From a virus: a DNA stretch of 64,000 nucleotides. Location of the stretch: the IMG/VR virus record IMGVR_UViG_3300003323_000257, positions 1-64,000 of that record, one strand, 5' to 3'. Below the pieces are notes generated by a model that was not told the origin of the DNA, did not search any database, and saw nothing but the letters and a program-made list of their open reading frames with translations. How positions within the stretch are numbered: the stretch's first letter is position 1; the number at the start of each line of letters is the position of its first letter. A program made the position numbers and the translations under genes. Positions 1 through 64,000 of this stretch are shown here, piece after piece.

Positions 1-148
1 AAGTAACACCGTGATGGAATTGAATGAAGACCGGATTGGTGCAGTGCATGAACTCCTTCAATGCCTTATGGCTTTTATGGTCCAAGCGAACTACTGCATG
101 AACGGTGTCGGCATCGAGAACGGTTTTAAGGTTTACTTGGAGTGTCAT
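1..148 (-). CDS. hypothetical protein, 3' part cut by window edge
   Basis: Open frame running off the left edge; 49 codons are visible. It starts MTLQVNLKTVLDADTV behind a purine-rich AGGAAAAGAG ribosome site at good spacing. The visible part is soluble-looking, with two His-rich stretches. A candidate promoter (211-220) and a 15-bp tandem repeat lie between it and the next gene upstream. No family recognised. Confidence 0.6.
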   Translation of the reverse strand, partial: MTLQVNLKTVLDADTVHAVVRLDHKSHKALKEFMHCTNPVFIQFHHGVT

Positions 149-183
149 GATTCTCTTTTCCTTTTCATAGGGAAGTTTTGGAG

Positions 184-213
184 GTTACTGCTTTTTATGT
201 TACTGCTTTTTAT
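184..213. repeat. 15-bp perfect tandem duplication in an intergenic leader
   Basis: The unit GTTACTGCTTTTTAT occurs twice head to tail (184-198 and 199-213) in the gap between the genes at 1-148 and 237-728. On the minus strand it falls just downstream of the promoter-like AGTAAATA box, so it would lie in the 5' leader of the partial gene. Confidence 0.8.
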
Positions 214-220
214 TTACTAC
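211..220 (-). promoter_or_regulatory. AGTAAATA-type promoter-like motif
   Basis: Minus strand reads GTAGTAAATA, 63 nt upstream of the start codon at 148 and downstream of the stop of the gene at 237-728. It is one of thirteen boundary copies of this motif in the window. A promoter role is inferred. Confidence 0.5.
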
Positions 221-236
221 TGGGCGGATTGTATTT

Positions 237-728
237 CTATCTACTTGTACAAATGAATGCGATCCATACAGGATTTTTACCAACCATTCGACCTTCTATT
301 TCCATCTTTACTACAGTGGTTCGCGTAGCACGCAGTAATTGCTCGCGCACCTTGGATTGAATCAGAGCGCGAATGATGGGTTCCCACTCATCGCGATGGA
401 ATGATCCCCATACGAGTTCACGACAGGTAGCAGGTCGATTACCAGTCAGTTCATGAACTCCGAGCTTAGCGTCATACGCAGGATCCGATTGATAAATCCT
501 GTTGATGGAATCCAGGTTCTCGTCGTAGAGAAAGCGAAACTGACCTTGGAATGGAATATACAGATAACCTTCAATCTTCATTGTGAGTCCTTCGATAAAT
601 TTACGAGCCTCGTTAAACGCAACGGCGAACTCTCCTTTCGAATGCAAATCAAGTTCTGCTCGGAGCTCCTCAGGAGATAATGTTTCCATTTCAGACAGAA
701 CTTGATTTAAATCGTCTTGCAAGCTCAT
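237..728 (-). CDS. hypothetical protein (163 aa)
   Basis: Start taken at the ATG whose ATGA overlaps the stop of the upstream gene (725-946); an in-frame TTG two codons earlier is less likely. The N-terminus is acidic (DDLNQVLSEMETLSPEEL), which suggests helices. The middle contains aromatic-rich segments, and the C-terminal half contains a basic helix around IQSKVREQLLRATR. No membrane segment or family signature. Confidence 0.8.
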   Translation of the reverse strand: MSLQDDLNQVLSEMETLSPEELRAELDLHSKGEFAVAFNEARKFIEGLTMKIEGYLYIPFQGQFRFLYDENLDSINRIYQSDPAYDAKLGVHELTGNRPATCRELVWGSFHRDEWEPIIRALIQSKVREQLLRATRTTVVKMEIEGRMVGKNPVWIAFICTSR

Positions 729-946
729 ACGCAAACCTTGGAAACAAAGAGTGCGTCGATTGCATCTTGGTTGCGCTGGTAGTGGTTGGCGAACCGCATC
801 AGCACCTCGTCTTCGGACAGGCCGAGCACCTCAGCCAAGCGGCCGATAAATTCCCGGGTTTCACTGCGGTTAGGCAGTTCTTTGGATGGTATGAGAACCC
901 GCATCTCATCGACTGCCATGGCAATTTCGTCGTTGGTTGGTTTCAT
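725..946 (-). CDS. hypothetical protein (73 aa)
   Basis: Small, acidic, mostly helical-looking protein (ETREFIGRLAEVLGLSEDEVL). The spacing of hydrophobic residues suggests a compact three-helix domain. AGGAAATATAATAAG precedes the ATG. It is translationally coupled to the 163-aa gene downstream through an ATGA overlap. Function unknown. Confidence 0.8.
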   Translation of the reverse strand: MKPTNDEIAMAVDEMRVLIPSKELPNRSETREFIGRLAEVLGLSEDEVLMRFANHYQRNQDAIDALFVSKVCV

Positions 947-970
947 CTTATTATATTTCCTTGTTTTATT

Positions 971-1741
971 TTAGAATTCGTCCTTAATGCTACGATTCAG
1001 CCTGCTGATGGCCACCTCAATCAGTTTCTTATATTCGCGATGAATCTCTGGATTCTTTTTACTATGATCATTCAGGCTAGCCTGAATGAACTCAGCAGTC
1101 GTACCCACGAAGCATCCGCGAGTACAGTGGAAAATTGGTTTACCTTTGATCGGATCATAGTTGGCCCGGAAGACTGTTAAGGTTCCGCCTTCACTGCCGA
1201 CGTTGTTGAACGTCACAAAATGGTCAAGGGATTCAATGAAGGCACTGTTGACCCGCGTACGGCCTTCGATCCTCACTCGCCCACGGATTCGGCTGTTCCC
1301 GTCCACGAGGACGCAATCGGAGATTAAAACATTTCCGAGGACCTCGCTAGAGCCAGTGACCCTCGCATTGCCTTGAATCCGACAGGCGCCACCAACGTAG
1401 GCATCCATCCACAAATTAGCTGCGTCACAGATGACCGCAGACCCTGCTGCTTTGGACTCGTTAAACATCTTTGCACGATCTTTCAGGACTGCGAAACCAA
1501 ACAGCTGGGAGTTGTGCGTCATGACGGCATCGTCAATTACCTGCGCATTTTCGTATGCCATGGCGTCATCTTCGATCCAGCATGAGCCGTAGTGAGACAG
1601 ATTGCGAGCGTGTTCAATCCAGCCGCCGAGATCACCTTCATCTACGCGATTTCCGACACGGCGTAAAGCACGGATGCGCCTCAACTTACGACCTTCGTGA
1701 ACTTTGATTTCACCAGTGAATGCGTATTTTCTTTTACTCAT
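971..1741 (-). CDS. YdcK-like left-handed beta-helix protein
   Basis: 256 aa. After a basic N-terminus with the GDLGGWIE signature (about residues 37-44) the chain becomes a series of short imperfect repeats ending in I/V-x-x-x-A/G/S-x-V (residues about 50-165). This pattern is expected for a solenoid of the hexapeptide/left-handed beta-helix type seen in E. coli YdcK and many phage homologues. The C-terminus (about 195-256) has a Cys pair and a helical tail. No acyltransferase active site is evident, so a binding or scaffolding role is as likely as catalysis. It is coupled to the gene upstream (ATGA overlap at 1738-1741). Confidence 0.75.
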   Translation of the reverse strand: MSKRKYAFTGEIKVHEGRKLRRIRALRRVGNRVDEGDLGGWIEHARNLSHYGSCWIEDDAMAYENAQVIDDAVMTHNSQLFGFAVLKDRAKMFNESKAAGSAVICDAANLWMDAYVGGACRIQGNARVTGSSEVLGNVLISDCVLVDGNSRIRGRVRIEGRTRVNSAFIESLDHFVTFNNVGSEGGTLTVFRANYDPIKGKPIFHCTRGCFVGTTAEFIQASLNDHSKKNPEIHREYKKLIEVAISRLNRSIKDEF

Positions 1742-2061
1742 TTTCCATCCTCGTAGACATAATCGACTGTTACGTGAGTGAAGTCCAGTTGCTTGTACGG
1801 TGTCTTAGACTTCAGGAGTTTTTTGCATTTGTCTTGGTCCAAGACCAAGCGGTGTCTGCTGCGAACACTCACCTGCTTCTGATAAAGGGCGCCATTGAAC
1901 TGCCACGACTTACCCTTATTTACTTTCAGCAGAAAGGCTTCCAGCTGTTCGGCCTCCTTCTCCAGTTCGCGTAGTGCGGCCTTGCGTTTGGTGATTTCCT
2001 GGGACAGCTTTTGGAAGCGCTCAGCCCAGTCCTTGGGTTGTTTGTCGGATACGAACTTCAT
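1738..2061 (-). CDS. hypothetical coiled-coil protein (107 aa)
   Basis: Residues about 10-50 (WAERFQKLSQEITKRKAALR onward) have the heptad-like pattern and high E/K/Q content of a coiled coil. A basic C-terminal part ends with YVYEDGK. It overlaps the YdcK-like gene by 4 nt. No recognised domain. Confidence 0.75.
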   Translation of the reverse strand: MKFVSDKQPKDWAERFQKLSQEITKRKAALRELEKEAEQLEAFLLKVNKGKSWQFNGALYQKQVSVRSRHRLVLDQDKCKKLLKSKTPYKQLDFTHVTVDYVYEDGK

Positions 2062-2073
2062 GGTAGTTCTCCT

Positions 2074-2274
2074 TTAGTGTTTGTCAGATACATCCAGCTC
2101 TACGCTTTCCAAGGAAGCCCTGAAGTAGTTAGCGCCAGCTGTGAATCCTTCAGCAAGGAGTGTGGCCACAACGTTATCGTTGATATCTGCGAGAAGATCA
2201 GGATGATCTCGTTTTGCGTTGTCCATTAGTTGCTTCAAAATCTCATCAGACTTCTTGGTAGTCTTTTTGCTCAT
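2074..2274 (-). CDS. hypothetical protein (66 aa)
   Basis: Short helical protein with a lysine-rich start (MSKKTTKKSDEILK) and acidic end. It is preceded by a TAGGAGTAAAAA ribosome site. It lies 12 nt before the coiled-coil gene in the same operon. No family recognised. Confidence 0.75.
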   Translation of the reverse strand: MSKKTTKKSDEILKQLMDNAKRDHPDLLADINDNVVATLLAEGFTAGANYFRASLESVELDVSDKH

Positions 2275-2283
2275 TTTTTACTC

Positions 2284-2511
2284 CTAGAAATTTATCTGAA
2301 TCTTCCAGTAACTCGTCCAGCCATTATGCCACGACCAGTATTCGGCGCTGAACTTTCGGTATGGATTCTCGTTCAGACCTTTACCGTCCTCGCCTGCCTT
2401 GTAGCCTTCGACGGCTGCTTCCTTTTTAAATGGAGGATTCAACACCTCCACCTTGGTGATGATCAACTCGCATGACGAGTTCATGTTAGGGATACTCCAT
2501 GCTGTAGCCAT
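2284..2511 (-). CDS. RMF/CrpP-like small protein (75 aa)
   Basis: Start chosen at the ATG behind AAGGAGATAGAA; longer in-frame extensions would run through the neighbouring gene. The C-terminal half has the spacing of the ribosome modulation factor family: EGYKAGEDGK, then NPY, then W-x-x-G-W-x-x-x-W. RMF binds 70S ribosomes and drives dimerisation; CrpP-type relatives occur on mobile elements. The N-terminal 30 residues are an extra segment absent from RMF. The next gene upstream (2525-2728) is a paralogue. A ribosome-directed or host-takeover role is inference. Confidence 0.6.
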   Translation of the reverse strand: MATAWSIPNMNSSCELIITKVEVLNPPFKKEAAVEGYKAGEDGKGLNENPYRKFSAEYWSWHNGWTSYWKIQINF

Positions 2512-2524
2512 TTCTATCTCCTTC

Positions 2525-2728
2525 TTACACGTAAAGAGGAAGGCCTTTGTAGAGCGGCCCTTCGTGAACACTGAAGTACTGCTCTTCCTTCCAGTAGTCG
2601 AGCCAGCCGCTGCGCCACGCAAAGTATGCGGCTTGGTAATCACGCTGGGACCACGGATTGTTCTCCAGCTTTTTGCCCTCTGCGCAAGCACGGTAGCCTT
2701 CGTTGGAGATTTCTTTGAGATCGGCCAT
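2525..2728 (-). CDS. RMF/CrpP-like small protein (67 aa)
   Basis: The N-terminal 45 residues match the RMF layout: EGYRACAEGK, then NPW, then W-R-S-G-W-L-D-Y-W. It is a paralogue of the adjacent 75-aa protein, with the domain placed at the N-terminus and a different tail. Start supported by AGGAAAAATCAA just upstream. What it binds cannot be read from sequence. Confidence 0.6.
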   Translation of the reverse strand: MADLKEISNEGYRACAEGKKLENNPWSQRDYQAAYFAWRSGWLDYWKEEQYFSVHEGPLYKGLPLYV

Positions 2729-2740
2729 TTGATTTTTCCT

Positions 2741-2974
2741 TTAGTGGGTGTTGTGTGGCACCTTGAAGAGGGGATTGAGCACGCGCTCGGTGAACTCGCT
2801 AGGAGCACTATCCGGCCAGTCCAGCAGGACTTGATTGGCGTGTCCAGTTACGACAAACATATGTGACCGTACAGGATCGCACGCCTCCTTCTGGATCAAA
2901 TAATTGTCGTTGTCGATGTGTTCAAAATCCCAGCCGGCGTCGACCAGGTCAGCACGATTGAATTCGAGTTGCAT
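2741..2974 (-). CDS. hypothetical protein (77 aa)
   Basis: Acidic soluble protein opening MQLEFNRADLVDAGWDFEHI. Beta-rich middle (HMFVVTGHANQVLLDW). It sits between the RMF-like pair and the 77-aa gene upstream with short gaps on each side. No known domain. Confidence 0.75.
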   Translation of the reverse strand: MQLEFNRADLVDAGWDFEHIDNDNYLIQKEACDPVRSHMFVVTGHANQVLLDWPDSAPSEFTERVLNPLFKVPHNTH

Positions 2975-2985
2975 GATCGTTCCAA

Positions 2986-3219
2986 TCAGAGAAGAAATTC
3001 TTCGTCGGAAGAATCGTTGACGTTATGGAAGCGTTCGACATCAACGTGTTCGCCGCATTTTTCCCATTTCGTTACAGATATGGAATAACCTTCTTCCTTC
3101 GGGAAGGCTTTGAAAAACACAAGCAAGATTTTCTTGAGTTGAAGGGGATTGGTGACGCTGCGTTCCGCGGTAGCAAAGAAATGCTTACCATCCAGGGCAA
3201 CATTGATTTCGTAATACAT
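2986..3219 (-). CDS. hypothetical protein (77 aa), first gene of its transcription unit
   Basis: Alternating hydrophobic strands (YYEINVALDGKHFFATA) followed by a helix and a further strand, then an acidic tail ending SSDEEFLL. The ribosome site AAAGGAGCC precedes the ATG. It is the first gene after the extended -10 promoter at 3313-3324, so probably an early gene. Function unknown. Confidence 0.8.
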   Translation of the reverse strand: MYYEINVALDGKHFFATAERSVTNPLQLKKILLVFFKAFPKEEGYSISVTKWEKCGEHVDVERFHNVNDSSDEEFLL

Positions 3220-3269
3220 GATGGCTCCTTTTCATAGGGAGTGGAAACGGTATAAATCGTTTCAGTGGA

Positions 3270-3293
3270 AGTGCCTAAAAATCAGGCACTTTT
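3270..3293 (+). terminator. hairpin AGTGCCT/AGGCACT, terminator-like on plus strand
   Basis: A 7-bp stem (3270-3276 with 3284-3290) and 7-nt loop is followed by TTTT on the plus strand. Its GCCTAAAAATCAGGC core is the reverse complement of the core of the hairpin at 3370-3392. On the minus strand it would sit in the leader of the gene ending at 2986, just after the promoter at 3313-3324. Confidence 0.5.
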
Positions 3294-3312
3294 GGACAGG
3301 TACTGCTGTGTA

Positions 3313-3324
3313 CATTATATCACA
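3313..3324 (-). promoter_or_regulatory. extended -10 promoter (TGTGATATAATG)
   Basis: Minus strand carries TG-A-TATAAT, a perfect extended -10 box for bacterial sigma70. No convincing -35 is seen, which extended -10 promoters tolerate. It lies 94 nt upstream of the start of the gene at 2986-3219 in one of the few real gaps of the left arm. The same 12-mer recurs at 14112-14123. Confidence 0.65.
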
Positions 3325-3367
3325 TTCCCGGCGCTCCTTGTAGGGTAGAGTCGGAAAAACAACACCT

Positions 3368-3392
3368 AAAACTGCCTGATTTTTAGGCAGTT
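3368..3392 (-). terminator. rho-independent terminator after the 3392-4921 operon
   Basis: On the minus strand an 8-bp stem (AACTGCCT/AGGCAGTT, 3370-3392) with 7-nt loop begins inside the TGA stop of the gene at 3392-3736 and ends in TTTT. It closes the upstream operon immediately before the next leftward promoter. Confidence 0.75.
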
Positions 3393-3736
3393 CATTGTCT
3401 ACCAGTGAGATAGGCCAAGCTGAATACTGCGAACATTTTGTGCCTTTGCCAATTCTGTAGTCTGTGGGCTTCTACCTGCGCAGCGTGCTGCGACGTGTGC
3501 CTATAGGGGTCGGTAGAGAACTGCACACGTTGGTCTGACCTTATCTTCCCAACTATGTGATAGTTGGAGAACGCTGTTGGAAAATCTCCTATTCGCTGAG
3601 CGTCAATAACCGCTGCCTCGATTTCAGGGCTACTCAATCCACGTTCACGTAGTAATGCCAATGTAACCAATACTTCACGCGCTACGGTTGGGTAGTCTTT
3701 CAACACACCTGCCACGTGTTTAAGGTCCACGTTCAT
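3392..3736 (-). CDS. hypothetical protein (114 aa)
   Basis: Start placed at MNVDLKHVAGVL, whose ATGA overlaps the upstream stop; an upstream in-frame ATG would add 18 unlikely residues. Helical N-terminus, a Pro-free middle and a His-rich C-terminal half (YRHTSQHAAQVEAHRLQ). No recognised family. Its stop codon is part of the terminator stem. Confidence 0.75.
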   Translation of the reverse strand: MNVDLKHVAGVLKDYPTVAREVLVTLALLRERGLSSPEIEAAVIDAQRIGDFPTAFSNYHIVGKIRSDQRVQFSTDPYRHTSQHAAQVEAHRLQNWQRHKMFAVFSLAYLTGRQ

Positions 3737-4065
3737 TTCGATGCCTCTCGACTTGGATTGAATGACGATACTTGTTGGTAGACTGCGCATATAGCGCCGG
3801 TCTTCAAAGCTTGATCACGTTGCGCTGCGCGTGCCTCATCCTTGAATGCGAACGTTCCTACTTCAGGTGGAAAACATGGATTGCCATTATGAATTTCTGC
3901 GATCACGAATGTACCGCGAGACGGCGTGTAGTTGGTACCTGCTTTAAACGCCGCCCATAGTTTCTGCGTCATGGGATTAATATAATGACCATGACGATCC
4001 GTAATACATTGATCTGTGGTTAGACGCAATGCGTGTTCGAATGCTAGGCGAGTAAAGCTTTTCAT
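3733..4065 (-). CDS. hypothetical protein (110 aa)
   Basis: Opens MKSFTRLAFEHALRLTT with an amphipathic helix, then GHYINPMTQKLWAAFKAG, a pattern seen in many small phage proteins of unknown role. Coupled on both sides by 4-nt overlaps (4062-4065 and 3733-3736). Confidence 0.75.
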   Translation of the reverse strand: MKSFTRLAFEHALRLTTDQCITDRHGHYINPMTQKLWAAFKAGTNYTPSRGTFVIAEIHNGNPCFPPEVGTFAFKDEARAAQRDQALKTGAICAVYQQVSSFNPSREASK

Positions 4066-4343
4066 TTTGAACCTTTGAAAGATTTGAGAGACGGGAGTCC
4101 GAGTATTGCTTTGATGGTATGAATTGGAATACCTGACATCTCGTGGAATCGAATGATCAGAGCAGGCCCCATGTTTTGAACATTGTGTCTCAGATGGGAT
4201 ACGTATGCAGGAGAGGTACCCATAGTACGGGCAAGTTCGCTGTCAGAATCGATATCAAGGCGTTCCTTAACAAGGTCGATAATGTCGGCTTGCGCTGTAG
4301 GGCGTGGCGTGGAGGAGGGAGGAGGGAATTGTATGGGGTTCAT
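4062..4343 (-). CDS. helix-turn-helix DNA-binding protein
   Basis: Start taken at MNPIQFPPPSSTP because GGAAGACCTGAC precedes it; a further upstream ATG would overlap the neighbouring gene. Residues about 18-85 form an XRE-like HTH: IDLVKERLDI, then SELARTMGTSPAYVSHLRHN as the recognition unit, then MSGIPIHTIKAILG. The last segment parallels the WSGMPL...IEALAG ending of the three HTH proteins at 22.7-23.7 kb, so it is probably a distant paralogue. Predicted transcriptional regulator; target unknown. Confidence 0.7.
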   Translation of the reverse strand: MNPIQFPPPSSTPRPTAQADIIDLVKERLDIDSDSELARTMGTSPAYVSHLRHNVQNMGPALIIRFHEMSGIPIHTIKAILGLPSLKSFKGSK

Positions 4344-4344
4344 G

Positions 4345-4563
4345 TCAGGTCTTCCTATTGAAACGTTCCCACATATACTGGACATGCGGGTTTTTGTATT
4401 GATAGTTGCTGTCAATTTCCAGCGTACCGTCTCCAGTAGTGCAGTGGGTTATTTCTCTGATGAGTTTTTCAAAAGAGACTCGCACAAAGACCTTACGGTC
4501 AGGAGCGTCACGTAAAAATTTCAAATAATTTAGTGAACTCGTGTTCGTGTTCTTTTTAATCAT
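4345..4563 (-). CDS. hypothetical protein (72 aa)
   Basis: Start chosen at MIKKNTNTSSLNYL behind GTTTCAATAGGAAGGCAC, the same leader sequence as the HTH gene downstream. Longer in-frame openings to 4848 lie antiparallel to another gene's codons and were not accepted. Basic protein, beta-rich (KVFVRVSFEKLIREI). No known domain. Confidence 0.65.
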   Translation of the reverse strand: MIKKNTNTSSLNYLKFLRDAPDRKVFVRVSFEKLIREITHCTTGDGTLEIDSNYQYKNPHVQYMWERFNRKT

Positions 4564-4582
4564 GTGCCTTCCTATTGAAACA

Positions 4583-4921
4583 TTAGCGACGCATCCTCGC
4601 AATCTCTTCTGCTGTTCGTTGGTCGAACACAGGAGCATAATTACTCTTGTGAAGTAACGCCACGCCCAATACCTTATCCCCAGTATAGTGCTGTTGCTGC
4701 TTTGGCGCCGTTGAAGTGTATCCTGTATCCAGGGAACGTTCTTTGTTGACACGTGTTGATTCAAGCAACGGAGTACCACGCTTTGATACAGGTACTGCAT
4801 TCGAGGCAACTGCTTTAGCTTTCGCACCTCGTTCCAAAGGTTTAGCATGTTTCTTCAGTAAAGCTTCGAAATCGGCTTGCAGTTGCCGCTGTTTTACATT
4901 GAGCTTCTTTGGCTTTTTCAT
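4583..4921 (-). CDS. hypothetical basic protein (112 aa)
   Basis: Lys/Arg-rich N-terminus (MKKPKKLNVKQRQLQADFEA), a low-complexity linker, then a C-terminal motif HKSNYAPVFDQRTAEEIARM that recurs in small phage proteins of unknown function. First ATG overlaps the upstream stop by 4 nt (4918-4921). Confidence 0.75.
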   Translation of the reverse strand: MKKPKKLNVKQRQLQADFEALLKKHAKPLERGAKAKAVASNAVPVSKRGTPLLESTRVNKERSLDTGYTSTAPKQQQHYTGDKVLGVALLHKSNYAPVFDQRTAEEIARMRR

Positions 4922-5187
4922 TTGATGAAGGATCGTCCGAGTTGGCGAAGGATCTTTGCCGTATCGATACTTGGAACATACGCCCAGTAATCGATTTCGT
5001 CAACTTCGAACCAGCCTCCGTCCGAGTCGAATGAGTTCGAATGTGGATTGTAGATTGCTACGTGAACGCTATTTGACGGCTGGTCGGAGTCCAGCACGAA
5101 CACTTGCGAGCCTTCAACAGGTAGTTCAACTTTTGGATCTTTTGCATTGAACAGTGTTCGAAACATCAAACGTTTTACGATTCTCAT
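4918..5187 (-). CDS. hypothetical protein, DUF551-like appearance (89 aa)
   Basis: The start at MRIVKRLMFR follows a near-ideal AAGGAGGTAAA site. The C-terminal half has the GGWFEVDEIDYWAYVP pattern (tryptophan- and acidic-rich strand before a YVP) that resembles phage DUF551-type proteins. That assignment is weak. No catalytic residues apparent. Confidence 0.7.
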   Translation of the reverse strand: MRIVKRLMFRTLFNAKDPKVELPVEGSQVFVLDSDQPSNSVHVAIYNPHSNSFDSDGGWFEVDEIDYWAYVPSIDTAKILRQLGRSFIK

Positions 5188-5188
5188 T

Positions 5189-5467
5189 TTACCTCCTTGA
5201 GTTGGACCTCGATGGTTTGACTGGACGACTATCATAAGTGTACCCGATGGTCACGGAAATGCCGAACAGCGTTATGCCCTTAACAGTGTGACCATCGTAG
5301 CGTACGTCTACCTTCTCAAACAAAGGTCGAGAGAAACCGATTCGGAGATTGGATTCCTCTTCGATAAACCACAACTCGTTGTCGAAGTGCTTGTTCAGAA
5401 AATGCTGATGGCGTTTCCACCAGGTCAGCACGATTCCACACGAATGGAACTCGATTCGTTTATTCAT
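5189..5467 (-). CDS. hypothetical protein (92 aa)
   Basis: Starts MNKRIEFHSCGIVLTWWKRH after AAAGGACAGTC; ATGA overlap with the upstream zinc-ribbon gene. Strand-rich after residue 45 (FSRPLFEKVDVRYDGHTVKG) with a basic tail. No family recognised. Confidence 0.75.
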   Translation of the reverse strand: MNKRIEFHSCGIVLTWWKRHQHFLNKHFDNELWFIEEESNLRIGFSRPLFEKVDVRYDGHTVKGITLFGISVTIGYTYDSRPVKPSRSNSRR

Positions 5468-5832
5468 GACTGTCCTTTCTTTGCTGCCTTTCGGGCGTCT
5501 ACTTGTTGGTTCCATTCTTTGATGGATAAGACTGGAGGCGGTCCAACAAATTCGACGTTGAGATTGCCGTTGTAGTGTGTGAGATTCCAGTTCATCTTGT
5601 TACCGCACGTAGGGCATTGGAAGCCCCAGGGCTTGCGACGTGTGCGACCGCAATTGGTGCCGAAGCAGTACGGCACATACTTGTCGTCGCTCAGTTTGTC
5701 CATCATGGATTCGTCAATGCTGTCACCACTACGGATCAATACCTTTGGATGGGGTACGATCTCATCAGGTTCACGATGCTTTTCGGCTAAACGCGCGGCC
5801 ATGGCCAGAAGTTCTGGAGAGAGATTATCCAT
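5464..5832 (-). CDS. zinc-ribbon protein (122 aa)
   Basis: Residues about 56-80 contain C-x4-C, a basic turn (GRTRRKPWGF) and C-x2-C (CPTCGNKM), a probable single zinc ribbon. The C-terminal EFVGPPPVLSIKEWNQQ is typical of phage proteins that carry such ribbons. It may bind nucleic acid or protein. It is coupled downstream by ATGA and its ATG touches the stop of the upstream gene. Confidence 0.75.
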   Translation of the reverse strand: MDNLSPELLAMAARLAEKHREPDEIVPHPKVLIRSGDSIDESMMDKLSDDKYVPYCFGTNCGRTRRKPWGFQCPTCGNKMNWNLTHYNGNLNVEFVGPPPVLSIKEWNQQVDARKAAKKGQS

Positions 5833-6230
5833 TAGTCATCTTCTCCAAAAGCAGAGTTGCCGACTTCAATGACCTTCAATGAATCTTCAGAAAAGCCACA
5901 GCACATCGCCCCGTTATAAGAAGCTTTGAGAGAAGCTTTGAGGAAATCATGCCTTGGACTTTCGGGTTGATTTTTCAACTCTTCGTATTTACGACAAATC
6001 GATTTATCGAAAGACAACGTGTACAGAGGAGTACCATCGCAGTCTCGCGCATGAGCAACAACCCACAAACGCAATCCTGCGTGATGATTCGACTTGTAAT
6101 CAGTCGGACTGTTCTCACCAAGCACTTCCACCAAAGACAACAAAGGTATTTTGTGTTGGGTCTCCAGATTGTTTTCCCTTCTGGTTTTACCGTTTGCCTC
6201 TACTTCGTTATAAACGATATTGATTTCCAT
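5832..6230 (-). CDS. hypothetical protein (132 aa)
   Basis: Start at MEINIVYNEVEANGKTRREN after AAAGGACAAAAC. Beta-rich middle (GLRLWVVAHARDCDGTPLYT) followed by a helical section and a C-C pair (AMCCGF). No known domain; predicted cytoplasmic. Confidence 0.75.
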   Translation of the reverse strand: MEINIVYNEVEANGKTRRENNLETQHKIPLLSLVEVLGENSPTDYKSNHHAGLRLWVVAHARDCDGTPLYTLSFDKSICRKYEELKNQPESPRHDFLKASLKASYNGAMCCGFSEDSLKVIEVGNSAFGEDD

Positions 6231-6290
6231 GTTTTGTCCTTTAGTATTCATCATATTGCGCAAAGCTCTGTGATAAATTGTATGGATTAT

Positions 6291-7013
6291 TCATTCGGTC
6301 TCCATGTTCAGAACGGTAAGCGCTTGGCGGATTTGGATTTCACTGGCGGCAGGGAACAGCTCCAGTAAGGCTTTGAGTTTCGAACTCAGTCGATCAGTGT
6401 CGGTTGATTCCGGACCGTTTGTCTCACGATTCGGAAATTCAAGATATCGATCAACCAGTGCCTTGTGGTCTAAGCGCACCCAATATCCGTCAGGCTTCTG
6501 ACCACCTCCGGTATTTAATGAACCGAGATAGTTGCGCGCCCACTCATGGAGTAAGGTATACTCGCGTTCATTCTTGATCTTCTTGATGAAGACAGCATCA
6601 GGGTTGATGTGATCAGGGCTTTGACGGAAGCTTACGTTTGCTTTGTCAAAAACACTTGTTCCGAACAGGCCGGAGAGGCGATCCATCTTCCACCGCCAAT
6701 TGTCGTATTCGTCACCCTCTTTTTCGTCCTCGACCTCAGTGTCAGGTTCATCGCCAAAAGTGGGTTCCTGGATTTCGAGAGCCTTACCTACGTGACGTAA
6801 CAAAGAGTTTGGGATGCCTTCTATTGAAAGAAGCAAGGTAACTGCACGTTGCAACGCTTCGATCTGTGCCTGCTGGGCAATGATAACTTCGCGAGCCGTA
6901 GTGTCAACAGCAGTCATGCCCGCGGAGCGGGTTCGTTGTTCTTTGAGCGACACGCACATCCGAGACATATTGCGCATAACGCCTTGATACCAACCTTTAA
7001 AATCTTTAAACAT
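6291..7013 (-). CDS. hypothetical protein with acidic linker (240 aa)
   Basis: A basic helical N-terminus (residues 1-75) is joined by a Glu/Asp-rich linker (about 85-105, DTEVEDEKEGDEYDN) to a second domain whose end looks helical (KLKALLELFPAASEIQIRQA). The two-domain build suggests protein binding; no family recognised. It is preceded by a leader with a 24-nt palindrome at 7060-7083. AGGAGAACCT supports the start. Confidence 0.75.
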   Translation of the reverse strand: MFKDFKGWYQGVMRNMSRMCVSLKEQRTRSAGMTAVDTTAREVIIAQQAQIEALQRAVTLLLSIEGIPNSLLRHVGKALEIQEPTFGDEPDTEVEDEKEGDEYDNWRWKMDRLSGLFGTSVFDKANVSFRQSPDHINPDAVFIKKIKNEREYTLLHEWARNYLGSLNTGGGQKPDGYWVRLDHKALVDRYLEFPNRETNGPESTDTDRLSSKLKALLELFPAASEIQIRQALTVLNMETE

Positions 7014-7059
7014 AGGTTCTCCTGTTAATTAACACATCATTTCTACTAGTCTTTACTAT

Positions 7060-7083
7060 CTCGGTCGTGCCGGCACGACCGAG
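7060..7083. promoter_or_regulatory. perfect 24-nt palindrome in the 7014-7087 gap
   Basis: The arms CTCGGTCGTGCC and GGCACGACCGAG are exact reverse complements with no spacer. On the plus strand it is followed by CTTTTC (terminator-like); on the minus strand, the direction of the genes, no T-run follows. Just beyond it on the minus strand is ATAGTAAAGA, a near miss to the promoter-like AGTAAATA motif. It may be an operator, a cruciform, or an antisense terminator. Confidence 0.6.
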
Positions 7084-7087
7084 CTTT

Positions 7088-7519
7088 TCAAAGGTCTTCA
7101 CCTTCGAAGTACTCTTGCTCATTGTAGTCATTGTAGGAATCCGACAAAGGGCCATCCTCGTCTACAGTACCGAGACCTCGATCAATACCCATTGCTTCGT
7201 CCATGAGATCGCAGTCCAATTCCCATTCGCGACTGGCCGCCAATATGTTAGGATGGAGGCCATCCATGATTTCCTCGGCGAACTTGTCGGCCTGCTTCTT
7301 CTTGGTGAAGTAAGCACCATAGGTCCCGTTCAGATTATGAGCGGCAATGCCTGTGTACTTGTGACGGCGTTTGCCTTTGAATACCTGGCGGTCAGAATAG
7401 AATTCCAGACGTTCAGTAGGAGGATTGGTGAAGCGATTAACATGAACATGGCCCCACACACGATAAAGAATGCGGCCGCTCTTGGCGTACTTCAGCGCCT
7501 TTTCGTAAGAAAGTCTCAT
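7088..7519 (-). CDS. hypothetical protein (143 aa)
   Basis: N-terminal part basic (ALKYAKSGRILYRVWGHVHV), then a domain with KKKQADKFAEEIMDGLHP, then an acidic tail (GEDL end). AGGAGATTTTAA precedes the ATG. The stop codon lies 5 nt before the palindrome at 7060-7083. Function unknown. Confidence 0.75.
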   Translation of the reverse strand: MRLSYEKALKYAKSGRILYRVWGHVHVNRFTNPPTERLEFYSDRQVFKGKRRHKYTGIAAHNLNGTYGAYFTKKKQADKFAEEIMDGLHPNILAASREWELDCDLMDEAMGIDRGLGTVDEDGPLSDSYNDYNEQEYFEGEDL

Positions 7520-7672
7520 TTAAAATCTCCTTATGAATTCAAGGATAACGGTTAATACAAGAGGCACAGGTAAGAGTAGCCACATGACGGTGTCCCAAAA
7601 TTGCTCGCGCTCCCTGCGCTTGGCTTCTTTGCGTGCCTCTTCAAGAAGCTCAGCCAATTCAAGGTCTGTCAT
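7520..7672 (-). CDS. small single-pass membrane protein (50 aa)
   Basis: Short frame with a charged helix (LEEARKEAKRREREQF) followed by one membrane segment (WLLLPVPLVLTVILEFI) and a basic end. The start codon overlaps the stop of the upstream gene by ATGA (7669-7672), and the stop abuts the next start, so the reading frame fits the operon exactly. N-in topology suggested by the charged N-terminus. Role unknown. Confidence 0.7.
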   Translation of the reverse strand: MTDLELAELLEEARKEAKRREREQFWDTVMWLLLPVPLVLTVILEFIRRF

Positions 7673-8028
7673 TTGAGCCTTTCCAGGTCTTGCTTGACCA
7701 CGGTATCGTACGAGTACCAGAGACTAAGAATTTCCAGTGTCTCCTTTTTCAAAGTAACAGGAGTGTCACCTTCCTCATAATCTTCGAGAGCCTCTGCCCA
7801 CCATTCTGGTTTTAAGTCTTCGAGTTGTTTGACCAAGATTTTTAACGACTTTCTGGACATGGTGAATTTACTCAGATCATTTCCGTCACCTAACATGACA
7901 GGAAGTTTATCGATTTTGCCGAAATTGGCAAGGAGTAACGCCCACATGTAGCCCTCAGTGTCCTCGCAGGTTGCGATGTACGAATTGGTGTTAGTGAGTT
8001 CCCGTTTAACGGAGGTTATGTGCTTCAT
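7669..8028 (-). CDS. hypothetical protein (119 aa)
   Basis: Acidic protein with a strand-rich start (SYIATCEDTEGYMWALLLAN) and helical C-terminal half rich in L/E/K. No membrane segment. Preceded by CAGGAGAAGTAA. No recognised family. Confidence 0.75.
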   Translation of the reverse strand: MKHITSVKRELTNTNSYIATCEDTEGYMWALLLANFGKIDKLPVMLGDGNDLSKFTMSRKSLKILVKQLEDLKPEWWAEALEDYEEGDTPVTLKKETLEILSLWYSYDTVVKQDLERLK

Positions 8029-8068
8029 TTACTTCTCCTGGAGAGATTGATGAACGTCCGACTGATTA

Positions 8069-8410
8069 TCAGCCGAGGTTATCTGCCAGTTGATTGATTA
8101 GCATTTGGAATGCTAGGCCTGGACGAACGTTGTGTTCCTCGACGTAGTGCAGAAAGCCTGACGGCCAGCGCCATTCGATCTTGCCGATTTTCAGCACAAA
8201 CTCCTCGTGGCCGTTCTTCGCACCACAGATACGACATTTCGAATGTCCTCGGAAGGCTTCAATTTCCACCTTCTTACTGTTCTGCACCTTGGTTAGTGCG
8301 TCCATAAATTCACGGCGACCTAACCACTTGGTCGTGCGCGCTCGTGCCAACGGATAGTGTTTCTCGGATTCGGAAGGGCCTTTGAAATAGCCTTCGTAGA
8401 TGACGTACAT
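8069..8410 (-). CDS. conserved phage protein with CxxCG-x-xNGH motif (113 aa)
   Basis: Residues about 58-70 read CRICGAKNGHEEF, then a WPSGFLHYVEEHNVRP segment. This Cys-Cys-G...NGH, then W-P-x-G-hHYV-xxH-xV-R arrangement is a recurrent phage/bacterial family of unknown function. The cysteines and histidines may bind a metal. A related C-x-x-CG-x-x-NGH motif occurs in the gene at 37985-38368. Confidence 0.7.
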   Translation of the reverse strand: MYVIYEGYFKGPSESEKHYPLARARTTKWLGRREFMDALTKVQNSKKVEIEAFRGHSKCRICGAKNGHEEFVLKIGKIEWRWPSGFLHYVEEHNVRPGLAFQMLINQLADNLG

Positions 8411-8471
8411 GATGATTCTCCTTTAAGATAAAACGATTGCTACTTGCCGACTGTTACTTGTGATGGGTTTA

Positions 8472-9443
8472 TTATCGGTGATGCTTCATTTGCTTCTCAA
8501 CCCGAGCATCCATTTCAGGATCGGCTTCACCTTCAGGCGTGTCCGCAAAGCCTTCGATAGTTTTCTGGCGCACGCGCTCGCCGAGGCCACGATCATCGAA
8601 ACGTTCAACACGAATCGATGGGCCTGAACCAAAGAAGCCGTGCGACACATAGAAGCCGTCAGCACGACCATCGCGGATAGCCGTCAATGCCTCCGCACGA
8701 GTCCATAGGTAGAGATCGTCGCGCCGAGGATTGCGCACTTCATTTACGGCATGAAGGATTTTGGCCAACTTAATCTCGTCATGAATATCAGCGAACTTGA
8801 GTTGGTCGCGCTGGCCGTTGTGATACTTCCAGAAGTTACCGCGTTCGACCAATTCCAGTTTGTCGGCACTAAGATAAACTTCACCGGTGGTGGAACCATC
8901 AGGGAAGGTGCCACCGACTGCATAAGTCAGAGTTTGGTCGTCGAGGTACTGATTATAGTTAATCCGATGAACAGCGAAGATTGGAGCACTCAGTGGAACA
9001 AATTGAAGCCTATTTGCCCAATGATTTGGGTCAATGACTCGCACCACATCGTATTCCCAAAGATCAGTGTACGGCAGATCGCCGATGCGTTTCACTTCTT
9101 TAACGCGATTGTCGTAATCTTTGCCGCCTTCGCTGCGTTCGATCCGACGAGCTTCCTTGATCGTAGGATCAACCCAGACCAGATCGTGTGGGCTGAGTTG
9201 AACTGTGGTCTGCCCATCAGGGAATTGAATGAGTGGGGAAGTGCGGTGACTGTAGATGCCTGGCTCCATGAGCCCCAAGCGGTCTTCGATGAAGGTCGAA
9301 TAATGGAACCCGATGATCGTGCCTTCTTTGCCGTCAGGCAGATTCTTGTAACGATCACTGCACCAGCCGCGGGTTTCTGGATCGACTTGCACCTGAACAC
9401 GGTCGCCAACCTTCATGAATACGTCGAGAACAATCTTTTCCAT
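8472..9443 (-). CDS. hypothetical protein with SH3-like N-terminal segment (323 aa)
   Basis: One of the longer left-arm proteins. Residues 8-60 (FMKVGDRVQVQVDPETRGW, then GTIIGF) look like a small beta-barrel of the KOW/SH3 kind. A second VVRVIDP...AVHRI segment follows near residue 135. The C-terminus is acidic and ends with a charged helix. No enzyme motif. AGGAGATTTAAA precedes the ATG. Confidence 0.75.
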   Translation of the reverse strand: MEKIVLDVFMKVGDRVQVQVDPETRGWCSDRYKNLPDGKEGTIIGFHYSTFIEDRLGLMEPGIYSHRTSPLIQFPDGQTTVQLSPHDLVWVDPTIKEARRIERSEGGKDYDNRVKEVKRIGDLPYTDLWEYDVVRVIDPNHWANRLQFVPLSAPIFAVHRINYNQYLDDQTLTYAVGGTFPDGSTTGEVYLSADKLELVERGNFWKYHNGQRDQLKFADIHDEIKLAKILHAVNEVRNPRRDDLYLWTRAEALTAIRDGRADGFYVSHGFFGSGPSIRVERFDDRGLGERVRQKTIEGFADTPEGEADPEMDARVEKQMKHHR

Positions 9444-9493
9444 TTTAAATCTCCTAAGTTTAGATACTACGATTGATACAATGAATGCTTTCC

Positions 9494-9712
9494 TTAATCT
9501 GGCTCTTCGCCGATATCGATTGCCGGAATGATTATCGCAGTGAACGGCCGCTCATTACGAAACCATTTTTTATTCATGACCCTGACCTCCAAATCATCAC
9601 TGAGCGCTTCACAGAATTCACCACAGTGACCAACTGCACCAACCGGTGTGTCGTCAGGCAACGCTTTTACTTCAGGTGAATTGATAAAGTCGCGTAATTC
9701 CTTGAGATTCAT
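9494..9712 (-). CDS. hypothetical protein (72 aa)
   Basis: Start at MNLKELRDFINSPEVKALPD behind an ideal GGAGGTAAT site; an upstream in-frame ATG would read through the previous gene's end. The pattern LPDDTPVGAV...GEF resembles small phage proteins that occur in host-takeover regions. The end is acidic. No domain known. Confidence 0.7.
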   Translation of the reverse strand: MNLKELRDFINSPEVKALPDDTPVGAVGHCGEFCEALSDDLEVRVMNKKWFRNERPFTAIIIPAIDIGEEPD

Positions 9713-9713
9713 A

Positions 9714-9908
9714 TTACCTCCATTGCATGTCACATGCCCAATTGTTTTCGTCACGGTGACGATTGAATCCGGCCTTCCAGGCTTCTGCTAGATGCTTTGC
9801 CTTCTCGCCTTTATAAATCTCTGGCATAGGGCCGTATGGGTATGCGTCGTATCCTTCTTTGTCCGCGATCTGCATCGCTTGTTCACGTACTGTCAAACGA
9901 ATATTCAT
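9714..9908 (-). CDS. hypothetical protein (64 aa), weakly RMF-like
   Basis: Contains EGYDAYPYGP, then AEAWKAGFNRH. The G-Y ... A-W-x-x-G-F spacing vaguely recalls the RMF/CrpP pattern at 2.3-2.7 kb but lacks the NPY element, so the link is doubtful. AAAGGAATCAA precedes the ATG. Confidence 0.65.
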   Translation of the reverse strand: MNIRLTVREQAMQIADKEGYDAYPYGPMPEIYKGEKAKHLAEAWKAGFNRHRDENNWACDMQWR

Positions 9909-9920
9909 TTGATTCCTTTC

Positions 9921-10196
9921 TTAGTCACATTTAGCATATACGAGATCGTAGAAGGCTTGAGGATGATTCACGATGTACTCTTGACCAAACAGGTTCTTCA
10001 GTTCAACCACGCACCTGAGCTTACGTTCGTGAGCACCGGCAGCTGAATTAGCTTTGTCGAGGGCCACCTGTGCTTCAATCTTTGCGATCTCCACATCGTA
10101 TTGGTTCGTCGGTGTCATTTTGTAGTGGGTGATCAGAGTGCCGCAGACAAGAGCGACGGCAGCTCCAACGGCGAGGATTAAAAATCGCTTGTTCAC
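9921..10196 (-). CDS. membrane-anchored or exported small protein (91 aa)
   Basis: N-terminus MNKRFLILAVGAAVALVCGT is a signal-like or anchor segment (positive start, about 16 hydrophobic residues). It is followed by a helical, Ala/Lys-rich periplasmic-looking part with two cysteines. Likely inserted in the inner membrane with the bulk outside. It is not obviously a lipoprotein (the C lacks a proper lipobox). Confidence 0.75.
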   Translation of the reverse strand: MNKRFLILAVGAAVALVCGTLITHYKMTPTNQYDVEIAKIEAQVALDKANSAAGAHERKLRCVVELKNLFGQEYIVNHPQAFYDLVYAKCD

Positions 10197-10207
10197 TTTG
10201 AGTTCCT

Positions 10208-10441
10208 TTAGTAGATTGTGGTTCGGCGCTTCTGAGATTTCGGGAAAAAGACCAACTGAGTTACTGGGTATTGAATAGGTTGGTCAGCTTTCGTTACTGG
10301 TTCTCCGTTTAATAGGATCATGCCACCACTGTTGCACCAGCGGCGCACTTCACTATTCGAAGCTGGTTTACCTGGATGCTCCGAAGAATAAGGCAGCATT
10401 GGTCGCAATGAGATTAAGAAATCGAGAACAGTCTCTTCCAT
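10208..10441 (-). CDS. S4-like RNA-binding protein (77 aa)
   Basis: Residues about 27-70 read ASNSEVRRWCNSGGMILLNG, then EPVTKAD, then VTQLVFFPKSQKRRTT. The S-x-x-R-R-W-x-x-x-G-G-x-x-h-N-G core is the S4 alpha-L RNA-binding motif used by ribosomal protein S4, tyrosyl-tRNA synthetase and pseudouridine synthases; the FFPKSKRRTT ending is common in phage copies. Stand-alone S4 domain with no attached enzyme; probable RNA or ribosome ligand. Confidence 0.6.
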   Translation of the reverse strand: MEETVLDFLISLRPMLPYSSEHPGKPASNSEVRRWCNSGGMILLNGEPVTKADQPIQYPVTQLVFFPKSQKRRTTIY

Positions 10442-10443
10442 GA

Positions 10444-11001
10444 TTACGCCTTGTTGATCTCGTTGAGGAGACCAATGAAAGCCTTGAAGTCTTTGTTCTC
10501 CAAATCCTTTAAGAAACGACCGACGAATTTCTTTGCTTCCTTCTTGAACTGTTTCAGCGTGGTTATACCGAACTCTTCAGTGTATTCGCAATCGATAAGC
10601 GAATTGTGCGCACATAGCTCCACAAGAACCTCGATGCTATCGCTACTTCCCTCGTCATAAAGTAGTTCGAACGTGAAGTTGAGATTACCAGACTTCGTCG
10701 TCCAAACAAATTCTTCGTTCGGTTGACCGTCTCCAACAAAACCAAGGCCCTCCAAGTAGTCCGCGATTTCTTTTTGAGCCGTAGCCAGTTGCTGTGATTT
10801 ACTCTGACGGTATTTCAGCTTAGCTGGCGATGTCAGATTAGATTCGCGTACCACGACAAGTTCATCCACACAGTGGAGTTCATGATCCTTGATTTTTACC
10901 AAGACCAGGTTTTCACCGATTACGTTGGGAAGGTCCTGCACTTTAGTGCACTCCAGACCTTCGTAGGAAGCCAGTTTGTTTTTCAGGTTAATGAGGTTCA
11001 T
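10444..11001 (-). CDS. hypothetical protein (185 aa)
   Basis: Strand-rich N-terminal half (NLVLVKIKDHELHCVDELVV) and a helical lysine-rich C-terminus (LKQFKKEAKKFVGRFLKDL). AAGGAAATAAG precedes the start; the stop lies 2 nt from the next ATG. No recognised domain. Confidence 0.75.
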   Translation of the reverse strand: MNLINLKNKLASYEGLECTKVQDLPNVIGENLVLVKIKDHELHCVDELVVVRESNLTSPAKLKYRQSKSQQLATAQKEIADYLEGLGFVGDGQPNEEFVWTTKSGNLNFTFELLYDEGSSDSIEVLVELCAHNSLIDCEYTEEFGITTLKQFKKEAKKFVGRFLKDLENKDFKAFIGLLNEINKA

Positions 11002-11002
11002 C

Positions 11003-11290
11003 TTATTTCCTTTTCTTGAGTTTGAGAGCCTTCAGGTATTCATCTGAAGACTCGTCCAATTTACTGAGTGTAGTCCACAGCAGAATCTCGTGGTCCGTGA
11101 AGTCCTTACAGGCCTTGAGACATTTGCGATAGCCTGCAGCGCATTCTTCCGCGTATTCGCGCAACGTATCCAGATCAACATACTCAGAGTCTGGATTATC
11201 ATGCATGGCCCTACGTTGCTGTAGGACGAAATGGGCAAGAATAATTTCTGCGGCACGATCTAGTGTTTTTGGGCCGAGCGATTGAACCAT
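11003..11290 (-). CDS. hypothetical helical protein (95 aa)
   Basis: All-helical look (AAEIILAHFVLQQRRAM, then a YAEECAAGYRKCLKACKDF segment) with four cysteines in the middle and a basic C-terminus (KLKKRK). It overlaps the upstream gene by 31 nt in another frame, the largest overlap in this arm; a start at the internal MHDNPD would remove it. GAGG at suitable spacing favours the longer form. Confidence 0.65.
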   Translation of the reverse strand: MVQSLGPKTLDRAAEIILAHFVLQQRRAMHDNPDSEYVDLDTLREYAEECAAGYRKCLKACKDFTDHEILLWTTLSKLDESSDEYLKALKLKKRK

Positions 11291-11442
11291 GGTGTAGCCT
11301 CATTAGCAATCATGCTGACTGCCAGATGCCATCGCACCTGCGCAAGCCTAGCTTTGGATGCGTTGGGCATTTCAGAGGCCAACGCTTTCTCTATGTTGTG
11401 TAGCAAAGTAGCGGCCACACTAACTGTTCGTTTTACTCTCAT
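11260..11442 (-). CDS. hypothetical basic protein (60 aa)
   Basis: Short helical protein opening MRVKRTVSVAATLLHNIEKA behind AGAGGAGCGAAC. Its 3' end overlaps the next gene by 31 nt. No family recognised. Confidence 0.65.
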   Translation of the reverse strand: MRVKRTVSVAATLLHNIEKALASEMPNASKARLAQVRWHLAVSMIANEATPWFNRSAQKH

Positions 11443-11452
11443 GTTCGCTCCT

Positions 11453-11812
11453 CTAGGTGCACGCTAAGGCCAAGATGGCCAGAGCGGCGTTCCAATCGTC
11501 TTCGTCTGGATGACGTTTTACGAAATGATCCGAGTACTCAAGCTGCTGAGCAATCATGTACGCCCACAGTTTGGGATTTGCATCCTTGAGATGCACAACA
11601 CTTTCCGGCTTTTCCACAACTTGGACTGGTTTGGTATCTCCAATTTTCAACTGAAGACCAATAGCTGTATACCAGCGGCTTTCTCTTTGAGACGCTGCTT
11701 TGATGAATTTCGGCTCGGTGTTAAAGACCATAACGTCGCCATTGGTTTGTGCTACCACATATTTGGCCCAACTAGGTGCGTCAAACGTTTGGTTCTTGTA
11801 CAGGATAATCAT
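11453..11812 (-). CDS. hypothetical protein (119 aa)
   Basis: Starts with strands (MIILYKNQTFDAPSWAKYVV) and ends with a helical segment (WNAALAILALACT) too short and polar for a clear membrane anchor. AAAGGAATAAAA precedes the ATG. No known domain. Confidence 0.75.
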   Translation of the reverse strand: MIILYKNQTFDAPSWAKYVVAQTNGDVMVFNTEPKFIKAASQRESRWYTAIGLQLKIGDTKPVQVVEKPESVVHLKDANPKLWAYMIAQQLEYSDHFVKRHPDEDDWNAALAILALACT

Positions 11813-11835
11813 TTTTATTCCTTTATTGGATTAGA

Positions 11836-12090
11836 TTACAGTCGAACAATTATGCTTCGACGAGGTTTACGTCTGTTCTTAAGACGGTGCACAACTCGCT
11901 GTCTGAGGCTAAGCGAATTATTTGGTGAGGCTTCGCGATTGAGTGACCACCAATTAATGGCTGGTATATAGGAAAGCTTAGCCCATTTAGAAGCACCGCG
12001 TTTATGCTTTTTCGATTGAATGCCAAATCGCAGCAAGTTGTTGCGTATTCGCTTTGGCGGTACGCGCTTACATTGGACACCTTGGTACAT
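11836..12090 (-). CDS. hypothetical strongly basic protein (84 aa)
   Basis: Start at MYQGVQCKRVPPKRIRNNLL behind AAAGGATCAATT. Arg/Lys are spread along the whole length (RRKPRRSIIV near the end), giving a high positive charge compatible with nucleic-acid binding. No recognisable fold. Confidence 0.65.
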   Translation of the reverse strand: MYQGVQCKRVPPKRIRNNLLRFGIQSKKHKRGASKWAKLSYIPAINWWSLNREASPNNSLSLRQRVVHRLKNRRKPRRSIIVRL

Positions 12091-12101
12091 AATTGATCCT
12101 T

Positions 12102-12353
12102 TCAGTAGAGAGTTACGTGATAGCTGTACCCGCACCGATTGCAGTGCAGACTTACGCAGCCGGTTTCAGGGCCACCGTAGGAATTGTCCTCCAGCTTGTG
12201 GCCTACCTTGGCACACTTGCGCTTACCGATGGCTTGCATAAGTTCACCCATCAAGACTTCGCGCCGGGCGTCCTGCCGTGAGATGTTTTCACCAAACATG
12301 GTTTCGTCAATGTACATTTCGCGGAATTGAGATTTAGCGTAGTGCATATTCAT
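12102..12353 (-). CDS. zinc-ribbon phage protein (83 aa)
   Basis: The C-terminal half contains C-x-x-x-G-H-K-L, then GGPETGC, then C-N-R-C-G-Y and the terminal HVTLY. This C...GH...GPxxG...CxRCG...LY layout is a recurrent small phage protein with one zinc site. N-terminus helical and acidic. Function unknown; may act as a protein or RNA adaptor. Confidence 0.75.
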   Translation of the reverse strand: MNMHYAKSQFREMYIDETMFGENISRQDARREVLMGELMQAIGKRKCAKVGHKLEDNSYGGPETGCVSLHCNRCGYSYHVTLY

Positions 12354-12511
12354 TTCGGTTCCTTTTCTTTTGGGATTTCAAAGAATCTGCGAGTGCGGGC
12401 TACCTTCTCTTCAGCAGACATTTCACGGAGACGCATCTTCCGCAAACCTTCCTCGATACGCTGGCGAAGTTCCTCACCACTGTTCTTATACCTATCGTGA
12501 CGGTTGCCCAT
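12350..12511 (-). CDS. hypothetical charged protein (53 aa)
   Basis: Start at MGNRHDRYKNSGEELRQRIE behind GGAGGATTAAT. Highly charged single helix with EEKVARTRRFF. Stop overlaps the zinc-ribbon start by ATGA. No family recognised. Confidence 0.65.
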   Translation of the reverse strand: MGNRHDRYKNSGEELRQRIEEGLRKMRLREMSAEEKVARTRRFFEIPKEKEPK

Positions 12512-12512
12512 A

Positions 12513-12776
12513 TTAATCCTCCAGGTAGACACGCATTTCATCATGCTGAATCCAATCGATTGGATTCAGCTCGTCATACATCTTCTTCGCCTCGGCGCGG
12601 CTAATACGTTTAGCTTTTACGAAAGCTGGTAATGATCCATCGTCATACTTGCTACCGGCTAAACGCATTTTTCCGTATTCCGCGGCATTATTCAAACTGG
12701 TAGCTGTCGTCAGCATGTCATCGTGCACGACATCACTGGATTTGTACTTATAGTAGATGCGGTAGAAGCTCAGCAT
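12513..12776 (-). CDS. hypothetical protein (87 aa)
   Basis: Starts MLSFYRIYYKYKSSDVVHDD. The middle has SRAEAKKMYDELNPIDW; the end is acidic. Overlaps the upstream gene by 7 nt. A role in host takeover is only suggested by position. Confidence 0.75.
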   Translation of the reverse strand: MLSFYRIYYKYKSSDVVHDDMLTTATSLNNAAEYGKMRLAGSKYDDGSLPAFVKAKRISRAEAKKMYDELNPIDWIQHDEMRVYLED

Positions 12777-13057
12777 TTCGAGTCTCCAACATTGATAAGA
12801 CTGATTATGGAATGCGTGGAGTAAGAAGTAATGATGACCCGTCCGAGTACGCGACGGTTCTCCACGGCGAAGAATTCTTGAACGTCTGCGTGTGCGGTGC
12901 TGTGTTTTGTGATCGACGCGAAACGAATATTGCGCGCCTTAAGTTTCTTCCTCGCTACCTTCATGGTCTCGGCCACGAATAATTCCACTGCATCGGATCG
13001 AACTCGTTTGACTTCAGTGAAGCCTAGATCGGTGAGAAACTTTACGAATGCGTTCAT
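12770..13057 (-). CDS. hypothetical protein (95 aa), GTTTCAATCGGA leader
   Basis: Alpha/beta protein: helix (NAFVKFLTDLGF), strand-helix-strand, then VLGRVIITSYSTHSIISLI. The order resembles the proteins at 13076-13396 and 13752-14054 (N-terminal helix, LGR-x-x-V strand, final strand). All may be diverged copies. Leader contains GTTTCAATCGGAATTCATC. Confidence 0.75.
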   Translation of the reverse strand: MNAFVKFLTDLGFTEVKRVRSDAVELFVAETMKVARKKLKARNIRFASITKHSTAHADVQEFFAVENRRVLGRVIITSYSTHSIISLINVGDSKC

Positions 13058-13075
13058 GATGAATTCCGATTGAAA

Positions 13076-13396
13076 CTAGTAGGAGAATTGGAACAGAGTT
13101 ACTACAGGAGGGAGATTGCCGCACACGCTGACCTGCATGCGACCAAGCAGATTGCCAGAGTGAGATGCACGAACTTCGTAGGTGTGAGCACCTTCACGAG
13201 CGCGCTCTTTTCGGCACCACTTGAGTAAGTCTTTTACGAGAGGGGATTTGGGGCTGACAGTGAAAGTCGCAGTGCTTTCACTGCAATAGGTGAAGTGAAC
13301 ATTGCTGAAGTCCCAGCTCTCCAACAGAGAGACACAAGCTTTGATGAAATCACCAGGACTTTCGAGGCTTTCGAGGGTGTGAGGAACAGTTTTCAT
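13076..13396 (-). CDS. hypothetical protein (106 aa), GTTTCAATCGGA leader
   Basis: Alpha/beta layout: GDFIKACVSLLESW helix, ATFTVSPKSP strand, basic helix LLKWCRKERAREG, then LLGRMQVSV and a last strand VVTLFQFSY. Possible paralogue of the 95-aa protein just downstream. Its leader has GTTTCAATCGGAGTACATC followed by a duplicated GGAGTACATC directly before the ATG. Confidence 0.75.
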   Translation of the reverse strand: MKTVPHTLESLESPGDFIKACVSLLESWDFSNVHFTYCSESTATFTVSPKSPLVKDLLKWCRKERAREGAHTYEVRASHSGNLLGRMQVSVCGNLPPVVTLFQFSY

Positions 13397-13454
13397 GATG
13401 TACTCCTGATGTACTCCGATTGAAACAAATTGATCCTAGTTTTGGAAGGAAGGA

Positions 13455-13649
13455 TTAGAACCAATCACGGCTACCGTGCGTGGCTTGTTGGCCATCGTAG
13501 GTACCTTTGAGCTTTTGCTCGTCCTGTTCGATGTGCCAGAGGAGGGAATGATGGACTTCGTGATCCTTCCGGCCGACCATCTTGTCTGCTTCGTACATGA
13601 AGTAGTTTTGAGTGGCCGCAGTCGGGAAGGTGTATTCGACGTTTTTCAT
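13455..13649 (-). CDS. hypothetical protein (64 aa), GTTTCAATCGGA leader
   Basis: Starts MKNVEYTFPTAATQNYFMYE, His-rich middle (HEVHHSLLWHIEQDE) that could bind metal, ending in DWF. The leader GTTTCAATCGGAGTATC is nearly identical to those of the two genes downstream. Role unknown. Confidence 0.7.
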   Translation of the reverse strand: MKNVEYTFPTAATQNYFMYEADKMVGRKDHEVHHSLLWHIEQDEQKLKGTYDGQQATHGSRDWF

Positions 13650-13715
13650 TTTAGATACTCCGATTGAAACGATTTGAGAGAAGGTACTACCCGTTAGTTT
13701 TTATAAACGCAAAGC

Positions 13716-13744
13716 GGGGCGGCTATTTGTTGTTGGGCCGCCCC
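13716..13744 (-). terminator. GC-rich hairpin after the 13752-14054 gene
   Basis: Eight-base arms GGGGCGGC and GCCGCCCC enclose a 13-nt loop. It begins 7 nt after the stop of the gene at 13752. The minus-strand downstream flank GCTTTGCGTTTATAAAAAC is moderately T-rich, so it is a plausible but imperfect terminator. Confidence 0.6.
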
Positions 13745-13751
13745 AGGTAGA

Positions 13752-14054
13752 TCACTGATGCACCACGGTCAGCAGATCATGGTTGCCGACATGGGACAGA
13801 GTGATCGTCATGTCCCCGCCGCCTTCCTTCTTCGGAAGCGTGTACCGGAAGACGCTGGCCTTTGCGGATTCCTTCAGGAGCTTGCATGCGCGGCTGCTCA
13901 GCAGATTGGTCATAACGGTCCGGGCGTTTTGGATTTCGACCTTCGTAGTCTTGCCCTTGGTTTTCATTACGAAGCCCTGTTCGTCGTGAACGATGCGAGC
14001 TTTGAAAGTTGCGCGGAGCCAGATGCGAAAAGCGCGTTCAAAAGAGATAGCCAT
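13752..14054 (-). CDS. hypothetical protein (100 aa)
   Basis: Alpha/beta protein opening MAISFERAFRIWLRATFKAR, with KTKGKTTKVEIQNARTVMTN and a C-terminal strand pair (DMTITLSHV...DLLTVVHQ). Layout parallels the 95- and 106-aa proteins nearby. It is the first gene after the extended -10 promoter at 14112-14123 and has its own GC-rich terminator, so it is likely an abundant early transcript. Confidence 0.8.
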   Translation of the reverse strand: MAISFERAFRIWLRATFKARIVHDEQGFVMKTKGKTTKVEIQNARTVMTNLLSSRACKLLKESAKASVFRYTLPKKEGGGDMTITLSHVGNHDLLTVVHQ

Positions 14055-14111
14055 GATGTGTTTCCTTTCAATGAGAAAAGTTAAGAGTAGCCAACCATTG
14101 GACTACGTCTT

Positions 14112-14123
14112 CATTATATCACA
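14112..14123 (-). promoter_or_regulatory. extended -10 promoter (TGTGATATAATG)
   Basis: Identical 12-mer to the one at 3313-3324, with the sigma70 extended -10 TG-A-TATAAT on the minus strand. It is placed 57 nt upstream of the gene at 13752-14054. No good -35 hexamer. Confidence 0.65.
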
Positions 14124-14300
14124 AAACTCACCAGAATTGACCTTTCTTGCTCTGAGAAACATCAAGAAAACACCAGAAAATGATCAAAAAGCAACACTTT
14201 TTCTTGCTCTATGAACAGAGCTTCGTAACCAGCAAAAACAAGGGGATTTTAACGGCAGAAATACGCCAAAAACGCACGGAATAGACGATCTTCCAGACGT

Positions 14301-14338
14301 AAAAAAGCCTGCTCAAATCCAGAGGAAAAGAGCAGGCT
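14301..14338 (-). terminator. rho-independent terminator
   Basis: On the minus strand AGCCTGCTC pairs with GAGCAGGCT (14306-14338, 15-nt loop) and is followed by TTTTTT (14301-14306). It starts 24 nt after the stop of the gene at 14362-15087. Confidence 0.8.
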
Positions 14339-14361
14339 AAAAGCACCTACCTAGTTAAATC

Positions 14362-15087
14362 TTATTTCGACATTTTGGACAGCGAGCTGTTCACCATGGT
14401 AAGCGAGTTGGTGAACGAACGAGGCAGCGAGCGTTGGAGATACCGCAGTTCAGCAGCACTGAACTTGCGACGGCTCTTGATATCGTTCTTGGCCAGTACG
14501 TCTTTGCTCAGGCACAAGCGATCCACCCACATTTTGAAATTCACCGAAATGCCAGGCTCTACGTCTTCAACGCCCTGCGCGGCTAATTCCGCCATGTTGG
14601 TATTCTCGTTATGATCAATGACCACGGTCTTGTTACGACCGGTTCCATGCTCATCATCGTCCTCTTCCACTACCCCGTCAGCGCGGCGAATTTCGGTCTT
14701 GGTATCTGACAGGGTACGAGCCGCACCAGCCTTGCGAATTTGGCGAGCACGTTCCCTGAGCTTTTCCTGTTCCTCGCTTGCACCATCCTGACGCAGCAGC
14801 CTTTCCGCGTCCTCCCTACTAATCAGACCAATCAGACCTTTGTCCACTGCGTTTCGGAATTCAACCGCATTGAGAAGACGGCGACGATTGATCACCCGGG
14901 TGAGTTCCTGAGGCAGCCAGGTCTGAGGCAACAGCAGTCGATCAGGCTGACCGCCGTTCTGACCTGGGATTGAAATCAGGATTTCACCGACTGCACCGAT
15001 ATCCGATTCAGCAGCAATATTGACGCCCCAGATAGGATTGGTCGATTTTGGGTTCTTTTCGAAATAAGAGACTGGTAAAAACTTCAT
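14362..15087 (-). CDS. hypothetical protein (241 aa)
   Basis: Start at MKFLPVSYFEKNPKSTNPIW behind AAAGGAAAATATC; upstream in-frame ATGs lack a ribosome site. The N-terminal domain (about 1-60) is strand-rich. A charged coiled-coil-like middle (about 85-125, REDAERLLRQDGASEEQEKL) leads to an acidic stretch (EEDDDEHG). The C-terminal domain ends with a basic helix and SSLSKMSK. The strong terminator and isolated position suggest high expression. Family unknown. Confidence 0.75.
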   Translation of the reverse strand: MKFLPVSYFEKNPKSTNPIWGVNIAAESDIGAVGEILISIPGQNGGQPDRLLLPQTWLPQELTRVINRRRLLNAVEFRNAVDKGLIGLISREDAERLLRQDGASEEQEKLRERARQIRKAGAARTLSDTKTEIRRADGVVEEDDDEHGTGRNKTVVIDHNENTNMAELAAQGVEDVEPGISVNFKMWVDRLCLSKDVLAKNDIKSRRKFSAAELRYLQRSLPRSFTNSLTMVNSSLSKMSK

Positions 15088-15166
15088 GATATTTTCCTTT
15101 CGTGCAGTGCACATTGTTGTAATGGACCTCAACAGGGCAGGGAGTTAATGGCTGCTCATCGCAGTC

Positions 15167-15394
15167 CTAAACTTGTTCACGAATGGCTTTAATCAATTGT
15201 TGTTCGATGGCTTGTACGTCCTGGCTCTTAGGTATCGGTAGACCTACGAGTTCGGCGTGGTCGGCTATCGTCAAGTCTTGATCACTATACTTGCAAAAAT
15301 TGGTTTGACGGTGTTGCCAAGTACAGTGACCTGGCGGGAGTGGACAACGCGCCACCACCAGCGGCTGTCCAACTACTACGCAGAAGACTTTCAT
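15167..15394 (-). CDS. hypothetical Cys-containing protein (75 aa)
   Basis: Opens MKVFCVVVGQPLVVARCPLP with four cysteines and two histidines in the first 35 residues (possible metal site), then a helical acidic C-terminus. GCAGGAGGTACC precedes the ATG. It follows an AGTAAATA promoter-like box at 15411-15420. Confidence 0.7.
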   Translation of the reverse strand: MKVFCVVVGQPLVVARCPLPPGHCTWQHRQTNFCKYSDQDLTIADHAELVGLPIPKSQDVQAIEQQLIKAIREQV

Positions 15395-15410
15395 GGTACC
15401 TCCTGCACTT

Positions 15411-15420
15411 TATTTACTAG
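15411..15420 (-). promoter_or_regulatory. CTAGTAAATA promoter-like motif
   Basis: Exact CTAGTAAATA on the minus strand; its TAG is also the stop codon of the upstream ATPase gene. It lies 17 nt before the start at 15394. One of thirteen boundary copies. Confidence 0.55.
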
Positions 15421-15959
15421 TACCCTTCGAAATCTCTTCTGGCTTTGATTGGATCTTTGTCGTACAAATTTCTAAGCAAGGCGCAATCCCTTGTAAGAGT
15501 TGGATTTATTTCCCAACTAGCGTAGGAGTGACCTTTCAGTAATTGCCAGCGTTTGTCCTCCGTGTATTCTGGTCCATTGGAGCTAACAACAATAACATCT
15601 ATATTTTCTGCTCTGGCACATTCAAACATCGTGTAGGAACCTTTTATAAACATGGCTTCGTCTATGATCAGCAGATCATAATATTCCAAAGGGTGCGTCC
15701 ATCTATAAAAGATTTCTAGATCAGAAGGTACAGCTATTTCCTTGCGTAGCAACCTCTCTTGGGTCTCCATGCTAGTAGGGTCAGGATCAATTGCAGTGAT
15801 CCACCGTACACGTTTATAGTTTGTGCGACCAAGTAGGTTCCAAACCATTACAGATTTACCACTACGTTGTCCACACTTCAGAAATGAGTAATGTTGTTTT
15901 TCCAGATCGTTAACCATGAAGCCAACAATCTTTGACTGCATTGGATATAGAGTAATCAT
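15417..15959 (-). CDS. stand-alone terminase-like P-loop ATPase (180 aa)
   Basis: Walker A KCGQRSGKSV (residues 28-37) has the G-x-R-x-GKS form typical of large terminase ATPases. Walker B is YYDLLIIDEAMF (about 93-104), and a VVSSN strand follows as the coupling motif. The end, NPTLTRDCALLRNLYDKDP and then KARRDFEGY, matches the close of the ATPase half of terminases. No nuclease domain follows. It is therefore either a relict of TerL or a dedicated DNA-translocating or helicase-like ATPase. It is coupled (ATGA) to the Cys-rich gene upstream, which is followed by an Mre11-like nuclease gene. Confidence 0.65.
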   Translation of the reverse strand: MITLYPMQSKIVGFMVNDLEKQHYSFLKCGQRSGKSVMVWNLLGRTNYKRVRWITAIDPDPTSMETQERLLRKEIAVPSDLEIFYRWTHPLEYYDLLIIDEAMFIKGSYTMFECARAENIDVIVVSSNGPEYTEDKRWQLLKGHSYASWEINPTLTRDCALLRNLYDKDPIKARRDFEGY

Positions 15960-16498
15960 TTCTCTACCTTTGCAAGTTGTTTATCGCGTTGAATGATGTC
16001 GGTGCAATCTTTAACACCATGGCAACATTCATCAGGCATTCCTGATGGGAAGCTTTGGCAGCAGTCACTGCAAATCCATGCGCATTCACCTCGTGCAGCT
16101 TTCATATCCCAGTTGGTAAGACTATCCACACTATCCAAAGCTGTTGCCATTTTCGTTCGCTGCGGCATCACAGCTTTTGGAGTATCTGTAGCTTTGGCAA
16201 CCAAAGCTCTTAGATTTATTCGATCATACAAGTTATTGTTCGCTTCTTGTATTGCCTTATTAAACGCCTCAGTCACTTTGCAGGTAGTACGTATGGTCTC
16301 ATCTCGATTATTAAGGGCCTTAAGTCCGGCTAAAATGCCGTCATCAAATTCATCAGCAAAGAACGAATCGGCGCGCACTCTGAGCTGTTCTTCTGTTTCT
16401 TCGCCACGTAGCAAAGCACCAACTGCATAATTGAACCCGGTTTCGAAACGACAGCGTGCAGCCTGTTCTTTACGTTTAGCCAACCATTTAAAAATCAT
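15956..16498 (-). CDS. protein with Cys-rich C-terminus (180 aa)
   Basis: Helical basic N-terminus (IFKWLAKRKEQAARCRFETG), then an Ala-rich helical middle. The C-terminal about 45 residues carry eight cysteines (CAWICSDCCQSF, DECCHGVKDC), probably a zinc-binding module. It sits between the Mre11-like and terminase-like genes with overlaps on both sides (11 and 4 nt), suggesting a joint function. Confidence 0.7.
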   Translation of the reverse strand: MIFKWLAKRKEQAARCRFETGFNYAVGALLRGEETEEQLRVRADSFFADEFDDGILAGLKALNNRDETIRTTCKVTEAFNKAIQEANNNLYDRINLRALVAKATDTPKAVMPQRTKMATALDSVDSLTNWDMKAARGECAWICSDCCQSFPSGMPDECCHGVKDCTDIIQRDKQLAKVEK

Positions 16499-17507
16499 TG
16501 CGTGCTCCTTTGAGGATTCGTTCTCTTAACTTAGCAGTCTGCTTTTTCAATCGCTGCGGAATAGATTGAGAAGCTAGCCACTCATGGAAAAATTCAGCAG
16601 AGTTTAAAACCAATTCCTGGCCGTGCATAAGATCCTCGGTTAGAATCTGTGTTAAGTCAGCCTTGGTCTTGAAAGATTTATTGATCACTATGTTTGGACG
16701 CGCCGGCACATCCAAATCTGCTCCGTCTTTGACCACCAACTTGATGAGGTGATGAGGATCAGTTGGAAGTGCGTCGATATCAGCGCTGGTCTCCACAACA
16801 CAGTTAAAGAGTTTGTATTTCGGATCGAATGGAATGGAGTTGATTTCGAAATCGTCTGGGCTTGTGTACTTTATGTGGTGAAAGAATTTCGGAAGCGCCT
16901 CACCAAAGTTCGTTTGATATAGCGTACCACTATAGTAGGTGTTTCGTACTTTGTGATTGGTGTGTAGGTGTCCCATGGCAATCACTGCCTTAGACTTTGG
17001 AAGCTCCTCTGCCTCACACTTACGGCCTGAATCCAGTTTGGACCCAAAGACTTCGGTGTGACCGAAATTCAAACAACGAGGATCAAACGCAGTAGAAGGC
17101 CACGGACATATCTTTACTTTTTGCTTACCGAATTCTAGGTAAGTGTCCTCTGTGAAAATGCGAAGGTTCTTCAATCGCATTCTCTGAAGTATTTGAAGTG
17201 AATGACCTTCGTTGGACTCTCGGGCAAGCTTATCGTGGTTGCCTAGATAGACAATAAAGTCCAGGTCCTTGTTGCGTCGAACACCTGCCTCGAAAGCCAA
17301 CATGGCTGCGTAGCTCATGCGAGGATTTTCACAAATGTCACCGTACAGAATTACGTTTGAGATATTGCGCTTGCGCGCCCACGCACATACTCTGTCTACC
17401 TCGCTCCATACATAGTCGTCAGGTGACTCAATATATTTGGCGAGCCCTCCGTGCCCTTTGTCATCGGTTTGATGAAGATCGCCGATCCCACAAGCTTCAA
17501 ATGTCAT
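16488..17507 (-). CDS. Mre11/SbcD-like metallophosphoesterase
   Basis: Start at MTFEACGIGDLHQTDDKG, whose ATGA overlaps the previous stop and which follows AGAGGACAGCAA; upstream in-frame codons are basic read-through. 339 aa. Calcineurin-like phosphoesterase motifs appear in order: D-L-H (10-12), GD (56-57), GNHD (89-92) and GHLHTNH (179-185). Homologues such as SbcD and T4 gp47 are Mn-dependent DNA nucleases working with an SbcC/gp46 ATPase. No SbcC-like gene is in the window, so the neighbouring lone P-loop ATPase is a possible partner (inference). The C-terminal 100 residues are a helical extension. Confidence 0.85.
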   Translation of the reverse strand: MTFEACGIGDLHQTDDKGHGGLAKYIESPDDYVWSEVDRVCAWARKRNISNVILYGDICENPRMSYAAMLAFEAGVRRNKDLDFIVYLGNHDKLARESNEGHSLQILQRMRLKNLRIFTEDTYLEFGKQKVKICPWPSTAFDPRCLNFGHTEVFGSKLDSGRKCEAEELPKSKAVIAMGHLHTNHKVRNTYYSGTLYQTNFGEALPKFFHHIKYTSPDDFEINSIPFDPKYKLFNCVVETSADIDALPTDPHHLIKLVVKDGADLDVPARPNIVINKSFKTKADLTQILTEDLMHGQELVLNSAEFFHEWLASQSIPQRLKKQTAKLRERILKGARNDF

Positions 17508-17695
17508 TTGCTGTCCTCTGCGGCTTTCAATTCGCGAAGTTCGTGACTTTCTAATCCGTGCACGTCCTCGTATTCCACGAGTTTCTTTATCAAGTGATTT
17601 ACGTAATCTTGATCGTTGCTGTTCTGAGGTGGATGAGCAGTGAACCAAGCAGCCTCGGTTAGAGCTATCTGGTAGTCCGATTCGGATTCAAACAT
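17504..17695 (-). CDS. hypothetical acidic protein (63 aa)
   Basis: Acidic helical protein (MFESESDYQIALTEAAWFTA ... VEYEDVHGLESHELRELKAA) coupled by ATGA to the Mre11-like gene. No known family. Confidence 0.7.
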   Translation of the reverse strand: MFESESDYQIALTEAAWFTAHPPQNSNDQDYVNHLIKKLVEYEDVHGLESHELRELKAAEDSK

Positions 17696-17709
17696 TTGTA
17701 GGTCTTTCT

Positions 17710-18099
17710 TTATGATCGGCCCAAACGATCCTGGAGTTCACGCACCATTTTGGAGTGCATTACTAAAGAGCCGTTCACGTGATAAATAGGATATTCCAGT
17801 CCGAAGAATTCACGCATCCATTGATTGGTCTTTTCAACCAGTTCAGGATGTTGTAGGCGTTTAAAATCCTTGCTTGGATTCATGCGTTGGCGAACCGAAT
17901 AATTATCGACTACCACGCGTAGATTACCAACGTATCCAACTACCCGAGGTTCCATACTGTCGAATGAAGCACACTGGAAAGTAGGCATCTCGGTGCCGGC
18001 AAAAACCGGCTGTTCGACTTGAGAACCTATCACACGATTATTACGAATCTTTACTGATTCAAGAGCCTTTAGAACTTCCTCAAGGGTTAGCAGTTGCAT
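17710..18099 (-). CDS. hypothetical protein (129 aa)
   Basis: Mixed alpha/beta with helical start (LTLEEVLKALESVKIRNNRV) and a beta-rich middle (VVGYVGNLRVVVDNY). The C-terminal half ends in a basic helix. Translation start MQLLTLEEV follows AGAGGCGATA. No domain recognised. Confidence 0.75.
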   Translation of the reverse strand: MQLLTLEEVLKALESVKIRNNRVIGSQVEQPVFAGTEMPTFQCASFDSMEPRVVGYVGNLRVVVDNYSVRQRMNPSKDFKRLQHPELVEKTNQWMREFFGLEYPIYHVNGSLVMHSKMVRELQDRLGRS

Positions 18100-18114
18100 T
18101 ATCGCCTCTTTGGT

Positions 18115-18957
18115 TTACCATGATGCATCCTTCATCGCGTATTTAGCCAATCCATTTAACACGACATGATCTTTGCCAATTAGGAAAGTAATTTGGCCTG
18201 TGCGTCGTTCCATAACTGCTGGAACACCGAAAAACTCTTTTAATAATTCACAAGCCTCCGAATCCTTACTGGCGCGGACATAGGCTTGTACCAAGTCCTG
18301 CATCTTGAGGGCCGCATCAAATGCCTTCAACATTGATTGAGCAGAATGGTATTCAGCCTCAAGACGCGCAGATAGATCGGAAATAAGTTTGAACGCCTCC
18401 TCGCTAGTGTTGGCATTTTGAACATCTCGCCAGAGATTCTCTGCGTGAACGTGGACCTCGACTGGGTCTTGGCACAGCAATTGGTGTTTAGACTCGTTAA
18501 CCCTGAAGGTATGAAGACAGGTTAAATCTTTTGGGTTTTCAAACGAAAGGTCCGAATCACTACCATAGAAGGAGCTCAGCCAATATACGACTAATCCAGA
18601 TTGTTTGTAGGCCACAAAATCCAGGAGCATGACAGTCCGCCCTGTGTCGTTCTGTGATGGATATTCCAAACGAGGTTCACCTACATGCATCTTATATTTG
18701 AAATCTGGAGAAATGGACTCTGCAATCGAAAGAGCGGACACAAATTTTTCGGCCACCGAGTCAGGCGTGTCATCGTCCTTCAGATACAAACGTAAGGTCA
18801 TTACCTTCATATCGGCCACTGCGCTGGAGTAGCCTGGTTTCAGGAAGTCCAACTTCAGTTCTTCGGTATTAGGAGCTAATCGCGGTATGTTTGGCCACCG
18901 TTCAAGTAGAGCTTCATTGAACTCCGTGTTTATCGCATCAAGGATATTGATGATCAT
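18115..18957 (-). CDS. hypothetical protein (280 aa)
   Basis: GGAGGTCTCCAA directly precedes the ATG. Helical N-terminus, a strand-rich middle (RTVMLLDFVAYKQSGLVVYW) and a long helical C-terminal half (residues about 165-245) with coiled-coil character. No catalytic motif seen. The neighbours are all small unknowns. Confidence 0.75.
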   Translation of the reverse strand: MIINILDAINTEFNEALLERWPNIPRLAPNTEELKLDFLKPGYSSAVADMKVMTLRLYLKDDDTPDSVAEKFVSALSIAESISPDFKYKMHVGEPRLEYPSQNDTGRTVMLLDFVAYKQSGLVVYWLSSFYGSDSDLSFENPKDLTCLHTFRVNESKHQLLCQDPVEVHVHAENLWRDVQNANTSEEAFKLISDLSARLEAEYHSAQSMLKAFDAALKMQDLVQAYVRASKDSEACELLKEFFGVPAVMERRTGQITFLIGKDHVVLNGLAKYAMKDASW

Positions 18958-18971
18958 TTGGAGACCTCCAA

Positions 18972-19337
18972 TCAGTATGATTTGGACATAGCATCGCGAA
19001 TACCAGCCACGATCTTCTCGACCACGATTACCCTGTTTTCTTCAGCGAAGATTTTCTGAGCAGCTTCATTCACAAGGGCACTCATCTTCTCTGCGAAGTC
19101 GGAAGTAGACACAACCTCTTCAGCGAACTTACGAGCTTGTTGGAAAACAGCGGCCTCAAAGGCTTGTTCGATTGGACTAATGTGGCGAGCGTTGAAATGG
19201 CTACTTTCAGGCTTCTTGGTAACCAGGTGAGTCAACGCCGTACCAATCAGTGCGTCCTTGCCTTGCTGATCCATTGCCTGCACCAAGGCAGTACCGATAA
19301 GTTTTTGCAGTTGTTCGTCGTTAAACTTGAGTTCCAT
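18972..19337 (-). CDS. hypothetical helical protein (121 aa)
   Basis: Entirely helical appearance, Ala/Glu-rich (FEAAVFQQARKFAEEVVSTS). Its 5' end overlaps the upstream gene by 17 nt. No known family; probably a cytoplasmic binding protein. Confidence 0.75.
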   Translation of the reverse strand: MELKFNDEQLQKLIGTALVQAMDQQGKDALIGTALTHLVTKKPESSHFNARHISPIEQAFEAAVFQQARKFAEEVVSTSDFAEKMSALVNEAAQKIFAEENRVIVVEKIVAGIRDAMSKSY

Positions 19338-19521
19338 TTTGGTTCCTATTTATAAATTGGTTGATGGTAATCTTTAGCAATTGTTTTTGATCTTCGGTCA
19401 ACGATAGATTGTTGTCGATGGCCACCATATCGACCCTCGTTTCGTAGATCAACCGCTTGGTAACAGGACGATCCACATACTTAACGTTCAAGCGTTCGAC
19501 TTCGGATTCGAATTCGTCCAT
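19321..19521 (-). CDS. hypothetical helical protein (66 aa)
   Basis: Two predicted helices with acidic start (MDEFESEVERLNVKY) and SLTEDQKQLLKITINQFI. It overlaps its neighbours by 17 nt (downstream) and 34 nt (upstream) in other frames. The end of the upstream 130-aa protein (TPTDRLIVVNQLDDEI) is similar in pattern to LTEDQKQLLKITINQF here, so the two may share an ancestral helical unit. Confidence 0.65.
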   Translation of the reverse strand: MDEFESEVERLNVKYVDRPVTKRLIYETRVDMVAIDNNLSLTEDQKQLLKITINQFINRNQNGTQV

Positions 19522-19880
19522 GCCTTCTCCATTTTGTGGATTTCATCGTCAAGCTGGTTCACAACAATTAATCGATCGGTAGGAGTAAGTTGATCGTCAC
19601 GGATTGCTCCCATGCGCATCAACTTAAGTTGGGCCAGCAATGCGGTGCTGTCGATACTCATGGACAACACCATACGAATTGTTTCCTGCGTGTGTTCCAA
19701 GTACGATTTCTCATTCAGGTATCCAGCAAGTCGCTCTCCATATTTACGAGCCTCAGGATCATCATCGTTATGGAAATTCCCTGAGATGAACAGCTTGACT
19801 CCATTCGTGTTCTCAATGTAATAGGTGTGCAATGCCTGATTTGGATTTGAATGGAATTTCCAATCATTGGTGTCAAACAT
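19488..19880 (-). CDS. hypothetical protein (130 aa)
   Basis: Start at MFDTNDWKFHSNPNQALHTY behind AGAAAGGACTAAA. An N-terminal beta portion (YYIENTNGVKLFISGNFHND) is followed by helices. It overlaps the next gene by 34 nt. No recognised domain. Confidence 0.7.
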   Translation of the reverse strand: MFDTNDWKFHSNPNQALHTYYIENTNGVKLFISGNFHNDDDPEARKYGERLAGYLNEKSYLEHTQETIRMVLSMSIDSTALLAQLKLMRMGAIRDDQLTPTDRLIVVNQLDDEIHKMEKAWTNSNPKSNA

Positions 19881-19881
19881 T

Positions 19882-20454
19882 TTAGTCCTTTCTGTAGCTA
19901 ACCTTCTTGAGTGCTTGTGGATTGGCATGAAACCAACGAGGCTCTCTCCTGGATTCCAAATGCGTTTCGCCATCATAGGTCCAACACATGCAGTACTGAA
20001 TGGAGAATCCAAACTTGAATCGATCTGCCTTACCGATGTTCCACAGATTAGGTCCACGCCAAAACACTACTGCCTCATCCTCGGTATGAAACAGATCATG
20101 TTCGATTTGAGCCAGTCGATCAAACAATCCGTTGTCCAACTGCTGAGAGGACAGGTGAGAGTGTTCAATCAAATAGGACTGAGAACCGTTGGAATGTTCA
20201 ATCCTAGGATGGTCTCGGTTAGGCCAGTACACGAATTGAGTATTCTGCAGACGCTTCCAACGAGTACGATCCAATTCATGGAGAACCGCATTGATGTCCA
20301 TTGAATGGTTCTTTAATGCGTCCTCTGTCTGTTCAAGAAGTTTGGAAATCTCCTGTGCTGTTTCGGTCCAATCAATGAATCTATTGTCCACCAGTAGTTT
20401 GATCTTTCGGTAAGCCTCTGCCTGAATTGAATCGCGTTCGTTGTCGGATATCAT
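19882..20454 (-). CDS. hypothetical protein (190 aa)
   Basis: Helical first 70 residues, then an aromatic-rich domain (FVYWPNRDHPRIEHSNGSQS, VVFWRGPNLWNIGKADRFKF). ATGA overlap with the upstream gene. The many Trp/Tyr/His residues suggest a ligand-binding beta domain, but no family is recognised. Confidence 0.75.
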   Translation of the reverse strand: MISDNERDSIQAEAYRKIKLLVDNRFIDWTETAQEISKLLEQTEDALKNHSMDINAVLHELDRTRWKRLQNTQFVYWPNRDHPRIEHSNGSQSYLIEHSHLSSQQLDNGLFDRLAQIEHDLFHTEDEAVVFWRGPNLWNIGKADRFKFGFSIQYCMCWTYDGETHLESRREPRWFHANPQALKKVSYRKD

Positions 20455-20957
20455 GACTTATATCTTTCAACCTCGGTAAGCTCAAGACATTTAAGGATCA
20501 AGGGATCGATGTATCCTGAGGAGTTTATTAAGGTGTTACCTACAAAGTTGATCGTTTTGCTGCCTACAAGGCCTAGCGCACCTGCCGCTGTATTGCCATT
20601 ACCTACTATGTACGTGACTTGATCATCGGCGACCAGTTCTCGAATAACCTTCACACAATTAATGAGCACTGAAATAAAAGGTTGTGGGCTAAGAAACTCG
20701 GGTATAACCTGTGGCTCTCGAATCATCGGATAACTGGAAGTTGGAAAGAGTGCAGGGCTATCGGGAGGTTTACCTAATCTAGTTAGGTGTTCGTCGAGGA
20801 GATCGCGCATCATCGTAATTTGTTTGATTACGTCTTGCTTGGTTTCCTCCTCTGTATTCCCAGCGCCCTCAACAGTATAGTAATGAGTCGAAGAAGGGTT
20901 CAACACGAATTGGCCACGGTAAAGAGGCCATCCGTCAACTTTTCTGTATTTGATCAT
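20451..20957 (-). CDS. hypothetical protein (168 aa)
   Basis: The second half carries a Gly/Asn-rich stretch (YIVGNGNTAAGALGLVGSKT). The N-terminal region has a helix (EEETKQDVIKQITMMRDLLD). No catalytic signature could be assigned. A 28-nt gap separates it from the gene upstream. Confidence 0.75.
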   Translation of the reverse strand: MIKYRKVDGWPLYRGQFVLNPSSTHYYTVEGAGNTEEETKQDVIKQITMMRDLLDEHLTRLGKPPDSPALFPTSSYPMIREPQVIPEFLSPQPFISVLINCVKVIRELVADDQVTYIVGNGNTAAGALGLVGSKTINFVGNTLINSSGYIDPLILKCLELTEVERYKS

Positions 20958-20985
20958 TCAATAGTTCCTCATTCGGCTCTGGCAA

Positions 20986-21351
20986 TCACTTTGCTTTAAT
21001 GAGTTCTTCCACTTGTCGAATAAGGTCTTCACGAGTCATTGAACGATCTCGTTTGATTTTCACACCAAATTCCCTGTCGACCTCGTTAAACAACACGAAT
21101 TGATGATCGCTGAATGGCCGCCAACACGTGTGCTGTCTAACTCGCTTGTCTATTAAAGCCATGCGATTAACAACAGATTCGGAGATGATATCGCGGTCGC
21201 GTTGATCAATCTTTACGGCCAGCATTTCCATCTGTTCAATAGCCACACGACCAACAGCCTCGGCACCCAGCTTCTTTTCAACAGCAGCCATAATAGGCTG
21301 GGTATAAATCACCGTCAGATTCTTAACCTCATCGTCTGATATGAGCATCAT
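20986..21351 (-). CDS. hypothetical protein (121 aa)
   Basis: Helical protein with acidic N-terminus and basic C-terminus (REFGVKIKRDRSMTREDLIR). First of two adjacent ATGs chosen because it makes the ATGA overlap with the zinc-ribbon gene. Function unknown. Confidence 0.75.
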   Translation of the reverse strand: MMLISDDEVKNLTVIYTQPIMAAVEKKLGAEAVGRVAIEQMEMLAVKIDQRDRDIISESVVNRMALIDKRVRQHTCWRPFSDHQFVLFNEVDREFGVKIKRDRSMTREDLIRQVEELIKAK

Positions 21352-21539
21352 TTTGTGGCCTCGTCTGCAACAATAATTTGTTGGTCACATACAGGACACT
21401 TGATGAAGTAGTGTACTTGATTGCGGTGCATTTCCTTACGGGCCTCAATTGGAAGGAATTCCACTTCGGTGTGACAGTAGGTGCAAGTCCCTTGAATAGG
21501 ATTCTGATCAGGTGGCGTGCCGCGTTTAATGATCTTCAT
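21348..21539 (-). CDS. zinc-ribbon protein (63 aa)
   Basis: Two CxxC knuckles, CTYC (about 19-22) and CPVC (about 49-52), with H/Y residues between, form a compact zinc ribbon as in many small phage proteins. Overlaps both neighbours by 4 nt. Likely a protein- or nucleic-acid-binding adaptor. Confidence 0.8.
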   Translation of the reverse strand: MKIIKRGTPPDQNPIQGTCTYCHTEVEFLPIEARKEMHRNQVHYFIKCPVCDQQIIVADEATK

Positions 21540-21907
21540 GGATTGTACTCCGGCACGTGATGTTTCATGTAAAGTTGAAAGAACGGAAGCTTCAAGGAAT
21601 TCTTCCAGTCCAAGGTATAGTTGATATTTACGTCCTTGGTAGGTTGAAATTCCAGGTAGTCAAAGAGTTCGCACAGCAGTTCGGTCGGATCATCACGATT
21701 GACTACGAAAGAAGAAGGTAGAGCATTCCACAACTCATTGAACTTTTCTTCAGCGGACTTAATTGAGGCTTCCAATTTGTCACGTCGTTTGTGGTAGGCG
21801 TCCATAACCTCAACACATCGCTCGGCCAACCTACCTTCAGTTGTGTCTGAACATATAACATCGAGGTCTCTGAATGCTGCTAAACGCAGGGCGTCAAAAT
21901 GATTCAT
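21536..21907 (-). CDS. hypothetical protein (123 aa)
   Basis: Helical N-terminal 60 residues with coiled-coil character (HKRRDKLEASIKSAEEKFNE), then a mixed domain ending LPFFQLYMKHHVPEYNP. Coupled on both sides. No family recognised. Confidence 0.75.
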   Translation of the reverse strand: MNHFDALRLAAFRDLDVICSDTTEGRLAERCVEVMDAYHKRRDKLEASIKSAEEKFNELWNALPSSFVVNRDDPTELLCELFDYLEFQPTKDVNINYTLDWKNSLKLPFFQLYMKHHVPEYNP

Positions 21908-22344
21908 TTTAGTGCCTCCCTAATTTTGGCCAATACACCGTCTTGATTTGGATCGTTGATAAACTTACGGATTTTATTTAAGGTCTCTGAATCTTTACGC
22001 AGAACCTCCAGAGACATTGCATTGACTTGATAGTCAGCTTTTGGCAGTTTGAAGCCAACAACGTCGGATTCAACGTAGGCTACAGGTGAATCCACACTGG
22101 CGACTGTTTCAAATTTCTTGAAGACCTGGGCCAGCTTCGCCTTCTGTTCCTCAGTAATCTTTGGCATTGGGAATCCTACACAAGCATGAAGGCCTGAAGC
22201 TCCGCACACACCACACTTGGCGGCCAATCCAGTGTTGGCTTCACTTAAGGTTTTCACCGATGCCCATTGAGGACACTTGTCACACCAATTGCTTGGATTC
22301 GATCCGCACTCAATGTCCTTCTCATCACATACATAAACTGTCAT
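21904..22344 (-). CDS. Cys-rich zinc-binding protein (146 aa)
   Basis: The first 55 residues carry seven cysteines and a histidine (CDEKDIEC, WCDKCPQW, KCGVCGASGLHAC), likely two zinc sites. The remainder is helical (LAQVFKKFETV; LRKDSETLNKIRKFIN). The architecture suggests a zinc head with an oligomerisation tail. Function unknown. Confidence 0.75.
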   Translation of the reverse strand: MTVYVCDEKDIECGSNPSNWCDKCPQWASVKTLSEANTGLAAKCGVCGASGLHACVGFPMPKITEEQKAKLAQVFKKFETVASVDSPVAYVESDVVGFKLPKADYQVNAMSLEVLRKDSETLNKIRKFINDPNQDGVLAKIREALK

Positions 22345-22354
22345 GTCAGTTCCT

Positions 22355-22657
22355 TTATTGTGCAGTCTCTTTAAGAGTAGAAGTCAAGCCTTTGCTACCG
22401 AGGTATAGGTTGATCTGAAGTTTGAGCATCTTTTCAAAGTCTGGAGTGTCCACCCAATCGTGAACCTTCTCGGTAAGGTCGTGCACAATAGCGCGTGCCA
22501 CACGCTCTTTGCTTTGGAGCATAACACCTTTGATTCTTTCCTTAAGTTCGTCAGTAATCGGAAACACATGACCGTCCTTGAGGAGTTCATTGGCGTAGTC
22601 CTTCAGCATGTTATCGGTGATGAAGGAGCCTACGGTTAAAGTTGGATGAAAAACCAT
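22355..22657 (-). CDS. hypothetical protein (100 aa)
   Basis: Helical, amphipathic protein (LKERIKGVMLQSKERVARAI). AAAGGAACTTAA precedes the ATG. It is the gene next to the HTH triplet and probably co-transcribed with it. No domain recognised. Confidence 0.75.
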   Translation of the reverse strand: MVFHPTLTVGSFITDNMLKDYANELLKDGHVFPITDELKERIKGVMLQSKERVARAIVHDLTEKVHDWVDTPDFEKMLKLQINLYLGSKGLTSTLKETAQ

Positions 22658-22669
22658 TTAAGTTCCTTT

Positions 22670-23008
22670 TCAGGGTTTCATATAAGGTTGGACATCAGAT
22701 TCAACTCCAGCGAGAGCTTCAATATCTCTGAGTGGCATTCCTGACCATACGTGTAGCTTGATCAACCAAATGTTAGGCATCTCACGAATGTCGTGCTTGA
22801 CCTTGGAGACATGAGATTTGGTAATACCTAAGGAGGCTTCCATTTCTTTTGGAAGCAGTCCACCTCGTATGCCCCTTCCTACAGCTCTATCGGTATAGCC
22901 AGCGTACAGTTTGCATTCGCTGATTAACGCCTCAATAGCGGTATCGTATTCACGGGTACGTCCGTCCTTGTGAACGACAACGTAATGCTCATTGTGGACG
23001 ACCTGCAT
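22670..23008 (-). CDS. HTH regulator, tandem paralogue 3
   Basis: N-terminal strands (YVVVHKDGRTREYDTAIEAL) lead into ISECKLYA, then an HTH-like unit LPKEMEASLGITKSHVSKVK (about 52-71) and the family ending WLIKLHVWSGMPLRDIEALA, then SDVQP. Start supported by GGAGGCTAA; its 5' end overlaps the previous paralogue by 20 nt. It is predicted to bind DNA, possibly at the repeat units at 23733-23820 (inference). Confidence 0.75.
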   Translation of the reverse strand: MQVVHNEHYVVVHKDGRTREYDTAIEALISECKLYAGYTDRAVGRGIRGGLLPKEMEASLGITKSHVSKVKHDIREMPNIWLIKLHVWSGMPLRDIEALAGVESDVQPYMKP

Positions 23009-23363
23009 TTAGCCTCCAGTGTGGTTGAATTTCGGATTCAATGCCGGCTAAGGCTTCGAGGTCTTTCAAAGGCAACCCTGACCAGATGTGCAGCTTGATA
23101 AGCCAGTGATTGGGCATTTTCTCCTTACCGTTTTTGACCCGTGACACACTGGACAATGGAATCTGTGTCTCGATCTGCATTTGTTTCGGCAGTAAACCTC
23201 CGCCTGGATGTTTGTTCTTCGCATCCACTGAAACAAATTTGGCCGCCAGCTTGCATTCGCTGATTAAGGCTTCCACTGCTGTAGGGTATTCGCGGGCCTC
23301 ATTGTTAACCCTAACAACTACTCGACCTTTTCGAACACCTTCGGTTATGTGTTGGACTTCCAT
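22989..23363 (-). CDS. HTH regulator, tandem paralogue 2
   Basis: Start at MEVQHITEGVRKGRVVVRVN behind AGGAGTCTTTAAA. Same plan as its neighbours: strands, AVEALISECKLAAKF, HTH unit LPKQMQIETQIPLSSVSRVK, then WLIKLHIWSGLPLKDLEALA and SEIQPH. 124 aa. The copy with the most extended linker (KNKHPGGG). Confidence 0.75.
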   Translation of the reverse strand: MEVQHITEGVRKGRVVVRVNNEAREYPTAVEALISECKLAAKFVSVDAKNKHPGGGLLPKQMQIETQIPLSSVSRVKNGKEKMPNHWLIKLHIWSGLPLKDLEALAGIESEIQPHWRLNAGRPQ

Positions 23364-23364
23364 T

Positions 23365-23685
23365 TTAAAGACTCCTATGAGGTTGGACATCAGAAACAGT
23401 GCCCGCTAGTTGTTCAATATCTTGAAGAGGCATACCGGACCACACGTGAAGCCTTAACAACCAGTCCTGTGGAATTTTAATCCTGCCTCGTTTGATTCGT
23501 GCTACCTGTTCAGCGTTAATTTTCGCAGCCACAGCCATTGTTAGCGGAACCGTTCCCCGGTGCTTCACCTTGTAGTTAAGGAACAGTTGAATCTCTTCCA
23601 AGAGGGCTTCGATATGAGTCTGATACTCACGGTAGGCCGTTCCAACGTAGACTCGCACTTTACGGTCAACGACTTTAACTTCCAT
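23365..23685 (-). CDS. HTH regulator, tandem paralogue 1
   Basis: Promoter-proximal member of the triplet, 106 aa. EVKVVDRKVRVYVGTAYREY strands, HIEALLEEIQLFL, HTH unit TMAVAAKINAEQVARIKRG, then WLLRLHVWSGMPLQDIEQLA and SDVQPH. It is transcribed leftward from just beyond the AGTAAATA box (23725-23732) and the two palindromic units (23733-23820), which suggests autoregulation. Confidence 0.75.
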   Translation of the reverse strand: MEVKVVDRKVRVYVGTAYREYQTHIEALLEEIQLFLNYKVKHRGTVPLTMAVAAKINAEQVARIKRGRIKIPQDWLLRLHVWSGMPLQDIEQLAGTVSDVQPHRSL

Positions 23686-23724
23686 TTCTATCCTTATTTG
23701 TATGAGTCATAAACGATTTCGTTC

Positions 23725-23732
23725 TATTTACT
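23725..23732 (-). promoter_or_regulatory. AGTAAATA promoter-like motif abutting operator repeat
   Basis: Minus strand AGTAAATA directly follows the CTACGCAG arm of the first palindromic unit, 40 nt upstream of the start at 23685. A protein on the palindrome would overlap a polymerase bound here. Confidence 0.55.
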
Positions 23733-23820
23733 CTGCGTAGGATGACGTGTCGTCGACAATAAAATCTACGCAGCTTCAGACTGCGTAACATGACGTGATG
23801 TTGACAAGTAATCCTACGCA
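23733..23820. repeat. two tandem 41-bp palindrome-flanked operator-like units
   Basis: Unit 1 (23733-23773) is bounded by CTGCGTAG and CTACGCAG; unit 2 (23781-23821) by CTGCGTA and TACGCA. Between the arms both units share ATGACGTG, GT and GACAA at identical positions. The start-to-start distance is 48 bp. The units lie between the GIY-YIG-like gene, whose last codons overlap unit 2, and the HTH triplet. Operator, replication or recombination site are the options. Confidence 0.75.
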
Positions 23821-24704
23821 ACACCTGAGTGCTTTTGAGGCCGGGCAAATCCCTGTTCATTCAAAAGAATAAAATGATAGAGTCGTTCAAATCTCCAAAT
23901 TGCAGAATTATGTTTTCCCATAGACTTGGTTATTTTAGGGCGCTTATCTCGATGACCTAAGAACCATAATCTAAGTTTTTCGTCTGTCTTATTAAGTTTA
24001 GAACTTACCTGACCATGAACAAAATAACGATGCATGTAGGAGCAAAAGTCTTCAACTGACTTACAGGTAGCCAATTGAATAATGCGATCTATCTTATACT
24101 CTCCAAATGCGTAGTAGTTCAGGTAATTGGCAATACGCGAGTATGCATCAAGACTTGGATCATCACTTGGCATAGGAGCGTCGTGATTTAAGTTTTGCGT
24201 TTCATACCGAGATGCTTTTATGTTCTCATCGTCTTCGTCAATCACAGTCTGCAGGTCGTACCAACCTTTGATTTTAGAAGGCACAAAATTCCATCTTCGT
24301 ATTAGGTAGCGTAAGGTTTCTTCATAATCAAACGAGTCGCCTTCTTCCGCCTCTATACTTCTGTATTCAGCCCAGAATTCAGCTTCTTCAGTCTTTCGCG
24401 TATTGTCGCGCACTTGGCCTGATTTCTCTATCCTAAGATTACAGAATTGAGGCAGTTTAACCGTGCTCGTTTTGTTGAGGACTGTAGTTCGGTGTTGGTT
24501 GATCAGAATAGCTTCTACCAGATATGCTGCACGACGTTTGAGCTTTCGGGCAACAATAGAAATAGCTATACTGTCATAGTCCTGAACCCTTACATAGTTA
24601 TGACCTGCTATGTTTTTAGCTCTTAGAAACTTCTCTCCGTCTTCTGATCCTATTCCTACATACACCACCCTATCATTTACAGTATAGGTATAAACGTAAT
24701 TCAT
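23814..24704 (-). CDS. GIY-YIG-like (LEM3-type) nuclease
   Basis: 296 aa. N-terminus VYTYTVNDRVVYVGIG (residues 4-19) matches the paired-strand GIY-YIG signature of the LEM3-like branch (FYVY...VFYVGIG). It continues with IAISIVARKL, then RRAAYLVEAILINQH, whose Glu (about 64) fits the metal-binding glutamate before a basic loop. The remaining 220 residues are a separate helical domain without a recognised fold. Predicted Mg-dependent DNA endonuclease; free-standing homing or host-DNA-degrading roles are both possible. ATGA overlap links it to the Rep-like gene upstream. Confidence 0.55.
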   Translation of the reverse strand: MNYVYTYTVNDRVVYVGIGSEDGEKFLRAKNIAGHNYVRVQDYDSIAISIVARKLKRRAAYLVEAILINQHRTTVLNKTSTVKLPQFCNLRIEKSGQVRDNTRKTEEAEFWAEYRSIEAEEGDSFDYEETLRYLIRRWNFVPSKIKGWYDLQTVIDEDDENIKASRYETQNLNHDAPMPSDDPSLDAYSRIANYLNYYAFGEYKIDRIIQLATCKSVEDFCSYMHRYFVHGQVSSKLNKTDEKLRLWFLGHRDKRPKITKSMGKHNSAIWRFERLYHFILLNEQGFARPQKHSGVA

Positions 24705-25894
24705 ACCAACCCCATGTCCAGCTCCATCTTATATGGGTGCGGATTCAAATTCAATTTGGTGTCCAGTGCCCTGGAGTCCCACAGCTTGGCAAACTCTTGG
24801 TCATCCAGCTCTTTCAATGTCCGCGCCCGCATTAAAGCCATGTAGACTCTGCGGGTCACCAACTTGTTTGCTTCCCTTTCCTTCCCGTCCTTACCAAGAG
24901 TTTTGAACTCCGGTAATTCACCCGCCATCACTTTCTTGTAATCGAACGACCACATATGGAGCATGAGAGTTCGGTGCAACGCCCAGTCAAACTCAACCTT
25001 TAGCCATGCATGCCATTTACCATCATAGTTCTTCTCTACGTAGTCCCGAAGGTCCGCCAAAGTTTGAATCTTTCGCCCATCTATTCTGTGTGATCTAAAC
25101 CACCCGTAGTTCAAATTCAGATCAAATCGAATTCGGTTCTTAATATCTTTCGGCACTTCCAGCAGAGATTCCCCGGCTACCGCCCTACGTTCATTGGCAT
25201 CTAGGAGCTGCTGCTCTTTATCATATGCTTGGAACATTGCCTGTTCTTCTCCAGAGGCACTCAATATCCTCAGGCATACACTTGACTTATGCGTCTTATG
25301 TTTCCTTCGCATCTCTAGGTCCAACATATCTAGAAGAGTCTCTGTTTGATTGATGCCATTCTCGTCTTTCTCTACAGAGTGCCCAATTCTATACGCCGTG
25401 GCCATGTCAAGTAATAGCTGCTTCTTGTTCTTTATCTTGTTGGTGTACGTCGCAAACTCCAGGGTATGCAGGTATATATTCAATGCGCGTATCTGGTCTT
25501 TTATTCGACTTGGAATCTCCAACTTACATGAGGTCTCTATCTGCTTTATTGCGCGTATAAACGAGGCCACGATTAATCTGTCTGCTTCAGGGAAACCGTA
25601 TGTATTCTCACCTGTTAGGAACGCCACTGGATTACCACGAATATTCAGGAAGTATATGTTATCTTTCCGGTGATCTCTTGTTAGAGAAACCTCTAGTCCT
25701 GATTCTTCGTTTAACCCGTATACGTTCACATACATCTTATCTCCATCTTGTATTCCTCCTGCTTTTAGTAGAACTCTACGTACTATAGCTGCCTCGGAAT
25801 CTCTTATCTCCACTGAACCATTTAACTTAGATCCTCCCAATAATCCATCCAGCGTTACCTTACGTTTTTTCAGTTTCTTCTGTGGGGTCTTCAT
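24701..25894 (-). CDS. replication protein resembling filamentous-phage/plasmid gpII (Phage_CRI)
   Basis: 397 aa, first gene of the leftward arm. Residues about 83-101 read LNIRGNPVAFLTGENTYG, close to the G-x-P-x-x-F-L-x-G-x-N-x-x-G signature of gene II/X replication proteins. Further on, FQAYDKEQQLL (222-231) matches that family's Y-x-K-x-x-E element. These proteins start replication by nicking the origin. The DNA beside it (25895-26088) holds iterated repeats, as an origin might. By-eye family match only; tyrosine nucleophile not assigned. Confidence 0.5.
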   Translation of the reverse strand: MKTPQKKLKKRKVTLDGLLGGSKLNGSVEIRDSEAAIVRRVLLKAGGIQDGDKMYVNVYGLNEESGLEVSLTRDHRKDNIYFLNIRGNPVAFLTGENTYGFPEADRLIVASFIRAIKQIETSCKLEIPSRIKDQIRALNIYLHTLEFATYTNKIKNKKQLLLDMATAYRIGHSVEKDENGINQTETLLDMLDLEMRRKHKTHKSSVCLRILSASGEEQAMFQAYDKEQQLLDANERRAVAGESLLEVPKDIKNRIRFDLNLNYGWFRSHRIDGRKIQTLADLRDYVEKNYDGKWHAWLKVEFDWALHRTLMLHMWSFDYKKVMAGELPEFKTLGKDGKEREANKLVTRRVYMALMRARTLKELDDQEFAKLWDSRALDTKLNLNPHPYKMELDMGLV

Positions 25895-25939
25895 TTTCTA
25901 TTGATTTTCTCCATTGAATGGTGATGTTACGTAAAAAAC

Positions 25940-25977
25940 TACGTGACAGCTATGCTCATAATATACGTGACAGTTAT
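25940..25977. repeat. direct repeats TACGTGACAG(C/T)TAT
   Basis: Two 14-bp copies (25940-25953 and 25964-25977), 24 bp start to start, differing at one base. A palindromic TTACGTAA lies just left at 25927-25934. They stand in the divergent region next to the Rep-like gene and overlap the leftward promoter-like box. Iteron or operator. Confidence 0.7.
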
Positions 25978-25984
25978 TTACTAG
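25975..25984 (-). promoter_or_regulatory. CTAGTAAATA promoter-like motif, leftward
   Basis: Exact CTAGTAAATA on the minus strand, 80 nt upstream of the Rep-like start at 25894. Together with the plus-strand copy at 26056 it flanks the divergence point, each copy facing the genes it would drive. Confidence 0.6.
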
Positions 25985-26009
25985 TGATCGCATAGCTCGT
26001 TTGTCATAC

Positions 26010-26033
26010 ATCATCTAGCAATCTATCATCTAG
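26010..26033. repeat. direct repeats ATCATCTAG, 15-bp period
   Basis: Exact 9-mers at 26010-26018 and 26025-26033 between the two divergent promoter-like boxes. Possible regulator binding sites. Confidence 0.6.
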
Positions 26034-26055
26034 TCATTCGTTTGTTACGCCTAGA

Positions 26056-26065
26056 CTAGTAAATA
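26056..26065 (+). promoter_or_regulatory. CTAGTAAATA promoter-like motif, rightward
   Basis: Exact CTAGTAAATA 23 nt before the first rightward start codon at 26089. A ribosome site AAAAGGAG lies between. Confidence 0.6.
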
Positions 26066-26088
26066 CAGTACGAAAAGGAGACCCAGGG

Positions 26089-26247
26089 ATGAACAACGTA
26101 ATCGACCTGAAAGAATACAGAGAACGTAAGCGCCTACAGAACGTAGCGGCTAAATCCACAAAGTGGAAAAGTTACTACTGGGTGAGCCTTACATTTCCTA
26201 AGACTACCATAAAGAAGGATACGCATGCAGATACAACCAATAAATAA
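26089..26247 (+). CDS. hypothetical protein (52 aa), first rightward gene
   Basis: ATG 12 nt after AAAAGGAG. MNNVIDLKEYRERKRLQNVA is a start common in small phage and plasmid proteins (V-I-D-L-x-x-Y-R-x-x-K). Aromatic middle (WKSYYWVSLTF), basic end. It overlaps the next gene by 23 nt. No function known. Confidence 0.7.
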   Translation: MNNVIDLKEYRERKRLQNVAAKSTKWKSYYWVSLTFPKTTIKKDTHADTTNK

Positions 26248-26578
26248 ACGCATCACTCTTGAGTCCATGAGAACCAGCAAGGCCTTGGTCTGGCCATCGA
26301 ACATCACGTGGATGGCAGGTGATAAACCTCTGCCTAACCCGGAGAATGTCGAGTTCTTCCGCGTGCATACCTCGTGGGATGGATACACATCGGTGATTGC
26401 GATGCCTAAGCCAACCTCTGGAGGCCTTCGTAGGAATAAACCTCGTATGTGGTGGTGCACCACGGATCGTCTCTGGAAATGTCAACGAGGTTTTATACAA
26501 GGGAGAGGCACCACTCAGTCCTACGCCTATCATGACTGCGTAGTACAGACCACCAAGAGGAACCTATGGCACTGGTAA
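26225..26578 (+). CDS. hypothetical protein (117 aa)
   Basis: Trp/Arg-rich basic protein (ALVWPSNITWMAGD, RMWWCTTDRLWKCQRGF) with three cysteines. AAGGATACGC supports the start. No family recognised. Confidence 0.7.
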   Translation: MQIQPINKRITLESMRTSKALVWPSNITWMAGDKPLPNPENVEFFRVHTSWDGYTSVIAMPKPTSGGLRRNKPRMWWCTTDRLWKCQRGFIQGRGTTQSYAYHDCVVQTTKRNLWHW

Positions 26579-26588
26579 GGAGACTAAC

Positions 26589-26798
26589 GTGATTGTAATA
26601 TGGTTATATGTTGTACCTGCTGTGATAATGTTGATTGGAATGTGTTCAGCATATTTTCGTGGCGAGTATCAAACATGGAGCTGGCCTTGGGCATTCGTAC
26701 CTATCTATAACCTTATCATCTCCGTATTGGCGCTTCTTGGTATCGTGCTGACATTGGTGACCGATCCAAAATATTTCTTCAAGAGGTGGCCTAAATGA
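26589..26798 (+). CDS. small membrane protein, two TM segments (69 aa)
   Basis: Hydrophobic segments at about 2-21 (IVIWLYVVPAVIMLIGMC) and 34-58 (WAFVPIYNLIISVLALLGIV) are joined by a short polar loop, and the C-terminus is basic (FFKRWPK), so both ends probably face the cytoplasm. AAGGAGACTAAC precedes the ATG. Role unknown. Confidence 0.8.
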   Translation: MIVIWLYVVPAVIMLIGMCSAYFRGEYQTWSWPWAFVPIYNLIISVLALLGIVLTLVTDPKYFFKRWPK

Positions 26799-27013
26799 TT
26801 GCTTCAGTACCCGAACTGATGACCAAGCCTCGAATTACCATAAGCTTTCGGCTTAACGATAGGTGCATAATATGGCATTGCAGGACCGCGCGTTTTAGTC
26901 TTGGCGATTGGGGACCAAGTGAATTTACAGGAGTTGGAATAACGCCTAAAGCCGCATGGGATGACCTTATGCTACGCTTACAAGTATCAATTGGCCACTG
27001 GAGCTTTGTATGA
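26795..27013 (+). CDS. hypothetical protein (72 aa), paralogue of next gene
   Basis: Beta-rich: RITISFRLNDRCIIWHCRTA, then GVGITPKAAWDDLMLRL. The W-x-C ... G-x-G-x-(S/T)-P-K-x-A-W-x-x-L pattern recurs in the protein encoded immediately downstream. ATGA overlaps on both sides. Function unknown. Confidence 0.75.
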   Translation: MIASVPELMTKPRITISFRLNDRCIIWHCRTARFSLGDWGPSEFTGVGITPKAAWDDLMLRLQVSIGHWSFV

Positions 27014-27297
27014 GCCTTCACAGCAGATTACCTAAACCTTACGGCGGTTGTTTCAATCCGCGCACAATACGAAGTAAACTAGAACACCAACTCGATGAAT
27101 TCACGCCAGAGAAATTACCAGAACCGTTCGGCCGGCCGAGATTTCGAAAGCGTAATAGATCGTGGAGATGTGAATTGCCTTGTCAGCTAAGCAGATTTGA
27201 TTCCGTTATCCCGGTGATTATTGTTGGTACTGGGAGTTCACCAAAGGAAGCTTGGTTAATGTTGGTAGCAGATATTCTTAATCAGAGGATCGTATGA
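27010..27297 (+). CDS. hypothetical protein (95 aa), paralogue of previous gene
   Basis: Basic N-terminal 55 residues, then WRCELPCQLSRFDSVIPVII and VGTGSSPKEAWLMLVADIL, matching the layout of the 72-aa protein before it. Tandem duplication with an added N-terminal part. Confidence 0.75.
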   Translation: MSLHSRLPKPYGGCFNPRTIRSKLEHQLDEFTPEKLPEPFGRPRFRKRNRSWRCELPCQLSRFDSVIPVIIVGTGSSPKEAWLMLVADILNQRIV

Positions 27298-27338
27298 GAC
27301 CCAGAAAAATCTTGACCTTGTGTGGGTTCTTACCATGA
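27294..27338 (+). CDS. candidate 14-aa coupled ORF
   Basis: MRPRKILTLCGFLP begins at an ATGA overlap with the gene before and ends at an ATGA overlap with the ATG at 27335. It could serve only to carry ribosomes across the gap; coding significance is doubtful. Confidence 0.25.
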   Translation: MRPRKILTLCGFLP

Positions 27339-27622
27339 CCGACAAAGCAGACAATGACAAGGTGAGGACTTTCTTTCATGCCGTAATGCACGCGAAGCAG
27401 GAGAACAACTACGATACAGTAAATCGGTTGATCAACGAGTTAGTGCCATCTCAGGAAACCTCTTGGGTGTCGATAGCTTATCTGCGCGGTTCCTCCTCAA
27501 TCAAGACCAAGATCATAAAATGGGACGAAGTGTTTCGCACCGTCGAAGTCTTGCTAACCGACAGAGGAGAGAACGCCTGGACCTTGCTGCGTGGCCTACA
27601 CAAACTATTGGAGATCGAATGA
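27335..27622 (+). CDS. hypothetical protein (95 aa)
   Basis: MTDKADNDKVRTFFHAVMHA opens a helical protein with a strand pair near the middle (SWVSIAYLRGSSSIKTKIIK). A GTG five codons upstream is an alternative. No strong ribosome site, so translation may depend on the 14-aa ORF in front. No family recognised. Confidence 0.65.
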   Translation: MTDKADNDKVRTFFHAVMHAKQENNYDTVNRLINELVPSQETSWVSIAYLRGSSSIKTKIIKWDEVFRTVEVLLTDRGENAWTLLRGLHKLLEIE

Positions 27623-27870
27623 TTGAATACCTGAAGGTTGGCCTAGCCTTATGGGCCACGAAGTTCTTGGTGGCCTTAGCCATCTTCCTGCTGATCGTAT
27701 TAGTCGGCGTACTCGCTGGTCTATGGACCGTATTTAAGCAGTGGCGATGCCTTCATGCCAACAAGTTCGAGAACATGCAGTGTGACTACATTTGCCGTGA
27801 CTGTGGCAAGAATCTAGGCTTCGTAGGATCCTACGAGAAACGAAAACGAAAGGTAGAATATGACGCTTGA
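27619..27870 (+). CDS. membrane protein with C-terminal zinc knuckle (83 aa)
   Basis: Start at the ATG overlapping the previous stop. One or two membrane segments cover residues about 5-36 (VGLALWATKFLVALAIFLLI). They are followed by CLHANKFENMQCDYICRDCG, a C-x2-H ... C-x3-C-x2-C arrangement likely to hold zinc on the cytoplasmic side. Basic tail. Unknown role. Confidence 0.7.
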   Translation: MIEYLKVGLALWATKFLVALAIFLLIVLVGVLAGLWTVFKQWRCLHANKFENMQCDYICRDCGKNLGFVGSYEKRKRKVEYDA

Positions 27871-28186
27871 TGAAAAACAGATTGACGAAATTTGGGAAGA
27901 ACTCGGTGGCCTTGATCAGTGGATGAAAACTTTTGGCTACCAGCAGTTTGCTCGCCGAATTGAGGAGCAGCTTAATAAGTCCACGGTACCTACCGTTACT
28001 ATGGATGGTCACCAATTGAAGGAAGCTCTTGAATTTATCAACCCAGACGATACGACGGAACCTGATCAACTGGATGACGAACTAACGTTTGGCGTGGTTA
28101 AACACATCGACGATGATGGTAAGGTCTCCAATGGCTTGTGCTGCTGGAATGACGATACCGATGGCGTCTATCCATTACACACCTGA
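27860..28186 (+). CDS. hypothetical acidic protein (108 aa)
   Basis: MTLDEKQIDEIWEELGGLDQ: acidic helical N-terminus, then a strand-rich acidic C-terminal part with paired cysteines. Overlaps the membrane-protein gene by 11 nt. No family recognised. Confidence 0.75.
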   Translation: MTLDEKQIDEIWEELGGLDQWMKTFGYQQFARRIEEQLNKSTVPTVTMDGHQLKEALEFINPDDTTEPDQLDDELTFGVVKHIDDDGKVSNGLCCWNDDTDGVYPLHT

Positions 28187-28193
28187 GGCCCTG

Positions 28194-29069
28194 ATGAATA
28201 CCTATGAAAAGGATTTACCTCCTGAGGTGGTGAAGGCAGCCAAGACTTTAACCGAGTGGGCCGCTAATGCTAACCTGAAACACTGGCGTGTTCTTGGCGT
28301 GCAGGGTGCCTACTCAGTGGACCATGGTTACTTTCAGAATCCAAACTATAAAATCGAAGACTACTCTGTCGACCAATGGTGGATTAAATCTCTGGAAGAA
28401 TTGTGGGCTCACCGCAAAGTTAGTGACGATACGTACAGGGCGGCACGCGTGGCTCTAAACTTTTCTCACCTTGTGTTGAATCCCAAATCACCTCAAAGAT
28501 ATATCGCCCCATCGGAAGTTATCATCATGGGACGCGCCTGGGATGGCAAGACTGCCGACATTGAACTTCCTATCTTTGGCGATGGCTCTTCCCAAGGCCG
28601 ACGTTTGTTTGTCGTGGCCCTGCCAAAACCTGTGGAGCAACCTGACGAGTCAAAGCCTCATTTCTACTGCAGGCCTTGCCATTCATACGAACGTCCTTCG
28701 CCAATATGCTGGAAGTGTGGTGCAGACTGCAAACTGGTCAACACAGAGGAATGGCCGTTGCTCAAGAATCCTGACGTTGAACTGATCAAGGAGCTGGCCC
28801 GTCAAGTAGGATACTGCGTGGCTGAACACGGCTCAAAACAAACCGATATAGATTTGGTTGCTATTCCATGGACGGAAGATGCAGTGTCTCCAGTGGATCT
28901 GTGCTTCCATCTTCAAAACGGATTGCTAAACGATAATGGGCAGGCGCGCTTGTTCCCGTTTGAAAAGAAACCACTCGGCAGATTGGCAACAAACATCCAA
29001 GTAAATGGATGGTATAAGCTAATCGATCTTTCCATCACTCCAAGGGTAAAAGATGATTCCCAAATCTGA
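28194..29069 (+). CDS. nucleotidyltransferase-like phage protein with zinc ribbon (291 aa)
   Basis: Start at MNTYEKDLPPEVVKAAKTLT behind GAGG. Three parts: an N-terminal domain (1-150), a Cys4 ribbon (CRPCHSYERPSPICWKCG, about 161-178) and a C-terminal domain. The last part reads ARQVGYCVAEHGS, then TDIDLVAIPW, then LGRLATNIQVNGWYKLIDLS. This HGS...D-x-D-L-h-A-h-P-W pattern is a recurrent phage family whose GS...DxD resembles the nucleotidyltransferase active site. Activity not established. Confidence 0.65.
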   Translation: MNTYEKDLPPEVVKAAKTLTEWAANANLKHWRVLGVQGAYSVDHGYFQNPNYKIEDYSVDQWWIKSLEELWAHRKVSDDTYRAARVALNFSHLVLNPKSPQRYIAPSEVIIMGRAWDGKTADIELPIFGDGSSQGRRLFVVALPKPVEQPDESKPHFYCRPCHSYERPSPICWKCGADCKLVNTEEWPLLKNPDVELIKELARQVGYCVAEHGSKQTDIDLVAIPWTEDAVSPVDLCFHLQNGLLNDNGQARLFPFEKKPLGRLATNIQVNGWYKLIDLSITPRVKDDSQI

Positions 29070-29397
29070 AATGAAGGACCAGCAGTGGTACTGGGGTAAC
29101 GGATATAAATCTAACGTAGGTCAATGGGACGCAACGAATAAATTGTTCTTATTCGGCGTCCCCTCTCCTATTAAAAATCAACCTCCTATGTATATGCGGG
29201 AATTCCATGTACAGGACGAACATGACGGTTGTGTCGGCAAATGTTTTACGCCACTCCTGGAGATTGCCGGACCTAAAGGTGTATGGGAGCCTAAGCAAAG
29301 CATCGACCTTGAAATCAACATGGCTACCATACTAGGAGAGCCGCACCAGCACCTACCTGATAAGGTACAATCATTGTTAGGTGATATAAATGACTGA
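29053..29397 (+). CDS. hypothetical protein (114 aa)
   Basis: MIPKSEMKDQQWYWGNGYKS; beta-rich, aromatic, with a Cys pair (DGCVGKCF). AAGGGTAAAAG precedes the ATG; overlaps the previous gene by 17 nt. No family recognised. Confidence 0.7.
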   Translation: MIPKSEMKDQQWYWGNGYKSNVGQWDATNKLFLFGVPSPIKNQPPMYMREFHVQDEHDGCVGKCFTPLLEIAGPKGVWEPKQSIDLEINMATILGEPHQHLPDKVQSLLGDIND

Positions 29398-29623
29398 TGA
29401 CGAAATCATTAGACACTTCCACGATAACGGGGTTACTGTCATCAAGGACGAACTCATGGTCAGCGTAGGCCGCGCCATTGTGAACGCAAAGGTGGAGGAA
29501 ATGAACAATACCGCAGCGCGTCTGATGGCATTGCTGACTTCACACGAAAACATTAACGAGTTACTTAATCGATTGGAAGAAGGAATCAAAGATGGAAACG
29601 AAGATCACCGATATCAGGGTTGA
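29390..29623 (+). CDS. hypothetical helical protein (77 aa)
   Basis: MTDDEIIRHFHDNGVTVIKD; helical, acidic, with a long predicted helix (ARLMALLTSHENINELLNRL). Its 3' end overlaps the next gene by 32 nt. Confidence 0.7.
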   Translation: MTDDEIIRHFHDNGVTVIKDELMVSVGRAIVNAKVEEMNNTAARLMALLTSHENINELLNRLEEGIKDGNEDHRYQG

Positions 29624-30629
29624 GATTGGCGAGCACAACGTATCTATAGAGCAATTGGTCCAAGCCTATCAAGGAAGTCTACATAGTATTCCCGCTGAAG
29701 CATCAAAGTGCTACGCAATGTACAAGACCAACGAAGGTCCTGAATACATGGTTTCTGCTATGTGGCATCCTGATACCGTACCAGGTCAAGGAGAACGTTT
29801 GGTGCCTGGCTTCTTCATTCCTGACTCAGTGGTAAAAATCCCATCTCTCGACGAAGTAGTAGAGGATCTTATAGATTACGTAGAGGATAAATATTCAGTT
29901 TCGGATGCCATGAAGACTTATCTCTCCTCTGGTTTTCGTTCTGCTTTGAAAAAGAATCTGCCTCGTATTGATGAATGGAAGCATGCACTGCGAGAAGCCT
30001 GTCACCGAACAGGTATGGAAGAATTCTTCGTTGATAACGATCCTGCGCAGACCATCAAGAATCTGGAAGCATGGCACGAGCATATGGCAAATCCTGTTGA
30101 TAGCTCACGTTTTCAGTCCACCTCAGAACCTGAATCAGGAGAATTGTATCAACACGTAGACGGTGGTATCTACCGATTCGTTATCATGACCAAGGATGTT
30201 GAAGATCAATCCCCTCGTGCAGTATATGAACACCTGTGGCCTTTTGAGACCGCAGTCTGGGACCGTCCATTTGATGAGTGGCGCAAAAAGTTTAGGAAGA
30301 TTCTACCAGAGGTGCTAGTGGAAGCCACCAAGGAAGACCGTGAAAAAGCTCAAAAGAAGGTAACAGAGGCAAAATCTAGACGGCGCATGCAAGAGGCTTT
30401 GGCTTCCACTGAAGTTCTTTGTACGCTTGAAAATAAACCTGTGTTTGAAGGTTCTGTTCTGTACGGTGATAACGGTCGAAAGTTCACGGTCTGTAGAGGA
30501 CAGGGTAGATATCCGCTGTCCTTAAACCCTAATGATGGAAGTGCTGTCCGTTACTTTGCGAAACCTTATCACGATAATGGACAGCAGGCATTATATTGGG
30601 AAGATCCAACCTTAGGGAAAATAAAATGA
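29592..30629 (+). CDS. multidomain protein with DUF1653-like segment (345 aa)
   Basis: AAGGAATCAAAG precedes the ATG. Residues about 185-235 (ELYQHVDGGIYRFVIMTKDV, then SPRAVYEHLWPF, then WDRPFDEWRKKF) match the DUF1653 pattern of Y-x-H-x-x-G-x-Y-x-V...VVY...W-x-R-P-x-x-x-F. A basic coiled-coil follows (about 245-270). The C-terminal 70 residues form another strand-rich domain. Function of DUF1653 is unknown. Confidence 0.65.
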   Translation: METKITDIRVEIGEHNVSIEQLVQAYQGSLHSIPAEASKCYAMYKTNEGPEYMVSAMWHPDTVPGQGERLVPGFFIPDSVVKIPSLDEVVEDLIDYVEDKYSVSDAMKTYLSSGFRSALKKNLPRIDEWKHALREACHRTGMEEFFVDNDPAQTIKNLEAWHEHMANPVDSSRFQSTSEPESGELYQHVDGGIYRFVIMTKDVEDQSPRAVYEHLWPFETAVWDRPFDEWRKKFRKILPEVLVEATKEDREKAQKKVTEAKSRRRMQEALASTEVLCTLENKPVFEGSVLYGDNGRKFTVCRGQGRYPLSLNPNDGSAVRYFAKPYHDNGQQALYWEDPTLGKIK

Positions 30630-30892
30630 GCACATGGTACGCTGCTGACTTTGAAGGTGCTCCGCCTACTATGTCCTCTGGTGATCCGACTTTGCGTAAA
30701 GCCTTGGATCATTTCCTTAAGAATTCTACGGATCAAACCCAGATCACAGAGGACGCATGTAAACCAGGTCCCGATCTCAGCGATCCAAAACAGAACAAAC
30801 GTGACCGTTCTGGAAGTAAGAAGCGCACGTATAAAAACGAGAATCGCAAGAAAGCCAAAGCTGCGCGTAAGGCTAGAAAGGCTAATCGATGA
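30626..30892 (+). CDS. small protein with basic [10 protein letters not shown] tail (88 aa)
   Basis: Start at MSTWYAADFEGAPPTMSSGD, ATGA overlap. The last 20 residues are Lys/Arg/Ala-rich ([16 protein letters not shown]) and nearly identical to the tail of the next protein. The acidic or neutral body is unrelated. The tail suggests nucleic-acid or ribosome binding. Confidence 0.65.
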   Translation: MSTWYAADFEGAPPTMSSGDPTLRKALDHFLKNSTDQTQITEDACKPGPDLSDPKQNKRDRSGSKKRTYKNENRKKAKAARKARKANR

Positions 30893-31326
30893 ATCATTCT
30901 TGTGGTTACAATGTTGATCCATACTGTGAGGTTTGTAAAGGCGAAGGTACGGTAGATGAAAATCTTCCAATTAAGAGCGACCTGGCAATTGATGGTAGCC
31001 AGTTAGTACAGGGGCCGGCTTGGACGATAGAGCTTTCGCAACCTGAAGGTCAACTAAATGGTATCTATACAGTCTCAACTAGAGACTGGACTAGACCTCC
31101 AGTTGCCGGTGATAGGCTATTGGTTACAAAACAAACTGATCCAAGACTGGATGGAGTCTACGTGATAGGCAGAGGAGACGGTAATTACATATCAGAGCTA
31201 AAGCTTACCGAGGCAAAGCGTTACTCACCAACTCGCAATCGTTCTGGTAACTCCAGCACATCAAAAGACAAGAACCGCAGGAAAGCCAAGGCAGCTCGTA
31301 AAGCCAGAAAGGTATCAAGAAAATGA
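30889..31326 (+). CDS. protein with zinc-knuckle start and basic [10 protein letters not shown] tail (145 aa)
   Basis: [20 protein letters not shown] gives three cysteines and a histidine near the N-terminus. A beta-rich middle ([20 protein letters not shown]) follows. The C-terminus [17 protein letters not shown] duplicates the tail of the preceding protein. No catalytic motif. Confidence 0.65.
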
Positions 31327-31763
31327 CACACGTAACAGCATGCGCAGTAGTGGTAGTGGCAAGACGGCGCGAAATGAATCAGGTGCTACTCGGTAAGCGC
31401 AAGAAAGAAGAAGGCTTCGGCCTGTGGTCGCTACCAGGTGGCAAAATGGATGAAGGTGAAACGCCTAATCAAGCCGTCCGAAGGGAAGCCCTTGAGGAGG
31501 TTAATTTGCAACTGGTCGATCCTCTTCCAGTCTATTTTGAGTTTAATAAGGAAGACCCTAACTACCAATATCTGATGCTCTATTGGATCGATTACATTGA
31601 CGATACCAAACACGATATCAAAATCAAAGCCGATCACGAATTTAGTGAACTGCGTTGGTTCGATATGGAGTGCCTACCTGAAGAAATGTGGGCGTCCGAC
31701 CGTCGCGCAATTCAGCGTGCCGTGGAATACAACTATGACCATATCGGCTCTAATCTACCTTAG
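31323..31763 (+). CDS. Nudix hydrolase
   Basis: 146 aa, the usual single-domain Nudix length. Nudix box at residues 40-62: G-x5-E-x7-REALEE, with Asn in place of the late Gly (EEVNL). The metal-binding E55, E58 and E59 are present. [13 protein letters not shown] precedes it in the standard position. Substrate could be a nucleoside diphosphate derivative, dinucleotide polyphosphate, ADP-ribose or capped RNA. The neighbouring Tpt1-type enzyme makes NAD/ADP-ribose chemistry worth testing. ATGA overlap upstream. Confidence 0.9.
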
Positions 31764-31775
31764 GATGCGGAGATC

Positions 31776-32150
31776 ATGACTGAAGACCAAATAGCGTTGT
31801 TGAAGATGGCGGTGGCCTCGATGCATCGTGAGATACAAGAGGTAACATCCGAGGGTCTCATAATAAAGCAATTGACAGGCGGAGGTGGTCCAGAAACACC
31901 AGTATTATTCAACTCCTGGGTTTCCATTGAAGATGCTATGGCGCTGGCTATCTACCACAAGATGGACATCGGCCACGAGCACCATCCTGTTGGACGAACA
32001 GCCATAACAATCAACATCAGAAACAACGGTGGGCTAATTTACACAGCCTTGCAATCAACTGAGAAAATGAGCGAACACCGGGCGATCTGCAAGGCTGTTA
32101 CTGAAGCTGCTGTTTGGTGTGGACGCCGATTTAAAGGACCTAACGAATGA
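31776..32150 (+). CDS. hypothetical protein (124 aa)
   Basis: Helix at the start (EDQIALLKMAVASMHREIQE), Gly-rich loop, NSWVSIEDAMALAIYHKMDI, then a TAITINIRNNGGLIYTAL strand pair and a final helix (AICKAVTEAAVWCGRRF). GGAGATC before ATG. It lies between Nudix and Tpt1 genes and is coupled to the latter. Not recognised. Confidence 0.75.
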   Translation: MTEDQIALLKMAVASMHREIQEVTSEGLIIKQLTGGGGPETPVLFNSWVSIEDAMALAIYHKMDIGHEHHPVGRTAITINIRNNGGLIYTALQSTEKMSEHRAICKAVTEAAVWCGRRFKGPNE

Positions 32151-32722
32151 CTCAATCAAAACGATTAACCTCAATTAGCAAATTCATGAGTTACGTGCTG
32201 AGGCACAAACCAGAATCTGTAGGCCTAAAGTTATCTCCAACTGGATGGGCAGATATCGATGAATTGGTAAAATGCGGTAACCAATCTGTTGTACATGGAC
32301 AAACGTTCACCAAAGAGGACGTATTGGAAGTGGTACGCACGTGTGAAAAGCAACGCTATGCCTTGTCAGAAGACGGTTTGCTTATTCGTGCCAACCAAGG
32401 GCACTCCACAGACGCCGTGGTTCTTGATCTTCCTATCGTTGTTCCTCCTGGCAGGCTTTACCATGGAACTGCTCTTCACCACTATGCCACAATATTGATT
32501 GAAGGCATCCGTTGCATGAATCGGCACCACGTTCACCTTAGTTCTGATTACGATACTGCTCTTCAGGTAGGCCAGCGTCACGGAGAACCATGCGTATTGG
32601 CTATCAATACTGCACGTATGGCCGCAGATGGTGTACTGTTCATGAAATCAGCTAACAGTGTATGGCTAACTGAATATGTCGATCCAAAATACATTCTAAA
32701 ACCAATAAAGGAAAACGCATGA
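32147..32722 (+). CDS. kptA: RNA 2'-phosphotransferase (Tpt1/KptA family)
   Basis: 191 aa, normal family length. Signatures in order: LTSISKFMSYVLRHKPESVG (R19-H20), GWADIDEL, KQRYALS (R70), RANQGHS, YHGT, HHVHLS, VGQRHGEPCVL (R144) and SANSVWLTE. The four residues R19, H20, R70 and R144 correspond to the essential Arg-His-Arg-Arg set. The enzyme moves an internal RNA 2'-phosphate to NAD+, giving ADP-ribose 1''-2''-cyclic phosphate and nicotinamide; bacterial members can also ADP-ribosylate nucleic-acid ends. In a phage it could undo RNA damage or consume NAD-linked defence signals (inference). ATGA overlaps both sides. Confidence 0.92.
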   Translation: MTQSKRLTSISKFMSYVLRHKPESVGLKLSPTGWADIDELVKCGNQSVVHGQTFTKEDVLEVVRTCEKQRYALSEDGLLIRANQGHSTDAVVLDLPIVVPPGRLYHGTALHHYATILIEGIRCMNRHHVHLSSDYDTALQVGQRHGEPCVLAINTARMAADGVLFMKSANSVWLTEYVDPKYILKPIKENA

Positions 32723-33219
32723 TTACAATCTACAATGATATGGACGGGGTCTATGTGGACTTTGATGCCTTCATCGACAACGAGTTAAGCCTCGGTGCTC
32801 GCAAAGACGACGCCAGAATGTGGAAGGAACTACAGGCGATACCGAACGTTTATCAAAAGATGAAGCCGACTCCATATGCTCGCAAACTGTGGAAAGCAGT
32901 AATGGGCACTGGACTGCGACGTAAGATGCTGACAGCGATTCCTCGCGTTACTTCCATCCCTAGTGCGGAAGAAGACAAACGTAATTGGGTGGCCTTCCAT
33001 AAAGATTCAGTATTCTGCGGCGAAACTCCAGAAGTTTTGATCGGCCCTTACTCCAGAGATAAATGGCGTCATTGCGAACCTGGAGACATCCTGATCGATG
33101 ATCGTGCGGACAACTGCGCTGCGTGGACCACAGCAGGTGGGTTCTCCATTCTGCATGAAGGTGATGTTGATAAGACTATCGAACGCCTAAACTTTTTGGT
33201 CAAACACATAGTAGGATAG
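32719..33219 (+). CDS. 5'(3')-deoxyribonucleotidase-like HAD phosphatase
   Basis: 166 aa. HAD motif I is DMDGVYVDFD (residues 7-16). A T-A-I segment (about 72-74) fits motif II, a conserved Lys-rich helix region follows, and motif III is ILIDDRADN (about 130-138) as in the NT5C family. Such phage enzymes dephosphorylate dNMPs to adjust pools. Last gene before the terminator at 33225. Confidence 0.8.
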   Translation: MITIYNDMDGVYVDFDAFIDNELSLGARKDDARMWKELQAIPNVYQKMKPTPYARKLWKAVMGTGLRRKMLTAIPRVTSIPSAEEDKRNWVAFHKDSVFCGETPEVLIGPYSRDKWRHCEPGDILIDDRADNCAAWTTAGGFSILHEGDVDKTIERLNFLVKHIVG

Positions 33220-33224
33220 AACAA

Positions 33225-33253
33225 GAGGAGCTACATAGTGTAGCTCCTCTTTT
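33225..33253 (+). terminator. rho-independent terminator
   Basis: GAGGAGCTAC pairs perfectly with GTAGCTCCTC around a 5-nt loop and is followed by TTTT; it starts 6 nt after the stop at 33219. Confidence 0.92.
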
Positions 33254-33262
33254 CGTTTGCAC

Positions 33263-33270
33263 AGTAAATA
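33263..33270 (+). promoter_or_regulatory. AGTAAATA promoter-like motif
   Basis: CAGTAAATA between the terminator at 33253 and the ribosome site AAAGGAGG at 33278, the expected place for a new promoter. Confidence 0.6.
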
Positions 33271-33289
33271 TGATGTGAAAGGAGGATGT

Positions 33290-33346
33290 ATGACAGCACT
33301 TGAAATATTGGAATCAGCCTATTGTTTGCGGAGATTTCCTACATGA
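33290..33346 (+). CDS. candidate 18-aa leader ORF
   Basis: MTALEILESAYCLRRFPT starts 4 nt after GGAGG, the best ribosome site here, and ends in an ATGA overlap with the next gene. Either a real small protein or a coupling leader. Confidence 0.4.
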   Translation: MTALEILESAYCLRRFPT

Positions 33347-33591
33347 TCCTTTACTACTCGTACTATAATTCCAAACAACAGGTTGCTGTGGAGCGATTGC
33401 TAGAGGACCTCGGCTTTTCGTGCCCAGTAGAAAATAATGTTCGTATGCTGATGGAAATGTCCAAAGGTAAGGCTAATCCGGTGCATGGTTTTGTATTCGT
33501 CCCTCCAGAGAGCCTACCGTTTGATCGCCCTATTACATCAGCCTGGGATTTCTTTGAATGGGTAAAACTTCACGGACTGGTGCCAACCTAA
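33343..33591 (+). CDS. hypothetical protein (82 aa)
   Basis: MILYYSYYNSKQQVAVERLL; mixed alpha/beta, with FVFVPPESLPFDRPI and a Trp-rich end. Start chosen at the ATG overlapping the 18-aa leader rather than the TTG at 33322. No family recognised. Confidence 0.7.
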   Translation: MILYYSYYNSKQQVAVERLLEDLGFSCPVENNVRMLMEMSKGKANPVHGFVFVPPESLPFDRPITSAWDFFEWVKLHGLVPT

Positions 33592-33592
33592 A

Positions 33593-33865
33593 ATGCAAGT
33601 TCCAATCTTTTTATTCCTTAATGAGACCCTCGACGAAGTTGAGGCCAAGCTGCGTGCCGAAACACGTAAGCTAAACACCGACCACGAAACGATCTCGTTC
33701 ATTCTGTTCAGTCACAAAACTTCCAACACCGTGGCCAGTATGCAAGCTGCTTTGTATGATCTTCACCATCACGATTACGCGAAAGCTCTTGTTCTACTAG
33801 GCTATGCCTGGGAGCGTGTAGTAAAAGCACCTACAGGGAAAATACCACTAAGGAGCATCACATGA
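33593..33865 (+). CDS. hypothetical protein (90 aa)
   Basis: MQVPIFLFLNETLDEVEAKL: strand-helix start, His-rich middle (YDLHHHDYAKALVLLGYAW). One base separates it from the previous stop. No domain known. Confidence 0.75.
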   Translation: MQVPIFLFLNETLDEVEAKLRAETRKLNTDHETISFILFSHKTSNTVASMQAALYDLHHHDYAKALVLLGYAWERVVKAPTGKIPLRSIT

Positions 33866-34215
33866 ACTGGAACTATATAGGGATCGACGACGACCCGCCT
33901 AAACGAACAAAACTACTGCTGCTGTTGCCAAATCAATTCGTTACGGTAGGTACTGCAAATCATCCTAACTTGGTTGCGTGGCAGCCATTGAATTTCGACA
34001 GCGACCTTGAATGGTTGCAGCAAATATTGCGAGGACTACCTGAACTGAAGATGATCGGATGCATTCGCAAAGATCCTTTTATTCTAAATGAATTAAAGAT
34101 CGCCCTTCTGCACTACGAAGAATCTAACCTTGCTGATTTCACTGACATCATTAGAGCATTGGACAAGAAAGCTCATAATGACGGTGTCCCATGCATCCCA
34201 CATTTCCATCGATGA
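33862..34215 (+). CDS. hypothetical protein (117 aa)
   Basis: MNWNYIGIDDDPPKRTKLLL. The leucine-rich LLLLLPNQFV is a strand rather than a membrane segment. Helical C-terminal half. Coupled to the preceding gene by ATGA. Unknown. Confidence 0.75.
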   Translation: MNWNYIGIDDDPPKRTKLLLLLPNQFVTVGTANHPNLVAWQPLNFDSDLEWLQQILRGLPELKMIGCIRKDPFILNELKIALLHYEESNLADFTDIIRALDKKAHNDGVPCIPHFHR

Positions 34216-34222
34216 GATTAGT

Positions 34223-34495
34223 ATGCTATCCGATAAACAAGCCTTCTGGTTGTATCGCCATCGAGTTACATTGGCATGCGTATTTGCTACCGTAATCTGC
34301 CTAGTGGTGGTGTTACCAATAGTAGCGTTCATCTATTGGATATTTGGCGGAGAATTCCACCGCGGAGCATCATTCGGCATCTACATAATCTTTAACCTTT
34401 ATATCCTCATCGAGGTCTTCCGTATCGTGCTAAAGAAACACCAAGATATGTCAGAGAAGGCACGCCAAGAAGATGAGTTATTAAATCTTAAGTAA
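34223..34495 (+). CDS. membrane protein, two TM segments (90 aa)
   Basis: Hydrophobic segments at about 14-38 (TLACVFATVICLVVVLPIVA) and 50-68 (GIYIIFNLYILIEVFRIVL). Both ends are charged and probably cytoplasmic. Start uncertain: the ATG at 34178 in the same frame would overlap the previous gene by 38 nt. Role unknown. Confidence 0.7.
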   Translation: MLSDKQAFWLYRHRVTLACVFATVICLVVVLPIVAFIYWIFGGEFHRGASFGIYIIFNLYILIEVFRIVLKKHQDMSEKARQEDELLNLK

Positions 34496-34498
34496 ATA
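34491..34498 (+). promoter_or_regulatory. AGTAAATA promoter-like motif
   Basis: AAGTAAATATAG overlaps the TAA stop of the membrane-protein gene and precedes the GTG start at 34527. GTTTCAAT follows it, recalling left-arm leaders. Confidence 0.55.
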
Positions 34499-34526
34499 TA
34501 GTGTTTCAATTCTCGAGGAGTAGAAG

Positions 34527-35060
34527 GTGACAATCAAGCAGGCGTACGAGGTCTACTCGCTTACAGGCGGTGGTTACAACAAGCGGCACCTCCATGGATA
34601 CGCGTGGACAAAAGCTGACGCAAAGGCGTTGGCGTTAGAGGTCTCACCTAAGCGTTATCACATAGGAGTGGTTCATCTGGTAGAAGTCAATGGGCGCTGG
34701 CATAGAGTTAATGTCCATCCAATCGATGAGGTTATCGGAAATGTAGAAGAGGCAGAGACCTCGAGAATCGAACTAGACAATCTACCTGCCCGGCCAATCC
34801 CTGGAATATGGATTCAACTCGAAACGTTTCAGCCTCAGCGTCTTGGCCTAAACATTGAGAAGGCTATTGACCTGATAGCCCTAAAATCTGAACAGCGTAC
34901 GTGTAGGCTCTATACCTTGCGCACAGGCGGATTGCTGCCTGTTACCTTTAAGATCGCAGACTTTCTAAAGTCCTCGAAACTGCAGGAGCAGATTTTCTTC
35001 TGGCTAAAGCACGAAATCGAATACCGAACATCACGAGGAGAACAAGATGACCCTGCCTGA
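34527..35060 (+). CDS. hypothetical protein (177 aa), GTG start
   Basis: GTG behind CGAGGAGTAGAAG. Opens TIKQAYEVYSLTGGGYNKRH. Basic N-terminal domain with HLVEVNGRWHRVNVH strands; the second half has RTCRLYTLRTGGLLPVTFKI. No known family. Overlaps the Tad2-like gene by 14 nt. Confidence 0.75.
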   Translation: MTIKQAYEVYSLTGGGYNKRHLHGYAWTKADAKALALEVSPKRYHIGVVHLVEVNGRWHRVNVHPIDEVIGNVEEAETSRIELDNLPARPIPGIWIQLETFQPQRLGLNIEKAIDLIALKSEQRTCRLYTLRTGGLLPVTFKIADFLKSSKLQEQIFFWLKHEIEYRTSRGEQDDPA

Positions 35061-35262
35061 AGTACTTGATGCAATCTTTGCGACTGACCATGCAATAAGC
35101 CGTCCAGCTCTGTGTGATGATCGTAATTCGTACATCACCTACGAAGGTGAACACTTGCCGATGAAGCTGCGGCGCTTCAACATGCCGCTCCAAACCGACT
35201 GGGTACCGTCTCCGAAAGAATTGATTGCAACTGATTGGTTTGTGGTGCCTATGGGAGACTAA
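35047..35262 (+). CDS. Tad2-like protein (DUF2829; Thoeris anti-defence 2)
   Basis: 71 aa, typical Tad2 length. It starts MTLPEVLDAIFATDHAISRP, matching the M-x-F-x-E-A-L-x-A-L-x-x-G-x-x-h-x-R opening. It ends WVPSPKELIATDWFVV (residues 52-67), the W-x-P-S-x-x-D/E-L-x-A-x-D-W-x-h-V signature of DUF2829. Known Tad2 proteins sequester the cyclic ADP-ribose isomers made by Thoeris ThsB. The usual K-x-x-R-x-G-W element is weak here, so ligand specificity may differ. AGGAGAACAAG precedes the start. Confidence 0.6.
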   Translation: MTLPEVLDAIFATDHAISRPALCDDRNSYITYEGEHLPMKLRRFNMPLQTDWVPSPKELIATDWFVVPMGD

Positions 35263-35263
35263 C

Positions 35264-35395
35264 GTGTTGCGCAATGCCTTGATATACGTTGGGATGTTTC
35301 TTCTAGGGACAATAATACGATACCCAATCGAGCATCTTATATACGAGAAGGTCTGGCCTTTGACTATGGTTGCTAAATGGTTGGGACTTCACTGA
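35264..35395 (+). CDS. small membrane protein (43 aa), GTG start
   Basis: GTG after GGGAGACTAAC, one base past the previous stop. MLRNALIYVGMFLLGTIIRY provides one membrane helix, then a basic/aromatic tail. Stop TGA merges with the AGTAAATA motif. Small and unsupported by homology, but the frame fills the gap exactly. Confidence 0.55.
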   Translation: MLRNALIYVGMFLLGTIIRYPIEHLIYEKVWPLTMVAKWLGLH

Positions 35396-35402
35396 GTAAA
35401 TA
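35395..35402 (+). promoter_or_regulatory. AGTAAATA promoter-like motif
   Basis: TGAGTAAATAG directly after the stop of the 43-aa gene and 21 nt before the start at 35423; AAAAGGACTT ribosome site between. Confidence 0.6.
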
Positions 35403-35422
35403 GAATTTTTAAAAGGACTTAT

Positions 35423-36007
35423 ATGGACAATATTTCTCAAAACTTTCAAGTTCAAATCATTCGATTTGAAGGTGACACTGCAGTCACAGTAGCCAAAGAC
35501 CTGGCAGCAGCCATCATTACATGGGAACGCGAAATTGATGATGACGAAGAAGATGAAGACGACAAGGACGACGGCTTCCTTGTTCCTGATCACGTCACGC
35601 TTGACGCGGCTGATGAAATCGAGGTGGAGGACTCAGAAGAGGAGCCTGAGGATGAAGACTCTGACGAAGACGACTCCGATGAGGACTCTGATGCAGACGA
35701 AGACGAGGATGACGAGAGCCAGTCTAAGAAATCCAAAGGCGAAGATGTTACTGGTACCCTGTACCTGACCACTACGGTTAACAAGGGAGTGCTCGCTGAT
35801 CTGCGTGACATCCAGGACAGTAACGAAATGCACAGGATTCGCTTTACCTATGGTAATAGCACGGTAGGTTCCATTACACGCGAGTTCACTGTTTATCCTG
35901 ACTTGTTCGTAAGCATGACCGAGGGTAATCGGAATGGATTCCCTGAGGAACAGCCCCTCGAGGTCACTGTATCTTTCGACGTCAACGATTCCGACATCAT
36001 CTACTAA
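35423..36007 (+). CDS. protein with extreme acidic linker (194 aa)
   Basis: N-terminal 37 residues form strands and a helix (NFQVQIIRFEGDTAVTVAKD). Residues about 38-104 are almost all D/E/S (EDSEEEPEDEDSDEDDSDED). The C-terminal 85 residues are beta-rich (GTLYLTTTVNKGVLADLRDI, REFTVYPDLFVSMTEG). Acidic linkers of this type occur in DNA mimics, chaperone-like and virion proteins. It is placed directly before the AAA+ gene under the same promoter-like motif and could be its substrate or adaptor (inference). Confidence 0.75.
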   Translation: MDNISQNFQVQIIRFEGDTAVTVAKDLAAAIITWEREIDDDEEDEDDKDDGFLVPDHVTLDAADEIEVEDSEEEPEDEDSDEDDSDEDSDADEDEDDESQSKKSKGEDVTGTLYLTTTVNKGVLADLRDIQDSNEMHRIRFTYGNSTVGSITREFTVYPDLFVSMTEGNRNGFPEEQPLEVTVSFDVNDSDIIY

Positions 36008-36013
36008 TACCAA

Positions 36014-37702
36014 ATGGAAATTCCAATTACAGTAGCCTGCTATAAGGCAGCTAAAGCCAAAATGGGGGATGACCTCCCAACGTTATTCACCCACCGCAAG
36101 AAAGACGGCGACACCATTACGTTGCCTATCTACGATCTTGATCTGGACAAGCTAACGACTCTTACAGGATTCCTGAAATCACACAAGGATGATTCGTATT
36201 CCAAAATCGCCAAGCTGTGCAGGTCGCTAAAGGACCCGACCAACAAAAAGATCGAGGCCTTGGAGGAGCTACCTGCTTTGATTATTGGCTTCCTCAAGGC
36301 ACAGGACACCAAGACTCTTCATTCGTTGCACGCGGAGCTGCGTGGCGTGGCCTATCTTCCGATGAGTGTGAAGTTTCATCCGGAGGTACGTGAGGGTAAG
36401 TACCAGACGCGACGTGAAGCCTATGTAGAGTTCGAATACTGCTATAACTCTCGCCATGGCTACTCCACTGATTCGTTCACTGTGCGTAAACGTGATGCCT
36501 ATGGTACAGTCCCTGAATTGTTTAGGCGCCATAACCTGATGGCTCCTGATGAATCAATGGTCGAGGACTATGAGAAGATCAAGAAACGATATCTCAAATA
36601 CTCCGACATGCACGGCGAACAATTCGAGTGCCGCGGTAATGCGTTCGCCACTGGCGGGGCTCACTGGTGGCGAGAGGACGAGCTTGAACTGACCATCTTC
36701 GGAAAGCCTTCAAAAGGTGTGTTGGACACCGAACATGGCATAAACAAGTACAACAGAAACTACGCGAAGAATACAGTCCAATCCGAAATCTATGACAACT
36801 CCTGGTGTGCGCCGCCTGTACACCCGGTACTTCCAGTGTTCTCGTTGGTGCATCATCGCACTGTATGGGTAAACGTAGGTAACATGCGTCCTTACGAGTA
36901 CGATGACAAGGTTCAGGACAAGTTGATTCTTCCAGATACACACCGTCGGTTGGTCAACGCACTGGTCTCCAACCTAGAAGCCTTGCGTGATGAATCCGAA
37001 GGTAACGACAAATCAAAACTCATTAAAGCCAAGGCATCTTCATCTGTCATTCTGAATTACGGTCCGCCCGGTACAGGCAAGACTTTAACTGCTGAAGTTT
37101 ACGCTGAAACTATTGAGCGTCCTTTGTATGAGATTCAATGCGCACAAATCGGTAGTAATCCAGAGGACATCGAAAAGAATCTGTCAAAGATTCTGGAACG
37201 TTCCTTGCGATTGAAGATGCCGTTGCTGATTAATGAAGCTGACGCATTCGTTGGTGCACGTGGTAAATCAATCGAACAAGATGCTATCGTTGCTGTGTTC
37301 CTGCGCTTGCTGGAGTATCACACCGGTCTGGTATTCTTGACGACCAATCGTGACCAGGACATTGATGACGCTATCAAGTCCCGTTGTATCGCCATGATTG
37401 AATTCAAAGCGCCGGCACGTAAGGAACGCCTCAATCTGTGGAAAATGCAGCTCGAACAGTTCAACCTGGAACTCAGCAAACCTGATCTGCTGAAGGCCGT
37501 CAGAGCTTTCCCTACCATCGTAGGACGAGACATCCAAAATCTGATCAAGTTGACTTCTCGCGTGTGCAAGGCAACCAAGACAGAATTCTGTTTTGAGGAG
37601 CTGCGCTATAACGCAGTCTTCCGAGGCATCAAGGTTCTGACCGATGCAGAAATGGTTGCTGAGCGTGAAAAGGAAGAAGCCGCCAAAGAGGTGAAAGACT
37701 AA
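36014..37702 (+). CDS. AAA+ ATPase (562 aa)
   Basis: The N-terminal 340 residues have no recognised fold. AAA+ module: Walker A GPPGTGKT (350-357), Walker B PLLINEAD (Asn407 in place of the usual Asp, Glu408 kept), sensor 1 VFLTTNRD, arginine-finger region IKSRC, and a C-terminal lid helix region (FPTIVGRDIQNLIKLTS). The single AAA module with the NEAD variant resembles stand-alone remodelling ATPases. The substrate is unknown. The acidic protein encoded 7 nt upstream is a candidate partner. Confidence 0.88.
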   Translation: MEIPITVACYKAAKAKMGDDLPTLFTHRKKDGDTITLPIYDLDLDKLTTLTGFLKSHKDDSYSKIAKLCRSLKDPTNKKIEALEELPALIIGFLKAQDTKTLHSLHAELRGVAYLPMSVKFHPEVREGKYQTRREAYVEFEYCYNSRHGYSTDSFTVRKRDAYGTVPELFRRHNLMAPDESMVEDYEKIKKRYLKYSDMHGEQFECRGNAFATGGAHWWREDELELTIFGKPSKGVLDTEHGINKYNRNYAKNTVQSEIYDNSWCAPPVHPVLPVFSLVHHRTVWVNVGNMRPYEYDDKVQDKLILPDTHRRLVNALVSNLEALRDESEGNDKSKLIKAKASSSVILNYGPPGTGKTLTAEVYAETIERPLYEIQCAQIGSNPEDIEKNLSKILERSLRLKMPLLINEADAFVGARGKSIEQDAIVAVFLRLLEYHTGLVFLTTNRDQDIDDAIKSRCIAMIEFKAPARKERLNLWKMQLEQFNLELSKPDLLKAVRAFPTIVGRDIQNLIKLTSRVCKATKTEFCFEELRYNAVFRGIKVLTDAEMVAEREKEEAAKEVKD

Positions 37703-37727
37703 TCATGGTCACGTGCAGAGGATTGCT

Positions 37728-38063
37728 GTGAAGACTTCTGAACCCTTGATCCTACATCCTGATCTTGGACAGGATCTTTTAGTCCTTCCACATAACAAAC
37801 GAGGGAACAAACTTCGCAAGAATGTGGCAACAGGTCGACTTAAAGTAAGCGAAGGGCATCTAGGCACTGTTCAAGGCATGACAATCAAACTTCCGCCTGC
37901 TCGCATACTAACCTGTAGCTTTTCTATAAGCAAGGAAGACTTGGACGGCCTTAATCCTTTTCGCACAACTATGGAGATCGTGAAATGGAAGAATCCAAAG
38001 AACGAAATCTTGAAGTTCAACAAGCGCAAGAAGCAGAAACGTCAGCGCACTGGCCGCAGGTAA
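37728..38063 (+). CDS. hypothetical protein with basic tail (111 aa), GTG start
   Basis: GTG preceded by AGAGGATTGCT; the GTG at 37713 is an alternative. MKTSEPLILHPDLGQDLLVL; beta-rich, ending in a strongly basic tail (FNKRKKQKRQRTGRR). An 8-codon ORF at 37705-37731 ends at this start. The last 79 nt overlap the next gene in another frame. Confidence 0.65.
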   Translation: MKTSEPLILHPDLGQDLLVLPHNKRGNKLRKNVATGRLKVSEGHLGTVQGMTIKLPPARILTCSFSISKEDLDGLNPFRTTMEIVKWKNPKNEILKFNKRKKQKRQRTGRR

Positions 38064-38368
38064 CAAGTCGTCAGTGGTCTACTGAACAGGACGGGCCGCA
38101 CGATAGGCCTGTCGACATCTGGTACAACGGCAGTTGGGTGCCTGCGTTCTTCAAAGACATCAAGGCAGGAGATTTCTTTCTGATCTTGGATCATAACCTG
38201 GACCCAGGTAAATGCTTTCACGCAATGTCTGACTGCAAACGCTGCGGCACCGCCAATGGCCATTCAAACTTTATCATCATGAAGGGTATGGAGATTGTGC
38301 AGGCTCCGACCATTAAGGACATTACTGCATTAAACCTAGAGAATCACAAACCAAAGGAACTTAAATGA
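37985..38368 (+). CDS. protein with C-x-x-CG-x-x-NGH motif (127 aa)
   Basis: Acidic N-terminus (EESKERNLEVQQAQEAETSA), a beta middle (VDIWYNGSWVPAFFKDIKAG) and C-F-H...C-K-R-C-G-T-A-N-G-H near 77-92. The CxxCG-x-xNGH element also occurs in the left-arm gene at 8069-8410. GGAGATCGTGAA precedes the ATG. Overlaps the previous gene by 79 nt. Confidence 0.65.
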   Translation: MEESKERNLEVQQAQEAETSAHWPQVTSRQWSTEQDGPHDRPVDIWYNGSWVPAFFKDIKAGDFFLILDHNLDPGKCFHAMSDCKRCGTANGHSNFIIMKGMEIVQAPTIKDITALNLENHKPKELK

Positions 38369-38859
38369 GTCAATTAAGTCAAGCTGTACAAGAGGCAATT
38401 CAGAAGGACCTTCCAGGTCTTGCCGCCGGAGAACTGAAGACCTTTATTGCAAAGGCGGAGCAGACCGAAAAAGAATTGACTGAAGCCAGGGCGCTTCTAG
38501 TAATTCGAAATAAGACCATCGCGGAGCAAACGGTTCAACTTGAGCAACATAAAGCGTTGAACGAGCGCCAGGCTGAACTGAATAAATATAGCAGCGAGCT
38601 TCAACAGAAAGAATTAGCGCTCCTGAAGCGTGAGGCCGTCCTGGAAGCAAAGATCGCAACAGCTGAACTTAATGGCGTCAAGGAAACTATGGATGCTTTC
38701 CTTAAGAACACCACTGTGCGCAAGACAGTCATTGCCGATGTATCGAAGCCTGTTGACGGCATGCCTTCTTCGCAATATGCCTCAGGCTCTGCAGGTACGC
38801 TGCAACGCAACTACGACGGCCGTCCTGATACCACAACCACCACGGAGACTGAAGAATGA
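38365..38859 (+). CDS. coiled-coil protein (164 aa)
   Basis: Residues about 25-110 form a long coiled coil (KAEQTEKELTEARALLVIRN ... ELQQKELALLKREAVLEAKI). The C-terminal 50 residues are Ser/Thr/Gly-rich and disordered (DTTTTTETEE at the end). No domain beyond that. Possible structural or scaffolding role. Confidence 0.75.
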   Translation: MSQLSQAVQEAIQKDLPGLAAGELKTFIAKAEQTEKELTEARALLVIRNKTIAEQTVQLEQHKALNERQAELNKYSSELQQKELALLKREAVLEAKIATAELNGVKETMDAFLKNTTVRKTVIADVSKPVDGMPSSQYASGSAGTLQRNYDGRPDTTTTTETEE

Positions 38860-39191
38860 GCAATTCACTGACTCGATTGGATCCTAATGCCGTAAAGGCT
38901 ATGATCACCAGCACTACCTATCACCGCAGCCCTTCCGGTAAAGCCATCATCTGCGAGATCATGATTAATGGTGGATACTCCTGCATCGGCATCGGTCGCG
39001 TTATTGACATGGATAACGATAACGAAGAGATCGGAAAGCAAGCCGCACATGCCGAGGCTATGGAAGAAGTGTTTTCATATGCCGCTGTTGTAATGGCTGA
39101 ACGTATGCGCAATGACGAAGTTCCAAATGCCAATGTCGATCTACTGCAAGCCTATGCTAATACCCATGGGGGTCAACCCCGCCTCATCTAA
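38856..39191 (+). CDS. Gp49/gp66-like phage protein (PF13876-like)
   Basis: 111 aa. AMITSTTYHRSPSGKAIICE, then INGGYSCIGIGRVIDMDNDN, then EEIGKQAAHAEAMEEVFSYA follow the N4 Gp49 / Sf6 gene 66 family order (metal-free strand, NG-a-x-x-x-G, E-I-G-x-x-x-A-x-x-x-A). Family function unknown. ATGA overlap with the coiled-coil gene. Confidence 0.65.
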   Translation: MSNSLTRLDPNAVKAMITSTTYHRSPSGKAIICEIMINGGYSCIGIGRVIDMDNDNEEIGKQAAHAEAMEEVFSYAAVVMAERMRNDEVPNANVDLLQAYANTHGGQPRLI

Positions 39192-39205
39192 TCAGAAAGA
39201 ATAAA

Positions 39206-39712
39206 ATGCCTGCAAAGAAAATCAAAGCTCAAACCGAAACTGCTCACCTGAATGCTAATCCAAAGAACGCAGCACGCCTTCAGGAGTCGATTGGACAGGT
39301 TAAATCGAACAGTAAGCGTAAAACCGTCAGCTTGACGCCAGGTAGCATCGATATGGATGACCTGGCCCGACGAGTTGCGCGAATCCAAAGTGGTCCTATC
39401 ATTGGACAGACAAATGAAAAGTCAGTGGTCTCTCCTGCGTACGCGGCATCGGACATTCCAGGGAAAATGTCTCCTATTGATGGTGCATTTGAAGACCTGT
39501 TCTTCAATATGAATAATCTGGAGGCGGCAACGAGTGAACTTTTGTCCTCCATTAACTCTGTTCTTCTGTATCCAGCAACCGACGATGAAGCTAAATGCGG
39601 ACCTGATGAACCTACCGTATCTTCGGTGCACCAACAACTTCGCAACATCACTCAGCGAGTACGTAATGTTACGCAACGTTTAAACGACGCACGCGGAGCA
39701 GTCCAGCTGTAA
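39206..39712 (+). CDS. hypothetical protein (168 aa)
   Basis: Basic N-terminus (MPAKKIKAQTETAHLNANPK), a central linker, then a helical C-terminal half (MNNLEAATSELLSSINSVLL; VHQQLRNITQRVRNVTQRLN) with coiled-coil periodicity. AGAAAGAATAAA precedes the ATG. Last gene before the terminator at 39721. Confidence 0.75.
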   Translation: MPAKKIKAQTETAHLNANPKNAARLQESIGQVKSNSKRKTVSLTPGSIDMDDLARRVARIQSGPIIGQTNEKSVVSPAYAASDIPGKMSPIDGAFEDLFFNMNNLEAATSELLSSINSVLLYPATDDEAKCGPDEPTVSSVHQQLRNITQRVRNVTQRLNDARGAVQL

Positions 39713-39720
39713 TCAAACAA

Positions 39721-39744
39721 GGGAGCCCAATTTGGGCTCCCTTT
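39721..39744 (+). terminator. rho-independent terminator
   Basis: GGGAGCCCAA and TTGGGCTCCC form a 10-bp stem with minimal loop followed by TTTG; 9 nt after the stop at 39712. Confidence 0.85.
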
Positions 39745-39752
39745 GTCATTTG

Positions 39753-39761
39753 TAGTAAATA
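39753..39761 (+). promoter_or_regulatory. TAGTAAATA promoter-like motif
   Basis: Stands between the terminator and the start at 39789, with TTAGGAG ribosome site in between. Confidence 0.6.
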
Positions 39762-39788
39762 ATAGTGTTAATCATTTAGGAGATGGTC

Positions 39789-40298
39789 ATGAAGATGCTA
39801 TACGTGGTCCCTTACCTTCCAGGAGACATACAAGATGACAACCACTTTAGGGTCGAGCACCATCACTCCCTAGGACTGAGTGGCACTACCTGCATTCTCA
39901 GTGGTGGCCGCGAACGAGAAGTGCGATGTACCTCTAGGAAAGCTCTTAACTGGGAGATGCACAAGTGTGAAACCATCCTTGTGCACTTGAAGCCGTTACC
40001 AAAATCAGTAATCCTTAAATATCAGTTAAAGAATCTGGACACACTCGATATTTTGAAATGGCTCTCCAAATATCCTAGTTCTCTAGATGAATTGCGTAAA
40101 CAGATTCCTTTAAAGCCTTATGGTCAAGAACCTAACCCATTTTGTTCCATCATTGGTCCGTCGAAATTGATGCATAAGAAGTTGACTAAATTATGGAATC
40201 AAGACTTGATATGTTTTCGCACCAAGCATGGAAGAATTCTATACGAGTTGACTAACAAAGGTCGGTACACACTAAGTCAATTACTGGAGGTAAAATGA
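39789..40298 (+). CDS. winged-helix protein (169 aa)
   Basis: Start at MKMLYVVPYLPGD, 6 nt after TAGGAG; an ATG two codons earlier is too close to it. N-terminal half strand-rich. Residues about 78-165 look like a winged helix (DTLDILKWLSKYPSSLDELR, LMHKKLTKLWNQDLICFRTK, YELTNKGRYTLSQLL). The next protein has the same closing pattern, so they may be diverged paralogues. Predicted DNA-binding regulator. Confidence 0.65.
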   Translation: MKMLYVVPYLPGDIQDDNHFRVEHHHSLGLSGTTCILSGGREREVRCTSRKALNWEMHKCETILVHLKPLPKSVILKYQLKNLDTLDILKWLSKYPSSLDELRKQIPLKPYGQEPNPFCSIIGPSKLMHKKLTKLWNQDLICFRTKHGRILYELTNKGRYTLSQLLEVK

Positions 40299-40798
40299 TC
40301 GAACTAAAACGTGTTCCATTTGTAGGGGATGAGCGCATCTTGAATATGGTAGATACAATCCGTCCACGTACCAAGATCAAGGTGGAGCATACCGCTGATG
40401 TATTCACAGGTAACATCGTTGTCATTGAAGGAACAGAATACAAAATTCGTTCAGTGAATCCTCACGGTCCTGTCTCCAAGGGCAACTGCTTCATTCGTGT
40501 TTCTCGCACCTCAAAAGAGAAACGTCTACAGGCGAAGGATCTGTGTGTCTACACGATCCTAAAGTTTCTTGCTGTTGCAAAGAAACCTGTGACGTGGTCT
40601 ATGGAAGTTCCAAAGGAAGATACCGTTGCCTATGCACTAACTGAGATAGATAGCACAAACGTTAAAGTTTTGCTCCGTAAGATGGCTAGCTTAAAAAGGC
40701 AAGGATACGTTAGCGGTTGTGCGTGTGGGTGTCACGGACGTTTTGAAATAACGGATCAAGGACATGCAGCATTAATTGAACTTCAAAACGAGATTTAA
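40295..40798 (+). CDS. winged-helix protein (167 aa)
   Basis: GGAGGTAAA precedes the ATG, which overlaps the previous stop. N-terminal beta domain (TGNIVVIEGTEYKIRSVNPH), then VYTILKFLAVAKKPVTW, VKVLLRKMASLKRQGYVSGC and FEITDQGHAAL, a winged-helix ending. C-A-C-G-C-H in the wing could bind metal. Immediately precedes DNA polymerase. Confidence 0.65.
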   Translation: MIELKRVPFVGDERILNMVDTIRPRTKIKVEHTADVFTGNIVVIEGTEYKIRSVNPHGPVSKGNCFIRVSRTSKEKRLQAKDLCVYTILKFLAVAKKPVTWSMEVPKEDTVAYALTEIDSTNVKVLLRKMASLKRQGYVSGCACGCHGRFEITDQGHAALIELQNEI

Positions 40799-40799
40799 T

Positions 40800-43700
40800 A
40801 TGCTTGAAACCAGATTTTTATTCCCGTTTGACCAAGAAGGCGCCTACGAACTAAGCATACCTAAATGTGCTTCCTGGGAATCTTCCAAGACCAAGATTTT
40901 GGTCTTGCTGCAGACGGTTGATGGGCGTGATCTTAAAGCCAAAGGTATGCTGGCCGACAAGATGGTGCGACAATGCTTCACCAATGCACTGAAATACGCG
41001 CAGACCTACGCACGGACCTACAAGGAGGAATTGAAGCAGTCTGCTTATGTGGTTGCTCCGTTCAATCGCAAACGCCACCTGAACCTTAAAGGTGCGGCTC
41101 GAAAAAGCGCTGAACTAGAATTCGCAGAACACGCCCACAAGCTGATTAAGAAGCTAAAGCCGACACACGTTCTGATTTCTGGTGACGAGGCGTTTCATGC
41201 CATGTGGCCTAAAATAGAACACCACACCTACAAGCGTGGCTGGGTTCATGATCTTGAATCGAAAGGTCATAAGGTAAAGGTTACATCGACTCTTGACTTC
41301 TCTCGTCTGTTGGAGAAAAAAGGTGAATACGCTAACCTGTTAGGTTTCTGGTGCAGGCACTTCGCGCACCTAATGCTCGGCCGTCACCCTCATTCGTTAA
41401 AAGGATTAGAACCTACCGTAAGGTACGTGGACACTATCGAGAAGTTCGACCGTCTCATGGACCGTATGGAAGACGAGTCTGAGTTTTCGACTGACACGGA
41501 GACACGTGACCTCTCTGTGCTAGGTAATGCCATCTATACGATTCAATTCGCCTTGGGGTCCAACCCAAGTGTTGGATACGTGATCCCAGTGGACCATCCT
41601 CTGCAGGATTGCTGGACCAAAGAACAGCGCAAGCATATCAAAAAACGACTGCGCAAGTTGTTTGCGTCTAAAAAGAAAAAGCTTATCGTCGGCATGAACA
41701 TCATGTATGACCTTAGGGTTATCCGCAGGTGTCTAAAGATTCCAATCATCTGGCATGACGTATGGGAGATCACCGCAGGTGAGCATGACCTGGACGAGAA
41801 CATTACAGAACTTGCCAACTTTAATTCCAAGCCAGGTAATCTGGCGGCCATCTTAGGTTCGTACGAATGTTCCTTCTATTGGGACAACTCTTTTGGTAAG
41901 GAAGATCGTTCAACCATCGCTGCTGTTAAGCCTACAGATAAAGGCTTCCAGCGATACGGAGCAATGGACGTTGTTAGTCTTCTGCACATCAAGCCACAAC
42001 AGATTAAAAGGGCGGCGCACCAATTCATCGAGGGACAGTCCTATAAGCCTTATTACGTAAGGCACATGATTGACCAAATGGGTGACACCGCCCATCAATT
42101 GTCACACCTTCGTGAAGACGGATCCTTGGTGGACGTTAATTATCTTCGACACCTGGTCTCCCCAGAAAGTCCTTTGAAGACTGAGATGAAACGACTGGCC
42201 TCGGAGTTTAGGCTGTTCCCTGAGGTGCAGGAGGCTAATCAGCGAATTCTTGGCGAATCTGGAATGAAGGCCAAAGGTTTGTTCGGAAAGTCCAAGGCTG
42301 CCGCCAAATGGGCGCTTTCGATGACCAAGCCTGCCCACCTTAGGGTTCTGTTCTTTGATGTGATGGGTATGGAGCCTGTCAACGAGACTGTCCAAGGAGA
42401 GAAATCAGTAGACAAGGCGTTCGTCACCGAAAACGAGGCGCGTAATCCTGTGGTGGCTGCTTATGGTGAGCACGCAAAACTTGGCAAATTGCTGTCAACC
42501 TATGCCAAGGGTTGGTTGAAGAAATTACGTTCCAATCGCGACTCAGCGGAAGATCAACATTTACGTGCTGACTATTCCTTCTTTGACGTAGCAACTGGAC
42601 GCCTGAACTCCAAGAATCCTAACCTGCAACAAATTCCTTCGCGTGGCAAGCTGGCAAAGATCATCAAAAAGATGTTCGTGGCCAAGAAGGGTACATTGCT
42701 GGTTCGTTACGACTATTCTGCACACGAGGTTCGTGTGTGGTCCTACGTAGGCAAGGATCAAATCCTCGCGGGCATCTTCAAGGTCGGTCAGAAGCTCCGA
42801 CAGCAATTCATTGTTGATCCCTCAGAAGAAAACGCGAAGGCTATCAAACTCAAGGGTGACATTCACATTCTGAACGTCAAACGGTTACTCGGCAAAATTG
42901 TCGATAAGAGCCATCCACTTCGAGACGCCATTAAAGCTGTTATCTTTGGTCTGCTGTACGGCAAGTCTGCTGAGACTTTAGGTGAGGACACGAAGCTCGG
43001 TGACAAGCAAGCTCTGATGAAAATCATCGGAGACAAAGAGGCTGACGTTAAGGCAAAGAAGGAAGCAGAGAAAAACCTGCGCGCACTTATGGCAGAGGAC
43101 CGCACTTCTTACGCGCAAGGTCTGATTGATAAGGTCTTCCAAGAATTTAAGGGAGGAGCCAAGTGGACCAACAAAATGAAAAAGTTGGTCGAGACCGAGT
43201 ACTACGTTTATAGCCCTATTGGAAGGATGCGCCGTCTGTACGCAGCAATGACTGGCGATCGCGGTATCGTTAATCAGCAGATTCGTAGGGGCTCTAACGC
43301 ACCTATTCAAGGGTTCGCTTCTGAGATTGGCATCAAGGCTGGCCGTTTAATTATGGAACTCTACTACAAGGAGCTGCCTAAGTTTTGTGAGTTCCTCGAT
43401 ATAGAATACGACGACTGGGAGTTGCGTGTTCCTTATAATCGAGTTGTCCATGATGCATCATACTATTCCGTTATGTATTCGATGGTAATTCCATTCACTC
43501 ACATATTACAATATGCTGCGACTTATGGAGTAACTGAAGTCTACGCAAAGGAGTTCAACGTTGAATTTCCTGTAGAGCCAGAGATCGAGATGGAATTTGG
43601 GGTCCGTGACGATTCCACCCACAAGTGGGACTGGAGTATTCCTAACATTGTTGACTCTATCGTTAAGTCAATTGACCAAGCCGAGGAACTGAATTTGTTG

Positions 43701-43871
43701 GAAGGTTCAAAAGATGAAGTCTTGAAGACCATTTTCGAACCATGGCGGAATAAGAAAATGAGGACTTACCTGCAGTCGAAATATCCGTTGCTAGGTGTAA
43801 AAAATCTTGACCGTCAGATAACAGAGGCACTTACCGTGGTTTATGGAAAGAAAGGGAAGGAGACTGCCTGA
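40800..43871 (+). CDS. family-A DNA polymerase with 3'-5' exonuclease
   Basis: 1023 aa. Residues about 30-195 form an extra N-terminal domain (KILVLLQTVDGRDLKAKGM ... THVLISGDEAFHAMW) that resembles the uracil-DNA-glycosylase fold found in front of some phage polymerases (weak). The exonuclease begins at TDTET (231-235). The polymerase has RADYSFFDVATGRLNS, NPNLQQIPSRG, motif A DYSAHEVR (638-645), motif B RDAIKAVIFGLLYG (708-721) and motif C HDA (884-886) with the catalytic Asp885 kept but the usual Glu replaced by Ala. An insertion after motif A (about 660-700) holds GDIHILNVKRLL. Start is the ATG 2 nt past the previous gene. Confidence 0.95.
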   Translation: MLETRFLFPFDQEGAYELSIPKCASWESSKTKILVLLQTVDGRDLKAKGMLADKMVRQCFTNALKYAQTYARTYKEELKQSAYVVAPFNRKRHLNLKGAARKSAELEFAEHAHKLIKKLKPTHVLISGDEAFHAMWPKIEHHTYKRGWVHDLESKGHKVKVTSTLDFSRLLEKKGEYANLLGFWCRHFAHLMLGRHPHSLKGLEPTVRYVDTIEKFDRLMDRMEDESEFSTDTETRDLSVLGNAIYTIQFALGSNPSVGYVIPVDHPLQDCWTKEQRKHIKKRLRKLFASKKKKLIVGMNIMYDLRVIRRCLKIPIIWHDVWEITAGEHDLDENITELANFNSKPGNLAAILGSYECSFYWDNSFGKEDRSTIAAVKPTDKGFQRYGAMDVVSLLHIKPQQIKRAAHQFIEGQSYKPYYVRHMIDQMGDTAHQLSHLREDGSLVDVNYLRHLVSPESPLKTEMKRLASEFRLFPEVQEANQRILGESGMKAKGLFGKSKAAAKWALSMTKPAHLRVLFFDVMGMEPVNETVQGEKSVDKAFVTENEARNPVVAAYGEHAKLGKLLSTYAKGWLKKLRSNRDSAEDQHLRADYSFFDVATGRLNSKNPNLQQIPSRGKLAKIIKKMFVAKKGTLLVRYDYSAHEVRVWSYVGKDQILAGIFKVGQKLRQQFIVDPSEENAKAIKLKGDIHILNVKRLLGKIVDKSHPLRDAIKAVIFGLLYGKSAETLGEDTKLGDKQALMKIIGDKEADVKAKKEAEKNLRALMAEDRTSYAQGLIDKVFQEFKGGAKWTNKMKKLVETEYYVYSPIGRMRRLYAAMTGDRGIVNQQIRRGSNAPIQGFASEIGIKAGRLIMELYYKELPKFCEFLDIEYDDWELRVPYNRVVHDASYYSVMYSMVIPFTHILQYAATYGVTEVYAKEFNVEFPVEPEIEMEFGVRDDSTHKWDWSIPNIVDSIVKSIDQAEELNLLEGSKDEVLKTIFEPWRNKKMRTYLQSKYPLLGVKNLDRQITEALTVVYGKKGKETA

Positions 43872-44581
43872 TGCAGCCTTTATCTTCACAGGAAAGAGAG
43901 CTGTCCCCTATTGAACTTCGCAAGCGTCGACGTAAGATAGTAGTAGTTCTAGGTTTTCGTCGCAGTGATTTTGAACTCTGGTTAAGGAAATGGAAAACCT
44001 TTTGCTATTGGGCCGAGGAACGAACTTCCATTAACAAGCTGCATTTTCCTCTGTACCTAGTAAAAGCACACGAGGCTGGTATAAAACGTCCTACGCAAAT
44101 AGGAAGAAAGCGCAATCAATTCCAACTTGGACGGATAGGAGATAAAGGTGGCTATACCAAAGCTAATTGTCGATTCATAACAGTCCAACAGAACCAGGAA
44201 GAGCGCAAGCTTAATGGTGGAACTGCTATAGCAGTTGAGAAGGCAGCAAGAATACGAAGAGGACAAACGAAAGAGACCGATGAACACATAGCATCCATGG
44301 CTGAAAAGTTACGTGGGCGCTCTATGCAGGATCATGAGTACCTAGCTGCGGCCGGTAGAAAGCGAGGTCGTGCCTTTAAAGTAAAATCACCCTCAGGAAA
44401 ACGCATTACAGGTCAAAGTTTAAATGCTCTCTGCAAGGAATATGGATTAAATCAATCCATGATGAGCAAACTTTGTCGCGGGGATATTGAAACGTATAAA
44501 GGTTGGACTGGTAGGTACACCGAGCCGTTAAAACCATGGTATCGTATAAAGGAGAAGGGATGCAAGAAAGCCGCTACGTAA
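43871..44581 (+). CDS. free-standing HNH-type homing endonuclease
   Basis: 236 aa. Residues about 84-110 (FQLGRIGDKGGYTKANCRFI, then N and E) match the L-x-R-I-x-x-x-G-x-Y-x-x-x-N-x-R core of HNH homing nucleases. Residues about 170-215 (SPSGKRITGQSLNALCKEYG, LNQSMMSKLCRG, KGWTG) match a NUMOD/helix-turn DNA-binding module. The gene begins one base inside the polymerase stop codon, a classic insertion site for a selfish nuclease. Its long overlap with the next gene (22 nt) suggests it is established. Confidence 0.75.
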   Translation: MQPLSSQERELSPIELRKRRRKIVVVLGFRRSDFELWLRKWKTFCYWAEERTSINKLHFPLYLVKAHEAGIKRPTQIGRKRNQFQLGRIGDKGGYTKANCRFITVQQNQEERKLNGGTAIAVEKAARIRRGQTKETDEHIASMAEKLRGRSMQDHEYLAAAGRKRGRAFKVKSPSGKRITGQSLNALCKEYGLNQSMMSKLCRGDIETYKGWTGRYTEPLKPWYRIKEKGCKKAAT

Positions 44582-44919
44582 TGCAGGCTTTTGATGAACA
44601 AACATGGTCGATCTTGGATTCTGAAACCAACAAGGTGTATGCGTTGGCTTTGACTGAACTGGCGAATTTTAGAGTCCACATTGCACTAGCTGAAGTATCC
44701 CTGAATTCTCACACAGCTCGTTATATGATGTACCTGCGTGAGATTCTAGGGGTGCACCTTCAAGTAAGCGATCAAAACGTAGGTCGTGATGTTTTGACCT
44801 ACGTGCTTCAAGAACTTCAGCTAGGTGCTGATATCGCAAACCCTGTTGAAATGGCTATTCGATTATCTGCTGATCTTCACGGACAGCCTATTGAGTGGCC
44901 TGTTTCACCATCTCATTAG
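44560..44919 (+). CDS. hypothetical protein (119 aa)
   Basis: Start at MQESRYVMQAFDEQTWSILD behind AAAGGAGAAGGG. Beta start, then helical (ALALTELANFRVHIALAEVS). No domain recognised. Confidence 0.7.
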   Translation: MQESRYVMQAFDEQTWSILDSETNKVYALALTELANFRVHIALAEVSLNSHTARYMMYLREILGVHLQVSDQNVGRDVLTYVLQELQLGADIANPVEMAIRLSADLHGQPIEWPVSPSH

Positions 44920-44930
44920 AGGCCTCACAA

Positions 44931-45611
44931 ATGACCATTCTAGGTTCCCTTGTTTTACATTCAGACCGACCTGTCCCTGAATTCGAATTGCCTGAACTTA
45001 AGGGACTACATAAGCGAGAAGGGCACCATGTCGGGTCCCGACACAACGGAAGCTTCCGAGAGTACTTCGACCTAGAACCCCTTGAACTGTTGGTTCCACA
45101 GAGATACAAACGTATGACTGTTCTGGCCTCCGACAACGTGAAACACGAATTGTCTGCTGAGCTTTCTACGCTGGACTCGCAGTTCGAAGGTGCTCGTCAA
45201 TTATTCAAGCTCCAGAAGTTGTTGGACCGCTTTCAAGGCCAATGGTTCTCGGTAGTCAACGTCTCCAATTTTGGTGCTGATGGTACGGCCCAAAGCGGTG
45301 GATTCTATCTATTGAGTTCAGATCATCCTCTGCACATCGCACTGGTCTTCGATTCCAATTCAGGATCAGTTCAATTGGTGTGGGCAACGTTTGATTTCAA
45401 ACGTTCCTTAAGAGAGCAACAAGGCTTCAATTATTCCTTCTTTCTCCTACCAACTGAAAGGCGTATGCCCTTGTTTGTGCCCTCTCAAGCCTTATGTAGT
45501 AAATGGTGGAGACTAACGCAAAGTTTTGATGGCCAACGGTACGGACTGTTAAAGGCCTGTAACGCCATCGAAATGATCCTTTACAAAAATCCTCACGCCG
45601 CAAAGCTATGA
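44931..45611 (+). CDS. hypothetical protein (226 aa)
   Basis: Start at MTILGSLVLHSDRPVPEFEL behind GAGGCCTCACAA. Mixed alpha/beta; helical middle (LDSQFEGARQLFKLQKLLDR), then strands (HIALVFDSNSGSVQLVWATF). No catalytic motif. It is coupled to the primase gene, so a replication role is possible. Confidence 0.75.
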   Translation: MTILGSLVLHSDRPVPEFELPELKGLHKREGHHVGSRHNGSFREYFDLEPLELLVPQRYKRMTVLASDNVKHELSAELSTLDSQFEGARQLFKLQKLLDRFQGQWFSVVNVSNFGADGTAQSGGFYLLSSDHPLHIALVFDSNSGSVQLVWATFDFKRSLREQQGFNYSFFLLPTERRMPLFVPSQALCSKWWRLTQSFDGQRYGLLKACNAIEMILYKNPHAAKL

Positions 45612-46615
45612 ACTATGTCGAAACTCAGTCCAAGTTAGATTTCGTACGTAATCAACTGTCACAGTACGCTGGCCCTAAAAAGGAGCAAAGTGGATCGATC
45701 TTCGTCCTCTGTCCCTTCCACTCCGAGCGCACTCCATCGTTCAGGATTTTCGTAAACGAGACTACCAAGAATCCTGGATATGGAAAATGCTATGGCTGCG
45801 GCCAATACGGAGGATGGGATAAATTGGCTCCAATGTTAGGCCTCAAACCTTTCAAAAAGGAGAAGCCTACTGAGGAGTACGCTAATTTTAGGTTACTTCC
45901 TGACGAGGAGGCGGAAGAAGAGCAGGATTTCGTTCAGGAGCCGATGAAGTTTAGTGATCTTCCGAAGAACAAACGTTGGCGTGGCATATCAACTAATCTG
46001 CTGATTGACTTAGGTGCCCGAGTGTGTCGACCGATCAATAAAGAATATGGCTTGCTGAAACCACGTCTGTGGTTACCTGTTTACATTAACGAAGAACTTA
46101 GGGGCTACATCAAAGCCCGCTTCAGGAAACATCCTGATTGGCCGTCATACATAAATGCCAAAGGTCCGTGGTCAAAGACTCACGGCCTATTTCCTTTTGA
46201 CCACTCCATCAAGCTAATGCGTTCCCTTGAGTCCAAGACTATGGTTCTCGTTGAGGGTCAACGAGATGCATTAAGATTGATCTCTCACGGTATACCTGCT
46301 TTGTGTATTCTAGGCACTCAAAGTTGGAGCTCCTCTAAGGCCAAATTGTTGGAGCTCGCTGGAGTGGAGAAGCTTATCCTTCTGTTTGACGGAGATGATG
46401 CAGGCAAAGAAGCGACTGAACTTATTTTACCAAAGGTGCAATTCATGTTCAGTGTGAAGACCCTAAAGCTGTGGTCTATGAAGGGTAGTCCTTACATTCA
46501 ATTCAAAGACGAGGAGCATCCTAGCAAGGCCGCAAAGAAGGCAGACGTAACCTTGTGGGACCCTGGCAATATGCCAGAATGGATAATCAACAAAATCAAA
46601 CGAATATATTTCTAG
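45608..46615 (+). CDS. DNA primase (CHC2 zinc finger plus TOPRIM)
   Basis: 335 aa. Zinc motif C35-P-F-H38 ... C61-x2-C64; TOPRIM signature VLVEGQRDAL (Glu216) and LLFDGDDAGKEA (D261, D263). It lacks a helicase domain, so the helicase must be separate. It makes RNA primers for the polymerase encoded 1.7 kb upstream. ATGA overlap with the previous gene. Confidence 0.92.
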   Translation: MNYVETQSKLDFVRNQLSQYAGPKKEQSGSIFVLCPFHSERTPSFRIFVNETTKNPGYGKCYGCGQYGGWDKLAPMLGLKPFKKEKPTEEYANFRLLPDEEAEEEQDFVQEPMKFSDLPKNKRWRGISTNLLIDLGARVCRPINKEYGLLKPRLWLPVYINEELRGYIKARFRKHPDWPSYINAKGPWSKTHGLFPFDHSIKLMRSLESKTMVLVEGQRDALRLISHGIPALCILGTQSWSSSKAKLLELAGVEKLILLFDGDDAGKEATELILPKVQFMFSVKTLKLWSMKGSPYIQFKDEEHPSKAAKKADVTLWDPGNMPEWIINKIKRIYF

Positions 46616-46625
46616 GAGTACCATC

Positions 46626-47204
46626 ATGTTTATGGCCGCTAAGTTATTCTTCTCTACCTCATTAGGTAAATCTCTTCTATTGGTTTTGGCCTTCGCGCTC
46701 ACAGTGTTCGCTGCTTTCGAGTTAGGATCCAGCCACGGTTACTCCGATGGACACACGAAAGGCTTCAATGAAGGTCGAGCTTCACGTGATCCTGAAGTGC
46801 AGCACCTGCAAGACAACGTGGTAGCCTTATCAAAACTGATTAACGATGAACGCCTAGCTCAGGCCACCAAGATTGATAAACTGCAGTCTGATGCCGCCAA
46901 TCAAGCTGTGGAGACCTCTAAGAAACTCAATCAGCAAATACGCGAACGTGACAAGATTATTCAGAACTACAAAAATCAAGTACCTCCAGAGATTCAGCAG
47001 CACTGCGCGCTTTCCATGGAAACAGTTCAGGCCATCAACAAGTTAATTGACAATGCAAATGGAGTTCGAAATGAAGGACCTGTCCAAGGTGATACTGCTA
47101 CTGATAATAGTTCCTCTGGTCCTCCTGTGGATAGCCCTCACGCTAGCAACGGAGGACGAACAAATACCGATTCAAATAATAAAGGTCAAGGAGAAAACAA
47201 ATGA
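46626..47204 (+). CDS. i-spanin (Rz-like)
   Basis: 192 aa. One N-terminal membrane helix (SLLLVLAFALTVFAAFELG, about 16-34), then a periplasmic coiled coil (about 58-122, LQDNVVALSKLINDERLAQA onward), then QQHCALSMETVQAINKLIDN, the C-x-L-x-x-x-T/V-x-x-x-N ending typical of Rz. A disordered Ser/Asn-rich tail extends beyond the usual length. It pairs with the lipoprotein encoded next to disrupt the outer membrane at lysis. Confidence 0.8.
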   Translation: MFMAAKLFFSTSLGKSLLLVLAFALTVFAAFELGSSHGYSDGHTKGFNEGRASRDPEVQHLQDNVVALSKLINDERLAQATKIDKLQSDAANQAVETSKKLNQQIRERDKIIQNYKNQVPPEIQQHCALSMETVQAINKLIDNANGVRNEGPVQGDTATDNSSSGPPVDSPHASNGGRTNTDSNNKGQGENK

Positions 47205-47494
47205 ATAGGATTAGTTTGTGGCTACTGGCTCCCTTGCTTTTGGTAGGCTGTGCGGATCAACCAGTCAAGCAAAAACCTTTGGAAGACGTGGTGCTAGTGC
47301 CTGAGAAGAAGACGGTATCGATCCCTGACGAGACATTACGAGAGTGCGATCCTCTGCCAAAAATGGAGGAGCGAAAGTACACAGAAGCTGAAACGCTTGA
47401 TTTTATGCAGTCCCTGGTTACCAACCAATCCGACTGCCGCAAAAGGAAGAGCGACGAAACGCAAACTCTAAAGAAGGCGTTCAATAGTAAATAA
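47201..47494 (+). CDS. o-spanin lipoprotein (Rz1-like)
   Basis: 97 aa. Signal peptide with lipobox LLVGC (Cys17 would carry the lipid), Pro-containing linker, then LRECDPLPKMEERKYTEAET and SDCRKRKSDE, the C ... C-x-x-K layout common in o-spanins. It follows the i-spanin by a 4-nt overlap. Its last codons (AAT AGT AAA TAA) contain the promoter-like motif at 47485. Confidence 0.85.
   Translation: MNRISLWLLAPLLLVGCADQPVKQKPLEDVVLVPEKKTVSIPDETLRECDPLPKMEERKYTEAETLDFMQSLVTNQSDCRKRKSDETQTLKKAFNSK
47485..47493 (+). promoter_or_regulatory. TAGTAAATA promoter-like motif
   Basis: Overlaps the stop of the o-spanin gene, upstream of the QueD start at 47570. A terminator-like hairpin (47507-47542) lies between it and that start. 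Confidence 0.5.
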
Positions 47495-47506
47495 TTGGTA
47501 TCAAGG

Positions 47507-47542
47507 AGCCTTACAGAACTCATACCGAACTGTCAGGCTTTT
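47507..47542 (+). terminator. terminator-like hairpin with T-run
   Basis: AGCCTTACAG and CTGTCAGGCT pair with one mismatch around a 13-nt loop, then TTTTC. It sits after the spanin operon. If the motif at 47485 is a promoter, the hairpin is in the 5' leader of the QueD operon and may attenuate it. Confidence 0.65.
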
Positions 47543-47569
47543 CTCACCTTCGTTATGGAGTTCCTTTAA

Positions 47570-48019
47570 ATGCATTATTCGACTAAGACGTATGGGCATG
47601 AGATCGGCCTATCCTGTGTATTTCGTCAATGGAGGGCTGAAAGCCATTGCCGTTTGGCCCATGGTTATGCACTTTCCTTTAAGTTCATATTCGCTGCTGA
47701 AGAATTAGACCACAGAGGGTGGGTTTGCGATTTTGGAGGACTGAAACCTCTAAAAGGTATTCTTGAAGACACCTTCGACCATACTTTCCTGGTAGCTGAA
47801 GATGATCCTAAGTTCGATGTAATAATGGATCTTGATCGAGTTCACGGTATTGCAAAAGTAGTGCCTGTCCCTGCGGCTGGATGTGAACGCACTGCCGAAA
47901 TGGTCTACGAGGTGGCAGAACAATGGCTCAAGGATGCAGGGTACAGTCCTCGCGTTCGCTTGGTATCTGTGGAAGTTTCCGAACACGGTGCAAACAGCGC
48001 CATTTACACGAAAGATTAA
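47570..48019 (+). CDS. queD: 6-carboxytetrahydropterin synthase (QueD, phage type)
   Basis: 149 aa T-fold protein. FRQWRAESHCRLAHGYALSF, then DHRGWVCDFGGLKPLK, then LEDTFDHTFLV and the terminal SVEVSEHGANSAIY give the order of the QueD family. The metal site is the phage variant H-C-x-x-x-H-G-Y instead of H...HGH; the catalytic Asp-His (FDH) and Glu (VEVSEHG) are present. It turns dihydroneopterin triphosphate (made by FolE, 53657) into 6-carboxytetrahydropterin, the QueE substrate. Confidence 0.85.
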   Translation: MHYSTKTYGHEIGLSCVFRQWRAESHCRLAHGYALSFKFIFAAEELDHRGWVCDFGGLKPLKGILEDTFDHTFLVAEDDPKFDVIMDLDRVHGIAKVVPVPAAGCERTAEMVYEVAEQWLKDAGYSPRVRLVSVEVSEHGANSAIYTKD

Positions 48020-48020
48020 C

Positions 48021-48377
48021 ATGGGAAAGAAACTAGTTTGGGTAACCTTTCAGCGCAAAGGCTTTCACTTCTATCCAGGTGCACCTAGTGAGGTAGCATA
48101 TCTGCAGGATCGTCATCGCCATTTATTCAAGTTCAAGGTGAAGATTGAAGTCTTCCACGATGACCGTGAAATCGAGTTCCACATGTTCCTGAACAAGATC
48201 GAAAGCTGGTACGACAGCGGAGCACTGGAACTCAATCATAAGTCCTGTGAAATGCTGGCAGATGATCTGCACGCCAAGCTTAACAAAGAGTATGGCGGGA
48301 CCGGCAGGCCTCGCGAGTGCGTTATCGAGGTGTCTGAAGATGGGGAGTGTGGCGCTGAGTGCCACTACATGGTATGA
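48021..48377 (+). CDS. second T-fold (QueD-like) protein (118 aa)
   Basis: Start at MGKKLVWVTFQRKGFHFYPG, 1 nt after queD. PSEVAYLQDRHRHLFKFKVK, EVFHDDREIEFHMF, LNHKSCEMLADDL and VSEDGECGAECHY follow a phage/bacterial family annotated as QueD-like. HRHLF stands where HGH is in QueD. It may be a paralogue working with QueD or may act on a different pterin. Stop overlaps the next start. Confidence 0.65.
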   Translation: MGKKLVWVTFQRKGFHFYPGAPSEVAYLQDRHRHLFKFKVKIEVFHDDREIEFHMFLNKIESWYDSGALELNHKSCEMLADDLHAKLNKEYGGTGRPRECVIEVSEDGECGAECHYMV

Positions 48378-48919
48378 AAGACAGCTCCGCCGTAAAGGAC
48401 TTTACTGGCTTAAAGTTTCCGCCTGCATCGATTGAATACGCAATGTTCGAGGGCTTTGAGCAAGAAGGTCCGTTAAAAGGAAAGTTCACGTTGTTCATTG
48501 TAGGTCCTATGCCTTATGAAGATATCCTGGCTCAACTGTCCATTAAGGACTATGACCAAATTTATTTCGGTGCAGGTGGCCGCTTCGATTACCACCCAAA
48601 ATCTGTTGAAGTCGTTTACAAGAATATCAATTCGGACGTTATCGTTACTGTGGAGAATCCAGTAATAGATTTTGACTTGATGGACTCCTGCGAGAACTTA
48701 CATTGGATGTGCCCTATGGTCTGGCATGGTGAAGCTGTTCCGAATGCGATGGCATCTTTGGCCAAGCTCAGTGAAAAGCCACGCTACTATGATGACACCA
48801 TTATAGTGAAGATTGACACTGGGTTGGCCACCTATTCTGCTTACTACGGCGCTTTAAAGCACTCCAGCTATGGTGACTACTCTGCTGACAAGCTGATAAT
48901 GCAAAAGGAAAGACAATGA
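48374..48919 (+). CDS. unknown protein in the 7-deazaguanine cluster (181 aa)
   Basis: MKDSSAVKDFTGLKFPPASI; alpha/beta protein with QIYFGAGGRFDYHPKSVEVV, NPVIDFDLMDSCENLHWMCP and a Tyr-rich end (TYSAYYGALKHSSYGDYSAD). ATGA overlaps on both sides bind it tightly to the QueD-like and glycosyltransferase genes, so it probably acts in the same pathway. No family recognised. Confidence 0.75.
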   Translation: MKDSSAVKDFTGLKFPPASIEYAMFEGFEQEGPLKGKFTLFIVGPMPYEDILAQLSIKDYDQIYFGAGGRFDYHPKSVEVVYKNINSDVIVTVENPVIDFDLMDSCENLHWMCPMVWHGEAVPNAMASLAKLSEKPRYYDDTIIVKIDTGLATYSAYYGALKHSSYGDYSADKLIMQKERQ

Positions 48920-50085
48920 AGATTTTTTACATGGGACTAGAGAAGGTAGAGTCTCGCTACAGTCATCAGCTCACTGATTGGAACACCTCGGAATTCGAAC
49001 GCCTAGGTGTACCTTATCGAGTTGTGACTGGCTCGGAAATTCCAGCAGTGCAAGGTCAGATCGTTAATGGTTCGGTTCTTGATGCACACGGACGTACCTA
49101 CTATGCGATGACTCAAATGTCTTCCTTGGTAGCGATGATGCAAGCTGGCGAAGTAACTGAAAACGATGTGGTCTTCTTTGAGGACATGTTCACACCGGGT
49201 ATCGAAAGCCTGGCGTACATTATGGCCCAAACACCAGATAAATATCGGCCACGAGTGTACGTTCGTTGTCTGGCTCAAACTATTGATCCAGACGATTTCG
49301 TTCATCGTACTGGCATGTTTGATTGGATGCGACATTTCGAACTAATGTTGGATTCCTTCATCACTGGTATCCTGGTGGCTTCTGAAGAAATGGTTGCCCA
49401 TCTTCGTATCGCAGGATTCAAGTCCAACATTTATGTTACAGGTCTCCCGTTCGGCAAACAGGAAGTTCGTTCGCGAGTACCTCACTTGAAGGCTCTGTCC
49501 GATCGCCCTAAAGTTGTGTCATTCGCTTCACGCTGGGACGATGAAAAGCAACCATTCTTCTTCCTCCAAGTAATGGATGCGGTAAAGCAGTTGGATCCCT
49601 CTATCCAATTTCAGATCCTTACTGGAAACAAGACACTGAAGTCCAACAACGAGAAGGCCTTGCATGCTGCTAGGTCGTACGATAACAGTTGGCTTACCAT
49701 CAAAGAAGGTCTGACCAAGAATGAGTACTATCAGGAACTGGCAAACTCACGCTTGCTTATGAATACCGCACTCCAAGACTGGGTGTCAAACACAATCTCT
49801 GAAGCGGACACCCTAGGGTGTATGACTTTGTTCCCTGCGTATAGGTCCTTCCCTGAAACAGTCGGTAACCGTCCAGAGCACCTATATCTGCCATGGTCTG
49901 TGGAAGATGCTGCAGCAAAGCTGGTTAAACTAATTAATCTGGAAATGACCCAGCCTGACATTGGTAAGATTTCAGATTATCAAGACCGCTCAATTGTGAG
50001 GACAGTGAAAGTACTAAAGGGCGGCCAATCATGGGCGCGCAATACCTTAGGTTACCGTCAGCACGTCGCACGTACCAAATTCTAG
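48916..50085 (+). CDS. glycosyltransferase (GT-B fold, GT4-like)
   Basis: 389 aa. N-terminal Rossmann part with DVVFFEDMFTPGIESLAYIM and RVYVRCLAQTIDPDDF. The C-terminal half has KVVSFASRWDDEKQPFFFLQ (sugar-nucleotide domain start), ILTGN, YYQELANSRLLMNTALQDWV and NTISEADTLGCMTLFPAY, where the E-A-D...G-C pattern corresponds to the E-x7-E donor site of GT4 enzymes. Located inside the DNA-modification cluster, so a glycosylated 7-deazaguanine is a reasonable hypothesis. Confidence 0.7.
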   Translation: MKIFYMGLEKVESRYSHQLTDWNTSEFERLGVPYRVVTGSEIPAVQGQIVNGSVLDAHGRTYYAMTQMSSLVAMMQAGEVTENDVVFFEDMFTPGIESLAYIMAQTPDKYRPRVYVRCLAQTIDPDDFVHRTGMFDWMRHFELMLDSFITGILVASEEMVAHLRIAGFKSNIYVTGLPFGKQEVRSRVPHLKALSDRPKVVSFASRWDDEKQPFFFLQVMDAVKQLDPSIQFQILTGNKTLKSNNEKALHAARSYDNSWLTIKEGLTKNEYYQELANSRLLMNTALQDWVSNTISEADTLGCMTLFPAYRSFPETVGNRPEHLYLPWSVEDAAAKLVKLINLEMTQPDIGKISDYQDRSIVRTVKVLKGGQSWARNTLGYRQHVARTKF

Positions 50086-50091
50086 TAAATA
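50082..50091 (+). promoter_or_regulatory. CTAGTAAATA promoter-like motif
   Basis: Exact CTAGTAAATA overlapping the TAG stop of the glycosyltransferase gene; a terminator-like hairpin follows at 50101-50129 before the next start at 50148. Confidence 0.55.
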
Positions 50092-50100
50092 GAGGTACCT

Positions 50101-50129
50101 AGGCTGAGCCAGTCAAGGCTCAGCCTTTT
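50101..50129 (+). terminator. rho-independent terminator or leader hairpin
   Basis: AGGCTGAGCC and GGCTCAGCCT pair perfectly with a 6-nt loop, then TTTT. It lies downstream of the promoter-like box, so it could end the upstream operon and also stand in the leader of the next. Confidence 0.85.
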
Positions 50130-50147
50130 CCTACCTATGAGGTTCAA

Positions 50148-50948
50148 ATGGACGCACCAAAAATTCGTAAATTCGGCATTATCGGTACCTCTTGTGCCGG
50201 TAAGACCACTCTGGCCCATACCTTGGTCGGCCGTCTTAAGTCATACGGTATCCTTGCTGATGGCTTGTTTAGCCAGGACCGGAAGTTCTCGTTTGATAAA
50301 AAATATATCGAAACAGAGGAAGCTCAGAATTGGATGATCTGCAATCTGATCGCGAAAGAGGTGGACCTGAGCCTACATGGAGACGTGGAAGTGTTGATCA
50401 CTGATAGGACTCCTATTGATCTGTTTGCCTACTACTCTCACCAACATAACACGCGATTGAGCGAAGCTTGCTGGAACTACGCTAAAGAGTGGGCTAAGAC
50501 CTACGATGCCTTGTACTTTCTGGAACCTCTTCCTTACCAGGATGATGGAAAGCGCCCATCGGATGATTTCAGGCTGGCTGTAGACGCGGAACTTCGTTTC
50601 CTAATTAAGATGATTCCTAACGTGTATCAGTTAGGACGGCATGAAGTTATGAATGACATCCTAAAGAGGATTGGCTTTAAAAAGCCTGGAGTGAAGATGG
50701 ACTTTACTCCCAAGGATGCTCAGACTCTGGCCAACCATATTCAACGCTCCTTGGTGGTCAAGCGCTCGGAAATAAAGGATGCACTTTCTGATTACGACGT
50801 GTGGATCTTAGCAGGATTGGACTTCAACATTCAATCTGTAAGATCCTATGCATCAGGTCTGTTTGGAACTTTCGTTCCCCTGGAAATCAACCTTGCTGTT
50901 TCTACGGAAACTCTAACTTTTGAATTCGACCGTTATGACCCAGAATAA
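50148..50948 (+). CDS. P-loop kinase/ATPase (AAA_28-like)
   Basis: 266 aa. Walker A GTSCAGKT (13-20), ITDRTPIDLFAYYSHQHNTR as the lid-side motif of the AAA_28/NadR-type kinases, and Y-D-A-L-Y-F-L-E-P-L-P-Y. The C-terminal 60 residues are an extra domain. First gene of the DpdA operon; may phosphorylate a nucleoside or pathway intermediate. Not specific to any known modification step. Confidence 0.75.
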   Translation: MDAPKIRKFGIIGTSCAGKTTLAHTLVGRLKSYGILADGLFSQDRKFSFDKKYIETEEAQNWMICNLIAKEVDLSLHGDVEVLITDRTPIDLFAYYSHQHNTRLSEACWNYAKEWAKTYDALYFLEPLPYQDDGKRPSDDFRLAVDAELRFLIKMIPNVYQLGRHEVMNDILKRIGFKKPGVKMDFTPKDAQTLANHIQRSLVVKRSEIKDALSDYDVWILAGLDFNIQSVRSYASGLFGTFVPLEINLAVSTETLTFEFDRYDPE

Positions 50949-52359
50949 TAAAAGGCGGCCCTTTGGATACGTGTTGGCTGCCATAACTGCGCGCTCTCCA
51001 TCGTCTTTCATTGGCGTCAAATACGAAGACAACTCTAAGAAGCCGTATCTGTGGAAGCGAACACGCTTTAACGGATTGACCACTCATTGGACTCCTGATC
51101 GCACCATCTACTATGGCTCGCCTGGACCAAGGGCGAACGCTATTCCTACTGTTGACCTGGACGTAGTGTTTCCAATTAGCGCTCCGACAGAACCAGAGGT
51201 ATTGGTGAACGCCGGATTCGACTACGCTATGGCCTCTCCGCACCATGTTAGTGCTGGATCGGAGACCCGGAGAAACGATAAGGTAAAGCTGTTCTGTGAC
51301 TCAGGTGGGTTCCAGTTAATCAGTGGAGCCTTGGACTGGGTGGACATGGATGAATTGGCAGACACGTACAACAGAACCATCGATTACGGAATTGGCCTAG
51401 ACATACCTACGCCAGGTGAGCTACAGAAAGACTTCCTGATGCGTATGTGTGACGTGATGATCAAGAACAATCGCTATCTACGCAGCAAAGTTGTACCTGA
51501 AGTAGAGATTTATGACGTGAGTCACGGTAACACCTTACAGTTGAGAGCCAAGTTTTTGGATCGCGTATTGGCCGAAAAGAAGAAGGAACGTCGCGATGGT
51601 CAAGGATTGGCGATCGGTGCTATCGCGCAAAACTTTAAGGATGGCGGTCAGCGCCAAACTGTGGTTACTGGGTCGGTTAATCTCATATACACACTGTTAA
51701 AATCCAAAGGCCTGTACGAGAGATATCACGTATTAGGAACAACGAATTCGTTTTTTCAATTTCTGTACCACGTGCTTCTCCATTATGAAGTGGCCCCACA
51801 CATTACGGCGGACTCGACGTCCTACGTTTTGCCTGCGACGTATAATCTGATGATCGCCAACAAATTGGCTCCAGACCATTCCTTGTTATCGTTGGAGCTT
51901 CCAAAAGAGGAGCGCTCCTATACGTTGAACTGTAACTGTCCTGTGTGTTATCACGTAAAATATGCGCGTGAGTACCAGCTAATGTACATGACTAATACCT
52001 TACATGGTATGTATGCAACGGCCAACCAACGCGACCGAATCGAGGAAATAGCAGGAGAATACTTGAGGGGACGTATTGGACTAAATGAAGCGCTCTCGGT
52101 GTGTACCGGTGAACCTGCTTCGTCTCTCAAGGTGTACACAGCCATCGTAAAGTTTGCTATCGAGGCCGCCGAAAAAGGTTTTAAAGAAGCCTGGCTTTAC
52201 CATGAGAAAACATTGAATGGCTTAATGCGAGGTTCAGTCTCCACAGGCGGTTTGTTCAACAAAGGCACCAAGGCAATGTCTTCTAAGGCTAAGCGACTGG
52301 ACTCCATCCTTACTCGCTTTGAAGAGTTCCATGCAGCTAAAACAAAGGGACGCAAATGA
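50935..52359 (+). CDS. dpdA: DpdA-like DNA 7-deazaguanine transglycosylase
   Basis: 474 aa, related to tRNA-guanine transglycosylase. FCDSGGFQL (Asp122 as in the TGT D-S-G-G-F-Q motif), GIGLDIPTPG (Asp156), QGLAIGAIAQ, and a zinc site C333-x-C335-x2-C338 ... H357. DpdA enzymes swap guanine in DNA for a 7-deazaguanine base. Start at the ATG 14 nt inside the kinase gene. With QueE/QueD/FolE next to it, DNA rather than tRNA is the likely target. TGT-like phage proteins differ from DpdA subgroups, and the subgroup cannot be set by eye. Confidence 0.85.
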   Translation: MTQNNKRRPFGYVLAAITARSPSSFIGVKYEDNSKKPYLWKRTRFNGLTTHWTPDRTIYYGSPGPRANAIPTVDLDVVFPISAPTEPEVLVNAGFDYAMASPHHVSAGSETRRNDKVKLFCDSGGFQLISGALDWVDMDELADTYNRTIDYGIGLDIPTPGELQKDFLMRMCDVMIKNNRYLRSKVVPEVEIYDVSHGNTLQLRAKFLDRVLAEKKKERRDGQGLAIGAIAQNFKDGGQRQTVVTGSVNLIYTLLKSKGLYERYHVLGTTNSFFQFLYHVLLHYEVAPHITADSTSYVLPATYNLMIANKLAPDHSLLSLELPKEERSYTLNCNCPVCYHVKYAREYQLMYMTNTLHGMYATANQRDRIEEIAGEYLRGRIGLNEALSVCTGEPASSLKVYTAIVKFAIEAAEKGFKEAWLYHEKTLNGLMRGSVSTGGLFNKGTKAMSSKAKRLDSILTRFEEFHAAKTKGRK

Positions 52360-52847
52360 AGATACTCAAGGTTCGTAATCTGTACGGCTACCCTTCGTAC
52401 ACCGACGCCATTGTGGAGTACAGCAAGTCCATAGGAGCTTCTCTTATTCTGGATCGCACTTCTTTGTTGAAGGCTCCCAAGGAGTGGAGGATGTCCAATA
52501 AGCCAAAAATCTTGGTCGACTCCTTCACGGCCTTCCTGCAAAGCGAGGTTCCTATCATTGGCTACAAGAATGATAGAGGTGTGTATCTCAAGGATTCGCG
52601 ATTACCCCATCGAGAGCATTTGGTAGACAACGTATGTCAGGTGAAGATACCTTCCAATCTGAAGCGCGTTCCATCTAAAGTGCTGGCCTCCGCTTTGAAA
52701 GCCAAGGTCAAAAAAGACTTCCTGGACTCTATTGATCCTGAGGATCCTAACTATAAAGTGGTCAAGGGCATGATAACGATTCACCTCCCTGCGTCCTTAA
52801 AGGACCCATTCACCAAAGTAAATAAGAAGACAAAGGAGAACACATGA
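52356..52847 (+). CDS. unknown protein between dpdA and queE (163 aa)
   Basis: MKILKVRNLYGYPSYTDAIV; alpha/beta N-terminal half (SKSIGASLILDRTSLL, KILVDSFTAFLQSEVPIIGY), basic C-terminal part (KVLASALKAKVKKDFLDSI). ATGA overlaps to DpdA upstream and QueE downstream. No family recognised; position argues for a role in base insertion or tailoring. Confidence 0.75.
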   Translation: MKILKVRNLYGYPSYTDAIVEYSKSIGASLILDRTSLLKAPKEWRMSNKPKILVDSFTAFLQSEVPIIGYKNDRGVYLKDSRLPHREHLVDNVCQVKIPSNLKRVPSKVLASALKAKVKKDFLDSIDPEDPNYKVVKGMITIHLPASLKDPFTKVNKKTKENT

Positions 52848-53647
52848 AAACCATCATGATTCAAAACCAAGATCGAAATATGAGTGCACGAGATTACCCG
52901 GACTCCACATTTCTACGTGTAACCTCAATGTTCCGAACCCTGCAAGGTGAAGGTCCATTCGCAGGCTTTCCAGCCGTGTTCCTTCGACTATCTGGATGTA
53001 ACTATGGTAGCAAAACGGATATGTGCACCTGGTGTGATACTTCCTTCCAATTTGACCATGGGCAGCTGCATACGATTGACCAGGTAGTAGCAGAGCTAAA
53101 TCATTTGGAAGGACGTCAGCCTTCTGACATTCTGGTAATCACTGGAGGGGAACCAACTCTTCAAAAAACTTTGCTAGGACTGATTTCAAAGGTATGGGCC
53201 AACAAATATTTCAAAACCATTCAAGTGGAAACCAATGGTACGCAGCCAAAGTTCTTTGAAGATGCTGAAGAGATGGGTCTCCTAGGTAAGGATAAAGTCA
53301 CCTTTGTAGTCTCACCGAAAGCTAACGAACGGCTCAAGAAATATCCTCAGGTTCACCCTAAGGTTAAATGGTGGGCGGATTGCTATAAGTTTGTCCTGTC
53401 TGCTGAAGAAGGTGACGCGCATCACGAAATTCCTGAATGGGCATTAACCGAGAAACATAAGCCTGTGTATGTAAGCCCTATGACAGTATACCTAAAACCA
53501 TATCAGGGTGAGGTGTCCTCTATTTGGGACGCTGACCTGGTGGATCAGGAACGCACCGCAGCAAACTACGCATACGCCGCTGCTTACGCCTTAAAACATA
53601 ACCTGCGTCTGAGTGTGCAAATGCACACCCTGACTGCCATAGCTTAA
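52844..53647 (+). CDS. queE: 7-carboxy-7-deazaguanine synthase (QueE)
   Basis: 267 aa. Radical-SAM enzyme with QGEG (34-37), cluster cysteines C52-x8-C61-x2-C64 (CNYGSKTDMCTWC), GGEP (101-104) and ETNGTQ. The long loop in the cysteine motif is the QueE variant. Converts 6-carboxytetrahydropterin to CDG. Ends with QMHTLTAIA as in family members. Confidence 0.93.
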   Translation: MKTIMIQNQDRNMSARDYPDSTFLRVTSMFRTLQGEGPFAGFPAVFLRLSGCNYGSKTDMCTWCDTSFQFDHGQLHTIDQVVAELNHLEGRQPSDILVITGGEPTLQKTLLGLISKVWANKYFKTIQVETNGTQPKFFEDAEEMGLLGKDKVTFVVSPKANERLKKYPQVHPKVKWWADCYKFVLSAEEGDAHHEIPEWALTEKHKPVYVSPMTVYLKPYQGEVSSIWDADLVDQERTAANYAYAAAYALKHNLRLSVQMHTLTAIA

Positions 53648-53656
53648 AGGACAAAC

Positions 53657-54325
53657 ATGAGTAAGACCAACGCTCAACTGGGACAGCAGATACACAAACA
53701 CCTGGAGGTGCTAGGTATCGAGACCCCTATGTTTGAAAATTCTCCGTCCGACCAGCTTAATATGATTACCAAGCTGGATCGCGTAGAGAAGCATTTTGCG
53801 GAGATCATGAAGTTACTCCAACTTAATCTTAATGATGACTCTCTAAGAGAGACACCAAGGCGAGTGGCAAAAATGTTTTTGAACGAGATTTTCTCCGGTC
53901 TTGATTACAATAATTTCCCTAAGTGCACCGTGATCGATAACAAGATGGGTGCTGACGAAATGGTGATCGAACGTAACATCACCATGAACTCCACTTGTGA
54001 ACATCATCTGTTGCCTATTATCGGGAAGGCACACGTAGCATACATTCCAGGTGCTAAGGTACTTGGTCTGTCCAAGATGAATCGGATTGTTCAGTTCTTC
54101 GCTGCACGTCCTCAAGTTCAGGAACGGTTGACTCTGCAAATTCATGCCGCCCTGTGTTTCATTCTTGAAACCAAAGACGTTGCGGTGGTAATCGAAGCCG
54201 AGCATATGTGTGTAAAGACCAGGGGCGTAGAGGACGCTTGCAGTGACACAGTGACTTCCAAAGTAAGTGGTGTATTCCGTAACCCAGTAACTCGTAATGA
54301 GTTCATCACCTTTACACGAAAATGA
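53657..54325 (+). CDS. folE: GTP cyclohydrolase I
   Basis: 222 aa. [24 protein letters not shown] (C114, H116/H117), [23 protein letters not shown] (C185) and the terminal R-N-P-V-T-R-N-E-F are the FolE signatures, with complete zinc ligands. It supplies dihydroneopterin triphosphate to QueD. Ribosome site AAAGGACAAAC; coupled to the HAD gene downstream. Confidence 0.95.
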
Positions 54326-54843
54326 GCATACACATAACTGAACACGGCCGTGATCTGGTGATCCTAGATATCGACGGCTGTTTATTGGACTCGGACTCGC
54401 GTCTACCGCATTTGCTGGCAGGTGATCGTGAGACCTACGACTCTCTCCATCCCACGGATCGTACGTGGCCGGCAGGCCATGCAGTGTACCGCATGTTTCA
54501 ACGCCATCCAGACGTAACGGTGTTGTTCGTTACTGCTAGGCAGGAAAATGCCAGGCACTATACAATGGAGCAGCTTAACCGAGCATTAGGTAGCAGCTCT
54601 CCTGTTATGCCTTGGCAACTGCTGATGCGCCCTACAGGGTGTTCCGATCCAGATATTATCTTGAAGCCTCGTTTGATAGAGGAGGCTGGATGGTCTTTGG
54701 AGCGTATTCTTGTGGTAGTTGAAGACAGCGACGCCACTGTTGCTATGTGGCGATCCAAAGGAATTGAATGTTGGCAGCCGCGTTCAAGCACCCACAACAT
54801 AAACACAGTGCAGCTGGCAATCGATTTAAACACTAGTAAATAA
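54322..54843 (+). CDS. HAD-family phosphatase
   Basis: 173 aa. Motif I DIDGCLLD (16-23), motif II VTAR, motif [23 protein letters not shown]. Resembles the phosphatase domain of T4 polynucleotide kinase/phosphatase and related phage phosphatases. It is the last gene of the deazaguanine operon and could act on a nucleotide or pterin phosphate or on DNA 3' ends. Stop overlaps the motif at 54833. Confidence 0.8.
54833..54842 (+). promoter_or_regulatory. CTAGTAAATA promoter-like motif
   Basis: Exact copy overlapping the stop of the HAD gene, 37 nt before the next start (54880). Confidence 0.6.
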
Positions 54844-54879
54844 CTTACGTACCACCCAACATCAAACGAGGATACACAA

Positions 54880-55845
54880 ATGACGACTGACCAAGATTTC
54901 AACATCGCTGATTTGAATTTTCTGACCGAGGGATCGGTTTTCACCCGAGAGGACGGTCGGATGGCTCGCTTCCTGTTCCTGACCAACCAATCTCTGTCGG
55001 AAAAAATGAAGCAGAAGTTTCCACCGCAAGTGGTTTATGCAGACGAGAACGATAATATTCTCAGCTGCGACATCGACCGTTTCCTGGCTAAACGCAAGTT
55101 TGTTAATGTCATTCCTGAGTTGGAAGAACGCCTGCTCAATCTGCTTGCTGCCACCTCTTCGGAATCTGAAGAAACTCTGGACCTGGACTCCGATGATGAC
55201 CAACTGATCATCGAGGATACAGAATCGAGTGAATCCCAAGAAGGCGATCAACCTGCAGGAGACGATTTCATTGACAGCGATGAGAAACCTGTGGTTACTT
55301 TGCTTGCATCTCGTGATGATCTGCCTGTGGTAATCAATGTGGACCAATTTACTCAAGCCGTGTCGTCCTATCAGCAGAATCCAGGTGTCGAACCAGGCAC
55401 GCTGCAGCACACGCTGTTTATCCGCGAAGAGCCAGGCATTAGCAGCGAAACCATCTACGCTGCATTTAGCCCTACGCACGCGGACAAGAACGTTACCTAT
55501 GAGTTTCAAGTGGAGTACGAAGGTGAGAAGCGCACCGTCGAATGGGATACTTTCGCAGGTATCTATCCTGCAATCTTCTTCGGAAGCCGTATGTTCCAAG
55601 TGATCTTCTACGGTCCGCGAGTTCCTGCTGCAAGCTTGGTGGCCGCCGAGGAGTTGGCTCAGGAAAACACTGAGGTTATTACCGCTGCACCTGACGTGGA
55701 AATTCAACAAGGTCAACTGGTAGCCATCAATGAAGCCGGTCAAGCGGTTCCGGCGCAAGCTATTTCTAATCCTGCGGCTCAACCTGTTCAAGTGCAGGTA
55801 CAGCCTGTGGCGCAGGTTCAAGTCCAAGTGCAGGCCGCACAGTAA
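54880..55845 (+). CDS. multidomain protein with acidic linker and QV repeats (321 aa)
   Basis: N-terminal domain (1-90) helical. Acidic linker about 93-130 (ESEETLDLDSDDDQLIIEDT). Middle domain 135-255 beta-rich (GTLQHTLFIREEPGI, YEFQVEYEGEKRTVEWD). The C-terminus is a low-complexity run of Q-V-Q-V units (about 295-321). The plan recalls the acidic protein at 35423, and both sit directly behind promoter-like motifs. A structural or abundant late role is possible. A long open frame on the opposite strand is a shadow. Confidence 0.75.
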   Translation: MTTDQDFNIADLNFLTEGSVFTREDGRMARFLFLTNQSLSEKMKQKFPPQVVYADENDNILSCDIDRFLAKRKFVNVIPELEERLLNLLAATSSESEETLDLDSDDDQLIIEDTESSESQEGDQPAGDDFIDSDEKPVVTLLASRDDLPVVINVDQFTQAVSSYQQNPGVEPGTLQHTLFIREEPGISSETIYAAFSPTHADKNVTYEFQVEYEGEKRTVEWDTFAGIYPAIFFGSRMFQVIFYGPRVPAASLVAAEELAQENTEVITAAPDVEIQQGQLVAINEAGQAVPAQAISNPAAQPVQVQVQPVAQVQVQVQAAQ

Positions 55846-55854
55846 CATACACAA

Positions 55855-55894
55855 AGCCCAGTCATGGTCCTAAGAGCTGTGGCTGGGCTTTTTC
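55855..55894 (+). terminator. rho-independent terminator
   Basis: AGCCCAGTCA pairs with TGGCTGGGCT (one G-T pair) around a long loop and is followed by a T-rich run; 9 nt after the stop at 55845. Confidence 0.85.
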
Positions 55895-55910
55895 TTTTTA
55901 GGAGTACAAG

Positions 55911-56930
55911 TTGAAAGTACGCAAAGGTGATTACTGTGTGGCTCGTCAGGAGCAAGGAAAAGACTACCTGTTCAAGGCCCTAGCTGATTCCGATGCCAAA
56001 TCGGTTGAAGCTGTGTTGGAAAAGGACTGCCATATTCAAGGCATGCGACACACTTTGACTGTCGCTTTGTCTGATGTGGTGGTCAATCTTGGTCCTGATC
56101 CACATCCAGGTAAGGTCTACGGCCACGATGTAGGGTCCGTGCATCGTAAACGTGTAACCCACAAAGCATTTGGTGATGTACACTTCTTTTATCGGCCAGA
56201 GAAGCAGGTCATTACCGACCTCAGCGAAGCGATGACCAAAGTTGGTGCGGCCTTAAAGAAACAAGGGACTTCCTTTTTGTTGTCCAACGTGGTATTCGAA
56301 GTCCTGCCTTTTAATGGTGAGAAATACGCAGGTCGATTCATGATGTCAAAGAACGACAAAATACCAAAGCGTATTCAGATTCGTCCAGAAATTATGCCGG
56401 CCTCCGAATATGCTTACGTGCTATATCATGAGCTTGGCCACAACCTGCACATGGATTTTTGCAAGGCCTCAAAGAAGTTGAACGCTCAGTGGCTAAAACT
56501 GTTCAACACCTCTATTAGGGTAGAAACCATTAAGAAGGATAAAAGCCTGCACTTAATGAATGCTTTGATGGCAGGCGAAGAGTGTCCTTCTGACTTTAAA
56601 CGAGGTCTGGACGAGGACGACGCCTTGGCCTTCAAATGGATCATTCGGACGATCCAGCAGGTAAATGGGTTAGCCATTCAAGACCTAGACACCTTGTTTG
56701 AAGCCGATATGAAGGAGGAGATCGCCAAGGTATGGCCAGTGCGCAACATCCCTCGAAAAGAATTGGCTCCTATCATCTCTGATTACGCTGCGGTGAGCTT
56801 TAAGGAGACGTTCGCTGAAGCCTACGCATTCTACATGACAAAGAAGAAACTGCCTGAATCCATCGTTAAACTTCTTGAACGCTCCATTTCCTACGCAAAG
56901 GCCAATCATGACAAAACTGGCGAAAGCTGA
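55911..56930 (+). CDS. zinc metalloprotease-like protein, TTG start
   Basis: 339 aa. TTG 8 nt after TAGGAG. Zincin motif YHELGHNLH (H173, E174, H177); downstream KETFAEAYAFY (about 300-310) offers the third glutamate. The N-terminal 100 residues are a separate domain. A cytoplasmic protease of this kind could process phage proteins or attack a host factor. Substrate unknown; no signal peptide. Confidence 0.75.
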   Translation: MKVRKGDYCVARQEQGKDYLFKALADSDAKSVEAVLEKDCHIQGMRHTLTVALSDVVVNLGPDPHPGKVYGHDVGSVHRKRVTHKAFGDVHFFYRPEKQVITDLSEAMTKVGAALKKQGTSFLLSNVVFEVLPFNGEKYAGRFMMSKNDKIPKRIQIRPEIMPASEYAYVLYHELGHNLHMDFCKASKKLNAQWLKLFNTSIRVETIKKDKSLHLMNALMAGEECPSDFKRGLDEDDALAFKWIIRTIQQVNGLAIQDLDTLFEADMKEEIAKVWPVRNIPRKELAPIISDYAAVSFKETFAEAYAFYMTKKKLPESIVKLLERSISYAKANHDKTGES

Positions 56931-57156
56931 TATTGACGCAGAAGATTGGGAACCGAGTCTTTCTTATCCAGAAAATGAAGTAGAGTGCATGCAAGGTCAT
57001 CGGTTTCTTAGTCATTCCAAATTTAGCGGACGTTTGGTTGCTATCGTCTCCCGTAATCCGTGCCCTGTGTGTCGTGGCTACATGCTGAGGGCTTCCCATG
57101 GCGTACCAGAGCGCCAGAGTCTGACTCGTAAAGACGTAGGTGACATCGATGGATAA
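56908..57156 (+). CDS. zinc-binding protein (82 aa)
   Basis: Start at MTKLAKADIDAEDWEPSLSY inside the protease gene's end (23-nt overlap). C-x-x-G-H then C-P-V-C form one zinc site. Basic end. Unknown function. Confidence 0.7.
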   Translation: MTKLAKADIDAEDWEPSLSYPENEVECMQGHRFLSHSKFSGRLVAIVSRNPCPVCRGYMLRASHGVPERQSLTRKDVGDIDG

Positions 57157-57592
57157 GAACTATATTGATTGGGTGATCAATTCATCCAAATGGTTGTTTG
57201 AGGAAACGGAGAAACGTTTGAAGTACTCTCCATTTGACCACAATCAATTCCACTGGTGGTTGATTCATTCCAAAGGACCTCACTTCTTTGCTCTCCGTGA
57301 TCTCCTGAGAAAAGATGGATACACCTTCTTCGTCACTGCTGAACCTATTGCTCTTACTACCTTAGAGAACTCTGTTGTATTGACGGCCTTTTGCGTAAGT
57401 GAATCCACAGCACAGGTTAGAGTTCGCGGTCAATGGTTGCCTCGTAGCCAAATGCCATTGTATGTGGAAGCAGGGCAATGGGATTGCCCTCAGATGAATC
57501 CTCTGTTTGATTGGACAGAAGATCAAGCCTGGGCCTATCTCATTGATCGTAAGATCGTCCTACCTGAAGATTTTGGTAAGGAGATCGAATGA
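57149..57592 (+). CDS. hypothetical protein (147 aa)
   Basis: MDKNYIDWVINSSKWLFEET; Trp-rich alpha/beta protein (HNQFHWWLIHSKGPHFFALR), ending WAYLIDRKIVLPEDF. Overlaps its neighbours by 8 and 4 nt. Not recognised. Confidence 0.7.
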   Translation: MDKNYIDWVINSSKWLFEETEKRLKYSPFDHNQFHWWLIHSKGPHFFALRDLLRKDGYTFFVTAEPIALTTLENSVVLTAFCVSESTAQVRVRGQWLPRSQMPLYVEAGQWDCPQMNPLFDWTEDQAWAYLIDRKIVLPEDFGKEIE

Positions 57593-57756
57593 AGCTATTT
57601 AAACCACAAAACGCTGAGGATTTTAATCGTGATCTTCTGGAAGAAGCACAACGAGAAATAGTTAAACACCTGGCTGCAGTGGAGTATAGCCAGGCAATGA
57701 TCAAGTTGTACCAAGAGCGTATTACACGACTGGAGCCTAGCCATGCTAAGAGCTAA
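57589..57756 (+). CDS. hypothetical small protein (55 aa)
   Basis: MKLFKPQNAEDFNRDLLEEA: single charged helix with coiled-coil character. Starts in an ATGA overlap and ends 14 nt inside the next gene. No family recognised; frame fit supports it. Confidence 0.65.
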   Translation: MKLFKPQNAEDFNRDLLEEAQREIVKHLAAVEYSQAMIKLYQERITRLEPSHAKS

Positions 57757-58216
57757 CTTCATTGAAGTACGAGTCCGTGACGCGGTACGCGATGAGATGC
57801 GCAAACGATTGGCTTCAAGAAAATATCTGTCGAAATCGTATCGAGCATACCTGAGTCGTTTTCGTCGTCTTCATTGTCTGGAGTACCGTCAAGAAGGTGA
57901 AACTCCAATAGAGGCTTTCGGTCGGGTAATGAACGAACACCTTATCATGATGGCTAGCCGTCCTGGATTCGCGAGGCTGATGTTGGATAAAGACAGTCTG
58001 ATGATGCAGCAGTACAGAGAGGATCAAGCGAAGATAAAAGAAAAAGTCGACCACATTCTTGCACAGTTGCTTCCGTATGACCGTCGACTCAACTATGATC
58101 GTCACTGCATTGGCGGCCACATCACGGACATCGATAAAGGCTTTAATCCAAGGTACGGCACTTCTTTGACGGAAATCATCCTTGGTAGAAGTTATTCACC
58201 TTGTCCGGAGACGTAA
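57743..58216 (+). CDS. hypothetical basic helical protein (157 aa)
   Basis: MLRANFIEVRVRDAVRDEMR; Arg-rich N-terminal helices (RAYLSRFRRLHCLEYR), a second helical part (EDQAKIKEKVDHILAQLLPY), then a His/Gly-rich stretch (RHCIGGHITD). Possible nucleic-acid binding. No family recognised. Confidence 0.75.
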   Translation: MLRANFIEVRVRDAVRDEMRKRLASRKYLSKSYRAYLSRFRRLHCLEYRQEGETPIEAFGRVMNEHLIMMASRPGFARLMLDKDSLMMQQYREDQAKIKEKVDHILAQLLPYDRRLNYDRHCIGGHITDIDKGFNPRYGTSLTEIILGRSYSPCPET

Positions 58217-58540
58217 ATGGAAACTATCGATTTCACTCCTCATGATATCATCAAGGAAGTTACCAAAATAGGTGACGTTTCTGAGATTAGCCTCAGCAAG
58301 GATCTATTGAAACGATTAACCAATGGGCTGCATAAGCAGAAGGGTAATCCATTCGATAACTACTTCGATTACAACCATATGGAACCTAGTCGAAGGGGGT
58401 CAAAGAAAGTCCCTGTAGGCTATATGTTCGGTATGTTAGTCCTTGTCGACACCGACCTCATCGACAAAACTTTGATTCTCACTGGAGGACAAACTCAAAT
58501 GCGATTCATCGTTCGAGACCTACCATGTCCAGAATCCTAA
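58217..58540 (+). CDS. hypothetical protein (107 aa)
   Basis: METIDFTPHDIIKEVTKIGD directly after the previous stop. Mixed fold with a C-terminal beta section (GYMFGMLVLVDTDLIDKTLI). No domain recognised. Confidence 0.75.
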   Translation: METIDFTPHDIIKEVTKIGDVSEISLSKDLLKRLTNGLHKQKGNPFDNYFDYNHMEPSRRGSKKVPVGYMFGMLVLVDTDLIDKTLILTGGQTQMRFIVRDLPCPES

Positions 58541-58749
58541 CTGACACCGAAGCTCTTCACCGACTTTCCATTGGTGAAACCTTATACGTAGGCATCTGGG
58601 CGTACACGCGAAGTAGCCGCTACATGACGTGTGGGTGCTGCGACGACTCGGACGACTTCGAGGACATTGACGAGGCTATGGACAGCCTGCGCAAATGCAC
58701 CGACAACTTCACTCAATCATTCATCAATCTAAAGGAAGACAATGAGTAA
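58525..58749 (+). CDS. hypothetical protein with Cys cluster (74 aa)
   Basis: C-G-C-C near residue 36 followed by an acidic stretch (DDSDDFEDIDEAMDSLRK). Overlaps neighbours by 16 and 8 nt. May be a small metal-binding protein. Confidence 0.7.
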   Translation: MSRILTDTEALHRLSIGETLYVGIWAYTRSSRYMTCGCCDDSDDFEDIDEAMDSLRKCTDNFTQSFINLKEDNE

Positions 58750-59668
58750 CTTACTGACCGACCGTGAGAATCAAATCAAAGTTAAGATCATCGCTGATTC
58801 CGTGGCACCGAATGGTGCGCGAATCACAAGCTACGAACTGGAATACCATCGCTACATTCATGCTGAATTCATGACGCACCGTGTGTTCTCCAAGAATGCG
58901 GCATCGTCGCGAGCTATCCCTGCCGCCAAACTTCTTCAATTGGTGCGAGATGAACCTATGCTGCCTGTACACCTCGGTATGAATCAGGGCGGCATGCAGG
59001 CTCAGCAGGAACTTCCGCCTGACGTACAGCAACGCATTCTGGATGTATGGGAAGAACTGGGCGGCATCATCGCTGACAAGGTGGAGTACTTGGCCTCGTT
59101 GGGTCTGCACAAGCAGGTTGTAAATCGTCCACTGGAGTCCATGCTGCCGATCAAGGTAATCGCCACAGGTACCGAGTACAACAACTTCTTCGAACTACGC
59201 GATTCCCAATATGCGCAGCCGGAGTTTCGCGTCCTGGCGCACAAGATGCGTGTGGCACGTGACGAATCAACTCCTACTCCATTAGCATACGGCGAATGGC
59301 ATCTTCCATACGTTACTACTGAAGATCGCCTGTGGGCAAAAATCAATGTTAAGAATGTCGACCGTACTCTTTGCTGGCTTTCGTCTGCGCGTTGTGCCCG
59401 TGTAACCCACGCACTAGGTGGCCTAACTTCCAAGACAATTGAGGAAGAGATCGGAAAAGGCAAGGAGTTGTTTGCTGTCAAACATATGAGTCCGTTTGAG
59501 CACATTGCTACACCTGCAGACTTCAGTACAGCTACTGAAGATGATGTAAAGGCTCTGATTGACCACCTGGCAACACCTGAATCAACTTGTCCTGCTGTCT
59601 TCGACGTACGCAATCTGCGCGGTTGGCGCTCCATGCGCTCCTACATCGAAAACGGTGAACTTCAATGA
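58742..59668 (+). CDS. thyX: flavin-dependent thymidylate synthase-like (ThyX)
   Basis: 308 aa. MTHRVFSKNAASSRAIP (44-60) is the ThyX R-H-R-x7-S counterpart (here T-H-R...S-x-N-x-x-S-S-R). The Q/R-rich substrate region and HMSPFEHIATP follow; NLRGWRSMRSYIE is the typical C-terminal signature. It makes dTMP using methylenetetrahydrofolate, NADPH and FAD. Slightly divergent motif and longer than the usual 220-250 aa. Confidence 0.88.
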   Translation: MSNLLTDRENQIKVKIIADSVAPNGARITSYELEYHRYIHAEFMTHRVFSKNAASSRAIPAAKLLQLVRDEPMLPVHLGMNQGGMQAQQELPPDVQQRILDVWEELGGIIADKVEYLASLGLHKQVVNRPLESMLPIKVIATGTEYNNFFELRDSQYAQPEFRVLAHKMRVARDESTPTPLAYGEWHLPYVTTEDRLWAKINVKNVDRTLCWLSSARCARVTHALGGLTSKTIEEEIGKGKELFAVKHMSPFEHIATPADFSTATEDDVKALIDHLATPESTCPAVFDVRNLRGWRSMRSYIENGELQ

Positions 59669-59958
59669 AAACCGTATTACATATCAAGGTGGGTTCAGAC
59701 GAGTATCCAGATCCAACTCCTGAGGATCTTGTGTCCGTCTTGGACGAATACACGGCACTATCAGAGACTCCATGGCCTACAGAAGAGTTTCATCTTAGTT
59801 CTGGTGAAGCCTTACTTTGGAAGATTCCAGATACCTACTCCGACGAGGAGCGTGCACATCTAAAATCTATGGTGGACTACGCACTCCGAGATACGCGAGG
59901 TGCCACCATAGTTACAAAACGAGATATTCAGTTCTATAAGAAAGGGGAAAAGCAATGA
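59665..59958 (+). CDS. hypothetical protein (97 aa)
   Basis: MKTVLHIKVGSDEYPDPTPE; acidic, with EALLWKIPDTYSDEERAHLK. Coupled by ATGA to ThyX and to the next gene. No domain recognised. Confidence 0.75.
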   Translation: MKTVLHIKVGSDEYPDPTPEDLVSVLDEYTALSETPWPTEEFHLSSGEALLWKIPDTYSDEERAHLKSMVDYALRDTRGATIVTKRDIQFYKKGEKQ

Positions 59959-61088
59959 GTGACTTGAAAGATGGTGAACCAACCGGTCTGTTAAATCACG
60001 ATGGTAGCATGATGGAGGTTAACTGCTACGTGCACGATCAAACAGGCGAAAAGCATCGCTGTGGTGTTCGTTGGGTGCCTATTACTGATGAAATAAAAGA
60101 AAAAATCATCAACGGTAATACTCAAACAGTAAGTATGGGTGCCATTGTGTCCGACGACATGAAAGCACGTATGCCAACGGAAGACCATCTAGCTGAAGTG
60201 GAAGCTAAAGCATGGAACAAACCTGACAAGTGGCCTTATATTGAAATAGGGAAAGAAGTCATGATACATGATGGTGGTGTTTGGACAGCTGCGGTTAAAG
60301 ATCGTGTATCACTGATTAACGTGCCTCCAGGCACAAATCATCAAAGGGCTAAGGAATGTCTGGCCGCCCACGAATCCTTAATTAAGGGTAAAGGTCTAAC
60401 CACCACCAAGATACCTGAGCCAGGACCAAATTATGGAACTGCAGACAATCCATTGTTAGCCGAAGCTACAAAGCAAACGGTAGAAGAAAATTCTGTAGGA
60501 AGCAAAGGCACCATACACTCTCCGTTTGAACGCGGTGCACAGTCCTTGTGGTCAAAGAAAATCAATAATGAGGTCGTTGGATTTCAACCGGACTCTGTAA
60601 GCTTGACTACAGAAGGCGTTCAAATGTGCGGGCGCGGTTTCGTGAACACTGGTACCAGTCATTTAGAAACCGAAATCACTGTAGGTCCAGGCTTAACGTC
60701 TCCAGATAGCGTTGTTACTTACGATCCGACACCAGAACAGCGTAAGGAAATCGCACGCGAATACGCGCTGTCGATTATCACTGAATTTGAGTTCCGTGCC
60801 AAGGCTGCAGAACATTCTGGACACAACGTCAATTACTACTCGGTCCCTGTGCGCAATCCAAAACGTCCGGAGCGCCTTCCATACATCTTCGAAGTCGAAG
60901 ATTTGATACAAGCGCTCCGACTGAACTTCCATGAAGGCACAGTGTTGAAATCGTTGATTCGCTCTGCTACTGAACGAGAACTCGGTTTGGTTAAACAAGG
61001 AGGTGACTCCATTCGTGATGCAGAGAAAATGATACATAGTTCGCAGGAACTTCTGCGAGATCGTAAGTTGACACGAGATTCGAAATGA
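59955..61088 (+). CDS. protein with C-terminal DUF3310-like domain (377 aa)
   Basis: The N-terminal 270 residues are unrecognised and Gly/Thr-rich in the middle. Residues about 290-365 (YYSVPVRNPKRPERLPYIFE, VEDLIQALRLNFHEGTVLKS, LIRSATERELGLVKQGGDSI, RDAEKMIHSSQELL) follow the DUF3310 order (Y-x-x-P ... D-x-h-x-x-x-x-L-x-F-x-x-G-x-x-x-K-x-h-x-R ... D-h-x-K-A). DUF3310 is linked to nucleotide-kinase-like phage proteins. The adjacent ThyX supports a nucleotide-metabolism setting. Confidence 0.65.
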   Translation: MSDLKDGEPTGLLNHDGSMMEVNCYVHDQTGEKHRCGVRWVPITDEIKEKIINGNTQTVSMGAIVSDDMKARMPTEDHLAEVEAKAWNKPDKWPYIEIGKEVMIHDGGVWTAAVKDRVSLINVPPGTNHQRAKECLAAHESLIKGKGLTTTKIPEPGPNYGTADNPLLAEATKQTVEENSVGSKGTIHSPFERGAQSLWSKKINNEVVGFQPDSVSLTTEGVQMCGRGFVNTGTSHLETEITVGPGLTSPDSVVTYDPTPEQRKEIAREYALSIITEFEFRAKAAEHSGHNVNYYSVPVRNPKRPERLPYIFEVEDLIQALRLNFHEGTVLKSLIRSATERELGLVKQGGDSIRDAEKMIHSSQELLRDRKLTRDSK

Positions 61089-61522
61089 CTACCAACTACA
61101 GCACCAGAACCCGTCAACGTAACGTAGACTACAGGGCTATCCTAGATTATGTAAGGAAAAATCCTAACGTTACCGCTTCTGCTGTAGTGCAAGCCTTTCC
61201 TCATTTATCTGTGGCCAAAGTTGAAAAAGCAATGACTGTACTTCAACGGATGAACTTCTTATATGTCTCTCGTAAGGAGAAGTCACATGGAGTTTCTTAC
61301 CGCCATTACTATTCGGTAGCAGATTATAGTGAAGAATATTTGGACCAGGAGCTGCCCTTGGAGCGACCAAAAGACTACATTAGGTCATATAAGGTGAAAC
61401 CTAAATCCTATGTGGTGTCTAACGTTGCACGAGATCCATTGGACACCTATTTGATGGGTTCTGGTGAAGCCCCGAGTTTAGCCTTTCACAGGAGTCAATA
61501 TGTCTCTACTGCATCCAAATAG
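61085..61522 (+). CDS. winged-helix protein A of a tandem pair (145 aa)
   Basis: Winged helix about 15-80 (YRAILDYVRKNPNVTASAVV, VAKVEKAMTVLQRMNFLYVS, YRHYYSVA). The C-terminal tail reads ARDPLDTYLMGSGEAPSLAF, nearly repeated in the next protein. Predicted regulator; no helix assignment of target. Confidence 0.7.
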   Translation: MTTNYSTRTRQRNVDYRAILDYVRKNPNVTASAVVQAFPHLSVAKVEKAMTVLQRMNFLYVSRKEKSHGVSYRHYYSVADYSEEYLDQELPLERPKDYIRSYKVKPKSYVVSNVARDPLDTYLMGSGEAPSLAFHRSQYVSTASK

Positions 61523-61994
61523 AAAGCCTACCAAAGCTACGCTGGATCGGCACCACAAATGGATGAAGGCCATTCAGTTTATGGAAGACATGCAGGAGGC
61601 CACCACTGTTGATCTGGCCGTCTATACGGATCAATCTCCATCTGCCGGTAGAAATATGGTTCGAGCCTTTGTGGAGGCAAAACTAATAGAGCATGTACGC
61701 AATGAGCCTGGAGGACGCGGTAAGGAACATGCAGTCTACCGTATCGTAGCAGGAGCCAAGGTAAAAGCCTCGCAACTTTATCCTACAGAAATAGAAGGTA
61801 AGGAATTCGCCCCAAGAGTTCCTACCCGGACTCCAGGTCAGCACCTGATGGCCGATGAGTACCGTCCTCCACAACCTTTGAGTTCAGTGCGTGTGCGCAG
61901 AGATCCTTTGGTAATTGCTTTGTGTGGTCATGGTAGGGCCCCTAGTCTGAATTTCATGGATTCAAATCAGGGAGGTGAAAATGCTGACGCTTAA
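61500..61994 (+). CDS. winged-helix protein B of a tandem pair (164 aa)
   Basis: Winged helix about 22-90 (WMKAIQFMEDMQEATTVDLA, GRNMVRAFVEAKLIEHV, HAVYRIV). C-terminal RRDPLVIALCGHGRAPSLNF matches protein A. AGGAGTCAAT precedes the ATG; 23-nt overlap with gene A. Confidence 0.7.
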   Translation: MSLLHPNRKPTKATLDRHHKWMKAIQFMEDMQEATTVDLAVYTDQSPSAGRNMVRAFVEAKLIEHVRNEPGGRGKEHAVYRIVAGAKVKASQLYPTEIEGKEFAPRVPTRTPGQHLMADEYRPPQPLSSVRVRRDPLVIALCGHGRAPSLNFMDSNQGGENADA

Positions 61995-62406
61995 ACAGTT
62001 CATGACCAAAACAGACGAAGGACGCAAACAGCGCGCTCAGTACGTTCGAATCGTTGGTCTTAAAACCGGCTACCTCAAATCAGGATTAGGATATGTGGCG
62101 TGTAAGTCCTATTCAACTCATAAGGTAAATGAGCAAGGCCGTTTGGTTCGTGTTCCGAACCCTGAGCACCACATTACAGTGATTACGTTTATCGATAAAA
62201 AGCTACACGTACACCATGCGTGTTCTTGCCAAGACAATTTGTTCCGATGGGAGTGGGCGAACACGCAGAAGAATGCATCCGAAATCGAATACTCCAACGG
62301 TGAGCCTCCTACCACTACCAATCCTCGCTTCAAAAACTCTTTGTGCAAGCACGGGGTTGCTCTGGTAGAGAGAATTCGTCCTAAACTTCCTCCTGGTACT
62401 GTATGA
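61981..62406 (+). CDS. SWIM-type zinc-finger protein (141 aa)
   Basis: GGAGGTGAAA precedes the ATG; an in-frame GTG two codons earlier is less likely. CSC (about 83-85) followed by DNLFRWEWANTQKN and SLCKHGVAL gives C-x-C ... C-x-H, a SWIM zinc finger with a long insertion. Known relatives occur in many phages. Probably binds nucleic acid or protein. Confidence 0.75.
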   Translation: MLTLKQFMTKTDEGRKQRAQYVRIVGLKTGYLKSGLGYVACKSYSTHKVNEQGRLVRVPNPEHHITVITFIDKKLHVHHACSCQDNLFRWEWANTQKNASEIEYSNGEPPTTTNPRFKNSLCKHGVALVERIRPKLPPGTV

Positions 62407-63377
62407 GCGCGCAATACGAACACTCTATAGTCTTCCAAAGGATGAAGACTGTAAAAGAAAAAATCCAAACCAACTATACCAGTCTTCAGTATCTACAGAC
62501 GTTAAACCATTTCTTATGGAAAGCCTTGCAACCGATTGCTATTGAGTGTCCTGAATTCTTTAAGGGCTACCTATGCAAGGTAGTAGCTCGTCAGACCATT
62601 AAGGCCAGTGCTAAATTTACTTCCAATGATCGGCAGAAACTTCCTGTACAGCTATTCAATTGCTTAAGGTCTACCGACCAGAAAATGCTGGACCTAGCCA
62701 AGGATATGCACGTTAACCGAGGTTTGCTGTTTGGTTTGATTTCGTTCTTTTTGAACCACGTGGAGACCTATAAAAGGCTACATGAGAAAGCGGCCTTGTC
62801 AGTTCGTACCCGAAGTATCTGTTGGCAAGTGGAACGCCAGCTAGGATTGCGCGACGGAGGGGAACTATATCAGGCTATTCTAGAAGTTGAATACTGGTCA
62901 ATAAAGGCACGAACCTGGAAAGAGCAAATCATCGAGAAGTACACTCGCATGGCCCTTCTGCAGGCACAGGCGACATATAAGGACTACAACCATGTGGTAC
63001 GCTTAGACGACATTGTCCAGATTTACCTTATGGTTGTGTCCAGGGCTATTGATCGATGTGATTCGCGCCACGGGGTTATTACAACCTTCATGCAGTCTTG
63101 GTTCAAGTCTGCCAAATCCGAGGTGGCAAAACTTGCTGAGGGTCATCAGGATAGTTCGTACGAAGGATTAATCGATGAGCACGGCGATGCTGTTCACGAC
63201 ATACTAGGAGTGTCTGCTCCTGATATGTCGTTCGAAATGTGGCAGCACATAGCATATATAGGCAGACAGGTTGACCCTGAGGGACTGGTTCGTACCAAGC
63301 TGAACATTCCTCAGTACGTAAGTCTTAAACATCGGAAGCTATTACAGGAATTCGTCTATGAAGGACCGCCAGGATGA
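62403..63377 (+). CDS. sigma-70-family-like factor (324 aa)
   Basis: Residues about 183-242 resemble sigma region 2: MALLQAQATY, then VVRLDDIVQIYLMVVSRAID (D-D-I-V-Q, as in the conserved D-L-I-Q-x-G-x-x-G-L-x-x-A), RCDSRHGVITTFMQSWFKSA (F-D-x-x-x-G-x-x-F-x-T-Y-x-x-x-W). The N-terminal 180 residues are helical and unassigned; the C-terminus has YVSLKHRKLLQEF as a weak region-4-like helix. A phage late sigma comparable in role to T4 gp55 would fit the recurrent AGTAAATA box. Region 4 is not clear, so certainty is moderate. Confidence 0.5.
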   Translation: MSAQYEHSIVFQRMKTVKEKIQTNYTSLQYLQTLNHFLWKALQPIAIECPEFFKGYLCKVVARQTIKASAKFTSNDRQKLPVQLFNCLRSTDQKMLDLAKDMHVNRGLLFGLISFFLNHVETYKRLHEKAALSVRTRSICWQVERQLGLRDGGELYQAILEVEYWSIKARTWKEQIIEKYTRMALLQAQATYKDYNHVVRLDDIVQIYLMVVSRAIDRCDSRHGVITTFMQSWFKSAKSEVAKLAEGHQDSSYEGLIDEHGDAVHDILGVSAPDMSFEMWQHIAYIGRQVDPEGLVRTKLNIPQYVSLKHRKLLQEFVYEGPPG

Positions 63378-63730
63378 GCAATGACTTAATGACCGCGGCG
63401 CTTCAAGCTCAGGTATCTGATCTCAAGAGGTCGCAGAAGCATGCAAACGAAATGGTTTCACGCTTGATGGCACAGTCAATGACTGAAGAACAGCGCATTG
63501 GGGTCTTCGAGACCGTGATGAAGCATTTGACCGAGAACGATAACTGCAAGGCCAACCAACTGACAGGCATCATACGAACCACTCTGTTTGGTCTTAATGA
63601 TGTTGCGCAGACTACGACTGATGAGGCCACCAAATCACGGCTCATCGAGATGATTAAGGCTCTCAATGTATCCATCGGCTACGAAGAAACTGCGCGTATG
63701 GTCGTCGAGAAATCTCAATCATTGTGCTAG
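63374..63730 (+). CDS. hypothetical helical protein (118 aa)
   Basis: MSNDLMTAALQAQVSDLKRS; helical with coiled-coil character, ending in SQSLC. ATGA overlap with the sigma-like gene. Last gene before the motif at 63727. No domain recognised. Confidence 0.75.
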   Translation: MSNDLMTAALQAQVSDLKRSQKHANEMVSRLMAQSMTEEQRIGVFETVMKHLTENDNCKANQLTGIIRTTLFGLNDVAQTTTDEATKSRLIEMIKALNVSIGYEETARMVVEKSQSLC

Positions 63731-63736
63731 TAAATA
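63727..63736 (+). promoter_or_regulatory. CTAGTAAATA promoter-like motif
   Basis: Exact copy overlapping the TAG stop of the preceding gene, upstream of a structured leader and the start at 63830. Confidence 0.6.
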
Positions 63737-63741
63737 AATCT

Positions 63742-63810
63742 GCGTCATTGAGACGCTTCGCTTCCTGGATGGGCGTCCATCGCCAGGCGTTAGTGGGCAA
63801 CGAAACCACT
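63742..63810 (+). promoter_or_regulatory. structured 5' leader: three stem-loops
   Basis: Three successive hairpins: GCGTC/GACGC (63742-63756), CCTGGATGG/CCAT-cg-CCAGG (63764-63787, GCGT tetraloop and CG bulge) and AGTGG/CCACT (63792-63810). They lie between the promoter-like box and AAAGGAG at the start codon. No known riboswitch matched. Confidence 0.5.
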
Positions 63811-63829
63811 CAACCAAAGGAGAAGTACC

Positions 63830-64000
63830 ATGAAACAAACCAATACCCCAATCGGTCACGAGTTTCTGAATAGGCTGTCGGACGATCAGATCGTCAAGGC
63901 TGTACGACATAATATTCCGATCTTCATGGGAGAGCGTAATAGCAAAGGCGGTCTGAGTTTCAAATGCCCAGCCTGCAAACGCAAACATCATCACGACGCT
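63830..64000 (+). CDS. hypothetical protein with zinc knuckle, cut by window edge
   Basis: 57 codons visible. MKQTNTPIGHEFLNRLSDDQ, then FKCPACKRKHHHD. The CPAC plus H-H-H suggests the start of a zinc-binding module. AAAGGAGAAGTACC precedes the ATG. Function unknown. Confidence 0.7.
   Translation, partial: MKQTNTPIGHEFLNRLSDDQIVKAVRHNIPIFMGERNSKGGLSFKCPACKRKHHHDA

Follow-up and report, generated by a model that had tools for sequence, protein, structure and literature searches.

A gene II-like candidate initiator at the transcription-divergence hub of a jumbo phage and its exchange with an unrelated helicase gene

G2P proteins of the M13 gpII type (PF05144, TIGR01629) belong to filamentous phages, whereas the protein described here, P0001, is encoded by a jumbo tailed double-stranded DNA phage. 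The two share the same order of an N-terminal Asp, a GNPxxFLxGxNxxG-type motif, YxKxxE/Q and RxE/D, but are only about 15% identical, and P0001 differs in having D for E in motif IV and no detected G2P_X_C domain. That a tailed double-stranded DNA phage can use a rolling-circle nickase is known from protein A of phage P2; unlike P0001, it is a member of the HUH family from a small phage, and we know of no exchange of this protein with a helicase. RepDE and RepSTK1 (PF02486) follow, like P0001, a scheme of D, YxKxxE/Q and RxE (PMC4797284, PMC5714925), and P0001 gave no direct sequence match to PF02486. In the general Rep_trans scheme, motif N' is an Asp, motif I is RxD, motif III is YxKxxE and motif IV is RxE (PMC5714925, PMC4797284). 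By their description, Rep-Arvir and RepSNJ2 of archaeal viruses resemble P0001 in forming a divergent Rep_trans-like branch in another kind of virus and in showing E/D exchange at metal positions, and a hairpin 3' of their operon has been proposed as the origin (PMC13107129). Finally, the slot that P0001 fills as first gene of an arm is occupied in Saruman-, Motura- and PhiXhv-like phages by a DEAD-type helicase of phrog_2467, an ATPase unrelated to P0001.

The stretch of DNA that we analysed (the window, 64 kb) belongs to a virus record of 133,922 bases, referred to here as G000. Its DNA polymerase shares 78% identity with the polymerase of a second IMG/VR record, G001 (189,544 bases), and collinearity between the two spans almost the entire record; identity is about 51% to the polymerases of the Burkholderia phages BcepSaruman and BcepSauron and 48% to that of Achromobacter phage Motura. 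The first-pass annotation had called a gene II-type protein unexpected in a phage with its own polymerase, and both halves of that statement stood. The polymerase matches phrog_17 (E=1e-76) and is accompanied by a primase and by homologues of the Motura sliding clamp, helicases, ssDNA-binding protein and RecA. In tblastn searches of 50,697 phage records with canonical II/X proteins, P0001 and two relatives of P0001, II/X proteins were placed in filamentous phages and in no others.

Both motifs originally read in P0001, GNPxxFLxGxNxxG and YDKxxxL, are present, at residues 87-100 (GNPVAFLTGENTYG) and 224-230 (YDKEQQL), respectively. Its position as first gene of the left arm was likewise confirmed: over all 133,922 bases of the record, the cumulative coding-strand profile takes its lowest value at 25,894. 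The features of this hub are collected in Table 1. The small HTH-like paralogues beyond the P0001 operon are absent from G001 and gave no family matches; the idea that they and P0001 had arrived together from an inovirus was rejected, as the matches were weak.

Table 1. Features at and around the divergence hub, in window coordinates
Feature	Position	Strand	Remarks
Three tandem paralogous small proteins	22670..23685	-	106-133 aa; HTH-like sequence by eye
Two 40-bp direct repeats with nested palindrome	23733..23820	.	Directly follow the P0001 operon; may be an origin, an operator or a terminator
296-aa partner protein	23814..24704	-	Overlaps the P0001 stop codon (ATGA); N-terminus GIY-YIG-like by eye (YVYTYT...YVGIG...R...E)
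gpII-like (Phage_CRI / rep_II_X) protein P0001	24701..25894	-	397 aa, ATG at 25894; candidate initiator acting by nicking, with Y224 as candidate nucleophile
Direct repeat copy 1, TACGTGACAGCTAT	25940..25953	+	Just upstream of P0001
Direct repeat copy 2, TACGTGACAGTTAT	25964..25977	+	Just upstream of P0001
AGTAAATA promoter-type element	25975..25982	-	Leftward, upstream of P0001; leftward element at G001 hub too
AGTAAATA promoter-type element	26058..26065	+	Rightward; at G001 hub too
52-aa ORF, MNNVIDLKEYR...	26089..26247	+	First right-arm gene; N-terminus common to G001 (MSNVIDLAAYR...)

On its own, P0001 scored below the curated cut-offs of both family models, with 16.8 bits against PF05144 (cut-off 21.7; E=0.0059) and 17.2 bits against TIGR01629 (cut-off 29; E=0.0019), in each case over residues 64-290. 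A search for the DNA form of GNPxxFLxGxNxxG recovered 15 IMG/VR contigs, 14 of which, nearly all inovirus-sized, encode II/X proteins, and one of which was a chance match. When the resulting inovirus II/X profiles were run against 1,420 jumbo-phage ORFs, P0001 was the only significant hit (E=1.9e-5, with the next ORF at 0.67, and E=5.7e-5), although this score is not independent of the motif by which the profile set had been gathered. Masking the motif removed most of the profile score, which rests mostly on the GNP motif; with the motif retained and the remainder shuffled, the real score was reached in 7 of 2,000 trials for the combined profile and in 27 of 2,000 for the motif set. A profile of M13-type proteins alone did not find P0001, and no relatives were recovered by tblastn in phages (E up to 10) and plasmids or when IMG/VR and bacterial genomes were scanned for the pattern. 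Scanning with a GEN variant of the motif produced chance matches only.

Relatives of P0001 emerged only after we had collected 35 related jumbo-phage records by DNA polymerase alignment. Four of these metagenomic records (G021, G016, G007 and G028) encode homologues of P0001, with E values from 8e-29 to 1.5e-9 and 24-31% identity. A profile of the five found no further members in the related records, and a final scan of IMG/VR added solely a second record resembling G028. All four relatives exceed the Pfam gathering score for Phage_CRI of 21.7 (31.3, 29.8, 23.9 and 23.5 bits), and alignment of the five jumbo proteins with 16 inovirus II/X proteins in hhalign gave a probability of 97.4% and E=1e-11 over 211 columns. 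Profile searches with the Phage_CRI/gpII models left P0001 alone under the curated cut-offs but carried its four relatives over that of Pfam, and together with the profile-profile match this supports the II/X assignment made in the first-pass annotation beyond what a single sequence allows. The C-terminal domain G2P_X_C (PF05155) was not detected in any of the five jumbo proteins, whereas it was detected in 17 of the 18 rows of the II/X alignment, P0001 being the exception, and for this reason we file the jumbo group as a divergent II/X-Rep_trans branch rather than as canonical G2P. Judged by its sequence, P0001 falls within the tyrosine nickase superfamily of gene II (Phage_CRI) proteins and plasmid Rep_trans initiators, as one of its divergent members.

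Nine residues are invariant in all five jumbo proteins (D16, N88, P89, N97, G100, Y224, K226, R256 and D258) and match invariant columns of the inovirus II/X set. The invariant Tyr aligns with M13 Y197, which from the gpII literature we take to be the gpII nucleophile. On the Rep_trans scheme, D16 corresponds to motif N', Y224 and K226 to motif III, and R256 and D258 to motif IV. Motif III of P0001 reads YDKEQQ, with Q for E, as is likewise found in RepSTK1 (PMC4797284); its Y and K are invariant, and the four relatives have an E at the YxKxxE position or within one residue of it. Motif IV is RxD in the jumbo proteins, with D replacing E, and the acid position of motif I reads E, E, E, T and A across the five. 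The Rep_trans scheme has three metal-binding carboxylates, in motifs N', I and IV; at these positions D16 and D258 are invariant in the jumbo proteins, and the motif I position is E in three and T or A in two.

We also examined the predicted fold. AlphaFold was uninformative on P0001 alone (pLDDT 37), and with the inovirus II/X alignment added it gave a model with pTM 0.60 and pLDDT 65.9, the latter reaching about 90 over much of residues 30-145. The best BFVD match of this model was A0A7S5V094, with Inoviridae G2P at rank 2 (E=3.1e-7), and a plain Foldseek search against the PDB returned nothing below E=0.001. With VIA-align, the best solved structures were those of the Rep_trans proteins RepDE/RepSTK1 (4cwe, 4cwc and 4cij at ranks 1, 2 and 4, with Z of 8.6, 8.4 and 7.9). 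TBP structures were interleaved with these and scored almost as high, which the TBP-like sheet of Rep_trans proteins leads one to expect, and it had been predicted that Phage_CRI might share the TBP-like fold (PMC4797284). Because the model rests on the inovirus alignment, with Z barely above the usual background, we regard the fold match as supportive, not decisive, of a Rep_trans-like rather than an HUH kind of protein. The HUH-like fold that had been envisaged for P0001 was not borne out: the best solved folds were Rep_trans and similar TBP structures, P0001 contains no HUH (His-hydrophobic-His) motif, and no His is invariant among the five proteins. What structure prediction did return of the proposed kinship was the match to Inoviridae G2P, from a model built on the II/X alignment.

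The sister genomes G000 and G001 differ in the gene they carry at one orthologous hub. The hubs are anchored as orthologous by the common N-terminus of the small rightward ORF and are further marked by divergent AGTAAATA elements, and in G001 the first leftward gene encodes an unrelated, 825-aa DEAD-type protein. This protein belongs to phrog_2467 (E=1.5e-30), as does BcepSaruman_194 (E=5.8e-26), and in Saruman, Sauron, Motura and PhiXhv-12 a phrog_2467 gene is the first of an arm and borders a long intergenic gap; none was found in G000. Among the 36 related records, 22 have the helicase, 5 have the gpII-like gene, 9 have neither and none has both, and the corresponding counts for records of at least 130 kb are 14, 5, 3 and 0. 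Fisher tests, which ignore kinship, gave p=0.005 for all 36 records and p=0.002 for those of at least 130 kb. On the polymerase tree, well-supported branches force at least five exchanges between the two states, and a single clade of gpII-like genomes was rejected (AU p=3e-11); a paired sign test offered only five independent pairs, putting significance out of reach. In G016 and G007 the gpII-like gene is found at the junction where it stands in G000, and the order of the arm is the same, with an SbcD-like gene and then shared genes (two in G016, one in the stretch of G007 read); the coding strand switches at the hub in G000, G001, G016 and G007. In G028 the gpII-like gene is at the hub in the opposite reading direction, and in G021 it follows a 265-base gap and does not stand at a clear divergence. 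No earlier report of an exchange between a gpII-like gene and a helicase was found in the literature searched.

In BcepSaruman another phrog_2467 gene lies at a distance from the hub (MK552140.1, 234888-236489), and the Sauron-type record G006 also has such a second gene. Three large related records, G020 (238 kb), G034 (178 kb) and G025 (143 kb), lack both the helicase and the gpII-like gene, and their hubs may be occupied by a gene of a third type. A link between the phrog_2467 helicase and the herpes origin-binding protein was rejected as unsupported, the helicase having no match to Herpes_ori_bp.

The repeats reported beside P0001 are indeed there: TACGTGACAGYTAT occurs twice, at 25940 and 25964, its core is found nowhere else in the 133,922-base record, and none of 100 shuffles equalled the repeat in strength. 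All five gpII-like genes have their own, mutually different direct repeats immediately upstream, those of the relatives being AAGAATGCTGTCAGACAAT in two copies, AGTTAAACTATGTGT in 2-3 copies, GTACTGTCAACATCCACTGTAAGTAC in two copies plus two diverged ones, and a palindrome-bearing 37-base repeat in two copies. In shuffle tests (100 each), all five gpII-like hubs beat every shuffle, whereas among five helicase hubs one did so clearly and two were borderline. Such genome-specific repeats fit binding sites that are specific to an initiator; operators would give the same picture. The palindrome at 23733-23820 is also predicted to fold as DNA (z=-3.8; 0 of 200 shuffles), and the origin could be either this element or the upstream repeats. 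GC skew was rejected as evidence for an origin: in G000 and G007 its minimum coincides with the hub, but the skew at third positions shows no flip at that point, indicating that GC skew follows the coding strand.

The repeats lie close to AGTAAATA, of which G000 has 22 copies (8-mers of the same composition average 4.4) and G001 has 27 (average 1.6). Copies are mostly on the coding strand, 20-60 bases 5' of start codons, with examples in G000 at 15411-, 26058+, 33263+, 35395+, 52817+, 110691+ and 127231+. It looks like a promoter element used throughout the clade, and it resembles the T4 late promoter TATAAATA. Elsewhere in the window, the gene at 62403-63377 matches a sigma-factor family (phrog_17569, E=1e-61) and is a candidate reader of AGTAAATA.

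As the slot of P0001 is held by the phrog_2467 helicase in relatives, the hub gene together with its repeats acts like an initiator module that can be exchanged, and we assign a probability of roughly 60% to the reading that P0001 and the hub repeats form such a module with origin-nicking activity. P0001 would most likely bind the direct repeats at the divergence hub as an origin-specific initiator and nick one strand through Y224, which would become joined to the DNA by a 5'-phosphotyrosyl link; carboxylates, D16 and D258 among them, would hold a metal. The 3'-OH at the nick would then be the start of synthesis for the phage polymerase, helicase, clamp and ssDNA-binding protein, and rolling-circle synthesis may produce concatemers for packaging. 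The helicase would have a matching role in its own genomes. Alternatively, P0001 could be an active site-specific nickase serving recombination, packaging or mobilisation rather than the start of genome replication. Conjugative relaxases are found among the Rep_trans-type enzymes (PMC5714925) and an SbcD-like gene lies in the same arm, but mutual exclusion with the other hub gene and the position at the head of the arm favour initiation, and we consider such a use unlikely.

Still less probable, in our judgement, is that P0001 has lost catalysis and acts as a DNA-binding regulator with the repeats as its operator. The repeats separate P0001 from its AGTAAATA element and probably belong to the 5' leader, which would suit an operator, and motif I is not conserved and motif III of P0001 has Q for E; however, the invariance of D16, Y224, K226, R256 and D258 at 24-31% identity is hard to explain without catalysis.

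The gene that follows P0001 raises a third alternative, in which P0001 and the GIY-YIG-like protein encoded next to it would make up a selfish homing cassette, inserting at the hub by happenstance. The neighbour gave no match in a Pfam search, and a homologue of it (37% over 67 aa) directly follows, and likewise overlaps, the gpII-like gene of G028. Two of the five gpII-like genes thus have this partner but three do not, and insertion alone leaves unexplained why the helicase gene is absent elsewhere in the genome, making a homing cassette improbable. In G007, the end of the gpII-like gene is directly overlapped by a second, diverged SbcD-like gene (L200 8161-9117), a partner different from the GIY-YIG-like one of G000 and G028. 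That the GNP motif is a chance match in an unrelated protein, as the scores of P0001 alone might have allowed, we count as already refuted by the four relatives over the cut-off and the profile-profile E=1e-11.

The either-or occurrence of nickase and helicase suggests that large phages are able to swap the starter of genome copying. More tentatively, and at somewhat less than even odds, jumbo phages would repeatedly exchange the whole initiation module, initiator and cognate repeats together, at a fixed hub, alternating between nickase and helicase and so changing how replication starts while the rest of the replisome is kept. The start of replication in most large tailed phages is poorly known, and the P0001 family supplies candidate filamentous-phage-type initiators in jumbo phages. 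A II/X protein in jumbo phages was not described in the literature searched, an absence there that is not proof, and the novelty lies in the combination of such a protein with its exchange for a helicase. That exchange at one locus points to a testable function for both families, with the sister phages G000 and G001 as a natural experiment. The P0001 family also extends the Rep_trans/II-X superfamily into large double-stranded DNA tailed phages, and the hub repeats become candidate origins.

In addition, the window contains homologues of the Motura 7-deazaguanine genes at 50920-54325, encoding a QueE-like protein (49%), a GTP cyclohydrolase (60%) and a tRNA-guanine-transglycosylase-like protein (33%), which suggests that G000 may carry modified DNA bases.

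Follow-up and report, generated by a model that had tools for sequence, protein, structure and literature searches.

A phage 7-deazaguanine DNA-modification cassette with a QueD-related T-fold protein and a putative glycosyltransferase in place of QueC

The window, the whole 64,000-nucleotide stretch of viral DNA analyzed here, carries on its plus strand, at positions 47570-54843, a cassette encoding QueD, QueE, FolE and a DpdA-type transglycosylase together with three further genes, termed X, Y and GT, which by their gene neighborhoods form the core of an extensive gene set that recurs among phages. The reading that we consider moderately probable is that the cassette specifies a post-replicative, hypermodified 7-deazaguanine, based on 7-carboxy-7-deazaguanine (CDG), with X working in the place of QueC, insertion by DpdA and a sugar added by GT. 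FolE, QueD and QueE would take GTP to CDG; X would most likely act on CDG, perhaps by decarboxylating it or by preparing its 7-position; DpdA would swap guanine in DNA for the base processed by X; and GT, probably with the help of Y, would add a sugar from a nucleotide sugar. The presence of the genes, the intact motifs of DpdA and GT, the fold of X and the alternation of QueC and X across many phages are evident from sequence analysis. We infer the reaction of X, the deazaguanine as acceptor of GT, whether insertion precedes glycosylation, and the identity of the sugar.

The cassette opens with a QueD-like 6-carboxy-tetrahydropterin synthase (47570..48019; PF01242 (PTPS), E=8.9e-17; phrog_2389, E=2.5e-41), QueD being the first dedicated step towards CDG. 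It is followed by X (48021..48377; phrog_17812, E=1.7e-32), a T-fold protein of 118 aa that is a distant relative of QueD; by Y (48374..48919), whose listed open reading frame starts at GTG 48359 and for which ATG 48374 overlaps the stop codon of X; and by GT (48916..50085), a GT4-like glycosyltransferase. Both the X/Y and the Y/GT stop and start codons overlap as ATGA. Downstream of GT, a terminator-like 10-bp hairpin followed by TTTT (50101..50129; -20.3 kcal/mol, z=-5.0) precedes the gene for a P-loop kinase-like protein (50148..50948; AAA_28/thymidylate-kinase-like, PF13521, E=4.9e-9; phrog_2107), which is rare in the family and common to the window and the related locus L041. Then come DpdA (50920..52359), with an ambiguous start at TTG 50920 or ATG 50935; Z (52356..52847), an orphan protein without a match in phages, Pfam or PHROGs; a QueE-like radical SAM enzyme, the 7-carboxy-7-deazaguanine synthase (52844..53647; phrog_2076, E=6.4e-43; PF04055); FolE, GTP cyclohydrolase I (53657..54325; NCBIfam FolE, E=2.9e-89, over the cut-off); and, as the last gene, a HAD/PNKP-type polynucleotide-phosphatase-like protein (54322..54843; PF25109, E=2e-14). 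Most other junctions also overlap and, since the hairpin with its T run follows GT, two transcription units are plausible, in agreement with the two coupled operons proposed in an earlier, sequence-only reading of this DNA. That reading had placed QueD, QueE, FolE and DpdA where they are found here, the first three now with family-model matches, and had left X, Y, GT, the P-loop kinase-like protein, Z and the HAD/PNKP phosphatase unnamed. Judging by these matches, the FolE, QueD and QueE that DpdA-dependent modification requires for CDG are all present.

The window DpdA gave no direct Pfam match at E<=0.1, and as a single-protein probe of the viral contigs it retrieved no matches. A profile built from it and its relatives matches the archaeosine TGT 1iq8 (E=1.7e-14) and several bacterial TGTs, as well as the solved DNA-guanine transglycosylase 7ui4 (E=0.0028). 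D127 (in DSGGFQ) and D298 align with D95 and D249 of archaeosine TGT, which we take to be the catalytic aspartates, and D127, D161 and D298 are invariant in 31 sequences, 27 of them of DpdA type and 4 tRNA TGTs; by this alignment, the active site is intact. In a small tree that contained no archaeosine-type TGT, the 27 phage and cluster DpdAs are separate from the 4 cellular tRNA TGTs, and the window protein groups with phage DpdAs, including nt-1 DpdA2, as the sister of Motura DpdA (support 0.94; 33% identity). The clustering of the DpdA-like protein with tRNA TGTs, which the earlier reading had named as speaking against DNA modification, is not seen in this tree, and the gene set and the phage-type DpdA agree with the earlier assignment of the region as a 7-deazaguanine DNA-modification cluster without QueC.

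When viral contigs were searched with X, at least 584 related stretches were recovered, from which 80 loci were kept; with those of named phages, 91 X loci had usable flanks. GT is present in 66 of these and another TGT-like protein (phrog_20335) in 23, while 2 have neither and none has both. Y is found in 49 of the 66 GT-type loci and in none of the 23 of the other type, which marks it as a core partner in GT-type clusters. In phiST-type (type B) clusters, X is present and GT is absent. A further search, designed to avoid choosing loci by X, started from three GTs; the aligned GTs diverge too far for a pattern scan, and single GT proteins were used as probes. Of the resulting loci, 152 had flanks of 3.5 kb or more on both sides; X was present in 149 of them and DpdA in all 152. 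QueC was found in 0 of the 91 X loci and 0 of the 152 GT-first loci, and a search of whole records gave no match above the cut-off for 51 of 53 X records and for 40 of 45 large GT-first records (the other 5 have marginal fragments of 22-26 bits), all of them counts obtained with a local QueC model built on a single sequence, from contigs many of which are fragmentary, and inflated by close relatives. Of 98 large records bearing X or GT, 7 have QueC-family matches that exceed the cut-off; these are fragments scoring about 17-33 bits and perhaps belong to other PP-loop ATPases.

GT matches Pfam Glyco_trans_1_4 with 17.3 bits, under the gathering cut-off of 27 (E=0.006), and its profile reaches GT4 structures such as 6tvp (E=2.8e-4). 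The GT4 motif R-x4-K is kept, with R206 and K211 invariant; in E-x7-E, E296 is invariant and the first residue is E in four relatives and D in the window and BUCT-ZZ01. As aligned, the catalytic motifs of GT are intact. A 447-aa protein of BUCT-ZZ01 that had been considered as a DpdA was rejected, being a second glycosyltransferase-like protein. Y has no Pfam, PDB or fold match and a moderate AF2 model (pLDDT 72), and a relation to QueE was rejected (hhalign probability 0.8%). Of the 66 GT loci, 20 have an epimerase gene close to GT, often overlapping it, against 1 of 23 loci of the other type, a contrast that may in part be one of lineage, as the two types stem from separate phage lineages. 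Genes resembling DegT-type aminotransferases, UDP-sugar dehydrogenases and cytidylyltransferases also occur near GT in relatives; the window's own cassette has no sugar-nucleotide genes, and such genes can have other uses in large phages. We infer the sugar step; the group that receives the sugar could be the CDG carboxylate, C7 once decarboxylation has taken place, or a hydroxyl introduced at that position. Against the proposed pathway stand the D at the first position of E-x7-E in the window GT, the divergence of the window Y within its family (103 bits, 16-24% identity) and the separability of X and GT, as X also occurs without GT in type B. This last observation speaks also for an alternative that we hold to be unlikely, in which X would make an unglycosylated CDG-derived base, dCDG or dDG, for DpdA to insert, and GT would have another target, such as a surface polymer of the host. 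Cui 2023, cited in PMC13329287, reportedly describes both bases in phages, along with a proposed CDG decarboxylase, DpdL, and X may be DpdL. However, X and DpdA accompany GT at almost all loci, whatever the gene order or phage lineage, which would be unexpected for a surface-polymer enzyme.

A glycosylated, CDG-derived base also agrees with the distribution of QueC. The earlier observation that the window contains no QueC or QueF homolog holds, and when the search was widened to the whole 133,922-bp record, which is probably incomplete, no match to PF06508 (QueC) or PF14489 (QueF) was found; the record, as far as it goes, lacks both the QueC or Gat-QueC of the dPreQ0/dG+ type and the QueF of the dPreQ1 type. 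Among named genomes with a related DpdA, all six without X (Motura, NCTB, GR11A, Voja-6, PhiXhv-16 and pf16) have QueC-family matches. In BUCT-ZZ01, Deifobo, ACP17 and the window record X is present and QueC was not found, and in X1, also X-bearing, the QueC-family match reaches only 16 bits, below the cut-off. On the DpdA tree the two states alternate, with pf16 and nt-1 next to the X-bearing BUCT-ZZ01 and X1. QueC lies beside or near DpdA in Motura, nt-1 and pf16; in nt-1 the gene right after DpdA is annotated as ExsB, which we take to be a synonym of QueC. The window cassette has QueD, DpdA, QueE and FolE in common with that of Motura (65, 33, 49 and 60% identity, respectively) and differs from it in having X, Y, GT and the kinase where Motura has QueC and an AsnB-like gene. 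The alternation on the tree and the shared remainder of the pathway support replacement of QueC rather than its mere loss, and gene content indicates that the functional slot of QueC is held in unrelated phages either by QueC or by X, with GT added in one of two types. The sequence-only reading had proposed that, for want of a phage QueC, the base could be CDG itself or derive from host preQ0; no phage QueC is indeed found in the record, but because its slot is filled by X this is unlikely to be the whole story, and the better fit appears to be a base derived from CDG on which X and GT act in turn. Conversion of CDG to preQ0 by a host QueC, with ordinary dPreQ0 or a host-derived product as the phage base, is in our view improbable: host participation has been proposed for other phages (PMC6884629), but it would leave unexplained the consistent replacement of QueC by X while close relatives keep a QueC of their own.

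In the AF2 model of X (pLDDT 92) strands and helices follow one another as in a T-fold, and Foldseek places QueD and pyruvoyl-tetrahydropterin synthases at the top of the solved structures matching it (E about 1e-3, TM about 0.7). Comparison of the X profile with that of phage QueD by hhalign gives E=1.6e-5, in line with the QueD-related fold of the model. H16, H32, H34, E77 and E106 are invariant in X. In the profile alignment C27 and D70-H71, invariant in a QueD alignment that includes an E. coli row, are not seen in X, and X is therefore probably not a CPH4 synthase. The same residues argue against X being a stand-in or partner of QueD that makes CPH4, a proposal for which its fold speaks and which we judge very improbable. 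QueD is found near 0 of 35 GT-type loci in one set, and of 19 large records, a number of which are fragments, 12 have no QueD at all, as might suit such a stand-in; but QueD and X stand together in the window, ACP17, BUCT-ZZ01 and most type-B clusters, and it is QueC, not QueD, that X excludes. X is a candidate CDG-processing enzyme in the position of QueC.

The cassette is a discrete insertion. Its flanking genes are collinear with Burkholderia phage BcepSaruman, running through polymerase, hypothetical and primase genes and resuming past the cassette with the genes at 54880 and 55911. In BcepSaruman the homolog of the 54880 gene directly follows the annotated o-spanin, and the window genes at 46626-47494 occupy the position of its two spanins; the gene at 47201-47494 also matches a Motura gene at the same position, and Motura's own deazaguanine cluster, with QueC and the AsnB-like gene, is located elsewhere in its genome. 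Relatives of this phage infect Burkholderia and Achromobacter. No end repeats were found in the 133.9-kb record and the best DNA polymerase relatives come from named phages of 221-264 kb, so the record is probably a fragment of a phage genome. A QueC in the unsequenced part, making the pathway a standard dPreQ0 one, is on that account conceivable but hardly credible, as phages listed as complete carry the same X and GT set without QueC, and relatives that have QueC (Motura, nt-1, pf16) keep it by DpdA.

Phages with the X and GT cassette may, to judge from their genes, coat their DNA with a sugar-bearing 7-deazaguanine. This would predict a class of sugar-bearing guanine analogs in phage DNA, a counterpart of the glucosylated cytosine of T4, spanning many uncultured phages as well as the cultured ACP17, X1, BUCT-ZZ01 and the Pseudomonas aeruginosa Wroclawvirus group, including PA5oct and Paride, and it gives concrete candidate functions to two widespread unannotated families, X and Y. 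We propose, tentatively, that a sugar-bearing 7-deazaguanine made by way of CDG, with a QueD-fold protein standing in for QueC and a GT4 enzyme devoted to glycosylating the base, and in some phages with sugar-nucleotide enzymes of their own, is a very common phage strategy. No report of glycosylated deazaguanine in phage DNA was found in the literature searched, and the sugar step would be the novel part of a system otherwise of a kind already known.

Published work on phages covers dPreQ0, dPreQ1 and dG+, with one phage that lacks QueC named as a possible carrier of CDG (Hutinet 2019, PMC6884629); deazaguanine systems have been noted in Motura and PA5oct (Iyer 2021, PMC7824862). Like the dPreQ0 and dG+ systems with DpdA or DpdA2 (PMC6884629), the window combines FolE, QueD and QueE with DpdA, but it has X where those have QueC or Gat-QueC, with GT and Y as core members. 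The cluster of Achromobacter phage Motura (L005; PMC7824862) is similar in its sister DpdA and in its QueD, QueE and FolE (65, 49 and 60% identity), whereas QueC and an asparagine-synthetase-like gene there take the place of the window's X, Y, GT and kinase. Cellulophaga phiST has X and neither QueC nor GT, and differs in its lack of GT from the window cassette. The dCDG and dDG systems with DpdL reportedly resemble the window cassette in being based on CDG, presumably without QueC. With the glucosylated and arabinosylated cytosines of T4, T6 and RB69 (PMC13390438) the likeness is one of outline, the base coming first and a phage glycosyltransferase adding the sugar, but the acceptor predicted for the window is a 7-deazaguanine introduced by base exchange and not a cytosine derivative.

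At loci that lack the GT4-like glycosyltransferase (GT, 48916-50085), phrog_20335 (locus L029, 9798-10577, and relatives) occurs together with X (phrog_17812, the 118-aa T-fold protein encoded at 48021-48377); it weakly resembles a distant TGT-type barrel (hhalign probability 15%, E = 0.0017) and is a candidate second type of DpdA. The BUCT-ZZ01 cluster (L010, 10087-13347) has a second protein that resembles a glycosyltransferase, and it also carries a gene for a xanthine-guanine phosphoribosyltransferase. In PhiXhv-16 (L014, 7618-10852), a distant GT relative adjoins a QueC-family ORF annotated as glutamine-fructose-6-phosphate aminotransferase, possibly a Gat-QueC, and the same stretch carries GlcNAc-deacetylase-like and leucyl/phenylalanyl-tRNA transferase-like genes; this cluster may perhaps direct synthesis of another sugar-bearing deazaguanine.

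GT, X and DpdA also co-occur on bacterial genome contigs (L355, L356 and the Magnetospirillum contigs L358, L359, L361 and L362, where QueD accompanies the set), with response-regulator-like genes or a CoiA-nuclease-domain gene as neighbors. These sets may be what remains of prophages, or they may belong to a cellular system. Since X homologs lie near FolE and QueD/QueE-like genes, with DpdA and GT absent, in actinomycete (Amycolatopsis, L371 and L377; Streptomyces, L380-L381), rhizobial (Bradyrhizobium, L376) and archaeal (Methanoperedenaceae, L378) genomes, their arrangement suggests a role of X beyond DNA modification, such as small-molecule synthesis.

Within the cassette, the orphan gene at 52356-52847 overlaps both of its neighbors, DpdA and QueE, yet none of the libraries and collections searched yielded a relative of its product. 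Aligned with E. coli QueD, the family of the window QueD (47570-48019) lacks two of the three histidines with which the E. coli enzyme binds zinc, with R and Y at these positions, and retains C27, H31 and D70-H71; X, in contrast to this phage QueD family, presents an H-x-H instead.
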